From Pseudomonadota bacterium (GTDB lineage: Bacteria > Pseudomonadota > Alphaproteobacteria > SHVP01): a stretch of DNA of 43,653 nucleotides. Below the pieces are notes generated by a model. It worked only from the letters and a program-made list of their open reading frames with translations. It was not told the DNA's origin and made no database searches. The stretch lies in NCBI GenBank assembly GCA_027622715.1, contig JAQBYN010000027.1, positions 1-43,653 on the forward strand, read 5' to 3'. A program made the position numbers and the translations under genes. Shown one piece after another: positions 1 to 43,653 of this stretch (positions within the stretch are counted from its first letter, which is position 1; the number at the start of each line of letters is the position of its first letter).

Positions 1-1
1 G

Positions 2-1549
<1,548 letters not shown>

Positions 1550-1598
1550 CACCGATGTATGGCGTCGTCGGCTTGGCAAGGCCAGGCGTGACGCGGCG

Positions 1599-2624
1599 CT
1601 AAGCGTCCTGCATCTCGACCTTGCCGTCGGCGTGGCGGGCGAAACGGTTGGCCTCGCGCGCATGCACCGGCGCATCGTCGGGCCATTGCCAACCGCCAAA
1701 TTGGTCGCGCCGGTAATCGGCAAAGGCCTGCTTGATCTCCTCCTGCGTATTCATCACGAAGGGCCCGTATTGGGTGACCGGTTCGTTGATCGGTCGGCCC
1801 TGTAGGAGCAGCAGTTCCGCCTCGCCCGGGCCGTTTTCCAAACTGATCGCGGCACCGGCATCGAGCGTCGCGGCGTGCCGCACGCCAACCTCTTCGCCGG
1901 CGACCCGCACACCCGCGCCTCTGAACAGATAGACACGACGGTTCGCACCGGGGTCTGAGGCGGGCAGCGTCCATTGCGCGCCCGCGGCCATCTTGATCGT
2001 CCAGATCGTCACCGCATTGGCAGCGTCCGCGGCCCACGAGTCAGGCGGCGGCGTGGGTGGTGCGTCCCCGCTGGGTAACGCGCCGCAATAGCTGACGACG
2101 GTGGTCTCGCGGCCTTCTCCGTCGCGTGTGGTTTGGGTCGGGACGGTGTCGCGCCAGATCATCGAAAAGTACGGCGCCACCATCTTTCGCGCAGCCGGCA
2201 AGTTCAGCCAAATTTGAAACAGCTCAGTGGGGTTGCCCTCGTCGCGGTTGCGCAACGGGAACATTTCGGAGTGCACGATGCCGCGTCCCGCCGTCATCCA
2301 CTGCAAGTCGCCCTCGCCGAAACGGGCGCTGGCACCGACCGAGTCGGCATGGTCGATGAAACCTCGGCGCGCGACCGTGACTGTTTCAAAACCGCGGTGG
2401 GGATGTTGCGGAAAACCCGGCACGGTTGAGCCGTGATACATGCTCCAGCCATCTTTGCCGCTGAAATCCTGCCCGATCATGCGACCGTTCAACGGCTCTG
2501 CAGGCCCCATCTCGGCATCACCCGCCGGGTAGGCATCGTCGTGATGCATGCAAAACAGAAACGGATCGAGGGTTTGCCACGGCGTCGTCAAGGGGCTGAC
2601 GTCCAGAACGGGTTTCTTGCTCAC
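1599..2624 (-). CDS. Pirin family protein
   Basis: This is a cupin-fold pirin-like protein of 341 residues, a usual length for the bacterial family. The metal-binding signature is visible in the N-terminal half: FPQHPHRGFETVT, DHADS and GIVHSEM, which supply the His and Glu ligands of the family. Family members include quercetinase-like enzymes and redox-responsive regulators, so the substrate cannot be named. Translation starts at GTG; the upstream GAGG (about six bases before it) supports this start. It lies 65 bp downstream of the ABC membrane-domain gene on the same strand and may be co-transcribed with it. The call is firm for family and open for function. Confidence 0.92.
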   Translation of the reverse strand: MSKKPVLDVSPLTTPWQTLDPFLFCMHHDDAYPAGDAEMGPAEPLNGRMIGQDFSGKDGWSMYHGSTVPGFPQHPHRGFETVTVARRGFIDHADSVGASARFGEGDLQWMTAGRGIVHSEMFPLRNRDEGNPTELFQIWLNLPAARKMVAPYFSMIWRDTVPTQTTRDGEGRETTVVSYCGALPSGDAPPTPPPDSWAADAANAVTIWTIKMAAGAQWTLPASDPGANRRVYLFRGAGVRVAGEEVGVRHAATLDAGAAISLENGPGEAELLLLQGRPINEPVTQYGPFVMNTQEEIKQAFADYRRDQFGGWQWPDDAPVHAREANRFARHADGKVEMQDA

Positions 2625-2689
2625 GGGGGACCTCGTGGGGCTTTATCGAAGGGGAATAGATATGGGGGCGCGATGGTAAACGCGCAACC

Positions 2690-3703
2690 CTACCCGGCCT
2701 GGGTCGCTTCGTCTGTGCGGACCGTATCGGCCACTAAGCGGTACTGGACGCGCATCTGCGAATATTGGCGGTAGAAATTGAGGAGGTCGCGCGCCGGCCC
2801 CATCAGGCGTTCGTAGCCTGAGACGAAGGCCACGATCGTGCCGACCTCGGTCCGACCCTGAAGCACCAGCCAGCCACCCAGAACCAGGACGCTGAGGGGT
2901 CCGAGGTGGCCGAGCGCGTTGTTCGCGACCTTGAGCAAGTGTTTGATGACGACGATGCGCACCTGCAGGGCATGGACCTCCTCGATCATCGGGTCGTAGT
3001 GCGCCGTCAGCGCCGCTTCATCCAGACCGTTGAAGTCGTCGTGGGTCATGTCGCGCGACAACTGGCGCACCTGCCCTATGCGTTGCGCCGACAACCGGTT
3101 GATCACGTTCTGCAGTACTGGCGTCAACAGCAACGACGGGACAAAAAAGCCGAAGGCAACCACCGCCACCAACGGTTCGACCACCAGCATGTAGCCGAAA
3201 ACGCTAAAGAAGACGCCGGCTTGCAACAACGGATCGGCTACAGCCTGGGCGACGAAGCCGCCGATCTTTTCGACTTCGGCCACGACCATTGACACCTTTG
3301 CCCCTTCCTCCGAGTCGTCGCCATCGAGCGTACGCACGACGCGAAACCGTAAACGACGGATCACGCCCTCGGCGACGCGCCCGAGATAGACGCCACGTAC
3401 CCATTTCAGGCCGCCGCTAACGACGATGAAAATGAGGTAGACCGCAGGCACGACGCCGAAGTCTTCCAGCGAGACGACTGCGTTGACGATGCGGCGTTGC
3501 AGTTCGAGCGGCACCATCGCGAGGGGAAACACGGCCAAGGTCATCAGCACTAGGCGCGCCTGCTGCGGGCCGCTGACCCGCCACACGTATGTGTAGAGGC
3601 CGCGCGGGAGGCGCTGCAACGGCTTCCGTGGTACCGGCGGCAAGAGCCCGGCAAACAGATCCTGCGCAGGCCGGCTAACCGGCGACACTATTCCCGCCGC
3701 CAT
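2690..3703 (-). CDS. ABC exporter-type transmembrane domain protein without ATPase domain
   Basis: The protein has 337 residues with several hydrophobic spans (LVLMTLAVFPLAMVPLEL, VVPAVYLIFIVVSG, a pair around residues 165-200, and LGPLSVLVLGGWLVL). The pattern resembles the membrane half of a type IV ABC exporter. Long charged helices between the spans (IRRLRFRVVRTL; INRLSAQRIGQVRQL) look like intracellular loops. The last segment (EVGTIVAFVSGYERLMGPARDLL) matches the end of an exporter membrane domain, where the linker to the ATPase would start, but the protein stops there. No Walker A or LSGGQ-bearing gene lies next to it. Stand-alone six-helix ABC membrane proteins are known. The first 16 bases overlap the end of the upstream small membrane protein gene, suggesting coupled translation. 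Confidence 0.8.
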   Translation of the reverse strand: MAAGIVSPVSRPAQDLFAGLLPPVPRKPLQRLPRGLYTYVWRVSGPQQARLVLMTLAVFPLAMVPLELQRRIVNAVVSLEDFGVVPAVYLIFIVVSGGLKWVRGVYLGRVAEGVIRRLRFRVVRTLDGDDSEEGAKVSMVVAEVEKIGGFVAQAVADPLLQAGVFFSVFGYMLVVEPLVAVVAFGFFVPSLLLTPVLQNVINRLSAQRIGQVRQLSRDMTHDDFNGLDEAALTAHYDPMIEEVHALQVRIVVIKHLLKVANNALGHLGPLSVLVLGGWLVLQGRTEVGTIVAFVSGYERLMGPARDLLNFYRQYSQMRVQYRLVADTVRTDEATQAG

Positions 3704-3951
3704 TGAAACGCGCGCAAAATTGTGCCGCCGAGATACAGCGCCATGCCAGTCATGCCGATCACAGGACCAGCCACCCGCACACCCACCCTATCGCTCAGTT
3801 GCCCTGACGCAACGGCGATGACAAGGCCAAGCGCGAACAAGCCCAACCCCCACCAACGCATTTGACGCACCAGTTTGGACGGGCCTGCAATGGGCGCCGC
3901 GACCGGTGGTGGCGGCAGCCTGTTCGCCGGTGATGGCGGGGTCTCGTTCAT
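3688..3951 (-). CDS. Small two-helix membrane protein, uncharacterised
   Basis: The 87-residue product has a Pro-rich N-terminus (residues 1-25) and two predicted membrane spans, about residues 33-50 (WWGLGLFALGLVIAVASG) and 58-78 (VAGPVIGMTGMALYLGGTIL). I do not recognise the family. Its 3' end overlaps the start of the ABC-type membrane domain gene by 16 bp, so the two are probably translated together and the small protein may be an accessory subunit (inference). The gene is real in my view because of this overlap and the clean hydrophobic pattern. Confidence 0.7.
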   Translation of the reverse strand: MNETPPSPANRLPPPPVAAPIAGPSKLVRQMRWWGLGLFALGLVIAVASGQLSDRVGVRVAGPVIGMTGMALYLGGTILRAFQWRRE

Positions 3952-4050
3952 GGCCGAAAGCTATGCGGCACGACGCGGCGCGGCAACCATTCTCCTGCTA
4001 TTTTTCAACGGCGCGCTGATCGGCTAACCGGTCCATGTGGGCGCGTCACG

Positions 4051-4482
4051 TCAGTCGAACACCCGCGCGATGGCGTCGGTTGATTTGTCCGGGCCGGCTT
4101 TCAGCCAAATGAAAACCCATTGGCACACTGTCACCGGCACGCCGATTGCCCACCACGGGACGATCGACCCACCGAACACGGTCATCCATCCCGCACCAAC
4201 GACCGCAGAGGCGACGCCTGCGCGCAGCGACCACGTTTCGGCCGCGTTCACCGGTTTCATCCGGGCGCTGCGGCGCAAGCCGCTGGTTAACGCCAGTGGC
4301 AGCAACACCAGACATGCCACCAGGATCATAAATTCCAGGCGGCCCTCAATCCGAAGTGTCGTTTCGGCGACGACAAACCCCAAAGCGATCACCGGCGTCG
4401 CTGCGAGCCACCAAACCCGGTCACGGGTCAGCGTGGTCCAATCCGGCGGCGCGATCAGAGGGTCCGGCACGGCGGTACCCAT
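4051..4482 (-). CDS. Membrane protein, uncharacterised, about four helices
   Basis: The 143-residue product has hydrophobic stretches at about residues 25-43 (WWLAATPVIALGFVVAETT), 51-68 (FMILVACLVLLPLALTSG), 88-106 (AGVASAVVGAGWMTVFGGS) and 110-128 (WWAIGVPVTVCQWVFIWLK). The N-terminus is Pro-rich and presumably cytoplasmic. I do not recognise a family. It is transcribed away from the glutamine amidotransferase gene. The start ATG has only a weak upstream purine stretch, so the exact N-terminus is uncertain. Confidence 0.7.
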   Translation of the reverse strand: MGTAVPDPLIAPPDWTTLTRDRVWWLAATPVIALGFVVAETTLRIEGRLEFMILVACLVLLPLALTSGLRRSARMKPVNAAETWSLRAGVASAVVGAGWMTVFGGSIVPWWAIGVPVTVCQWVFIWLKAGPDKSTDAIARVFD

Positions 4483-4592
4483 TCTTGAAACTGGTTCAAC
4501 ACAGATCTATTTGACCGGTGACGGTCGCCATCGACAACCCCGGGGCTCATGGATACGCTCCGGGCCAATTCCCGCGCGGAGAAATTTCTGTC

Positions 4593-5426
4593 ATGTGCCG
4601 CTGGCTCGCCTATTCCGGCCCTCGCCTGTCCCTCAACATGTTGCTATTCGAGCCGGAAAATTCATTGATCCGGCAGTCGCTCGCGGCGCGCCGCTCGGTT
4701 GTGCCGACCAATGGCGATGGGTTTGGCCTGGGCTGGTACGACGAATATCCCGAGCCCGGCCTGTTCCGCGACACGCTACCAGCGTGGAACGATTCCAATC
4801 TGAAGAGCATCGCGCGGCATGTTCGCTCCGGTTTGTTTTTCGCCCATGTCCGCGCGTCGACCGGGACATCGACCAGTCGCGACAATTGCCATCCATTTGT
4901 GCACGGGCATGGAATGTTCATGCACAACGGCGCGATCGGTGGCTACAAAACCATTCGCCGTGACCTCGAGCACCTCATCCCAACCGATCTCTATTCGGCC
5001 CGCCAAGGGACCACCGACACCGAGGCGTTTTTCTTGTTGGCACTCGGGCATGGCCTGCTAGAGGAACCCGGTCCGGCACTTGCACGTACGGTTGCGTTAA
5101 TCGAGGACGTGATGGCCGCACAGGAGATCCGCGAACCGTTGCGCGCGGCAATCGCTTTCTCCGATGGCAAGACCATCACAGCGCTGCGTTACTCCAGCGA
5201 CAATAATTCGCCCAGCCTCTACTACCTCGCGGGTGGCGATCTTTACATGCGTGACGGACGTATCAGCCTCGCCGACGGCGAAGACACTTTGCTGATTCTC
5301 TCGGAGCCGTTGGACGGCGCCGATGACCTATGGTCCGAAGTCCCAGATGGTTCGCTTATCACCGCTATGGGCAGCCAGGTTAGGGTGACGCCGTTCACCC
5401 CGGCGCACGCGCCACCGGTGGCTTAG
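4593..5426 (+). CDS. Class II glutamine amidotransferase (YafJ/GAT_4-like)
   Basis: This is an Ntn-type glutamine amidotransferase domain protein of 277 residues. The chosen start gives MCRWLAYSG, placing the catalytic Cys at position 2, where it becomes N-terminal after Met removal; a GGAG about 11 bases upstream supports this. An in-frame upstream start at 4518 would bury the Cys and is rejected. Family signatures seen are GDGFGLGWY, the FFAHVRAST loop, NCHPFVHG, FMHNGAIGG and TTDTEAFF. Members hydrolyse glutamine or act on related gamma-glutamyl compounds; the substrate here is unknown. It ends 41 bp before trmFO and may form the first gene of that operon. Confidence 0.93.
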   Translation: MCRWLAYSGPRLSLNMLLFEPENSLIRQSLAARRSVVPTNGDGFGLGWYDEYPEPGLFRDTLPAWNDSNLKSIARHVRSGLFFAHVRASTGTSTSRDNCHPFVHGHGMFMHNGAIGGYKTIRRDLEHLIPTDLYSARQGTTDTEAFFLLALGHGLLEEPGPALARTVALIEDVMAAQEIREPLRAAIAFSDGKTITALRYSSDNNSPSLYYLAGGDLYMRDGRISLADGEDTLLILSEPLDGADDLWSEVPDGSLITAMGSQVRVTPFTPAHAPPVA

Positions 5427-5467
5427 TTGATCAATCCGCAACGGTGTCCGAAAGCGGATAGCGGCAA

Positions 5468-6826
5468 ATGGTGACCACCGCCTCGATCCACATCATCGGC
5501 GGCGGCCTCGCTGGCAGCGAAGCCGCTTGGCAGATCGCGCAGGCGGGCGTTCCGGTGGTGATCCACGAAATGCGGCCCGTGCGTGGGACCGAAGCGCACA
5601 TGACCGATTCGCTGGCCGAACTTGTGTGTTCGAACTCGTTTCGCTCGGACGATCCCGAGAAGAACGCGGTCGGCCTGTTACATGAAGAAATGCGGCGCTG
5701 TGGGTCGCTGATCATGCAAGCCGGCGATGCGCACCGGGTCCCGGCTGGCAGCGCATTGGCAGTCGATCGCCACGGGTTTTCCGCAGCCGTGCAGGCGGCG
5801 CTCGAAGACCATCCGTTGGTGACAATTGACCGTGCCGAAGTCGCCGGTCTGCCGCCCGACGATTGGGACAACGTGATTATCGCGACCGGCCCCCTCACCT
5901 CGCCGGCGTTGGCCGATGCCATCCGCGGGCTGACCGGCGAGGACTCGCTGGCGTTCTTCGATGCGATCGCCCCGATCGTCGCCAAGGATTCGGTCGACAT
6001 GAACGTCGCCTGGTTCCAATCGCGCTACGACAAGTCCGCGCCGGGCGGCGACGGCAAGGACTATCTGAATTGCCCGATGACCAAAGAACAGTATTTAGCG
6101 TTCATCGACGCGCTGGTGACGGGCGACAAGACCGATTTCAAAGACTGGGAAAAAGACACACCCTATTTCGAAGGTTGCTTGCCCATCGAAGTTATGGCCG
6201 AACGCGGCCCGGAGACGTTGCGTTTTGGCCCAATGAAGCCGGTCGGCCTAACCAATTCGCACCAACCCGACGTGAAGGCCTATGCGGTGGTGCAACTGCG
6301 CCAAGATAATGCGCTGGGCACGCTCTACAACATGGTGGGTTTCCAGACCAAGCTGAAGCACGGTGAACAGAAACGGGTTTTCGCGACCATCCCAGGACTT
6401 GAGAACGCGACCTTCGTCCGGCTGGGCGGCATTCACCGCAACACCTTCCTGAATTCGCCCCTGCTGCTCGACGAGCGGTTGCGACTCAAAGCTATGCCGC
6501 GGCTACGCTTTGCCGGGCAAATCACCGGCGTCGAGGGTTATATCGAGAGTGCCGCCATTGGCCTGTTGGCGGGGCGATTTGCGGTGGCGGATCGGCTCAG
6601 CGGTCATCAGGACGCACCGCCGACCACGACGGCGCTGGGTGCGCTCCTGAACCACATTACGCTTGGCGCCGACGCGACGACATTTCAGCCCATGAACGTC
6701 AATTTCGGGCTTTTCCCGCCGCTCGACACCCGAACCAAACGCAAAGAACGAAAACCGGCTTACGCCCAACGCGCACTGGCCGATCTGGCTGTTTGGCTTG
6801 GGGGCGTGCGGGAGGCAGCCGAGTGA
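5468..6826 (+). CDS. trmFO: Methylenetetrahydrofolate--tRNA-(uracil-5-)-methyltransferase TrmFO
   Basis: TrmFO makes 5-methyluridine at position 54 of tRNA, using methylenetetrahydrofolate as carbon donor and FAD as reductant. The 452-residue length fits the family. The N-terminal dinucleotide-binding motif is [16 protein letters not shown] (residues about 9-24). The two Cys important in the Bacillus enzyme correspond here to [10 protein letters not shown] and YFEGCLPIE. Other conserved blocks are [19 protein letters not shown] and the C-terminal NVNFGLFPP. Its TGA overlaps the GTG of the next gene (GTGA), so trmFO, the VOC gene and the GNAT gene form a tight operon. Confidence 0.97.
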
Positions 6827-7203
6827 CCAATCCGACAGTCGTCGGTCAACACTACGTCCTGGCCGTGCCCGATATCGAGGCGACCGCCAGATGGTGGACC
6901 GAGGTCATGGGCTTTGAGGTTTGGATGACGCCCGAGGGCTGGATCTACGTCCGGCGCGGCACATGTTCGGTGATGGTCGGCGAATGCCCCGACGCGATGC
7001 CGCCCAAGGATCTGGGCGATCATGCCTACTTCGCCTACATCGAAATGGACGACCTTGACGCCTACCACGCGGAAGTGACCGCGCGCGGTCTTGCGGTTGC
7101 GCCGCCAACGGACAAACCTTGGGGGATGCGCGAGATGATGGTGAAAACACCTGACGGCCACCGGATCATGTTCGGGCAAGACCTCTCAGCCGCCGACCAG
7201 TGA
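6823..7203 (+). CDS. VOC (glyoxalase/bleomycin-resistance fold) family protein
   Basis: The 126-residue protein has the single beta-alpha-beta-beta-beta pair pattern of the vicinal oxygen chelate superfamily: [25 protein letters not shown] at the start, and [19 protein letters not shown] and [14 protein letters not shown] at the end. The GTG start overlaps the trmFO stop (GTGA) and has GGAGG seven bases upstream. A longer form beginning at 6793 would run into trmFO and lacks such a site. The substrate cannot be inferred; the superfamily spans isomerases, dioxygenases and resistance proteins. Confidence 0.9.
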
Positions 7204-7204
7204 A

Positions 7205-7657
7205 ATGATGCGCGACGCAACACCGGACGAGGACGTAGCGCTCAGCGCGCTCGCGATGCGCAGCAAGGCGCATTGGGGCTACGACACCGCCTTCATGGAC
7301 GCGTGTCGCACGGAGCTGACCGTAACGCCGACGATGATCACGACGGGCGAAGTCCGCGTCGCCGTCGATGACAAGGACGAACAAGTGCAAGGGTTCTACC
7401 GCCTCGCCATCGCCAACGGTGAGGCCAATGTCGAACTCCTATACGTGGAGCCCGTCGCAATCGGTTGCGGTGTCGGGCGTGTCCTGTGGCAAGACCTCTG
7501 CGCACGGGCGGCGCTGGCCAAAGCAACAACGGTGCGGATCGAGGCCGACCCCAATGCGGTCGTATTCTACGAACGCATGGGCGCAGTCCGCATTGGAGAC
7601 TGTCCGTCGGGCAGTATCCCAGGCCGTACGTTGCCGCTTTTGCGCGCATCGGTCTGA
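7205..7657 (+). CDS. GNAT family N-acetyltransferase
   Basis: The protein has 150 residues with the Gcn5-related acetyltransferase pattern. The acetyl-CoA pyrophosphate-binding loop appears as LLYVEPVAIGCGVGRVLWQDL (about residues 79-99), followed by helix A and the C-terminal ADPNAVVFYERMGAVRIG, the usual strand-helix before the last strands. The acceptor substrate is unknown. It begins one base after the stop of the VOC gene and ends the trmFO operon. Two adjacent ATG codons (7205 and 7208) are both possible starts. Confidence 0.9.
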   Translation: MMRDATPDEDVALSALAMRSKAHWGYDTAFMDACRTELTVTPTMITTGEVRVAVDDKDEQVQGFYRLAIANGEANVELLYVEPVAIGCGVGRVLWQDLCARAALAKATTVRIEADPNAVVFYERMGAVRIGDCPSGSIPGRTLPLLRASV

Positions 7658-7790
7658 ACGTGATTCGCAGGACGGACAACCTGGCTGGCCTGTTGCCGAC
7701 GGATCTGGCGACGGGCGGTGGTGGGCCCGGCCCGCATCGAACGGCTTGGCGCGCCGTAGCGCGGGTCGCGCCGACTACCGTGCGGCGTCC

Positions 7791-8153
7791 GTGACGCGCA
7801 GCGCCCTGCACCGATTAGCGGTCGGCCTGTCGCTCGCTATGGTGCTCGCCGGGTCGCCCGCCGCTGGACAAGACCAGCCCCTCGCCGCGGAGACACTGTT
7901 GGACCAATGTGTGAGCGAGTCGCTCAACGCCCGCGAGGCCTGCGCGGCATTCGTTCTCAAATCGGTGGACCGCAACCGTCCGGCACCGGAACCCGCGTAT
8001 TGTTTGCCGGCCAGCGCTATTCTTGGCGACTTGCGGGCCCGCTTCCTCGCCTGGGGCGAGACCCGTCGCGGGCGGCTGGATATGCCCGCGGACGACGGAT
8101 TGGCCGCGGCCCTGGCGGAGGCCTTTCCGTGCCCCCTGACCCAGTCCGGCTGA
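7791..8153 (+). CDS. Secreted Rap1a/Tai-like protein
   Basis: The 120-residue product begins with a signal peptide (LHRLAVGLSLAMVLAGSPAAGQ, likely cut after AAG or nearby). The mature part carries the spaced Cys and the C-terminal AFPCP of the Rap1a/Tai family: LLDQCVSES, EACAAFVLKSVD, YCLPASAILGDL, and AALAEAFPCPL. The named family members are periplasmic immunity proteins against type VI secretion amidase effectors, but many homologues are orphan secreted proteins. No T6SS effector gene lies beside it, so an immunity role is not supported by context. GTG was chosen because it directly precedes the signal peptide; 133 bp separates it from the GNAT gene. Confidence 0.72.
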   Translation: MTRSALHRLAVGLSLAMVLAGSPAAGQDQPLAAETLLDQCVSESLNAREACAAFVLKSVDRNRPAPEPAYCLPASAILGDLRARFLAWGETRRGRLDMPADDGLAAALAEAFPCPLTQSG

Positions 8154-8211
8154 GTTGGTTAGCGCCGTCGAGTGACCTGCCGTTCATCCCGCACGAGGCT
8201 CCAGATTAAGG

Positions 8212-8258
8212 TTAATAATGACATATAAACTATTGATATATAATGATAATATAGATTC
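8212..8258 (+). promoter_or_regulatory. AT-rich island upstream of the SRPBCC gene
   Basis: A stretch of about 47 bases is almost entirely A and T in a strongly GC-rich context. It sits 19 bases before the ATG at 8277 and includes ATATAA, TTGATATATAATG and ATAATATAG runs that could supply a -10 element. I infer a promoter or regulator-binding region; no exact -35/-10 pair can be fixed by eye. Confidence 0.45.
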
Positions 8259-8276
8259 CCCATCTGCAGGTTACCG

Positions 8277-8759
8277 ATGAGCGAGACTGACGATACTGAA
8301 GACCACGTCACGCTGGCCGTGACAATCCCGGGGACGCCGGACGCGGCATATCGCATTTTCGTCGATGGCTTCGGCACGTGGTGGCCGACGGAATACACAT
8401 TTTGCGGCGAGAACCTTGCGGCAATCGCGATCGAGGGTGTCGACGGTGGCCGCTGCTTTGAGCGTGCGATCAACGGGCGCGAGCTGGTCTGGGGCACCGT
8501 GACACTCGCGGAACCCGGGCAGGCGTTGATCTTTCGCTGGCACATCACTGCGGACCGCCAAATCGAGGCCGATCCCGACCGAGCCAGCGAAGTCGCGGTG
8601 GCGTTTCAGGCCGCCGGCGACGGTGACACGACGGTCATGCTGGTGCACAGCGGACTGTCCCGTCACGGCGGGGACTGGGCGGGGTACCGTGCCGCGATGG
8701 CCTCGGAGCAGGGTTGGCCCTACTGCCTCGACCACTTCCGCGCGGCTGCCGGAAGCTGA
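8277..8759 (+). CDS. SRPBCC / AHSA1-like domain protein
   Basis: This is a single-domain protein of 160 residues with the START-like helix-grip pattern. It opens with VTLAVTIPGTPDAAYRIFVDGFGTWW, then the beta-rich centre GGRCFERAINGRELVWGTVTLAEPGQALIFRW, then VAVAFQAAGDGDTTVMLVHSGLS, and closes with the long C-terminal helix WPYCLDHFRAAAG. AHSA1-like proteins bind small hydrophobic ligands or act as stress-related co-factors; the ligand here is unknown. Such genes are often paired with an ArsR regulator, but none is adjacent. An AGG six bases before the ATG serves as ribosome binding site. Confidence 0.88.
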   Translation: MSETDDTEDHVTLAVTIPGTPDAAYRIFVDGFGTWWPTEYTFCGENLAAIAIEGVDGGRCFERAINGRELVWGTVTLAEPGQALIFRWHITADRQIEADPDRASEVAVAFQAAGDGDTTVMLVHSGLSRHGGDWAGYRAAMASEQGWPYCLDHFRAAAGS

Positions 8760-8797
8760 TTACCCACATCGTTTTCCGCGGCTGAGGTTCGGCCGGA

Positions 8798-9811
8798 TCA
8801 AGAGCGCCCTAGGAGCGACACGAGTTCTTTCGTAGCGGCCGGGATATTTACGGCTTCGGGTTCGGCGATCAGAAAGGACGCCTGCGCCCAACGGACGGCC
8901 GCGTGGTCGCTTAGCGCCGGCAACGCCGCGCTCACCTGCTGCATGGCGTTCAGATCGCCGTCGCAATGCAGGACCACGTCGCAGCCTGCCGCAATGCTGT
9001 CACGCGCTCGATCGGCGAACCCGCCCGGCAACGCCTTCATGTTGGACGAGATATCGTCGCTCATCAGGAGGCCATGAAAACCGATTTTCTGGCGAATCAC
9101 GTCTTCCACGACCGTTGCCGACGTGGTGGCGGAATGGTCAGGATCGACCGCGCTGAACAGGACATGGGCGGTCATCGCCAGGGGTAAATCGCGCAGCGCG
9201 ATGAACGGCGCGAAATCTTGTTCGAGTTCGTCCAGCGACGCCGTGACGACCGGCAGTTCCTTATGGCTGTCGGCGCCGGCACGGCCGTGGCCGGGGATAT
9301 GCTTCACCACCGGGAGGACGCCGGCCGCAATGAGACCGTCGGTGAAGGCCCGACCCAGCGCCGCGATGACGGTGGTGTCGGTGTGGTAGGCGCGGTCGCC
9401 GATAATGTCGTGGCTGCCCGCCACCGGCACGTCCAGCACCGGGGCGCAATCGACATTGATCCCGCTCGCGATAAGCTCAGCACCAATAAGTTGGCCGTTG
9501 AGGCGGGCGGCGCGTTCTGCCGCGGGCGGATCGCGGTCCCACAGATCGCCGAACACCCGCGCCGGCGGCGGATGGCGCCAGTGTGGCGGTTTGAGCCGGG
9601 CAACGCGCCCGCCTTCCTGGTCGATGAGGATGGGCGTGTCGTGTTGCCGGGTCAGAGCGCGCAGGGCGCGGCACAACGCCCCGACCTGATCCGGCCTCGC
9701 GCAATTACGGGCGAACAGGATGAAGCCGAGCGGCTTGGTCTCGGCGAAAAACGCGCGTTCGTCCCCGGTAAGTTCAAGGCCGGCAAGGCCGAAGATGGCG
9801 GGTAGTGTCAT
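8798..9811 (-). CDS. nagZ: Beta-N-acetylhexosaminidase NagZ
   Basis: NagZ is a family 3 glycoside hydrolase that removes N-acetylglucosamine from anhydromuropeptides during peptidoglycan recycling in the cytoplasm. The 337 residues match the one-domain Gram-negative enzyme. Visible signatures are ILIDQEGGRVARL, INVDCAPVLDVP, the KHIPGHGRAGADSHKELP loop carrying the acid/base Asp-His dyad, and LLMSDDISS with the nucleophile Asp. In Alphaproteobacteria it usually follows the SPOR-domain gene and precedes scpA/scpB. Here a plus-strand gene separates it from the SPOR gene, and no scpA follows. Confidence 0.96.
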   Translation of the reverse strand: MTLPAIFGLAGLELTGDERAFFAETKPLGFILFARNCARPDQVGALCRALRALTRQHDTPILIDQEGGRVARLKPPHWRHPPPARVFGDLWDRDPPAAERAARLNGQLIGAELIASGINVDCAPVLDVPVAGSHDIIGDRAYHTDTTVIAALGRAFTDGLIAAGVLPVVKHIPGHGRAGADSHKELPVVTASLDELEQDFAPFIALRDLPLAMTAHVLFSAVDPDHSATTSATVVEDVIRQKIGFHGLLMSDDISSNMKALPGGFADRARDSIAAGCDVVLHCDGDLNAMQQVSAALPALSDHAAVRWAQASFLIAEPEAVNIPAATKELVSLLGRS

Positions 9812-9911
9812 AGGCTGGCGTTCTTAGCATGGTTTATCGTCGTGCGGGACCGGACATCAGGCCGGGAAAGGCAACGTAGGAACTTGGAACGAACATGGTA
9901 ACTTTCTGGGC

Positions 9912-10646
9912 ATGACACAGGATCGCACGTTCATCACCGGCCGGCTGGACTACATGTACGACACCCCCGAACAGCGGGGCACCAAGCTTGGCTTTGAGGA
10001 TTTCTCGATCACGCGGTTTGCCGACGGGCGGCTGACCCAACGTGCGTTTTGCCGGATTGCGCGGCCCGGGCTCGATGTTGAGCGCGACTCGGTGATGGCA
10101 GTTGATGCCAATTGGCGACCGACGAATGCGTTCGTCCGGATTGAGACCAGCGGGCAGTTCACCGGTAGCGCCTGGTACACGTTCTCTAAGACCGACGCCG
10201 AATGCGCTGCCGATACGCGCGGCGAAGGACGCGTCACCTATCGGCGGGCGCTTGATGGTCCGTTCTCGTTCTGCTGCCACGCGCTGGTCGGCGATGCCTG
10301 GATGATCGCCGCTGGCGATCCCGGCAAAGACGGTGCGCGGGTGCCGTGGAACCTACTGACCTCGACAATCAACAAGTCGGGCGCGAGTGGGCCGGCGCTC
10401 GCCTACATTCCCTATGGGATCGAGCGCGTCGGGCGCGAGACGATCACAGTAGCCGCCGGGACATTCGAGACCATCCAATATCGCTGTGGCCGAATTGACG
10501 GGGTCGCGGACATTGCTGACGCACCGTTCAGCTATCACATGTGGGTCTCCGACGATCCGTACCGCGTGTGCGTTCGGTCGGCCTATCCGGGTGCGTCGAA
10601 GTACGAACTGGTGGAGATGACGGTCAACGAAGGCCTTTCCGCCTAG
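9912..10646 (+). CDS. Uncharacterised protein, opposite in strand to the surrounding nagZ-argS cluster
   Basis: The product has 244 residues, no signal peptide and no membrane span. The sequence is beta-rich, with a line late in the protein (RETITVAAGTFETIQYRCG) that resembles lipocalin-like or DUF3108-type proteins, where a prosthetic ligand or lipid is suspected. Six or so Cys are scattered (FSFCCHALVG, YRCG, YRVCVRS). I do not recognise a specific family. It lies head-to-head with nagZ and tail-to-tail with the SPOR gene, apparently inserted into an otherwise co-directional cluster. Confidence 0.75.
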   Translation: MTQDRTFITGRLDYMYDTPEQRGTKLGFEDFSITRFADGRLTQRAFCRIARPGLDVERDSVMAVDANWRPTNAFVRIETSGQFTGSAWYTFSKTDAECAADTRGEGRVTYRRALDGPFSFCCHALVGDAWMIAAGDPGKDGARVPWNLLTSTINKSGASGPALAYIPYGIERVGRETITVAAGTFETIQYRCGRIDGVADIADAPFSYHMWVSDDPYRVCVRSAYPGASKYELVEMTVNEGLSA

Positions 10647-10668
10647 CGCGTCTTTTCTCTGCGCGGCC

Positions 10669-11649
10669 TTACGGTCTGACCACCAAGCAACCTTGGTTGC
10701 GCGCCTGTAAAGCGGTGCACGCCGCGCCCGCAGCCGCGCTATCGGTGTAAGGCCCGGCCTGAAGCCGGTGGAACACACCGCGCTCGCCGAGATCGACCTG
10801 GACGACCGTTGGTTCGAGCGCGCCGAGCAGATCTTCGTACCGGGTCTTCAGTGCCTGCCAACCGGTCTGCGCCGCCTCCGGCGTCCGGTAGGCGGCGAGC
10901 TGAACGCGGAACCCCCCGGCGGCCGCAGCTTGCGGTTGGACCGTTAGGGGTTGCGGCGCCACCGTCGCTTGCGGCGCCGACGCGTTTTGGGCTGGCGTGA
11001 CTGCGGCGGTCTCAGCCACTGATGGAATCGGCGGCGGTGGCGGTACGACCGTAGGCGCCGGTGTCGGTACGACCGTAGGCGCCGGTGTCGAGAAGGCCGG
11101 CGGCGGTCGTGGGGCTGTGACCACCCGGTCATCGCGTATCACCGGCGGCGGTGGCAACTGGGTTGTTTCGACGCCACGGGTATCGGGCGCATCGGTCTCA
11201 ACGATCCGCGGCGGCGGCGCCGGTTGTTCCGGCGCGGGCGCCAACGTAACAGGCGCTGCAGCCTCGCCGTCGCCCTGCGTGTCGCGCAAGACGAGCACGT
11301 CCTGATGGGGCACCTGGAGGCCGCCCGGTTCGGTCGGCGCCTCTTTGATCGGCGAGGGATCGGCGCGTACAACAGGCGGGACCTGTTCGAGGGCATTTTG
11401 CTTGCCGACCTCGAAGCCCCACCAGAAGGCACCGCCCATTAAAACCGCCGCCATCGCCGAGGCCGCGAAGAAGCTGCCGTAGCGCGACCGCGAACTGGCG
11501 CGCCGGTTCTCTTCTTCTTCGGCCGACTCGCGCAACGGCGGAATGTGGATCCCATCTTCGTTAGCTGCAGGATGGGGACTCGCAAAGGGCGGCGGACCAG
11601 GTGCGCGCCGCGGGGGCAGTTCGTATGTGCCGTCGTCGTCCGCCATCAT
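10669..11649 (-). CDS. SPOR domain cell-division-type protein
   Basis: The 326-residue protein has a short cytoplasmic N-terminus, one membrane span around residues 50-67 (FFAASAMAAVLMGGAFWWGF), a long Pro/Ala/Thr-rich periplasmic linker, and a C-terminal SPOR domain (FRVQLAAYRTPEAAQTGWQ to the end, with FHRLQAGPY and CLVV). SPOR domains bind denuded peptidoglycan glycans at the division septum. The ATG at 11649 overlaps the argS stop as TGATG, indicating translational coupling; an in-frame TTG just upstream is less likely. The linker contains a perfect 24-bp tandem duplication. Confidence 0.93.
   Translation of the reverse strand: MMADDDGTYELPPRRAPGPPPFASPHPAANEDGIHIPPLRESAEEEENRRASSRSRYGSFFAASAMAAVLMGGAFWWGFEVGKQNALEQVPPVVRADPSPIKEAPTEPGGLQVPHQDVLVLRDTQGDGEAAAPVTLAPAPEQPAPPPRIVETDAPDTRGVETTQLPPPPVIRDDRVVTAPRPPPAFSTPAPTVVPTPAPTVVPPPPPIPSVAETAAVTPAQNASAPQATVAPQPLTVQPQAAAAGGFRVQLAAYRTPEAAQTGWQALKTRYEDLLGALEPTVVQVDLGERGVFHRLQAGPYTDSAAAGAACTALQARNQGCLVVRP
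11042..11089 (-). repeat. Perfect 24-bp tandem duplication in the SPOR protein linker
   Basis: Two identical 24-base copies (11042-11065 and 11066-11089) lie head to tail inside the coding sequence. Each adds eight residues (an APTVVPTP-type unit) without changing frame. This is seen directly in the sequence; it is probably replication slippage in a low-complexity linker. Confidence 0.95.
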
Positions 11650-13400
11650 CAACGCATCTCCTCAACCGGCTCCACCCCGAGAATCCCGAGGCCGGAAGCA
11701 ATTACGGCGGCGACGCCTTGAAGCAAGGCGAGCCGCGCTCGCGTCAATTCTGGGTTTTCCTCAATCAGGAATCGAAGTTCTGGTGCTTCGGTTCCCTGAT
11801 TCCACAGCGTATGAAACGCCGATGCCAGATCATACAGGAAATATGCGACTCTGTGTGGCTCATGTGCGCGCGCCGCGTTCTCGACCACGCCAGGCCATAA
11901 GGCCATCTGCCTGATCAACGCTAACTCCGCGTTATGACTCAGTTTTTCGAGATCGGCGGCACGCAGCGACTCCGGTGCGGTACTGACCGCGGGCACTTCA
12001 TCACCCGCACGGCGCATCACCGAGCGTATCCGCGCGTGGGCGTATTGCACATAGAAAACCGGGTTGTCCTTGGACTGTTCGGTCACCTTCTGGAAGTCGA
12101 AATCCAGGGGCGATTCGGGCTTTTGCGTGAGCATCATAAAGCGCGTGACGTCGCGGCCGACTTCGTCGACAACCTCGCGCAACGTGACAAAATTGCCCGA
12201 ACGCTTGGACATCTTCATCGGTTCGCCGGCGCGCATCAATTTAACGAGGTTGGTGATCCGCACGTCGAGTTCCGCCGTACCGCCCGACAACGCGGCGACC
12301 GCCGCCTTCATGCGCTTGATGTAGCCGCCGTGGTCAGCGCCCCAGACATCGACCATGTGGGTGAAGCCACGGGCGATTTTGTCCCGGTGATAGGCGATGT
12401 CGGCGGCGAAGTAGGTCCAGGCGCCGTCGGATTTTTGTAACGGCCGGTCCGTGTCGTCGCCGAAGTCTGTTGCGCGGAACAGGGTTTGCTCACGCGGCTC
12501 CCAATCTTCCGGCTCTTTCCCTTTGGGGGGCGCGAGTACGCCTTTGTAGACGAGGCCCCGTCCCTCTAGGTCGGCCAACGCCGAGTCAATCTTGCCTGCG
12601 CTATGGAGCGTTTTCTCCGAAAAGAACACGTCGTGCCGAATACCGAGCGCCGCGAGGTCTTCACGGATCATCACCATCATCGCATCGACGGCCGTCGCGC
12701 GAAACGGTTCGAACCAGACGGATTCATCAACGTTCAACCACTTGTCAGCGTCGCTGGTCGCAATGCTTTGGGCCGCTGGGATCAGATAGTCGCCAGGATA
12801 CCAACCGTCGGGCATGGTGACGGTCTCTCCCAAGACTTCGCGGTAACGCAGGTGCAGCGAGCGCGCCAGCGTGGCGACCTGAGCCCCGGCATCGTTGATG
12901 TAGTATTCGCGGGTGACGGCATAGCCCGCCTTGGCAAGTAAGTTGGCCAACGAGTCACCGACGACAGCGCCGCGGCAGTGGCCGACGTGCATTGGTCCAG
13001 TTGGGTTGGCCGATACGTACTCGACGTTGATTTTCTCACCGCCGCCCACCTGGGACGTACCATAGGCCGGTCCCGCCGCGAGAATATCGTGCAACTCGGC
13101 GTGCCAGGCCGCCGGCACCAAGCGTAGGTTGATGAAACCCGGGCCCGCTACATCAAGGGACGCGACGGCACCCAGCGCCTCAATCTTCGGCGCGATCAGC
13201 GCGGCAAGATCGCGCGGGCTCATCTGTGCGGGCTTGGCCAGGACCATCGCGACGTTGGTCGAAAGATCGCCGTGATCGGGATTGCGCGGCAATTCAACCA
13301 CGACATTTATTGTGTCGAGCCCGGGCGGAATGGTCCCCTCGCCGCCCAAACGGACGACAATCTCGGCGATCTGTTCTTTGAGCGCGGCAAGCAGGGTCAC
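11649..13400 (-). CDS. argS: Arginyl-tRNA synthetase
   Basis: ArgS is a class I aminoacyl-tRNA synthetase that charges tRNA-Arg. The 583 residues are normal for the family. The N-terminal additional domain is followed by the HIGH-type motif in [19 protein letters not shown], then the KMSKR version of the KMSKS loop ([13 protein letters not shown]), and a C-terminal anticodon-binding domain ending in the characteristic [20 protein letters not shown]. It is upstream of the SPOR gene with overlapping TGATG and 84 bp downstream of dgt. Confidence 0.98.
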
Positions 13401-13484
13401 AAGATATACGCCAGGTGCATGGTTCGGGCGGGTTCTAGCGCGTCTGATTCGGCTTGGCCAGCGCGCTCGGTAATGCAGGGCTGG

Positions 13485-14657
13485 TTATGCACTCAACTTG
13501 GCATGTTCTTGCAGCGCGTAGCGGTCGGTCATACCGGCGATATAGTCCGCGACCAGGCGCGCCCGCGCGGTTTCATCGGTGGCCGCGGCTAGGCGCGGCT
13601 GCCACTCCGGCGACAACGCCCCTTGATGGGCGATGAAGTGGGCGAACAGATCGGTTACGACGCCACGCGCTTTGGCGGTCATCTCGTTGACCCGCGCATG
13701 ACGGTACATATTGTCAAACAAGAACGCTTTGAGCGCCCGGTCGGCTTCCGCCAACCCATCGGAAAAAGCCGCCACCGCGTGATCGAGCCCACGGATGTCG
13801 TCCGCCGATGCGGGATTTGCCGCCTTAAGCCGGCGCCGCGTTTCATCGAGCAGATCCACGACCATCGCATCGAGCACCCGCCTGGTCACTTCGTTGACCA
13901 GGCGCGATTGCTCCAGGTCGGGATAGCGACTTAGGACGTCTTCAACCGCGGTTGTACCAAGCGGCACGCCCTTGAGGTCCTCGAGGCGAAACAGACCAGC
14001 CCGGACACCGTCGTCGATGTCGTGCGCGTTGTAGGCAATGTCGTCAGCCAACGCCGCAACTTGCGCCTCGCCACTCGCGAATGTGTCGAGGCCGAGATCG
14101 AAGCCCGCGTTGAAGGCGAGAATCGTCCCGTCGACTGGTTCGCTCTTGGCCGCATTGGGCCCGATCAGCGGACCATTGTGCTTGACCACGCCTTCCAGCG
14201 TTTCCCAGGTGAGGTTGAGCCCGTCGAACTCGGCATAGCGGTGTTCGAGATCGGACAAGACCCGCAAGGTTTGCGCGTTGTGATCAAAACCACCGTAGGG
14301 GGTCATGGCCGCATCGAGTGCGTCCTCGCCGGCGTGACCGAACGGCGTATGGCCGAGATCGTGAGCCAGCGCCAATGCTTCGGCCAAGTCCTCGTTGAGA
14401 CCCAACGCGCGGGCGACGGTGCGGGCGACCTGCGCGACTTCGATCGAATGGGTGAGGCGCGTCCGGTAATAGTCGCCTTCGTGATAGACGAACACTTGTG
14501 TTTTGTGTTTGAGGCGGCGGAAGGCACCGGAATGAATGACCCGATCGCGGTCACGCTGGAACGCGGTGCGCATGGCGCTCTCGGGCTCGGGGTGGCACCG
14601 GCCCCGGCTGTGGGCCGGATCGCACGCAAAGGGTGCTAGCGGGATGCGCTCAGACAT
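13485..14657 (-). CDS. dgt: Deoxyguanosinetriphosphate triphosphohydrolase-like protein
   Basis: This is an HD-domain nucleotide hydrolase of the type 2 dGTPase subfamily, 390 residues. The metal-binding HD motifs are visible: YYRTRLTHSIEVAQ (His), LALAHDLGHTPFGHAGEDAL (His-Asp plus His), and LADDIAYNAHDIDDG (Asp). The N-terminal CDPAHSRGRCHPEPES and FQRDRDRVIHSGAFRRLKHKTQVF are typical of alphaproteobacterial members. It is expected to cleave dGTP or other dNTPs to deoxynucleoside and triphosphate. It heads the dgt-argS-SPOR unit and is divergent from erpA. Confidence 0.96.
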   Translation of the reverse strand: MSERIPLAPFACDPAHSRGRCHPEPESAMRTAFQRDRDRVIHSGAFRRLKHKTQVFVYHEGDYYRTRLTHSIEVAQVARTVARALGLNEDLAEALALAHDLGHTPFGHAGEDALDAAMTPYGGFDHNAQTLRVLSDLEHRYAEFDGLNLTWETLEGVVKHNGPLIGPNAAKSEPVDGTILAFNAGFDLGLDTFASGEAQVAALADDIAYNAHDIDDGVRAGLFRLEDLKGVPLGTTAVEDVLSRYPDLEQSRLVNEVTRRVLDAMVVDLLDETRRRLKAANPASADDIRGLDHAVAAFSDGLAEADRALKAFLFDNMYRHARVNEMTAKARGVVTDLFAHFIAHQGALSPEWQPRLAAATDETARARLVADYIAGMTDRYALQEHAKLSA

Positions 14658-14778
14658 CGTGGGACCCTAGCCGCCGTCCAGAGGGGCCGCAACGGGGTGC
14701 GTCGATAACCGTGCGACCGGCCCGTGCGCCTTCAATCGCGTGGCCGTGCCCGCCTAGAGCCGCCTGTTAGCCGCAAGA

Positions 14779-14806
14779 TTGACTTGCAAGCTTTTTGACC
14801 TACATA
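14779..14806 (+). promoter_or_regulatory. Possible promoter of erpA
   Basis: TTGACT at 14779-14784 and TACATA at 14801-14806 are separated by 16 bases and lie 26 bases before the erpA start. The pair resembles sigma-70 -35 and -10 hexamers. The assignment is by eye only. Confidence 0.4.
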
Positions 14807-14832
14807 TCAGACTAGGCACAAAGGATCCGGAA

Positions 14833-15177
14833 ATGGCCGAAGCGCCCACAATGCTGTCGCTCTCAGAGAGCGCCGAAAAGCGGGTGTCCTTCCTGATGAC
14901 GCAGGAGGACAATCCCAATGTGATGCTGCGGGTCGTCGTCAACGGCGGCGGCTGCGCGGGTTTTCAGTACGGCTTCTCGTTCGATGATAGCAAAACAGAT
15001 GACGACGTCCTCATCGAACAGGGCGACGTCAAAGTGGTAACCGACAATATGTCGCTGATGTACCTCGCGGGTGCCCAGATCGACTTTGTCGAGGATATGA
15101 TCGGCGCGGCGTTTTCAATCAAAAACCCCAACGCAGCCTCGACCTGCTCCTGTGGCACCAGCTTTTCGGTCGCCTGA
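14833..15177 (+). CDS. erpA: A-type iron-sulfur carrier ErpA (HesB/IscA family)
   Basis: This small carrier (114 residues) delivers Fe-S clusters to apo-proteins. The three family Cys are present: Cys41 in NGGGCAGFQYGF, and Cys105 and Cys107 in STCSCGTSF. The start MAEAPTML is chosen because AAGGA lies seven bases upstream; an in-frame start at 14779 would cover the likely promoter. It is divergent from dgt, an arrangement common in Alphaproteobacteria. ErpA fits the gene context and length better than SufA or IscA, since no suf or isc genes are nearby. Confidence 0.93.
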   Translation: MAEAPTMLSLSESAEKRVSFLMTQEDNPNVMLRVVVNGGGCAGFQYGFSFDDSKTDDDVLIEQGDVKVVTDNMSLMYLAGAQIDFVEDMIGAAFSIKNPNAASTCSCGTSFSVA

Positions 15178-15304
15178 CCAGATCTGACCGCTAGCGCTAG
15201 TGTGACGGCGCGCACACGCCGGGCCATTTTCCTCTGATTCTTGTCGCCATAGCGACCATTGCGACGTACCCTTGGCCATCGCTAATGACCTATGGGGATC
15301 GGTC

Positions 15305-15649
15305 ATGGACGACAAGTTCCAATTGTTTCGTGAAGGCACCACCATTTTTGATGCGGGTGATCCTGGTTCGCACGCCTATCTGGTTCAGGCCGGCGTGGTT
15401 GAAATCCGAGCGCCCGATGGCTCGATCATCGACACGCTGGGTGCCGGCGACTTCTTCGGCGAAATGGCGTTGGTCGACACCGCGCCACGTTCTGCTCAGG
15501 CAGTCGCCACCAAGGATACGAGCTGCGCGATTTTCTCGCGCGAGGTTGTGGAAGACGCGATCAACCGCTCGGACTTTTTGGTCGCCTCGTTGATCCGGTT
15601 ACTGGCGCGCCGGCTTCGCCGGACGGTCGAGACGCAACAAGCAGCCTAG
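15305..15649 (+). CDS. Single-domain cyclic nucleotide-binding (CRP-N/CAP-ED) protein
   Basis: The 114-residue protein consists of a cyclic-nucleotide-binding beta-roll and its C-terminal helix, with no DNA-binding, kinase or channel domain. The phosphate-binding cassette is recognisable (GAGDFFGEMALVDTAPRSAQAVA), including the Glu and Arg that usually hold the ribose and cyclic phosphate. It ends in a basic helix (LIRLLARRLRRTVETQQ). The ATG at 15305 follows a GGGGA; an upstream in-frame ATG at 15272 is less likely. Its TAG overlaps the stop of the convergent GST gene. Partner and ligand are unknown; a similar protein lies at 23184. Confidence 0.88.
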   Translation: MDDKFQLFREGTTIFDAGDPGSHAYLVQAGVVEIRAPDGSIIDTLGAGDFFGEMALVDTAPRSAQAVATKDTSCAIFSREVVEDAINRSDFLVASLIRLLARRLRRTVETQQAA

Positions 15650-16329
15650 GCGGCCGGTGGCACGGGGCGCTCGTATCGCGCCACGTTCAGGTCCCGGTCG
15701 ATGGTAAAGCGCATCGACGGGCGATCGAGAAGATTTTCGTACCAAGCCGCCAAGGCGGGGCGCGAGTCGCGCCACTCGAACGCGGGATCAATCGCGTCCA
15801 GGATGCGGCCGAACTCCGGCACGCGGTAGTCGAGCCGCGACAAACCGCCGGCCATGCAAATATGGCCGATGTGAAACCCGATTTGGGTGGCGGCGTCCTC
15901 CTCCATGCTATCAAGAGCGCGCACGATTTTGAGCCACTGCCGCTCGACCTCATCCGCGCGGCGCTCGGGCGCGTCGCGCCAGCTTTCGCGGTCGAGCGCG
16001 ACGGCGGCTTCGAACACCCCCTCGCCCACCATCATCTGAGTGAGTGCGGTGAAACGGGTACGACCCCATGGCGGAAACATCTTGGGGCCGTCATGCAGCG
16101 AATCAAAATATTCGCAAATAACCGGACCACCGAACAACGCTTCGCCGTCTTCCAGCACCAGCGTCGGCACCTTGTTCAGCGGGTTGTCGCGCCATAAGTC
16201 ACTGTCCGAATCGAACGGTCCGGTAAGCACATACTCCAAGCGGTCCGTGATGCCAGCCTCGGCGGCGGCAACCAGCACCTTGTGGATGTAGTTGGGATTG
16301 GGCGTGAAGCGAAGTTTCATATCGGACAT
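15646..16329 (-). CDS. Glutathione S-transferase family protein
   Basis: The 227-residue protein has an N-terminal thioredoxin-like GST domain (KLRFTPNPNYIHKVLVAAAEAG, then NKVPTLVLEDGEALFGGPVICEYFD, which includes the cis-Pro after Val and the ES/GP gamma-glutamyl site position) and an all-helical C-terminal domain. The usual Ser/Cys/Tyr at the start of the first helix is not obvious in TPNPNY, so catalysis of the standard reaction is uncertain. It is divergent from xthA, and its stop overlaps that of the cyclic-nucleotide-binding gene in the tetranucleotide CTAG. Confidence 0.9.
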   Translation of the reverse strand: MSDMKLRFTPNPNYIHKVLVAAAEAGITDRLEYVLTGPFDSDSDLWRDNPLNKVPTLVLEDGEALFGGPVICEYFDSLHDGPKMFPPWGRTRFTALTQMMVGEGVFEAAVALDRESWRDAPERRADEVERQWLKIVRALDSMEEDAATQIGFHIGHICMAGGLSRLDYRVPEFGRILDAIDPAFEWRDSRPALAAWYENLLDRPSMRFTIDRDLNVARYERPVPPAA

Positions 16330-16441
16330 GGGCAGGCTCCTGAGGCCATCTGATGTACCACATCTCTCCGCCTTTGCCCCGCCGAGCGGACGTGCTATCC
16401 CGTGACTTCGTATTCGACCCGCGACTTTCCCCTACGGTCCC

Positions 16442-17215
16442 ATGAAAATCGTCACCTGGAATGTCAATTCGATCAAAGTGCGCGTACCGCACGTCTGCGA
16501 CTACTTGCGCGCGACGGCGCCCGACGTGTTGCTGCTGCAAGAGACTAAAATCTCGGACGACAAGTTTCCTGCTCTCGAGATAGAGGACCTGGGCTACACC
16601 ATCGCGCTGCTTGGCCAGCGGACCTATAACGGTGTGGCGATCCTCTCCAAGCACCCGATGGAAGATGTGATCCGTGGCCTGCCGGGTAATACCGATGACG
16701 AGCAGTCGCGCTATATCGAGGCGACAATCCAGGGGTTGCGAATTGGCTCGCTGTATTTGCCGAACGGCAATCCCCTGGGCACCGAAAAGTTCGACTACAA
16801 GCTGCGCTGGATGGGCCAGTTGCGCGATCATGCCCAAGCGATGTTGAGGGACGATGTGGATTTCGCGCTGGGCGGCGACTGGAATGTTGCGCCCGAGGCG
16901 CAAGACCTTTTTGACCCTGGCGCGTTTCTAGAGGACGCCATCGCGCACAACGAATCGCGCGCGCTGTGGCGCGAGATCAATTACCTCGGTCTGACCGAAT
17001 CTTTCCGCGCCTTACATCCCGACCTTGCACAAGCCTGGAGCTATTACGACTACCAGCGCGGCGCGTGGGAAAAGAACCACGGCATTCGCATCGACCATAT
17101 TCTGCTGTCGCCGCGGGTTGCCGACCGGCTAATCGAGGCAGGCATCGACCGCGACGAACGCAGCCGGGTACAACCATCGGACCACGTGCCGGTATGGTGC
17201 GTCCTGGCGGACTAA
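16442..17215 (+). CDS. xthA: Exodeoxyribonuclease III
   Basis: This is an AP endonuclease and 3' exonuclease of the base excision repair pathway, 257 residues. The family's active-site residues can be read: Asn in TWNVNSI, Glu in LLLQETK, Asp and Asn in GGDWNVAPE, Asp in RIDHILLSP, and the final Asp-His in PSDHVPVW. The FWDYQRGAWEKN-type line (YYDYQRGAWEKNHGIRIDH) is typical. The stop TAA overlaps the convergent LapA-like gene. Confidence 0.96.
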   Translation: MKIVTWNVNSIKVRVPHVCDYLRATAPDVLLLQETKISDDKFPALEIEDLGYTIALLGQRTYNGVAILSKHPMEDVIRGLPGNTDDEQSRYIEATIQGLRIGSLYLPNGNPLGTEKFDYKLRWMGQLRDHAQAMLRDDVDFALGGDWNVAPEAQDLFDPGAFLEDAIAHNESRALWREINYLGLTESFRALHPDLAQAWSYYDYQRGAWEKNHGIRIDHILLSPRVADRLIEAGIDRDERSRVQPSDHVPVWCVLAD

Positions 17216-17412
17216 TCGCTCAGGCGGCGTGGTCTGTGGGCCAGCCAACCGACGATCGCGCCGGCGCAGAATACCGCAAACAACAACAGCACGCGGGGCG
17301 CTGAGAATGTCCACACCAGGAAACGTACGTCGGCGATTTCAACGTTCTGCACGGCGACGATGATGACGACGCCCATCAGCACCAACGCTGCGATGTGCCT
17401 AGCTTGTTGCAT
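17212..17412 (-). CDS. LapA/DUF1049-like small membrane protein
   Basis: The 66-residue product has two hydrophobic spans (IAALVLMGVVIIVAVQNVE and VLLLFAVFCAGAIVGWLAHR) separated by the short VRFLVWTFSAPR segment. The N...V.f..W...P..lll..f..G...G pattern is that of the lipopolysaccharide assembly protein A domain (DUF1049). GGAGG seven bases before the ATG supports the start. Its stop overlaps the xthA stop by four bases (CTAA). Function in this organism is unknown. Confidence 0.82.
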   Translation of the reverse strand: MQQARHIAALVLMGVVIIVAVQNVEIADVRFLVWTFSAPRVLLLFAVFCAGAIVGWLAHRPRRLSD

Positions 17413-17528
17413 TATCTTTCCTCCGCTATTGGGCCGTCAGGTATCCATACCTAATTGCCGGATTGCGTAGGCGACTCGATCAACGGTCCCGCCGGGCGTT
17501 TTGCTGACGCGCGACAGAGATCGTCTGT

Positions 17529-18116
17529 TTACTCGGCCGTCGCCTTGGCGGGCGCCGCTTGCACGGTCGCGATCAGATTTGGTAGCTCCGGCAGGGCGGT
17601 GAGATCCCAAATGCTATTGTTCATTTGATCGACAAAGCGCGCGCATTGTTCCGCTTCACGGCCTTGCCATTGACTGAGCCGCGCGTTGACGAGGCGCAGC
17701 GAGTCGTTGCGTAACGCATCGCGGCCGCGTGTGCTGCTAAGCCCGGTTTCCTCGGAGATCTGCAACACTTTGGCCATCAGCGCTTGGTGGCGGTCATTCC
17801 AAGACTCGACAGCCGATTTCCAGGTGTCGTCGTCGTCGAACGCGTCGAACTGCTGCTGGCAAGCCGCGGGCGTTGTAACGATGGCAAAGCCTGCCGTCAT
17901 GAGAATCTTGGCGGCGTCGAACTCATCGCGCGAATAGTTACGCAGATCGGGCGCGACATCGAACGATGTGCCACCGCCGCGATACTGCCAAATCGCAAGA
18001 GCCGCGATGATGATGACCACAACGACCCAGTTGCGCCGCGGCAAACCGTAGGCGCGCCGACGGTTTTCGTCGGGTTTGAGTTTGCGTTGCCAGCGATCGT
18101 TCAACTGCTTGCCCAC
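17529..18116 (-). CDS. Membrane-anchored protein, uncharacterised
   Basis: The 195-residue product has a basic N-terminus, one membrane span at about residues 30-44 (WVVVVIIIAALAIWQY) and a probably periplasmic helical domain with a Cys pair (TPAACQQQFD and EAEQCARFVDQ). I do not recognise the family. It begins with GTG inside the end of the preceding gene (16-bp overlap), so it is translationally coupled and forms the last gene of the ilvD transcription unit. Confidence 0.72.
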   Translation of the reverse strand: MGKQLNDRWQRKLKPDENRRRAYGLPRRNWVVVVIIIAALAIWQYRGGGTSFDVAPDLRNYSRDEFDAAKILMTAGFAIVTTPAACQQQFDAFDDDDTWKSAVESWNDRHQALMAKVLQISEETGLSSTRGRDALRNDSLRLVNARLSQWQGREAEQCARFVDQMNNSIWDLTALPELPNLIATVQAAPAKATAE

Positions 18117-18619
18117 CCGTCACGCGGCCCCGCGACCCGGCGCACCGCCGCGTATTCGGCGTATTCGCGGACGAAATAGTGAAGCGCCGGACTGCTGGCC
18201 GTGAACATACGCCCGTCATCATCCGCTGCAAAAGCGCGACGCACCTGGGGCAATACCGGATGTCGCTTAATGGTCGACGCGAAATAGGCGACGACCGATT
18301 CGCCCGGTTCGAGATGGCGCGGCCAGTCACCGGCATCGTGCAGCAACGGGTCGCGCATCGTGACGCGTGGACGACCCAATCGCCCCATCAGCCCGATCTC
18401 GGATACGACAATTGATTCTACGCCGGCATTAACGATGAGGAGGCAAAGGCCAGAACGATCAAGCGCATGGCCGGGGATGTGACGCATCTCATTGGCGGTA
18501 TCGCCGAGCGCAATCGCTTCCCGCCCTATCGGTGTCGCCAGTTTTGGCACGACGTGCAACCGCGCACCGTGCGTGACGCGCGGTAGCGCGTTTAGGAGAG
18601 TGCGTGCAATTCCGACCAT
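18101..18619 (-). CDS. Uncharacterised protein downstream of ilvD
   Basis: The 172-residue protein is beta-rich in its centre (SGLCLLIVNAGVESIVVSEIGLMG; WPRHLEPGESVVAYFAS) and lacks membrane spans. The LEPGESV... line with a preceding RVTMRDPLLHD is a pattern I have seen only in hypothetical proteins. Its start is 18 bp after the ilvD stop, and its end overlaps the next gene by 16 bp, so it is in an operon with ilvD. No functional link with branched-chain amino acid synthesis can be read from the sequence. Confidence 0.68.
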   Translation of the reverse strand: MVGIARTLLNALPRVTHGARLHVVPKLATPIGREAIALGDTANEMRHIPGHALDRSGLCLLIVNAGVESIVVSEIGLMGRLGRPRVTMRDPLLHDAGDWPRHLEPGESVVAYFASTIKRHPVLPQVRRAFAADDDGRMFTASSPALHYFVREYAEYAAVRRVAGPRDGWASS

Positions 18620-18637
18620 TGGGACGTTGGCCCTGGA

Positions 18638-20362
18638 CTAAAGGTCGGCGTAGACGTGGGTTTCGGCAGCGGCGCCGGGGTGGGTTACCGCCCCCTTCTC
18701 GGCCGTCCCGACAAGTTGCGCGTATTTCCACAACGCACCTGACTGATAATTCGTCTTGCGCGGCGCCCATTGCTTGCGTCGGGCCGCCAGCTCTTCGTCG
18801 CTGAGATCGACGTCGAGGGTGCCGTTGATGGCATCAATCTTGATGATGTCGCCGTCCTTGAGCAGCCCGATCGGCCCGCCCAGGGCAGCCTCTGGTCCAA
18901 CGTGGCCAATACAGAACCCACGCGTGCCACCGGAGAATCGCCCATCGGTGATCAGGGCGACCTCGTCACCGACGCCTTGACCGTAAAGCGCGGCGGTCGT
19001 CGCCAGCATCTCGCGCATGCCCGGTCCGCCCCTTGGACCCTCATAGCGAATCACTAGGACATCGCCCGCCTTGTATTGATTGAGCTGAACGGCTGCGAAG
19101 CAAGCGTCTTCGGAATCGAACACGCGCGCCGGCCCCGTGAACTGAAGACGCTTCATACCGGCCACCTTCACGATCGCGCCCTCAGGGGCGAGGTTGCCGC
19201 GCATGCCCACGACGCCGCCGGTCGGCGATAAGGCCTTCGAAACGGGATAAATCACGTCCTGGTCTTCTGGGAACACGACGTCTTTAAGGTTCTCCGCAAT
19301 GGTCTTGCCGGTAACGGTAATGCAGTCGCCGTGCAAAAAGCCGCCGTCGAGCAAGGCTTTCATGAGCACCGGCACGCCACCCACATCGAACATGTCTTTG
19401 GCGACGTATTTGCCGCCGGGTTTCATGTCGGCGATATACGGCGTGCGCTTGAAGATTGCCGCGACGTCGTGAAGGTCGAACTCGATTCCGCATTCATGCG
19501 CGATGGCCGGTAGGTGCAAAGCGGCATTGGTCGAACCGCCGGAAGCTGCGACCACTGTCGCGGCATTCTCGAGCGCCTTGAGCGTAACAATGTCGCGCGG
19601 TCGTAAATTCATCTGAATGAGATCCATGACTTGGCGCCCCGAGGCAACCGCATATTCGTCTCGTGTCTCATAAGGTGCGGGCGCGCCAGCCGAACCGGGC
19701 AGCGCGAGGCCGATGGCTTCGGAAACCGTTGCCATCGTGTTTGCCGTGAATTGTCCGCCGCAGGAACCCGCGGAGGGGCAGGCTACACATTCAAGCTCGT
19801 GTAGATACTCGTCGTCGATTTTGCCGGCCTGGTGCATGCCGACGGCCTCGAACACATCGACCACGGTTACATCCTTGCCGCGGAAACGGCCGGGCAGGAT
19901 CGAGCCGCCGTACATGAAAACGCTGGGCACGTTGAGCCTGACCATTGCCATCATTAGACCCGGCAGGGACTTGTCGCAGCCGGCGAGGCCGACGATTGCG
20001 TCATAGCAATGGCCGCGCACTGTCAGCTCGGTCGAATCCGCGATGACGTCGCGGCTGACCAGCGACGAACGCATGCCCTCGTGCCCCATGGCGATGCCAT
20101 CGGTCACGGTGATGGTCGTGAATTCTCGCGGGGTACCGCCGGCCTCGTTTACGCCCTGCTTCACAGCCTGGGCCTGACGGGACAAGGAAATGTTGCAGGG
20201 CGCCGCTTCATTCCATGTGGTTACAACGCCAACAAAGGGCTTATCGATGTCTTCTTGCGTTAACCCCATCGCGTAATAGTAGGATCGGTGCGGCGCGCGG
20301 GAGGCGCCAACGGTCACGTGGCGGCTGGGTAACTTGCCTTTATTGAAGACACGCGCGTCCAT
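18638..20362 (-). CDS. ilvD: Dihydroxy-acid dehydratase
   Basis: IlvD dehydrates 2,3-dihydroxy-isovalerate and its homologue in valine and isoleucine synthesis. The protein has 574 residues, the shorter class rather than the E. coli-like class of over 600. Candidate cluster-ligand Cys are in [21 protein letters not shown] and [16 protein letters not shown]. The C-terminal half has [21 protein letters not shown]. The start [10 protein letters not shown] is preceded by GAGGAG six bases upstream; an in-frame start at 20446 adds 28 unconserved residues and is rejected. Two small genes follow in the same transcription unit. Confidence 0.97.
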
Positions 20363-20505
20363 GTTTTTCTCCTCGTTCGCGTCCAAAATCGAAACGATTG
20401 CCTGCGGCGCGGGAATTTGTCGCGGCCGCCGGGCCAGCACCACCAAGTCCGAGTCTAGACCCGGAATTGGCCCTTAGTTACCACAGGCGACGGACGAAAA
20501 CCCAG

Positions 20506-22827
20506 TCATACATCCTGCGTGCTCTCATAGGCCGGAAGGCGCATGCAAAACGTTGCGCCGCCTTCCGGACGGTCAGAATAGCCCAATGACCCGCCATGAT
20601 GTTCAACCAACGATCGACAGATGCTGAGACCCAGGCCGGTACCGCCGCGACGCCGCGCATCCGATGCTTCGACCTGAACGAATTTTTCGAAGATCTTGTC
20701 GCGGAACTCGGGCGGGACGCCGGGCCCCTCATCCGAGACCGAGATGATCACCAAACCTCCGTCGCGCCGGCTGGCCATTTCGATCTTCCCCTTCGGCGGC
20801 GAAAATTTGATCGCATTCGATAGCAGGTTGGTCATCACCTGCATCAGCTGGTCCATATCACCCAGTATCTCAGTTTCCAGATCACCGCCCACTACCTCTA
20901 TGGAATTACCCTGGCGTTCTGCTAGACCACGATTGGCATCAGCCGCGGTGGCAAGCAGCCCGGCAACAACGATACCAACCCGCTTACCCGCGATCCCGCC
21001 CGACTCGATCTTCTGTATGTCTAGGATATCGCCGATCAATCGGACCAACCGTTCCGCGTTGTTGTTGGCAATTTCGATCAGCTCGCGAATCTTGGGTGGT
21101 ACATGGCCCGCCATGCCCGACTCAATCAGCCCGAGCGCGCCACTAATCGAGGTAAGCGGCGTCCGCAGCTCGTGGCTTACAGTGGACACGAATTCGTCCT
21201 TGAGCCGGGCCATTGTTTCTCGCTCGGTGACATCGATGACCGAAACCTGGAGCGCGGGCGCGCCCTCCCACTCGATAGAGCCGAGACGACTCTCCACGAA
21301 GAATGTCTCTCCATTGGGACGAGCCGCCTGTTGGACAAGAGTCTCTGGACCGCGCTGCTTTGTCTGACGTTGTTGGGCGCGCCGCGCGATGGCCTGCCAC
21401 TGATCCTCGGGAAATAGCAGAAGGAGCGAATCCAACCCGCACACCGCGTCGGGATTGGCATAACCAAAAATGTCCGCAAACGCTTGGTTCGCGAAAACTG
21501 GCTTGAGGTTCCGGTGAATACAGACACCCTGCAGGGATCCTTCGACCAAGCTACGGAACTTGCCTTCGCTTTCGCGTAACGCTTCTTCCGCGCGCTTGAT
21601 ATCGGAAATATCGGTAAAGACCACCATCGTGTGGCCGTTTGCCAAACGGCTCTCCCGTACGACCAACCACCGCCCGGCTCGGCGGTATTCGAACGGCCCG
21701 CGCGGATTGCGGTGGCGGTCCAATCGGTCCCGAATGAATTCTTCTTCGCGCCCAATTGCATCAGGAAATAGGCCCGCGGCGACGCTGTCACGGACGAGAT
21801 CCTCAAAGCGCGCGCCTGGCTTCACGATATGGGAGAGCGGTCCGAAATCCCGTTCGAGGTTATTTCGAGAAATGAGGCGATCATCCTCATCATACAGCGC
21901 CACGCCCACGAGCACCTGGTCGATTGCCTCCGAGAGTTGCTTCTGGCGAAGGCGAAGTTTCTTCTCCTGCTCAACGGCCTCTGTCTCGATCGTGGTGGTT
22001 CCGCGATACCCGGCGAAAATCCCGTCTTCATCATAGATCGGACGACCATTGAGCCGGTAATGCTGAACCCGCGCGTCCCCGTGGTCGATGGTGTAACGAA
22101 AATCACGGAAGGGTCGCTCCGCCTGCAAGGTCGCAAAATGCTCGGCCCAGACAGAATGACTTTTGGGATCCTCGACACCGGCAATTCCCCACCGCGTCCT
22201 ACCGACTGGTGGCACAAAATGATCTATGTGTAGGCCTTCGACCTGATCCGAACCCGAGTGATAGACGAAACAAAAATCGCGGTCGATTTCCCACAGCCAA
22301 TCGGATGCCGATTCCGCATAGTCGCGAAAACGTTGCTCGCTGCGCTCTAAAGCAGCCTGGACAATTTTTTGATCGGTGATATCTGTGTGGAAAGTTATTG
22401 AGCCAACACCATTGACGACATGCTCGTTAACCTGGACCCAGCGGTCACCGGCTTTGAAATCAAACGGGGCACCGGGCTTACGGTGAAGCGCAAGCCGGTT
22501 CGCAATATATTCGTCCTCTCGGCCAGCGGATGCAGGCACCATGCCGACACGGACCCCGTCGCGTAGGATTTCTTCGAAGGTCCGTCCGGGGACATACGCC
22601 GCCACATTCCGGCCGGCCAATTGCAGCGCTTTTCGATTGCATCGAACCAGTCGGTCATTCTGGTCGTAGAGCGACACGCCGATCGGCATATCTTCAATGA
22701 AATCGAAAACCTGCCCGCCCGACGCGGCGTCGAGAAACCGCGAGCCGTCGAAGACCCGAACCAAATCGGCCGCGCTGCCGACGATTGCCGCCGGCACCCG
22801 TTTCCTAGGAGCTTTGGTCGATTTCAT
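20506..22827 (-). CDS. Multi-PAS sensor histidine kinase
   Basis: The 773-residue protein has four PAS domains: about 40-150 (PAS_7-like), 170-275, 290-395 (PAS_7-like) and 400-525. A HisKA dimerisation domain follows, with the phospho-acceptor His552 in STVSHELRTPL, and then a HATPase_c domain with the N box NLLSNAIKF, G1 DEGPGVP and G2 GTGLGLSI. No membrane span or receiver domain is seen, so it should be a soluble sensor phosphorylating a response regulator encoded elsewhere. The first and third PAS domains look like duplicates. ATG at 22827 is chosen because GGAGGAGG lies five bases upstream; the GTG at 22842 would overlap that site. It is divergent from the gene at 23184. Confidence 0.95.
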   Translation of the reverse strand: MKSTKAPRKRVPAAIVGSAADLVRVFDGSRFLDAASGGQVFDFIEDMPIGVSLYDQNDRLVRCNRKALQLAGRNVAAYVPGRTFEEILRDGVRVGMVPASAGREDEYIANRLALHRKPGAPFDFKAGDRWVQVNEHVVNGVGSITFHTDITDQKIVQAALERSEQRFRDYAESASDWLWEIDRDFCFVYHSGSDQVEGLHIDHFVPPVGRTRWGIAGVEDPKSHSVWAEHFATLQAERPFRDFRYTIDHGDARVQHYRLNGRPIYDEDGIFAGYRGTTTIETEAVEQEKKLRLRQKQLSEAIDQVLVGVALYDEDDRLISRNNLERDFGPLSHIVKPGARFEDLVRDSVAAGLFPDAIGREEEFIRDRLDRHRNPRGPFEYRRAGRWLVVRESRLANGHTMVVFTDISDIKRAEEALRESEGKFRSLVEGSLQGVCIHRNLKPVFANQAFADIFGYANPDAVCGLDSLLLLFPEDQWQAIARRAQQRQTKQRGPETLVQQAARPNGETFFVESRLGSIEWEGAPALQVSVIDVTERETMARLKDEFVSTVSHELRTPLTSISGALGLIESGMAGHVPPKIRELIEIANNNAERLVRLIGDILDIQKIESGGIAGKRVGIVVAGLLATAADANRGLAERQGNSIEVVGGDLETEILGDMDQLMQVMTNLLSNAIKFSPPKGKIEMASRRDGGLVIISVSDEGPGVPPEFRDKIFEKFVQVEASDARRRGGTGLGLSICRSLVEHHGGSLGYSDRPEGGATFCMRLPAYESTQDV

Positions 22828-23183
22828 CGACGCCTCCTCCACCGTTGCCGCGTCTCATTTGGGCTGCCTCGCCCAGACGGGCTCTCCATCGAGAATCGGG
22901 ACAGAATTTTGCTGGCCCTACGGTCCGGCCTCTTCTAGGCCTCCCACCCAAAATAATTAGGGGGGTCAAGATGTTATAGTCCTATTTTAACATCGCGCGA
23001 ACAGTATGAATAGCCGGGGCGCATCCCCGCGACTTGATCTCGCGTATCCACATCGAGTGGACGGGGACCTGTCATCAAGTGAGAATTTTTCCGATGGCAC
23101 TTGCCCTCGGTCTTGGACCTGGAGACGGTTCGAACGCAACGGTTCGTCTGCCGTCAGCGACTAGTAGCTAGGGGAATGACGTA
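22828..23183. other. Divergent intergenic region between kinase and cyclic-nucleotide-binding genes
   Basis: This 356-bp spacer contains promoters for both directions by position, the GGAGGAGG of the kinase, and a perfect 7-bp inverted repeat at 22970-22994. Short direct repeats of ACGGTTCG occur near 23125 and 23140. I see no small gene or RNA in it. Confidence 0.6.
22970..22994. promoter_or_regulatory. Inverted repeat, possible operator
   Basis: GATGTTA and TAACATC form perfect 7-base arms around 11 bases (TAGTCCTATTT) in the middle of the divergent spacer. The AT-rich arms in GC-rich DNA and the central position suggest a dimeric regulator site for one or both genes (inference). Confidence 0.45.
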
Positions 23184-23582
23184 ATGGCCGAATTCACGAA
23201 GACAAAGTTGGTAAAGGGCACGGTGTTGTTCAAAGAAGGAGACAAAGGCGATGAAGCCTATTTGATCATCACCGGCCAGATACAACTGCGAAAGAATGTG
23301 CTGTCGGAATATCCGCAGATGGTGGCGACACTCGGATCGGGCGATGTCGTGGGTGAGATGGCTCTATTCGATAATCGACCACGACTAGCAGAGGCAATGA
23401 TTTCCGAAGATGCCGAGGTCTTCGTCATTCCCCGTGATGAGTTTTCTGACCGAATCGCCGGCATGAACCCGGTCATGCGCCGCATCTTGCAAATCATGGT
23501 GGCACGGGTCCGCAAGATGACCGACGAGTTCATGCAACGGAAGCAAAGAGCAAAATGGGGCGACGACTGGAAGCGAAAATGA
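23184..23582 (+). CDS. Single-domain cyclic nucleotide-binding protein
   Basis: The 132-residue protein consists of one cyclic-nucleotide-binding beta-roll. The N-terminal strand block (LVKGTVLFKEGDKGDEAYLI), the phosphate-binding cassette (GSGDVVGEMALFDNRPRLAEAM) with Glu and Arg retained, and a long C-terminal helix with a basic end (ARVRKMTDEFMQRKQRAKW) are visible. There is no helix-turn-helix or enzyme domain. Its TGA overlaps the ATG of the rhodanese-like gene (ATGA), so the two are coupled. The presence of a second such protein at 15305 suggests a small family of adaptor-like cNMP sensors (inference). Confidence 0.88.
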   Translation: MAEFTKTKLVKGTVLFKEGDKGDEAYLIITGQIQLRKNVLSEYPQMVATLGSGDVVGEMALFDNRPRLAEAMISEDAEVFVIPRDEFSDRIAGMNPVMRRILQIMVARVRKMTDEFMQRKQRAKWGDDWKRK

Positions 23583-24541
23583 CGCGAGCCTGGTGGCAAT
23601 TCATCGTTTCCGCTTTGGCCGTTGTTTTTCTATTGGCCGGATCCGGTGGCGCACAGGAAACGGCCAACCCTCCCCCTTTGGTCGATGAAACGTGGCTCGC
23701 CGAGAACTCCGCGGCCCAGAATGTTGTCATGCTGGATCTGCGATCGCGAGAGGAGTTCAGCCGCGGCCGCTTGAAGGGATCCGTATTTGCCGATTATCCC
23801 GAACGGTGGCGCCCGATCGGCCGCTCCGGGCGTCGCGGGCTATTGGGCCGGGCAGCCTTCGCCACGCTCGCGGGTGAACTCGGCATTGACAATGCCAGCC
23901 ACGTCATTTTGATCCATGCCGGGCGAACCGCAAACGATGCCGCAAGCGCTACTGACATTTTCCTGAGTTTTAGGCTCCAGAGCCATCGTCGCGTTTCAAT
24001 CCTCAACGCGCGACCGCGCGCGGCCGCCGATGCCGGCATCGAGATCGAGCGCGGCGAACCCGTGGCGCGGCCGCCGAAGACCTTCGGCGCCGTGCCAACG
24101 ACGGGATTCCTAGCGGGCGGACGTAAAGCCGTCCGTGAATCGATCGGCGCCGCCCCGCTCGTCGATATGCGGCGCGATACCCAGTTTATCGGTTTGGAAA
24201 AGCCGGGAGACGTGAGCGAGCCCGGCACCATCCCGACCGCGCGAAACCTGGCCGGACGCTGGATATTTGACGAGACTGTCGGCCGTTTTCGCGACACCGA
24301 TACGCTGCGTCAGGTGTTCGCATTCTCTCGCATTCCATTGGACAAGAAAGCGATTTTCTTTGGCAACAACAGCGCACTAGGCACGCTCGGTTGGTTCGTG
24401 TCGCGCGAACTTCTGGGCAATTCCGAGGCGCGGATCTATGCCGGCGGCATGGGCGACTGGATGTCGGCCAGCGCGGAAGAAGCCCCCCGCGTGGTGCGCT
24501 ATATACAGTCCCTCGAGGCCGCGCCCGTGCGGCGCAACTAG
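23579..24541 (+). CDS. Exported rhodanese-like protein, tandem domains without catalytic Cys
   Basis: The 320-residue protein starts with a signal peptide (MTRAWWQFIVSALAVVFLLAG, then SGGAQE) and contains two rhodanese-fold domains, about 40-150 (VVMLDLRSREEFSRGRLKGS) and 175-310 (PLVDMRRDTQFIGLEKPGD; EARIYAGGMGDWM). The active-site loops do not hold the sulfur-carrying Cys: LIHAGRTAND in domain 1 and FFGNNSALGT in domain 2, where catalytic members have CGSGVTA-like loops. Activity as sulfurtransferase is therefore unlikely; a binding role is possible. The ATG overlaps the stop of the cNMP gene. An upstream in-frame start at 23555 would place charged residues before the signal peptide. Confidence 0.85.
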   Translation: MTRAWWQFIVSALAVVFLLAGSGGAQETANPPPLVDETWLAENSAAQNVVMLDLRSREEFSRGRLKGSVFADYPERWRPIGRSGRRGLLGRAAFATLAGELGIDNASHVILIHAGRTANDAASATDIFLSFRLQSHRRVSILNARPRAAADAGIEIERGEPVARPPKTFGAVPTTGFLAGGRKAVRESIGAAPLVDMRRDTQFIGLEKPGDVSEPGTIPTARNLAGRWIFDETVGRFRDTDTLRQVFAFSRIPLDKKAIFFGNNSALGTLGWFVSRELLGNSEARIYAGGMGDWMSASAEEAPRVVRYIQSLEAAPVRRN

Positions 24542-25377
24542 CCCGGCGACCCGACGTCCTTACCCTTGAGAAAATCGATCACGACGTTGCAATTTTCGTC
24601 CGGTGCCTCTAGCAGGGTGCTGTGGGCCGCGCCCTTGATGACGTATCGCCGTGCCCCGGGCACGGTGCGGGCAATGAAATCTTGACCGGCGCCGTCCGCG
24701 CCCGCGACCCACGGCGTGCGAATATCCTCATCGCCGCCGATGACCAGCGTTGGCGCCTCTATCCGGGACAACAATGGACGTAAGTCCATCGTCGAAATGG
24801 CCTCGCAAGCCGCCACAAATATCTCCGCGGTATTGGCCTCGCCCAACATCTTCGCCATGCCGTCAACAAACGTGTCGCCGCCGTTGGGCCCACTCAGAAA
24901 TGCGCGCGACACGCATTGGAACGCGATGGTTTCGGCAAGTTCCCGGCTACCCGGGCCAAATGCCCGAGCGGTTTCGATCCAGCCGCGGGTTGCTAGGCGG
25001 GCGGCAAAATCTTGCTTAGCTGTCGCGCAATTCAAGACCAAGCGATCTGTGCGTTCCGGGTAAGAGGCAGCGAACTGAATGGCGACCGCGCCCCCCATCG
25101 ACGTTCCATGGATGTGGGCGCGGCGTACCTCAAGCGCTTCGAGCAGCGCAGCCGCATCGTCGGCCCAAACCGCCATGGAATAGTCCTGCAGGGGACGATC
25201 CGAGGCCCCGTGACCGCGCATGTCAAAATCGATAACACGAAAATGGGCTGCGAGACGCGGCGTTGCCTGCGCGAAGTTCTTATGGCCAAACCCTGACCCG
25301 TGCAGGTTCAGGACCGTCGGACCAGCCCCGGATTCCTGGTACCAGAGCCGCGCGCCGTTGACGGTGGCATGGGGCAT
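24538..25377 (-). CDS. Alpha/beta hydrolase
   Basis: The 279-residue alpha/beta-hydrolase-fold protein has an oxyanion-hole motif LNLHGSGFGHKNF, nucleophile elbow GTSMGG, acid Asp in VIGGDEDIRTP and the catalytic His in GAAHSTLLEAP. The FDMRGHGASDRP line is typical of the esterase, lactonase and haloperoxidase-like group; the substrate cannot be decided. The start MPHATVNG has GGGAGG six bases upstream; an in-frame start at 25401 is rejected for that reason. Its stop shares CTAG with the convergent rhodanese-like gene. Confidence 0.92.
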   Translation of the reverse strand: MPHATVNGARLWYQESGAGPTVLNLHGSGFGHKNFAQATPRLAAHFRVIDFDMRGHGASDRPLQDYSMAVWADDAAALLEALEVRRAHIHGTSMGGAVAIQFAASYPERTDRLVLNCATAKQDFAARLATRGWIETARAFGPGSRELAETIAFQCVSRAFLSGPNGGDTFVDGMAKMLGEANTAEIFVAACEAISTMDLRPLLSRIEAPTLVIGGDEDIRTPWVAGADGAGQDFIARTVPGARRYVIKGAAHSTLLEAPDENCNVVIDFLKGKDVGSPG

Positions 25378-25538
25378 GATCGGCCTCCCAAAGTTATGCA
25401 ACGATCCTCGGCGGGGTTCCCCGCACCGTCAAGCAAAGACCGGCGGTCAGAATGATTGCCCCGCTTGCCTCCTAGCGCCAGCGGTCCTAGATAAGCGCGG
25501 GGCGCCGAGCGCCTCACCCTCGAACCCGGATCCCAAAA

Positions 25539-26819
25539 ATGTTGCGCCGAACGTTGCAGCGCCTCGACCCTGACATCATCACCCCAACCGACGCCGACGT
25601 TGCCGTCGGGATGACGTGGCTTGTGCGCAACGGGGTCGGGGTCCAAGTCATGGAAACGCTGACAGCAGGCGCAATGCTAACCGCGTTTGCGCTTGAACTC
25701 GGCGCGTCGAACTTCATTATCGGTGTGCTCGCCGCAGTGCCCCACCTCGCGCAATTGTCCCAGATTCCGGGTGTCTATCTTATATCGCGCCTGCGTCGGC
25801 GGCGCCTAATCTACCTCATTGGCGGGGCGGTCAGCCGCCCGATGGTCCTGGTCATTGCCTGCGCGGCCTTTGTTGCACCCAGTTCTTGGGCCTTGTGGAT
25901 CGTCGTTGCCGCATTCGCGCTGCGTTATGGTTTCGGGGGCCTACAGGCAGTCACGTTCAATCCCTGGGTGCGCGATTTGGTGCCCGCTTCTGGCCTAGGT
26001 CGATTCTTTGGTCGGCGCCTGACGCTCATGACCCTAGCGGGCACCGGACTCGGTCTTGGCGCCGCATTTTTTGTCGATGCCTGGCGCATCCTCGAATGGG
26101 GGCCGACACGTTTTGCCTACGTCCCGTTGCTGGTTATTGCGTTTCTTGGCGGCATGTACTCGCTCTATGCCATGGCTAAGGTTCCCGAACCGCAGATGCC
26201 GCCCGAAACCGACAAACGGCCTCTCGTCAATCGACTAGCGCAACCGCTGCGAGACCCGAATTTCAGGCGGCTCCTGCATTTTCTGACGTCATGGAACTTT
26301 GCCATCAACCTGGCGGCGCCATTCTTTACCGTTCACATGCTGACCCGGTTGAACTTGGACCTGTCGATCGTTCTGATCCTGACCATGATCTCCCAGTTGG
26401 TTAACGTGTTGGTCGTCCGCCAATGGGGCAGGATTGCCGACACGTTTACGTCTAAAGCCGTGCTGAGAATTGCCGCACCGCTCTTCATCCTGAGTATTTT
26501 CGCCTGGACGTTCACCACATTCCCAGACGCACATTTTCTGACAATCCCACTACTGGTCGCCATTCATATCGTCACTGGGTTTGCCACCGCAGGGGTGACA
26601 CTGGCCTCCGGAAGCATCGCGATGAAACTGGCGCCGGCTGGCGATGCAACTGCGTATCTCGCGACCAACAGCCTCTTCAACTCGGTCGCCGCCGGTTCCG
26701 CCGGCATCTTGGGCGGTCTCTTCGCCGACTTTTTCAACAATCGCGAACTCGCCTTGGCGATCCAGTGGCGTTCCCCGGGCGCCGAGGTCGTCTTCAACAC
26801 CATGGATTTTCAGCAGTGA
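25539..26819 (+). CDS. MFS transporter, interrupted near the C-terminus by an in-frame TGA
   Basis: The open part encodes 426 residues with about ten to eleven hydrophobic spans in the Major Facilitator arrangement, beginning with TWLVRNGVGVQVMETLTAGAMLTAFALELGAS. A basic loop after the second span (SRLRRRRLIYL) and the central loop (AKVPEPQMPPETDKRP) fit the family. It ends at TMDFQQ-stop, but the same frame continues without a gap as DFFFLLASVIGLYAIFRLAAV to 27032, which looks like the missing last span and tail. The codon at 26817-26819 (codon 427) is probably a former Trp TGG. The gene may be a recent pseudogene, an error, or still functional with a truncated end. Confidence 0.9.
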   Translation: MLRRTLQRLDPDIITPTDADVAVGMTWLVRNGVGVQVMETLTAGAMLTAFALELGASNFIIGVLAAVPHLAQLSQIPGVYLISRLRRRRLIYLIGGAVSRPMVLVIACAAFVAPSSWALWIVVAAFALRYGFGGLQAVTFNPWVRDLVPASGLGRFFGRRLTLMTLAGTGLGLGAAFFVDAWRILEWGPTRFAYVPLLVIAFLGGMYSLYAMAKVPEPQMPPETDKRPLVNRLAQPLRDPNFRRLLHFLTSWNFAINLAAPFFTVHMLTRLNLDLSIVLILTMISQLVNVLVVRQWGRIADTFTSKAVLRIAAPLFILSIFAWTFTTFPDAHFLTIPLLVAIHIVTGFATAGVTLASGSIAMKLAPAGDATAYLATNSLFNSVAAGSAGILGGLFADFFNNRELALAIQWRSPGAEVVFNTMDFQQ

Positions 26820-27032
26820 GACTTTTTCTTCTTACTGGCGTCCGTGATTGGCCTCTACGCCATATTCCGCCTGGCCGCGGTGCGGGAAAGCGGTAACGAG
26901 CCGGGCGAGGGCGTGGTCTTGCAGGAAATGCTGATGGCCACCAAGCAAAGCGTACGAGCCCTGTCCAGCGTGGCCGGGTTGCGCATGGCGACGGAGTTTC
27001 CGTTCTTCCTGCTGCGACGCAAACCCGACTAG
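26820..27032 (+). pseudogene. Detached C-terminal part of the MFS transporter
   Basis: These 70 codons plus stop continue the transporter frame after the TGA. They encode a hydrophobic span (FFFLLASVIGLYAIFRLA) and a cytoplasmic tail ending in LLRRKPD, the usual look of the end of this transporter group. No good ribosome binding site is seen for separate translation. The final TAG abuts the stop of the convergent pentapeptide-repeat gene. Confidence 0.75.
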
Positions 27033-28241
27033 CTAGGTATCCATCATATCTTCAGCGCCACCGGCGCTAGGATCGCTAGCAACCGCCGCGCCGCCATCCG
27101 ACAGCTTGGCGTCCGAGAGATCGATCGCCGTTGGGCTGAGCCCGTCCATCTTCGCGCCGCGCAGGTCGGCCTTAACGAACGATGCACGGCGTTTCTTGCT
27201 TGTCTCCTTGCCGTCCGCGTCGCGCAAAGTCCAGGGCTCGGCTTTGGCACCGGCCAAGACCGCTTCGCGGAGATCTGCCTTACCAAAATCGGAGGCGGAA
27301 ATCTCCGCGCCCATAAAATCGACCGCCTTGAGATTGGCACCACGAAAATCGGTGAGGACGACGACCGCAACGCATAACCGCCCGCCCTCAAGGTCGCAGT
27401 CACGCATATCCGCGCCGGAGAGATAGGCGTTGGAGAGATCCGCGCCGCGCATCTTGACGCCCTTCAGAACCGCCCGGCTTCCGGAAGCACCGGACGTTTC
27501 GACCCACAACGCGTGGTCCCTTAGGGCTTTTTGCAGGTTGACCGGGAGTTTCGAAATGCCAGGCGTGGACTGCGACCCCTGGAGATTGGCCCGGCTGAGG
27601 TCGGTCTCGGCCATGATCGCGCCGCGGAAATCCGCCCGCACCATCGACGCCGCGTGAAATGACGCACCTGACAAGTCCGCGCCGGTCATGTTGGTTCGTT
27701 GGACGCTCGCCTTGGTAAGATCTGCGCCAGCGAGGTCGGCACCGCGTAGTGTCGCGCCATCGAACACGGTGCGGTGGGCCTTGACCCGGCGCATTGAGAC
27801 AAATTGCATTTTAGCGTCTTCGAAATGGGCATTGCTGAGGGTTGCGCTGTCCAATACCGCGCCCTCGAAATTGGCGCGCGGATCATCGCGCGGCTGGGTG
27901 TCGAGCGAACCCGGCCTCAGGTCGGCACCCTCGAGATTGGCGAAGTTCAGTCGGGCCCGTCGCATACAGGCACCGCGCAGGTTCGCATTCTGAAAATGAC
28001 CCTCGCTCAGATCGGCGCCTTCAAAATTTGCGCTGAATAGATCGGCCGACCTGAAATCTGCACCGGCGAGCTTGCATCCGGAGAAATTTGCGCCGGCCAA
28101 TGACGCGCCGCGCAGAACCAACCCAGGTAAACGCAGGCCCGACAAGTTCTCACCGCGTAGATCGGCGCGCTTCCCGCCGGGCTTCCCGTCGGCGAACAGT
28201 GCGTGAGACTTGATAATCGTAACAAACTCGAGCGGCGTCAT
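27033..28241 (-). CDS. Pentapeptide repeat protein, paralogue of the neighbour at 28322
   Basis: The 402-residue protein is almost entirely A(D/N)LXX pentapeptides, which fold as a right-handed quadrilateral beta-helix. It opens with MTPLEFVTIIKSHALFADGKPGGKRADLRGENLSG. Two interruptions occur: GSLDTQPRDDPRANFEG near residue 115, and LPVNLQKALRDHALWVETSG near residue 235, which restarts a second repeat block. A third (DADGKETSKKRR) lies near residue 350. Pentapeptide proteins include topoisomerase-binding DNA mimics and many of unknown role; nothing here points to a target. It has the same layout as the gene upstream, 80 bp away on the same strand. Confidence 0.93.
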   Translation of the reverse strand: MTPLEFVTIIKSHALFADGKPGGKRADLRGENLSGLRLPGLVLRGASLAGANFSGCKLAGADFRSADLFSANFEGADLSEGHFQNANLRGACMRRARLNFANLEGADLRPGSLDTQPRDDPRANFEGAVLDSATLSNAHFEDAKMQFVSMRRVKAHRTVFDGATLRGADLAGADLTKASVQRTNMTGADLSGASFHAASMVRADFRGAIMAETDLSRANLQGSQSTPGISKLPVNLQKALRDHALWVETSGASGSRAVLKGVKMRGADLSNAYLSGADMRDCDLEGGRLCVAVVVLTDFRGANLKAVDFMGAEISASDFGKADLREAVLAGAKAEPWTLRDADGKETSKKRRASFVKADLRGAKMDGLSPTAIDLSDAKLSDGGAAVASDPSAGGAEDMMDT

Positions 28242-28321
28242 TGGCGATCCCCCAATTCCAGAGCGCCCTACTACATATTCCGCAGCGCCGAGCTACACGG
28301 CACGTCACGGCTTACGATAGA

Positions 28322-29476
28322 TCACAAATCAGTATCGGTCTTAGCTCCCGTCAGATCGGCTTCCGACAAATCGACGGCTCCGGTATGCGCTTCGCGCAAG
28401 TCAGCGTCGGCGAGCATCGTGCGCCGTTTCTGTCCCGTCTCGCGCCCGTCTGCACCGCGCAGTTCGATTGGCAATGCAATGACGCCGTCGAGCCGTGCCG
28501 CCCGCAGGCTTCCCCCGGAAAGATCGGCACCCGAAATATCGGCCCGGGTCATATCCGCTGCCGTCAGATTCACGTCCCGCATGTCCGCCAAAACCAACGT
28601 GCCATTGTTGAGCTTGGCCCCGGCAAGATTTGCGCCGCGCAGGTTTGCGCCTGACAAGTAACATTCAGACAGATTGGCTTCGGCCAGTAGTTGACCGGAA
28701 AGATCGGCCCGAGCGCCCTTCGCGCCATTCGACTCGACCCACAGCGCGTGGTCGCGCAACAATGCCTGCAATTCTGGCGGCAACTTAGCCATGCCGATGG
28801 CGATTCGCGCGCCTTGCATGTGAGCGCCCTCAAGATTCACGTCGACCAAGATGGCGCCGCGAACATCCGTGTTCCGTAACAGCGCGTCTTTAAATCGAGC
28901 ATTCGTTAAGTTGGTTCCGGTGAGATTCGCTTCTTGCAGTCGCGCCGATTCGAAATTGACGCCGGTGAGATCCGCGCCGCGCAGGTTGGTGCGCATCATC
29001 GTTGAAAACGACGCGTCGACCTTCTTAAGCGACGCGTATTGCATGTTGGCTTCGGAGAGCTTGGCTCGTTTCAGATTAGTAAAATCTAATGTTGCGCCCT
29101 CGAAGTTGGCGTTCGGACTACTTTTAGGGCGCGTGTCGAGGGTACCTGGGCGCAGATCTGCGCCCGTCAAATTGGCGAAACTCATGCGCGCGTTACCGAA
29201 ACGCACACCCCGTAGATCGGCGCGTTCGAAATTCGATTCGGTAACGTCCGCGCCTTCAAAATTGGCGCCAAATAAATCCGACTGTGAGAAGTCCGCGCCG
29301 GCCAGTTCAGCACCCGAGAAATCCACGCCCACAAGCGATGCACCCCGAAGATTAAGATAGGTGTGTTTGAGCTTCGACAGGTCCCGCTCTCGAAGATCGG
29401 CTCGGCTGCCGCCCGCCATTCCGTTGACGAATAACTCGTGCTTTTTGATGGTCTCGATGAATTCCTGTGGAGTCAT
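28322..29476 (-). CDS. Pentapeptide repeat protein, paralogue of the neighbour at 27033
   Basis: The 384-residue protein has the same domain plan as the downstream paralogue: MTPQEFIETIKKHELFVNG, pentapeptide block, interruption GTLDTRPKSSPNANFEG, second block restarting after LPPELQALLRDHALWVESNG, then GADGRETGQKRR and a final short block. The start at 29476 matches that of the paralogue; an in-frame start at 29518 adds 14 unconserved residues. The pair is a tandem duplication with considerable divergence. Upstream lies a region with a CRP-like site and an inverted repeat. Molecular target unknown. Confidence 0.93.
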   Translation of the reverse strand: MTPQEFIETIKKHELFVNGMAGGSRADLRERDLSKLKHTYLNLRGASLVGVDFSGAELAGADFSQSDLFGANFEGADVTESNFERADLRGVRFGNARMSFANLTGADLRPGTLDTRPKSSPNANFEGATLDFTNLKRAKLSEANMQYASLKKVDASFSTMMRTNLRGADLTGVNFESARLQEANLTGTNLTNARFKDALLRNTDVRGAILVDVNLEGAHMQGARIAIGMAKLPPELQALLRDHALWVESNGAKGARADLSGQLLAEANLSECYLSGANLRGANLAGAKLNNGTLVLADMRDVNLTAADMTRADISGADLSGGSLRAARLDGVIALPIELRGADGRETGQKRRTMLADADLREAHTGAVDLSEADLTGAKTDTDL

Positions 29477-29600
29477 AAGCCCTCTCGAATTCCTAGTTTT
29501 TGCAAGCGCATCACGCAACTAACGCTTGTACTAGACGCCCCTTCAAAATCGCACCTCGCGAACGGCATGAGCATTAAGGCACGCCAAACTAGGCTTACCC

Positions 29601-29616
29601 TGTGACCTTCATCACT
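29601..29616. promoter_or_regulatory. CRP/FNR-like operator
   Basis: TGTGA-CCTTCA-TCACT matches nine of ten fixed bases of the classical TGTGA-N6-TCACA site. It lies 125 bp upstream of the pentapeptide gene start and 205 bp upstream of the DUF2306 start. A fuller copy exists at 32479. Confidence 0.5.
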
Positions 29617-29617
29617 C

Positions 29618-29648
29618 GGCGTAACCATTGGTTAACCATCTTTACGCC
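29618..29648. promoter_or_regulatory. Inverted repeat next to the CRP-like site
   Basis: GGCGTAA and TTACGCC form perfect 7-base arms around 17 bases that contain the palindrome GGTTAACC (29630-29637). It could be a second operator or a stem in the leader; orientation is undecided. Confidence 0.4.
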
Positions 29649-29758
29649 CCACGAGAATACCCCTGATTCTGTAGGCGCAGACTTGGTCTGCAGAACGCGG
29701 GTGCCCCTCTATCGTTGACCACAAACGCCGCGTAATCTATCAATAAAACCGTTGAAAA

Positions 29759-29770
29759 ACAATATATTGT
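29759..29770. promoter_or_regulatory. 12-bp perfect palindrome ACAATATATTGT
   Basis: This AT-only-centred palindrome lies about 51 bp before the likely DUF2306 start, where a promoter would be expected. It may be an operator or part of a -10 region; inference from position only. Confidence 0.35.
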
Positions 29771-29820
29771 GTGAGTTATCTCGCCTAATATTTCAGCTTG
29801 TCCAGCGATCGGAGACAGTA

Positions 29821-30474
29821 GTGGACATGACTAACACTGCGCCGCTTCGTCGTACCGGCCCCACCGCCTGGCCGCGCCGGCAATGGGCATCATGGTTGGT
29901 CGCCACCTTGCTTGCCGGCGCCATCGCTTTGTTCTCCCTCCACTATCTTCGACCGGGCATGCCCAGCGGTTTTCCCGAGCAATTGGCGACCTTTCGCGAA
30001 CACGCGTTGTGGTTTCGGCTTCATGTGGTCGGTGGCGCGATTGCCTTGGCGCTGGGGCCATTTCAATTCCTGCCCGGATTGCGCACAAAAAGACCCGGTC
30101 TTCATCGGTGGAATGGCAGGCTCTACCTCTCCGGTATCGTCGCCGGCACCGTCGGCGGCCTCTACATGGCACAGTTGTCGTTTGGCGGTAACGTCACGCA
30201 CCTTGGCTTTGGATTGTTGGCGGTGTCGTGGTTCGCGACGACGGCAATGGCGCTGCGCGCGATCTTGGCAGGCGACGTCGTGCACCACCGCCGCTGGATG
30301 ATTCGTTCTTACGCGCTGACGTTCGCGGCCGTCACACTGAGATTATGGTTGCCGGGACTCGCCGCGGCACTGCCATTCGAGACGGCCTATCAACTCGTGT
30401 CCTGGCTGGCATGGACACCCAATTTGATCGCAGCCGAGATTTACCTCAGATACCGACCGACACCCCCAAACTAG
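29821..30474 (+). CDS. DUF2306-like membrane protein
   Basis: The 217-residue membrane protein has spans at roughly residues 23-40, 65-82, 100-118, 128-145 and 160-180, followed by WLAWTPNLIAAEIYLRYR. The family signature is the set of conserved His and basic residues around LGPFQFLPGLRTKRPGLHRWNGRLYL and DVVHHRRWMIRSYALTFAAVTLR, typical of DUF2306 (cytochrome b561-like) proteins. The function is unknown; the His could bind haem (inference). GTG at 29821 is preferred because GGAG lies six bases upstream; ATG at 29827 is nearly equivalent, and a TTG at 29752 would run through the putative operator. Confidence 0.85.
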   Translation: MDMTNTAPLRRTGPTAWPRRQWASWLVATLLAGAIALFSLHYLRPGMPSGFPEQLATFREHALWFRLHVVGGAIALALGPFQFLPGLRTKRPGLHRWNGRLYLSGIVAGTVGGLYMAQLSFGGNVTHLGFGLLAVSWFATTAMALRAILAGDVVHHRRWMIRSYALTFAAVTLRLWLPGLAAALPFETAYQLVSWLAWTPNLIAAEIYLRYRPTPPN

Positions 30475-30479
30475 CTAAC

Positions 30480-31646
30480 CTAGTCAGGCGGCGGATGGTC
30501 TTGAATATCCCGCAAAACATGATCGACCGCGCGCATTGAGAAACGGTGATCGGCATGGCTGGTGTCCACGAAGACATCCCAGCCGGCACCGAGCGACTCG
30601 GCGGCGTCATGAACCGGGCCCGCATAGGTTTGCCAGTCGACACCGCCGTAACAGCATCCGTCGAATTGATTGAGCACTTGGACCTGGCGCCGGCCCGGCC
30701 CGGCAGCAGCCATCACGTACATATCCAGATAGTTCGCGGCCGCGAGCATCGGCGGGTAGGTCTCCTGCCACGTCGACCAGTTGCGGTATTTGCGCAGGTA
30801 GAGGGGATAGCTGCCCGCCACCGGATACGACAGGCGCACACGCGTGTCCATCGCGGCCAGAACGGTCATCGCCCAACCGCCGCCGGAAAACCCGACTGCG
30901 ATGACATCGTCGTAGCTGCCCGATTCGAGAACCGCGTTAAGGCCCGCTGCAATCGGATCGAAATAGATGCGTAACGGATGGGGGTCGTCGAGGAATTTGA
31001 GATGCTGATGATCAATGAAGGTGATGCGCCCAGCGCCGGGCACCTCAAAATCGGGCTGCCGGTCGTTGATCCACATCGAAAAGGCGAGCACGCCGTAGCC
31101 CTCGGCGAGGAATCGTTGGATCACCTTGGCATTGCGGTGGAAGCGCCCGGTGTTGCCTTCATGGAAGACCACGAGTTTACCGTTAGGCGCGCGCGGGACG
31201 AGATGAAACGCGCGGGAAATAAATCCGGGCGGCGTTTCCCGCACCAATTGATCAATCCGATCGACTTCGGGCATGGCCGAAAACAGGTCATCGCGAAAGT
31301 CGTGATCGACACGTGTCGGGCGTAGGTCGATTGGAAGGCCCGACTCCCCCCATATCGCAAGCAATAGTTCGGCACGCGCCGTCCAGACATCGGTCACGCT
31401 ATGCACGCGAATCAGCGCGGCGGCATCGACCGTCTTAAACTCGGGATATGTCTCAAGAAAGCGGAACCGCTGACCCGGCCTCAAGTATTCGGTTCGCACA
31501 ACACGCACCCAGTCGCGCGCGTCCGCATAGGCCTGGGCGTCCACTGCGCGCAACACGAGGCTGCCGAGCCACACCGCCACTAGGACCGCAGCCAGCGTGA
31601 TAAAGGTGTACCAGATCGTCTTGATGAGCCGCCAAAGCCTGCGCAT
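30480..31646 (-). CDS. Membrane-anchored alpha/beta hydrolase-like protein
   Basis: The 388-residue protein has one N-terminal membrane span (IWYTFITLAAVLVAVWLGSLVL) and an extracytoplasmic or cytoplasmic hydrolase-like domain. The core shows KLVVFHEGNTG at the first strand, a nucleophile elbow VGFSGGGWA with the Ser in G-x-S-x-G, and a late DTSHADHRF that could supply the His. The acid residue is not clear. I cannot name a substrate. Its stop lies five bases from that of the convergent DUF2306 gene. Confidence 0.8.
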   Translation of the reverse strand: MRRLWRLIKTIWYTFITLAAVLVAVWLGSLVLRAVDAQAYADARDWVRVVRTEYLRPGQRFRFLETYPEFKTVDAAALIRVHSVTDVWTARAELLLAIWGESGLPIDLRPTRVDHDFRDDLFSAMPEVDRIDQLVRETPPGFISRAFHLVPRAPNGKLVVFHEGNTGRFHRNAKVIQRFLAEGYGVLAFSMWINDRQPDFEVPGAGRITFIDHQHLKFLDDPHPLRIYFDPIAAGLNAVLESGSYDDVIAVGFSGGGWAMTVLAAMDTRVRLSYPVAGSYPLYLRKYRNWSTWQETYPPMLAAANYLDMYVMAAAGPGRRQVQVLNQFDGCCYGGVDWQTYAGPVHDAAESLGAGWDVFVDTSHADHRFSMRAVDHVLRDIQDHPPPD

Positions 31647-31693
31647 GGATGGGTAGCCTATAGACTAGGCCAGGAGGACGGTAGCGCTGCGCT

Positions 31694-32413
31694 TCACCAA
31701 GGCACTTCGGTTCCGTCGTAAAGATAGAATTTTCCGGCGTCAGCGAGCGTCCACGATTGAATCATCGGCGTGCAGTTTGCGACCGATTCGTCGACCGAGA
31801 ACTTCGCCTGATCGCTGCCCAGCGCGGTGCGGACCCAGCCAGGCCCGAGCATCACCACGGCGACGCCGCGCGGCTTTAGCTCCCACGCCATGCAGCGCGA
31901 CACCATATTGAGCGCGGTTTTCGAGGAACGGTAGAGGTAGAGCTCACCCTTGGCAGAACCGGGTGGCGTCGCGTCGATCTTGTTGGCGATCGACGATGTT
32001 CCTGAGGACACGTTGACGACCAGCTTGCGGTCGGAGCGTGCGACGTGCTCGATAAACGCCTCCGACATTTTCATGACGCCAAAAACATTGGTGCGCATGA
32101 CGTTTGCCCAAGACTCGTAGTCGGTGGTGCCGAAATTCTGGGGCTGCGGGCCCTGAATGCCTGCGTTGTTGAACAAGATATCAACAGACTCGCCCGACAG
32201 TGACGTCGCGTAGCGATCGATCGAATCATGATCCGTAACGTCGAGGCGGTCGATCCTAACGCGACCGCCGGACGCGTCGGCCAGCGCGCTGAACGCACCG
32301 GCCGATGCAGGATCGCGACACGACGCCAGAACCCGCCAGCCGTCTTGCGCAAAACGCGCGGCAAATCCCAGTCCCAGTCCCTTGTTCGCGCCGGTAATTA
32401 GAATTGTTGGCAT
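31694..32413 (-). CDS. SDR family oxidoreductase, copy 1
   Basis: This is a classical short-chain dehydrogenase/reductase of 239 residues. It has the cofactor motif TGANKGLGLG, the DVTD adenine-ring motif, NNAG, the catalytic Ser in VNVSSGTSS and the YRSSK catalytic Tyr-Lys. The first segment matches NAD(P)-binding enzymes of the C-factor/sniffer type. A close paralogue lies at 35496. It is divergent from the carotenoid-oxygenase-like gene across a spacer with a CRP-like operator, so the two may be controlled together. AGGGG precedes the ATG. Confidence 0.93.
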   Translation of the reverse strand: MPTILITGANKGLGLGFAARFAQDGWRVLASCRDPASAGAFSALADASGGRVRIDRLDVTDHDSIDRYATSLSGESVDILFNNAGIQGPQPQNFGTTDYESWANVMRTNVFGVMKMSEAFIEHVARSDRKLVVNVSSGTSSIANKIDATPPGSAKGELYLYRSSKTALNMVSRCMAWELKPRGVAVVMLGPGWVRTALGSDQAKFSVDESVANCTPMIQSWTLADAGKFYLYDGTEVPW

Positions 32414-32478
32414 GGCACCCCTATTCGAAACTATAAGATCACCACCCTACCCCACCAGTATTGACCGGTGGCATCCGG

Positions 32479-32496
32479 TTGTGACGGGGATCACAA
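32479..32496. promoter_or_regulatory. CRP/FNR-type operator, perfect palindrome
   Basis: TTGTGA-CGGGGA-TCACAA is a perfect inverted repeat with all ten consensus bases of TGTGA-N6-TCACA. It lies in the centre of the 175-bp divergent spacer, 66 bp before the SDR start and 93 bp before the carotenoid-oxygenase-like start. CRP-family regulators bind such sites; which regulator and whether cyclic AMP is involved cannot be told. Confidence 0.7.
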
Positions 32497-32588
32497 GTGG
32501 CGTAAGTAGCGCTTGCCACTGGTGCGCCCCGTCACCGAGAATTCGGTCTTAGTTTGGGGGGTTTAGTGCATTTGGTTGAGTTTTGGCA

Positions 32589-34034
32589 GTGACGGACGCG
32601 CTTAGCGACGACGCCTCTTCTCACGACGCGCATCATTGGGTCACGCTCCTCGGTACCAGTCTGCGGCAGGAACAGGACTACGTCGCCGAGGTCCGAGGGC
32701 GATGGCCCACCGATTTGCGGGGCACGCTGTTTCGCAACGGTCCGGGGTTGTTTGAGCGCGACGGCGTGCGTAAGCGCATGGTCACGGACGGCGATGGCAT
32801 GATCCGGGCCTACGACATCGGCGATGGGACCGTCCGGTTCCGATCAAAATTTATCCGCACGACAAAGTTTCGCGAAGAAGAGGCCGCTAGCCGCTACAAA
32901 TACGCGACTTGGAGCACGCGTGCGCCAGGCGGTATCTTACGTAACCTCGGAGGAGGCCGTCGGCGTTCCCAGGCTGAGGCCACCGTTATCGTGCGTCACG
33001 GCAAACTGCTGGCGTTTGACGAGATTGGATTGCCGTGGTCGCTCGACCCTCACACCCTAAACACAACGAGCCGGTACCAAATTGGGGCGCCGTCGGATCG
33101 GCCGGCGTTCAAGAGTCGCACGAAGATTGACCCGATTACCGGCGACTGGTTGGCGCTAGGAAACGACTATGTCGAACCGTTGAAGTTGCGCGTTCTCGTT
33201 GAGAACGCACAGGGCCTCTCGAAAACAGAGTTAAGTTTGCGCCTGCCTCGGAAGAGCTACTTTCGCGATTTTTTCACGACCGCGCGCTTCGTCGTCGTCG
33301 GCCTAAACGCGGTCGAGATAAATACCTTGTCGGCGACACTCGGGCTCGCCCCTATTCTCAGCGCCATTCGATGGAAGCCGTCGATCGGCAACATCGCGGT
33401 TGTCATCCCCAAAAACGGTGACGATCCGTTCGCCGTCGACGCGCCGCCATCGTGGTGTTTTCACACGATCAACGCCTACGAATCCGGGAACGAGATCATC
33501 GCCGATTTTGTCGGTCATGATTCACCCGAGTGGCTCCTGGGAAAAAATCCGGCCCTCGGTGCCGTCATGCGCGGTGTGGTGAAACCGGTCGAAGACCAGG
33601 GAAAGGTGCGCCGCTGGCGCATTGACCTGAACACACGCCGTCTGCGTGAGGAGATCGTCGATGAAACCGGGCACGAGTATCCGACTGTCGACCCGTTGCG
33701 GGTTGGTCTTCCGTACCGTCATGCGTACCTAGCGACAGCCCGCCCGAAACAATGGTGGACCAGCGGAACCGTAAGACTGGACATGGAAAGCGGCGCGCGT
33801 GACGCCTATGAGGCGCGATCGACACAGACGCTGGGCGAGCCGGTCTTCGTTCCGCGCGAGGGCGGCGGCGCTGACGAGGGATGGCTTCTCGTCGAATCGC
33901 TGGACGGCGAGGCCGGCGTCACCTCTCTCCTCCTCTTTAATGCCGGGAGCGTCGCAAGTGGCCCGATCGCAGAGGCGGTCTTGCGCCATCACTTGCCTTT
34001 CAGCGAGCACGGATCCTGGATGTCCGGCACCTGA
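32589..34034 (+). CDS. Carotenoid oxygenase family protein with two iron-ligand His replaced by Arg
   Basis: The 481-residue protein matches the retinal pigment epithelial membrane protein/carotenoid cleavage oxygenase family throughout: GTLFRNGPGLFERDG, HRMVTDGDGM-type line (KRMVTDGDGMIRAYD), SWCFHTINAYESG and the C-terminal FSEHGSW. Of the four His that hold the iron, the last two appear kept (His292 and His474). The first two positions appear as Arg: Arg177 in FKSRTKIDPITGD, where AHPK.DP is usual, and Arg226 in YFRDFFTTARF, where HDF..T is usual. Each needs only a CAC/CAT to CGC/CGT change. Enzymatic activity is doubtful. GTG at 32589 is chosen because GAG sits eight bases upstream; a TTG at 32583 is the alternative. 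Confidence 0.9.
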   Translation: MTDALSDDASSHDAHHWVTLLGTSLRQEQDYVAEVRGRWPTDLRGTLFRNGPGLFERDGVRKRMVTDGDGMIRAYDIGDGTVRFRSKFIRTTKFREEEAASRYKYATWSTRAPGGILRNLGGGRRRSQAEATVIVRHGKLLAFDEIGLPWSLDPHTLNTTSRYQIGAPSDRPAFKSRTKIDPITGDWLALGNDYVEPLKLRVLVENAQGLSKTELSLRLPRKSYFRDFFTTARFVVVGLNAVEINTLSATLGLAPILSAIRWKPSIGNIAVVIPKNGDDPFAVDAPPSWCFHTINAYESGNEIIADFVGHDSPEWLLGKNPALGAVMRGVVKPVEDQGKVRRWRIDLNTRRLREEIVDETGHEYPTVDPLRVGLPYRHAYLATARPKQWWTSGTVRLDMESGARDAYEARSTQTLGEPVFVPREGGGADEGWLLVESLDGEAGVTSLLLFNAGSVASGPIAEAVLRHHLPFSEHGSWMSGT

Positions 34035-34170
34035 ACGACGACGGCGGCGCGGTTACCCGCTAATGGCCTCGTCATGATCGGGTAAGGTTGGTGGATCAGA
34101 CTAGCCAGTTCTGTGCGCACAAGCGCCGCGCCCTGGCTAGGATCGTCGACGGTAGATGGAGTTAGCGCTA

Positions 34171-34557
34171 ATGACGAGCGAACTCTGGGTCTTGACGGGC
34201 GTGATCGTCCTCGCGCTGGCGCAGGTGTCACTGGCGACTTTTTGGGCGCAAGCGCAACTTGGCAACTGGCGCGTTGGCCCGCGCGACGAGCCACGTCCGC
34301 TGACCGGAGTCGCCGGTCGGTTGGACCGCGCCTACAAGAACCTGCTGGAAACATTGCCGTGGTTTGCGGCGCTGGTACTGCTGTTGCATCTAACCGAGCG
34401 TGGGGGGCAATTATCTCTCATTGGCGCGCATCTTTATTTCTGGGGTCGGGTCGGCTACGCGCCAGCATACATCACCGGCATACCCTGGTTTCGCACCGTG
34501 TTTTGGTGGGTGTCGATGGTCGGGATCGTGCTGCTTCTCGTCGAGGTGGTCGTCTAG
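34171..34557 (+). CDS. MAPEG family membrane protein
   Basis: The 128-residue protein has about four membrane spans: LWVLTGVIVLALAQVSLATFW, then WFAALVLLLHLTE, a third around GAHLYFWGRVGYAPAYITG, and VFWWVSMVGIVLLLVEVVV. The loop RLDRAYKNLLETLPWF carries the R.....N..E..P.F motif of the MAPEG (membrane-associated eicosanoid/glutathione metabolism) family. The bacterial substrate is unknown. The ATG at 34171 with GGAG nine bases upstream is preferred over the ATG at 34156. Confidence 0.85.
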   Translation: MTSELWVLTGVIVLALAQVSLATFWAQAQLGNWRVGPRDEPRPLTGVAGRLDRAYKNLLETLPWFAALVLLLHLTERGGQLSLIGAHLYFWGRVGYAPAYITGIPWFRTVFWWVSMVGIVLLLVEVVV

Positions 34558-34576
34558 GAAGATTTACCGCCCCGCG

Positions 34577-35422
34577 CTAGCTCCGCGTGCGTTCGAGAGC
34601 GCCTACTGCAATGTAGCCCGGGTACTGATCAGTGGCAGGCTCGGCGTGAACAGACTCGTCGACCGCGATTTCGATGCCGTCGCGCATATACGTGGTGCCG
34701 CCGGCCCAGCGCCCGTCTACGATCGCTTGGGCAATCAAGTCTTCGCGCACAAAGCGCTTCATCGCCTCGACATGCCAGTCGGCAATATGGGTTGGCATCG
34801 GCCCGTCTTTGGCGACACCGAGCCACGCGCGTGCCGTTGCGTTGAGGTAGAACGGTTTGCCATCGAGGTTGGCCAACGCAAGGAAGTAGGGTGAATGATC
34901 AACCGCCGTGCTGAACTGGCGGCGAAAAACAAGCTCGCGGCGCAACTCGAGCTCCGCCATCACCCGGTCGGCCAGAATCGTGATCATGTCCACTTGCTGG
35001 GATGAGAACGTATGCGGTTTGCTGTCTAGCGCACACAAGGTGCCCAGCACATCGCCGCGCGCGGTCTTCAGCGGGATGCCGCAATAGGACCGGATCATCG
35101 GCCCCCCGGTTACAAAGGGATTGTCCTTGAACCGGTCGTCGAGCGTCGCGTCGGCAATCAGCATCGTTTCGCCGGCCGCCACCACATGGCCGCAAAACGA
35201 CACCTCACGCGAGGTTTCCGTCGCATCCAAACCGTAGCGCGCCTTAAACCACTGCCGGTCCCGATCGATTAGCGACACCAACGCAGTGGGCACGTCGAGG
35301 ATATAGGCCGCAAGGCGCGCAATATCGTCGAACGGTTTTTCGGCCGGGGTGTCGAGCACGTGGTAGCTCTGCAACGGGGCCAAGCGCTCGGCCTCGTTGG
35401 CCGGGATCGCCGGTGCCTTCAT
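34577..35422 (-). CDS. GAF-PAS sensor protein without output domain
   Basis: The 281-residue protein has a GAF domain at about 25-165 (LDVPTALVSLIDRDRQWFKARYGL; SREVSFCGHVVAAGE; SYCGIPLKTARGDVLGTLCALDSKP) and a PAS domain at about 175-275 (VDHSPYFLALANLDGKPFYLN). No kinase, cyclase or diguanylate-type domain follows and the gene ends normally. GAF domains of this kind are usually fused to signalling outputs, so it may work with a partner in trans. The Cys in FCGHVV is common in such domains; whether it holds a ligand is unknown. Confidence 0.85.
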   Translation of the reverse strand: MKAPAIPANEAERLAPLQSYHVLDTPAEKPFDDIARLAAYILDVPTALVSLIDRDRQWFKARYGLDATETSREVSFCGHVVAAGETMLIADATLDDRFKDNPFVTGGPMIRSYCGIPLKTARGDVLGTLCALDSKPHTFSSQQVDMITILADRVMAELELRRELVFRRQFSTAVDHSPYFLALANLDGKPFYLNATARAWLGVAKDGPMPTHIADWHVEAMKRFVREDLIAQAIVDGRWAGGTTYMRDGIEIAVDESVHAEPATDQYPGYIAVGALERTRS

Positions 35423-35495
35423 GAATGCCGCCGTTCATTTGTGGGTCCGGGGAAACTATGCCATGCGGGCTGGGATCGTGCGACCGCCACCGAGA

Positions 35496-36218
35496 TCACC
35501 ATGGCACCACCGTGCCGTCGTGGCCGCGAAATTGGCCGGTGTCGGCCAGAGTGAAACTGTTGATGGTGGGCACGCAGGCGGCGATGGCTTCGTCCACCGA
35601 CAGGCGCGCGTTGGGGCCGCCCAAGTCCGTGCGGACCCAGCCCGGGCCCAGCAGCACGACGGCGATACCGCGCGGTTGCAGCTCCCACGCCATGCAGCGC
35701 GAGACCATGTTGAGCGCGGTTTTGGTCGAGCGGTACTGGTGGAGTTCGCCCTTGGTGTTGTCGGGGTCGGCGGTGGTTTTGTTGGCGATAGACGACGTGC
35801 GCGACGAGACGTTGACGATGAGTTTTTTGGCGCCGCGTTCGACGTGCGGCGCGAACGCCTCGCACATCTTCATCACGCCCATGACGTTGGTGCGGAACGC
35901 CAGATCCCACGCTGCGTAATCGGTGTGGCGGAATTTTTGCGGATGCCCGCCCTGCACGGCGGCGTTGTTGAGCAGGAGGTCGACGGGCTTGGCTTTGAGG
36001 GTATCGGCCAGCGCGTCGATGGTGGCGTGGTCGGTGACGTCGAGCGCATGGACCTGCACGTCGTGGGTTTGCGCGAGCGCGTTGAGGTCGGTTGCCGCGT
36101 CGGGGCGGCGGCAGGCGGCCAGCACGCGCCAACCGTCGGCGGCGTAGCGTTTGGCGAAGCCAAGCCCGAGGCCTTTGTTGGCACCGGTGATGAGGATGGT
36201 GGGCATGGATGTTTTCAT
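35496..36218 (-). CDS. SDR family oxidoreductase, copy 2
   Basis: The 240-residue SDR is a close paralogue of the gene at 31694, with the same motifs: TGANKGLGLG, DVTD, NNAA, VNVSSRTSS, and YRSTK. Long stretches are shared, for example TALNMVSRCMAWEL followed by PRGIAVVLLGPGWVRT. Its codons look richer in G and C at third positions than those of copy 1. ATG at 36218 is used because a weak purine stretch precedes it; ATG at 36206 matches the paralogue start exactly and is also possible. Confidence 0.93.
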   Translation of the reverse strand: MKTSMPTILITGANKGLGLGFAKRYAADGWRVLAACRRPDAATDLNALAQTHDVQVHALDVTDHATIDALADTLKAKPVDLLLNNAAVQGGHPQKFRHTDYAAWDLAFRTNVMGVMKMCEAFAPHVERGAKKLIVNVSSRTSSIANKTTADPDNTKGELHQYRSTKTALNMVSRCMAWELQPRGIAVVLLGPGWVRTDLGGPNARLSVDEAIAACVPTINSFTLADTGQFRGHDGTVVPW

Positions 36219-36247
36219 GTCACTTGCCGCGTTTGAGGTCTAGGGCG

Positions 36248-36294
36248 GGGTCCTTCGGGACGCGGCCCGAGAGGGCCGCTCTTCAGGATGAGCT
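36248..36294. repeat. CTCAGGATGA-type palindromic repeat
   Basis: A single unit reading GTCCTTCGGGACGCGGCC, then GAGAGGGCCGC, then a variant end TTCAGGATGAG. The GCGGCC...GGCCGC arms form a hairpin. Similar units recur at 36493 and 40545. Confidence 0.8.
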
Positions 36295-36306
36295 CGGTCA
36301 CCTTTT

Positions 36307-36648
36307 GCCGAAACAAAGCCAACTGCGGCGGGTTTCCTGCGGTTTGGGGTTTGCCGCCTGGACGTCGCACTTTTTTTGCCAAACGAACCCAAAGTTTTCC
36401 ATATCTTTCAATCACTTAGCTTTTTTGACGACGAACGAAGCCAAATTACCTTGTGAGAACAAAGGCTTGGGGCCTCTGCTGCGGGTTGCGACGGGGGTCC
36501 TTCGGGACGCGGCCTGAGAGGGCCGCTCCTCAGGATGAGCTAGAGCGCGGCCTGAGAGGGCCGCTCCTCAGGATGAGCTAGAGCGCGGCCCAAAAGGCCG
36601 ACCCTAAGGATGAGCTGACTCTCTTTTCGCCGAAACAAAGCCAACTGC
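36307..36648. repeat. 20-bp direct repeat flanking the tandem array
   Basis: The sequence GCCGAAACAAAGCCAACTGC occurs at 36307-36326 and again at 36629-36648, each just after a CTCAGGATGA-type repeat. It suggests a duplicated block. Confidence 0.85.
36493..36616. repeat. Tandem array of three CTCAGGATGA-type repeats, 38-bp period
   Basis: Units begin at 36509, 36547 and 36585. The first two share GCGGCCTGAGAGGGCCGCTC and the following TCAGGATGAGCTAGA; the third is degenerate (GCGGCCCAAAAGGCCGACCC). Each contains a GCGGCC/GGCCGC or shorter hairpin. Confidence 0.9.
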
Positions 36649-36819
36649 CGCAGGCTGCCTGGGGTTCGTTGCTGTCATTACATTCCTCGCTGCGGCCATT
36701 CAAAGGTTCGAAGACAGATGGGCATCGGTGTCACGGGCGTCGATGGCGGGACGGGGATTGTGATGGGTGGGGACAGCAGTTGTGATCGGGCCCTACCAAG
36801 CCCCTGGCCTCGCCGCCTG

Positions 36820-36986
36820 TCATCCTGAGCCGGACGGATCGCGCCGGCAGGCGCGGGCCGTTCGAGTCGAAGGGGCTGCCAGCGCGCCGCGAGGCGCGCT
36901 TACCTGTGATGAGGTTGGGTTGATGCGCGGTAGCGCGCGCGACGCACGCCCTTCGAGACGCGGCCTTCGACCGCTCCTCAGGATGA
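36820..36986. repeat. Composite inverted-repeat element 1
   Basis: Terminal TCATCCTGAG (36820) and CTCAGGATGA (end) enclose about 147 bp. The left half has GCGCCGGCAGGCGC and TCGAGTCGAAGGG, then GCGCGCCGCGAGGCGCGC; the right half has GCGCGCGAC, CCCTTCGAGACGC and a GACCGCTCCTCAGG end. The same plan recurs at 38449, 40197 and 40421. Confidence 0.85.
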
Positions 36987-37042
36987 CAGAATCTTTTGAG
37001 GAAGGGAGTTGGAGCGTTCGGGTTGGCAGCGGGGCTGGGGGA

Positions 37043-37073
<31 letters not shown>

Positions 37074-37215
37074 CTGCGCGCAGGGGGAGGAGATTGGTGT
37101 CGCGTAGTGCGATACGCGCGGCGTCCGCGTATGCGAACGCCGTGCGGCTGACAATGAGGCGGTTTGGAATGATTTGAAGAAACGCCGCCTTCGGGCCTCA
37201 GGATGACGGCGTTTG

Positions 37216-38373
37216 TTAGTACAAGAACATCGGGGCGCCGACGACGTGGTGGGGGTTGGGGCGGTAGGCCGCCACGTCGTAGAGGTTGGCGACGTCGACG
37301 CGTTTTTCGCCCGCGATGCAGGTCGCCAGCGGCACCGTGGCGTAGCGGCCGCCGCGCAGCGCCAGCATGATGTCGTGGGCGCCGTCGGCGATTTCCTGCA
37401 GGGCGAGATTGCCGAAGGTGACCGCGACCATGCGGTCGAGCGAATCGGGCGCGCCCGAGCGCATCAGGTAGCCCAGGCTTTGGTTGATGATTTCGACCCC
37501 GGTGCGGGCCTTCAGTTCGGCGCCGACGATCTGGCCGATGCCGCCTAGTTTGAGATGGCCGTAGGCGTCGGCCTCGCCGCGCTCGACGCGGTCGCCGTCT
37601 TGTAGCGTGGCGCCTTCGCTGACCACGATCAGCGCGTAGTGCGACGGGTTGTCGATGCGGTCTTGGCGGACCAGCGTGGCGAGGCGGTCGATATCGACCG
37701 GGACTTCGGAGATCAGCGTGCGGTCGGCGTCCGACAGGTAGCCCGCGATCAACGCGGTCTCGCCCGAGTGGCGGCCGAACAACTCGATCACCGCGATGCG
37801 CTCGTGCGAGCCCGCGGGCGTGCGCAGCGCATGGATGAACTCGACCGAGCGGGTGACGGCGGTAGAAAAGCCGATGCAGTAGTCGGTGCCAAAGACGTCG
37901 TTGTCCATCGTCTTGGGAATGGCAACGACGCGCACCCCTTGGGTGGCGAGATGCGCGGCGTAGGACAGCGTGTCGTCGCCGCCGATCGGGATCAGGCAGT
38001 CGATGCCGAGCCAGCTCAACGCCTCGACCACATGGGCGGTGCAATCGACCTTGCCGGTCTTGGGATCGGGCGTGAAGCGCCCCTCCATGTGATGCGGCAC
38101 GGCGTCGGGCGCGACCCGGCCCGGGTTGGTGCGCGAGGTGTGCAAGGTGGTGCCGCCGGCGCGATCAATCGTGCGCACCGAGGCGGGCGTGAGTTTCTCC
38201 ACCCACTTGGCGTTGCCGTCCGGATCGAAGCTGTCGATGTTGAGCGGCCCGGCCCAGCCGCGGCGAAAGCCGAAGACCTCCCAGCCGCGCGCATGCGCGC
38301 CGTCCACGACCGCCTTGATGCAGGGGTTGAGGCCCGGCACATCGCCGCCGCCGGTGAGGATGCCTAGGCGCAT
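37216..38373 (-). CDS. 6-phosphofructokinase, probably PPi-dependent
   Basis: The 385-residue PfkA-family enzyme has the N-terminal [13 protein letters not shown] motif, [24 protein letters not shown] with the catalytic TxDND, and [12 protein letters not shown]. In this family, GGDD instead of GGDG and PKT instead of PGT before the DND mark enzymes that use pyrophosphate rather than ATP (established family knowledge). The enzyme should therefore work reversibly in glycolysis and gluconeogenesis. The start ATG directly gives the conserved [10 protein letters not shown]. Flanked by repeat-rich spacers. Confidence 0.93.
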
Positions 38374-38448
38374 GGGGATTTCGCTTGTGTCATGGCGTGA
38401 TCGTAGCGTGGTGTACTCGTTTGGGCGAGGTCGCCCCCGCCTCTCCCG

Positions 38449-38610
38449 TCATCCTGAGCCGGGCGGCACGCGCCGGCAGGCGCGGGCTGTTCGAGTCGAA
38501 GGGCCTGCTTGCGCGCCGGGCGACGCGCTATCTTGAACTAACGCTTTGAAGAGACGCGCTGCGCGCGAGGGGCGCCCTTCGAGACGGGCCTTCGGCCCTC
38601 CTCAGGATGA
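38449..38610. repeat. Composite inverted-repeat element 2
   Basis: TCATCCTGAG at 38449 and CTCAGGATGA at 38601-38610 are the ends of a 162-bp element. The centre has GCGCGCCGGGCGACGCGC, then GAAGAGACGCGCTGCGCGCG. The right part includes a GGGCCTTCGGCCC hairpin. Confidence 0.85.
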
Positions 38611-38623
38611 TGTTTGTTGGTAT

Positions 38624-38649
38624 GGGCCTTCGGCCCTCCTCAGGATGAG
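38624..38649. repeat. Short CTCAGGATGA-type unit
   Basis: A GGCCTTCGGCC hairpin followed by CTCCTCAGGATGAG repeats the right end of the adjacent composite element, as a partial tandem copy. Confidence 0.8.
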
Positions 38650-38835
38650 GGAGTTGGGATGGGCGCGCGGCGCTCCGCGGGATGAGGGGTTGGGGATGGA
38701 CCATCGGCCTTCCCCTCGATGGACGTGTCGCTGCGGTGAGGCATTGTGCAGCGCAGCACACCGATTAGGTCGGGCCCGCCGCGTGGTGTACACTTAGCCT
38801 CCGCGCTGGTCGATTGCCGCGCGGCCCCTGCTTCG

Positions 38836-38927
38836 AACGCTTGAACGGCCAGCCCTGTAAGGGGTTACGCGAACCGTTCGCTTAGAACCGAAGCCGGGCT
38901 CTTTCGATTGCGACACATTCAAGCGTT
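38836..38927 (+). promoter_or_regulatory. Nested inverted repeats, possible structured leader RNA
   Basis: AACGCTTGAA (38836-38845) and TTCAAGCGTT (38918-38927) are perfect 10-base arms. Inside them AGCCC (38851-38855) can pair with GGGCT (38896-38900). Inside that, two adjacent hairpins fit: GTAA-GGGG-TTAC (38857-38868) and GCGAA-CCG-TTCGC (38869-38881). It ends 75 bases before the start of the next gene on the plus strand. I cannot match it to a known riboswitch; it could equally be a palindromic repeat of another family. Confidence 0.45.
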
Positions 38928-39002
38928 GCCGTCGCGCCCCTTGCCTTTGGTGAGGGCGATGGGTCGTGCGGCGCATTCATGATTCAGAAAAAGGACAAAG
39001 AC

Positions 39003-40160
39003 ATGGACCGGCTTACCCTCGGGGTCATTGGGACTTCTGAGAAGACCGACGAACAGCGCGTGCCGATTCATCCCGGCCATTTGGCGCGGCTGCCCGAAGA
39101 TGTGCGGCGTCAATTGATCTTTGAAAAGGGCTACGGCGACCGCTTTGGCGTGGCCGATGCCGAGCTCGCCGCGCTGTCGGGCGGGGTTGCGTCGCGCCGC
39201 GAAATTCTCGTCGACATTGGGAGCGCGATTGTGCTTAAGCCGGTCACCGCCGACCTCCAAGAAATGCACGAAGGCGGCATCCTGTGGGGCTACGTGCATT
39301 GCGTCCAGCAACGCGCGCTGACCCAGGCCGCGCTCGACCGCAAACTCACGCTGATCGCCTTCGAGGATATGTTCGTGTGGGGACCGCAGGGCCAGGTGGG
39401 GCGTCATACGTTCTACAAGAACAACGAGATGGCGGGTTATTGCGCGGTGATTCATGCGCTGCAGCTGCGCGGCATCGACGGGCATTACGGCGACGAGCGC
39501 AAGACCATCATCTTCAGTTTCGGCGCGGTCAGCCGCGGCGCGATCTATGCGCTGAAGGCGCGCGGCTTTCGCGACATCACGATTTGCATCCAACGCCCCG
39601 ACCACGAGGTGCGCGAGGAAATCCTCGACTGCCACTATGTCCGCGTCCGTCCCGGCGTTGAGGGCGAGGCGCGCATGGTGGTGGTCGAGCACGACGGCAG
39701 CGTGCGGCCGCTGTGCGACCTGATCGGCGAATCCAACCTGATCGTCAACGGCGTTTTCCAGGAGACCGATCATCCCGTGATGTTCGTGACCGAAGAGGAA
39801 GAGACGTGCATCCGTCCGGGCTGCCTGATCATCGATGTCAGTTGCGACGAAGGGATGGGCTTTCACTTCGCCAAACCGACGACGTTCGCCGAGCCGATGT
39901 TCAAGGTCGGCAAGAACGCGGACTACTACGCCGTCGACCATACGCCGAGCTATCTGTGGGAGAGCGCGTCGCGCTCGATCTCGGCGGCGGCGATCGTGCA
40001 CGTGGCCGCCGTCTTGGGGGGACGGGCGCAATGGCAGGAAAGCGACACCATCCGGCAGGCGATCAATATCGACGGTGGGGTTATTCAGAAACCGGCCATC
40101 CTGTCGTTCCAAAACCGGCGGGCCGAGTATCCGCACGATGCGGTTAATCCGGTGCATTGA
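39003..40160 (+). CDS. N5-(carboxyethyl)ornithine synthase-like protein (alanine dehydrogenase/PNT fold)
   Basis: The 385-residue protein begins LTLGVIGTSEKTDEQRVPIHP, the start of the alanine-dehydrogenase/transhydrogenase N-terminal domain. A glycine-containing nucleotide-binding region follows (IIFSFGAVSRGAIYALKARGF). Conserved stretches such as LIVNGVFQETDHPVMFV, LIIDVSCDEGMGFHFAKPT and YYAVDHTPSYLWESAS match proteins annotated as N5-(carboxyethyl)ornithine synthase, which reductively joins pyruvate to the side chain of ornithine or lysine using NADPH. Substrate choice is not proven. AAGGA seven bases before ATG 39003 fixes the start; an in-frame ATG at 38979 is less likely. Confidence 0.85.
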   Translation: MDRLTLGVIGTSEKTDEQRVPIHPGHLARLPEDVRRQLIFEKGYGDRFGVADAELAALSGGVASRREILVDIGSAIVLKPVTADLQEMHEGGILWGYVHCVQQRALTQAALDRKLTLIAFEDMFVWGPQGQVGRHTFYKNNEMAGYCAVIHALQLRGIDGHYGDERKTIIFSFGAVSRGAIYALKARGFRDITICIQRPDHEVREEILDCHYVRVRPGVEGEARMVVVEHDGSVRPLCDLIGESNLIVNGVFQETDHPVMFVTEEEETCIRPGCLIIDVSCDEGMGFHFAKPTTFAEPMFKVGKNADYYAVDHTPSYLWESASRSISAAAIVHVAAVLGGRAQWQESDTIRQAINIDGGVIQKPAILSFQNRRAEYPHDAVNPVH

Positions 40161-40196
40161 GGGGTTTGTGTGTTGAGGCCTGGCGTTAAGACGCCG

Positions 40197-40373
40197 TCAT
40201 CCTGAGCCGAACGGATCGCGCCGTCAGGCGCGGGCCGGTCGTGTCGAAGGGGCTGCTTGCGCGCCGCGAGGCGCGCTTTCTTACAAAGTTTTGAAGAGGC
40301 GCGCTGCGCGCGAGAGACGCCCTTCGTCACGGGCCGTCTTCGCCTAGCGACGAAGCCGCCCCGGCTCAGGATG
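40197..40373. repeat. Composite inverted-repeat element 3
   Basis: TCATCCTGAG at 40197 and CTCAGGATG near 40365-40373 bound about 177 bp. The left half carries GCGCCGTCAGGCGC and GCGCGCCGCGAGGCGCGC; the right half GAAGAGGCGCGCTGCGCGCG and CGTCTTCGCCTAGCGACGAAG. Confidence 0.85.
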
Positions 40374-40420
40374 CGGATTTTAGGTGGATGTTTCGATTTG
40401 GCGGGAACGGAAAAGAACCG

Positions 40421-40586
40421 CATCCTGAGCCGAGCGGATCGCGCCGTTAGGCGTGGGCCGGTCGTGTCGAAGGGCCTGCTTGCGCGCCGCGAGGTGCGCT
40501 TTCTCGAATTATTGCTTTGAAGAGACGCGCTACGCGCGAGGGGCGTCCTTCGGGACGCGGCCCGAGAGGGCCGCTCCTCAGGATGA
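40421..40586. repeat. Composite inverted-repeat element 4
   Basis: CATCCTGAG at 40421 and CTCAGGATGA at 40577-40586 bound about 166 bp with the same inner plan as element 3; the right half has the GACGCGGCCCGAGAGGGCCG hairpin seen at 36248. Confidence 0.85.
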
Positions 40587-40626
40587 GCGGGTTGGTGCTG
40601 TGTGCGATTTTGGTAGGGCGACGCCC

Positions 40627-43407
40627 CTACCCGACCTTCTTCAACCGTTCCAGCGCGGCAGCCAGTTTGTCGCGGGTTTGGGCGTGGTCGGCGCGTCTGG
40701 TGTGTTGTTCTTCGATGACGTGCGGGGGGGCTTTGGCGACGAAGGCGTCGTTGGCGAGTTTTGAGTCGACCTTTTTGATTTCGGACTCGGATTTTTGGAT
40801 TTCTTTTTCGAGGCGCGCGCGCTCGGCGGCGATGTCGATGACGCCGGCCAAGGGGAGCGCCACCGTGGCTTCGTCGATGATGACTTGCACCGCGCCCGGT
40901 GGTGGTTGGTCGGCGAGGTCGATTGAGTTTAGGCGCGCGAGGCGGTTGATGAGCTCGGCGTGGGTGGCGAGGCGCGCTTGGGTTTCGGTGTGGGCGCCGA
41001 CGAGTTTCGCGTCCATCTTGGCGGCGACCGGGATGTTCATTTCGGCGCGCACGCTGCGGATCTCCGACACCAGCTTGATGACCCAGTTCATTTCGTCGGC
41101 GGCGGCCTTGTCCATCGGCAAGGCACTGGCGTCGGGCCAGCCGCTGACGATGAGGTCTTTGGTTTCCGGTATTGGCGATTCGTTGCGCAGCTTGTCCCAT
41201 AGTTCTTCGGTGACGAAGGGCATGAAGGGGTGCAGCAGATGGAGGATTTGGCTGAGCGCCCAGGCGGCGCAGGCGCGGGTTTCCTCGCGGGCCTGGATCG
41301 TTGCCGGGTCGTCGTCGGGCATGGGCGGTGCGTCTTGTGCGCCAACCCCCTCCCCGGCCTGCGGCCGGACCTCCCCCTCTTCAAGGGGGAGGGATTCCAT
41401 CCCCGGGGCGGCACGAGGACCCATCAGCACGGGCTTGATCAGCTCGACATACCAGTCGCAGTAGGTGTGCCAGGTGAAATGGTAGGCCGCGTCAGCGGCC
41501 TCGTTGAATTTGTAGGCCTGGATTGCCTCGGTGATGGCGGCGGCGGCGCGTGCGGTTTCACCGACGATCCATTTGTTGACCGTGAGACGCACCGCGCCGG
41601 GTTCGAAGTCGGGGCGCAATAGGCAGACGTTCATTTCGGCAAAGCGCGCGGCGTTCCACAGTTTGGTGGCGAAGTTGCGGTAACCTTCGACCCTTGTCTT
41701 GGCGAGTTTGATATCGCGGCCTTGGGCGGCCATGGCGCTGAGGGTAAAGCGCAACGCGTCGGCACCGTATTCGTCGATCAGCGCGAGCGGGTCGATGACG
41801 TTGCCCTTGGACTTGGACATCTTCGCGCCCTTTTCGTCGCGCACAAGGGCGTGGACGTAGACGGTGTGGAACGGCACCTCGCCCATGAAGTGCAGGCCCA
41901 TCATGATCATCCGGGCGACCCAGAAGAAAATGATGTCAAAGCCGGTGACCAGTACGTCGGTCGGATAGTGACGTTCCAACAGCGGTGTTTTATCGGGCCA
42001 GCCCAATGTCGAGAACGGCCATAGCGCCGACGAGAACCAGGTGTCGAGCACGTCGGGGTCGCGCTCGAGCGGGGTTTCCCTGCCGTAATGCAGCTTGGCG
42101 GCATTGAGCGCGGCCTCTTCGTCGAGTTCGACAAAGACTTGGCCGTCGGGGCCGTACCACGCCGGGATTTGATGGCCCCACCACAGCTGGCGCGAAATGC
42201 ACCAGGGTTGGATGTTGCGCATCCATGAGAAGTAGGTGTTCTCCCACTGGCGCGGCACGAAGGTGATGTTGCCGCGCTCGACCGCCTCGATGGCGGGTTT
42301 GGCCAGCGTCGCCGCGTCGGCATACCACTGGTCGGTGAGCCACGGTTCGATGATGACGCCGGATCGATCGCCGTAGGGCACGGTGTTGGTGATGTCGTCG
42401 ATCTTTTCGAGCAGGCCTTGGGCTTCGAGATGCGCCAGCACTTCTTTGCGCGCGGCCATGCGCTCCAAGCCGCGGTAGCCTTCGGGGACGTTGTCGTTGA
42501 GATGGGCGTGGGCATCGAAAATGTTGATCAGCTCAAGTCTATGCCGGCGGCCGACCTCGAAGTCGTTGAAGTCGTGGCCCGGGGTGATCTTGACCGCGCC
42601 CGAGCCCTGTTCGGGATCGGCGTAGTCGTCGGCGATGATGGGGATGCGGCGGCCGACCAGCGGCAACACGACGGATTTGCCGATCAGGTCTTTGTAGCGC
42701 GCGTCGTCGGGATGCACGGCGACAGCGGTATCGCCCAGCATGGTTTCGGGGCGCGTCGTGGCGACGACGATATAGCGGCCTTCTTCATTTTCGATGGGGT
42801 ATTTGATGTGCCACAGGTGGCCCCGTGACTCGCGGTTCTCGACCTCGAGATCAGAGATCGCGGTGAGCAGCTTGGGATCCCAGTTGACCAGGCGTTGGTC
42901 CTTGTAGATCAGACCTTGTTTGTGGAGATCGACGAAGACTTTGGTGACGGCGCGGCTGAGCCCCTCGTCCATCGTGAAGCGTTCGCGTTGCCAATCGGCC
43001 GAGGCGCCGAGACGGCGCAGCTGATTGAAAATGGTGCCGCCCGATTCTTCCTTCCAGTCCCACACGCGCTCAACGAATTTGCTGCGGCCCAACTTGCGGC
43101 GGTCGGTGCCCTCGGCTTCGAGTTGACGTTCGACCACCATTTGGGTGGCGATGCCGGCGTGATCCATCCCGGGTTGCCACAACGCATCGCGGCCGCGCAT
43201 GCGCTCAAAGCGGATGAGCACGTCTTGCAGCGTGTTGTTGAGGGCGTGGCCCATATGCAGCGAGCCCGTGACGTTGGGCGGCGGAATGACGATGGTGTAG
43301 GGCTTGCCGGTGTTGGTGCGCCCGGCGGCAAACGCGCCCTCCTCTTCCCAGCGCTGATAGTGCGGGCCTTCGATCTCTTCGGGCTTGTAGGTCTTGGACA
43401 GCGGCAT
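40627..43407 (-). CDS. valS: Valyl-tRNA synthetase, with an in-frame palindromic insert
   Basis: ValS charges tRNA-Val and edits mischarged threonine. The 926 residues include the HIGH-type motif [17 protein letters not shown], the editing domain between, [15 protein letters not shown], and the KMSKS loop [11 protein letters not shown]. The C-terminal anticodon-binding domain and the coiled-coil arm ([19 protein letters not shown]) follow. Between [13 protein letters not shown] and the conserved [16 protein letters not shown] is a non-conserved stretch (about residues 668-692) with [17 protein letters not shown]. It is translated from a two-hairpin repeat element. Upstream and downstream are palindromic repeats. 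Confidence 0.97.
41354..41392. repeat. Double-hairpin palindromic element inside valS
   Basis: CCGGCC-TGC-GGCCGG (41354-41368) and CCTCCCCCT-CTTCA-AGGGGGAGG (41370-41392) lie back to back. Together they resemble the CTCCCCCTTGAAGAGGGGGAGG plus GGCCGG family of intergenic repeats known from alphaproteobacterial genomes. Here the element is in frame within the valS coding sequence. Confidence 0.85.
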
Positions 43408-43545
43408 GGGGCGCGGGTTCTTTTGTTTGCGGGGTTGGGCCGGGCCCGAGGGTTATAACGCGGCCCCGCGCGCGGGCAAAGGCTGTGGGTTCCTAACCTC
43501 TTTGTGCCGAAAAGGCACTTTCGCCCTCAATCGCACAATCCCCCG

Positions 43546-43632
43546 CATCCTGAGCCGGGTCGGCTTCGTCGTCAGACGAAGACGGCGCGTGTCGAAGGGC
43601 GTGCCTCGCGCGCGTTAGCGCGCGTCATTGGG
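43546..43632. repeat. Left half of a CATCCTGAG composite element, cut by the window end
   Basis: CATCCTGAGCC at 43546 is followed by a GGCTTCGTCGTCAGACGAAG hairpin, GTGTCGAAGGGCGTGCC and GCGCGCGTTAGCGCGCG, the left-half plan of the other elements. The right half would be beyond the window. It lies in the spacer upstream of valS. Confidence 0.75.
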
Positions 43633-43653
43633 TGGGGCCGATGAATAGCGCGC

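Follow-up and report, generated by a model that had tools for sequence, protein, structure and literature searches.

The DNA analysed here, called the window throughout, is a whole contig (C27; 43,653 nucleotides) of an alphaproteobacterial genome of 3.15 Mb in 86 contigs, and ten genomes were compared in its order. The window carries a gene for a protein of the RPE65/carotenoid-oxygenase fold whose four iron-ligand positions read Arg-Arg-His-His (Table 1). The frame is open with a confirmed stop codon and begins with GTG at position 32589; an alternative TTG start six bases upstream would make the protein two residues longer. Genes for two SDR oxidoreductases and a MAPEG-family membrane protein surround it.

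Table 1. Features of the locus in window coordinates; the congener is the second species of the genus that carries the gene.
Feature	Coordinates	Strand	Remarks
Two tandem paralogues, pentapeptide-repeat-like (by eye)	27033..29518		49%; both conserved in the congener
388-aa protein without Pfam/NCBIfam match	30480..31646		81% identical in the congener
SDR oxidoreductase (SDR1)	31694..32413	-	divergent from the Arg-Arg gene; PF00106; conserved in the congener (L024)
RPE65/carotenoid-oxygenase-fold protein, ligands Arg-Arg-His-His (Arg-Arg gene)	32589..34034	+	481 aa, GTG start
Glu130, column of ACO Asn135 (beside Thr136)	32976..32978	+	Glu in 0/158 other homologues (of the residues tallied); in the Arg-Arg pair only
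Glu145, kept second-shell Glu	33021..33023	+	ACO Glu150 (alignment)
Arg177 (CGC), iron-ligand position 1	33117..33119	+	ACO His183; His in 158/158 other intact homologues
Arg226 (CGC), iron-ligand position 2	33264..33266	+	ACO His238; His in 158/158 other intact homologues
His292 (CAC), kept iron-ligand position 3	33462..33464	+	ACO His304 (alignment)
Glu363, kept second-shell Glu	33675..33677	+	ACO Glu370 (alignment)
Glu417, kept second-shell Glu	33837..33839	+	ACO Glu426 (alignment)
Glu473, directly precedes ligand His474	34005..34007	+	no acidic residue among those tallied for 158 others (mostly Phe/Leu); in the Arg-Arg pair only
His474 (CAC), kept iron-ligand position 4	34008..34010	+	ACO His484 (alignment)
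MAPEG-family membrane protein, downstream	34156..34557	+	PF01124, E 5.6e-20; 90% identical in L024
SDR oxidoreductase (SDR2)	35496..36218	-	order conserved in the congener
Dispersed repeats, apparently non-coding	36241..36666, 36821..36991, 38450..38586, 40198..40588

The window protein matches PF03055 with 303 bits (cut-off 27, E 4.6e-90) over profile positions 3-468 of 469. Its scores against the NCBIfam equivalogs for lignostilbene dioxygenase and 8'-apo-carotenoid 13,14-dioxygenase were 135, 125 and 122 bits, far under the respective cut-offs of 800, 650 and 675, and the protein is therefore in no named NCBIfam enzyme subfamily. A second RPE65-family gene of the same genome (G000:C6:27212-28537; L001, L029) has the full set of four His and three Glu and lies between luciferase-type monooxygenase-like and methyltransferase-like genes (by eye).

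Ligand columns were assigned from a phmmer alignment to the Synechocystis apocarotenoid oxygenase (ACO), counted residue by residue. A preliminary description of this DNA had placed Arg at the first and second ligand positions and His at the third and fourth, and the alignment to the solved structure confirms all four placements. An alignment with family members gives the same reading of R, R, H and H. The four-His feature of the Fe(II) carotenoid and stilbene oxygenases is thus reduced to two of four ligands. Each Arg codon had also been described as one transition away from a His codon, and each indeed differs from CAC by a single A-to-G change. None of the protein's remaining His aligns with ligand column 1 or 2, which rules out an alignment error. 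The second shell appears to be retained, as judged from the aligned residues Glu145, Glu363 and Glu417. Ala131 occupies the column of ACO Thr136, which we take to correspond to Thr122 of PbLSD. It has been suggested that the PbLSD threonine obstructs the sixth coordination site of the iron (PMC6097328).

Ligand columns were read in 163 rows from class- and phylum-wide searches within Pseudomonadota. Four His are found in 158 intact rows and Arg-Arg-His-His in two; the remaining three rows are broken, L038 and L193 representing one stop-riddled gene and L189 a split gene. Among the 160 intact homologues, the search for the same Arg pair found it, besides the window protein, only in the orthologue of the congener G001 (L004, L024; 82-83% identity). 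That orthologue likewise uses CGC for both Arg and sits in a gene order that matches the window's. A sequencing or assembly error is ruled out by this orthologue, which comes from a separate assembly and has the same pair and the same codons. The gene is absent from the third genome of the genus, which is only 87% complete. No RHHH or HRHH intermediate was seen in the census; no genomes other than G016 and G036 themselves turned up in searches of their orders. A tblastn search of plasmids gave distant relatives only, with at most ~31% identity among the matches listed. The gene behind L038 and L193 (G262:C44:11855-13017), from another family of the class, contains three TAG and one TAA codons and is likely a pseudogene, in contrast to the intact Arg-Arg gene.

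Across the 158 relatives ten columns reach 95% conservation or more; the window protein keeps eight of them, and the two that it has lost are exactly ligands 1 and 2. With conservation in 85% or more of relatives as the threshold, 39 of 47 columns are kept. An AlphaFold2 model built from a 56-row alignment (pLDDT 94.1, pTM 0.93) shows the seven-bladed propeller fold of ACO, RPE65 and VP14. The open frame, the kept columns and the confident model agree with the preliminary description of an intact gene whose protein is otherwise well preserved. By Foldseek and VIA-align the best solved match is ACO (Z 50.8, rmsd 1.9 over 460 residues); behind it come an archaeal CCD, lignostilbene dioxygenases, RPE65 (Z 43) and VP14 (Z 42.6). 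The fold matches include palmitate-containing RPE65 crystals, which show that the fold has room for a fatty acid. As the strand neighbour of a ligand, Glu473 may have its side chain directed away from the site.

Between the window gene and its orthologue in the congener, dN/dS is 0.076-0.078 (NG86) or 0.037 (maximum likelihood); synonymous sites are saturated and the synonymous values rough, and the conclusion of constraint is independent of the second digit. In the same two species, eight neighbouring genes have values of 0.035-0.197 and the four-His RPE65 paralogue has a value of 0.098. Constraint on the Arg-Arg protein is thus similar to that on the intact four-His paralogue. A pseudogene is ruled out by dN/dS and the intact frames. 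Purifying selection demonstrates that the protein has a function of some kind.

A maximum-likelihood tree was built from 67 proteins. It groups the Arg-Arg pair in one clade (100/100), which lies within a clade of 13 rows (100/100); the other eleven rows are all HHHH. This nesting makes His the ancestral state and, since only two Arg-Arg sequences with one shared ancestor are found, points to a single event. We therefore have high confidence that the double change is best read as having happened once, on or near the stem of the genus. The Arg pair and codons common to both species, the low dN/dS and the kept gene order argue for one old, maintained change and against decay. An unusually fast lineage was considered and rejected: root-to-tip distances are ~0.94-1.0 for the pair and ~0.5-1.0 for other members of the orthologue clade (by eye).

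The order SDR1, Arg-Arg gene, MAPEG gene, SDR2 is kept in the congener. The preliminary description had suggested that the protein might regulate a partner SDR, and this part found no support. Close homologues of SDR1 occur in family members without the Arg-Arg gene, with no copy in the flanking stretches read. In addition, the five four-His orthologues examined are divergent to a TetR-type regulator gene (HTH motif, by eye) and not to an SDR gene. The SDR as a special partner is thus unsupported; a stable neighbour within the genus is as much as the data show.

Several further features of the neighbourhood were recorded. The SDR family to which the neighbours belong is enlarged: the window genome and the congener each have seven close homologues, some in tandem arrays. 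A relative of the two pentapeptide-repeat-like proteins also lies near the four-His orthologue in L023. The 388-aa protein is constrained, with a dN/dS of ~0.06 between the two species. The dispersed repeats share a GGACGCGGCC-type core and comprise four copies of ~137 nt (62-85% identity to the reference copy) and five of ~53 nt; they yield long spurious ORFs.

A crtI-family desaturase had no match in the genome. Three PF00494 (SQS_PSY) genes are present, one beside secD/secF-like genes and two adjacent on C40, the latter presumably in the hopanoid-type order. With no crtI-family match and none of the three PF00494 genes identified as crtB, a carotenoid pathway of the organism's own was rejected. 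An endogenous carotenoid substrate is unlikely and, given the missing crtI-type desaturase, any carotenoid-like ligand would probably have an external source.

By descent and fold the protein is a member of PF03055; because the four-His feature fails, it is not to be filed among the four-His iron oxygenases. The Arg-Arg protein is very probably without canonical Fe chemistry, and the published RPE65 His-to-Arg mutants (PMC4081934) fit this loss. The two lost ligands, the second species, the strong purifying selection and the intact fold and second shell together give good support to the earlier proposal of a non-catalytic but maintained role. We consider it moderately probable that the iron centre was given up once in the lineage of the genus and that the protein has been kept since as an iron-free pseudo-oxygenase binding a hydrophobic ligand. 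Once canonical Fe chemistry is set aside, a ligand-binding role becomes fairly probable.

Two guanidinium groups at the metal site would preclude Fe(II) binding in the four-His manner and, with it, dioxygenase activity. Having replaced two neutral His and a divalent ion, the two Arg would leave the net charge of the site about unchanged, and Arg226 could pair with Glu145, with which it is presumably in contact, so that the propeller would be stable without metal. The hydrophobic tunnel would still bind a lipid-like molecule, perhaps carboxylated; the Arg pair would be able to hold a carboxylate at the former iron position, and the protein would act as a binding, carrier or sensor protein. We have moderate confidence that Arg stabilises the site instead of His and metal, and that the tunnel has a ligand of hydrophobic and perhaps carboxylated nature. 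The apocarotenoid or lipid binding proposed at the outset is plausible as a putative role. A wider formulation has about even chances in our estimate: the two Arg would have replaced two His and in effect the iron, yielding either a metal-free binding or sensor protein or a metal-free enzyme; its target would be hydrophobic and acidic, and its charged centre would have been rebuilt (R177, R226, E130, E473).

The main rival explanation is a neofunctionalised, metal-independent enzyme in which the Arg pair, His292, His474 and the Glu network form a new active site, for example that of an isomerase, lyase or hydrolase that works by acid-base chemistry or by stabilising an anion and takes a hydrophobic substrate with a carboxyl group. 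It draws on the concerted and conserved polar changes unique to the pair (the same four residues), which are under full constraint, and on the enzyme families represented by the downstream MAPEG protein and the neighbouring SDRs. However, no earlier case of metal-free catalysis by a member of the carotenoid-oxygenase family was found in the literature searched and the sequence indicates no particular reaction, and we regard this explanation as unlikely. A two-His metal site is less likely still. Since 2-His-1-carboxylate iron sites occur in other enzyme families, a metal-dependent oxygenase could be imagined with iron or another metal on two His and acidic residues such as Glu130 or Glu473; His292 and His474 are kept, and only the pair has the two additional Glu. 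This arrangement is nevertheless improbable: the cation would be repelled by two Arg at the vacated ligand positions, Glu473, which adjoins His474, may be out of reach of the same centre, and a single His-to-Arg change, made one at a time and in another enzyme, removed all detectable RPE65 activity (PMC4081934).

Recent inactivation, with the gene now drifting towards loss, would be in keeping with the third genome of the genus (87% complete), which is without the gene, and with the broken relatives in other genomes. Those relatives show stops and frame splits, unlike the Arg-Arg gene, which has no stops or frameshifts, shares its Arg pair and codons with a second species at 82% protein identity, has a dN/dS of ~0.08 and keeps its gene order. 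Gene loss is thus contradicted and very improbable. Least credible of all is that the ligands lie elsewhere through misalignment or that the Arg codons were miscalled. We found no point in support of such an error, and it is contradicted by the unambiguous match of SRTKIDP and FRDFF to AHTKIDP and HDFF in the orthologues, by the agreement of the congener's separate assembly and by the fact that no other His fits.

Across this large family the four-His iron site is almost invariable, being present in 158 of 158 other intact homologues. With the fold and second shell kept and two ligands changed to Arg, the window protein offers a way to ask what such a fold is for once iron is gone, whether it binds, carries or senses hydrophobic acids or performs other catalysis. 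It also follows that a protein labelled 'carotenoid oxygenase family protein' need not be an active oxygenase. In the open-licence literature searched we found neither a description of a maintained Arg-for-His pair nor a pseudoenzyme report for the carotenoid-oxygenase family.

Among characterized proteins, Synechocystis ACO (PDB 2biw, 4ou9, 5kk0) is also the best solved relative by sequence (E ~1e-52). In the fold comparison it has 28-29% identity to the window protein, with which it has in common ligands 3 and 4 as well as the second-shell Glu, all three of them. It differs in that His183 and His238 are replaced by Arg, Thr136 by Ala131, Asn135 by Glu130 and Trp149 by Asp144. The closest clade consists of alphaproteobacterial orthologues (L005-L008, L022, L023, L031-L036) that are 37-45% identical over the whole length and among which the tree places the Arg-Arg pair; unlike the window protein all of them are HHHH, and the five checked adjoin the TetR-type regulator and not an SDR.

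Incomplete His sets in this family are not without precedent in the literature, according to a review (PMC5133782). The review calls Fe2+ indispensable for cleavage, describes the four His and three Glu, and mentions three additional presumptive CCDs of Phycomyces blakesleeanus, only one of which has the expected His. The Phycomyces proteins lacking it are, like the window protein, natural members without the full His set, and differ in being fungal rather than bacterial. The RPE65 single mutants H180R, H241R, H313R and H527R have no detectable isomerase activity (PMC4081934), and H180R and H241R carry the equal residue change at ligand positions 1 and 2. Those mutants are engineered single changes in an animal isomerase, whereas the window protein is natural, doubly changed and maintained; the Arg-Arg protein is thus a natural counterpart to the inactive His-to-Arg RPE65 mutants.
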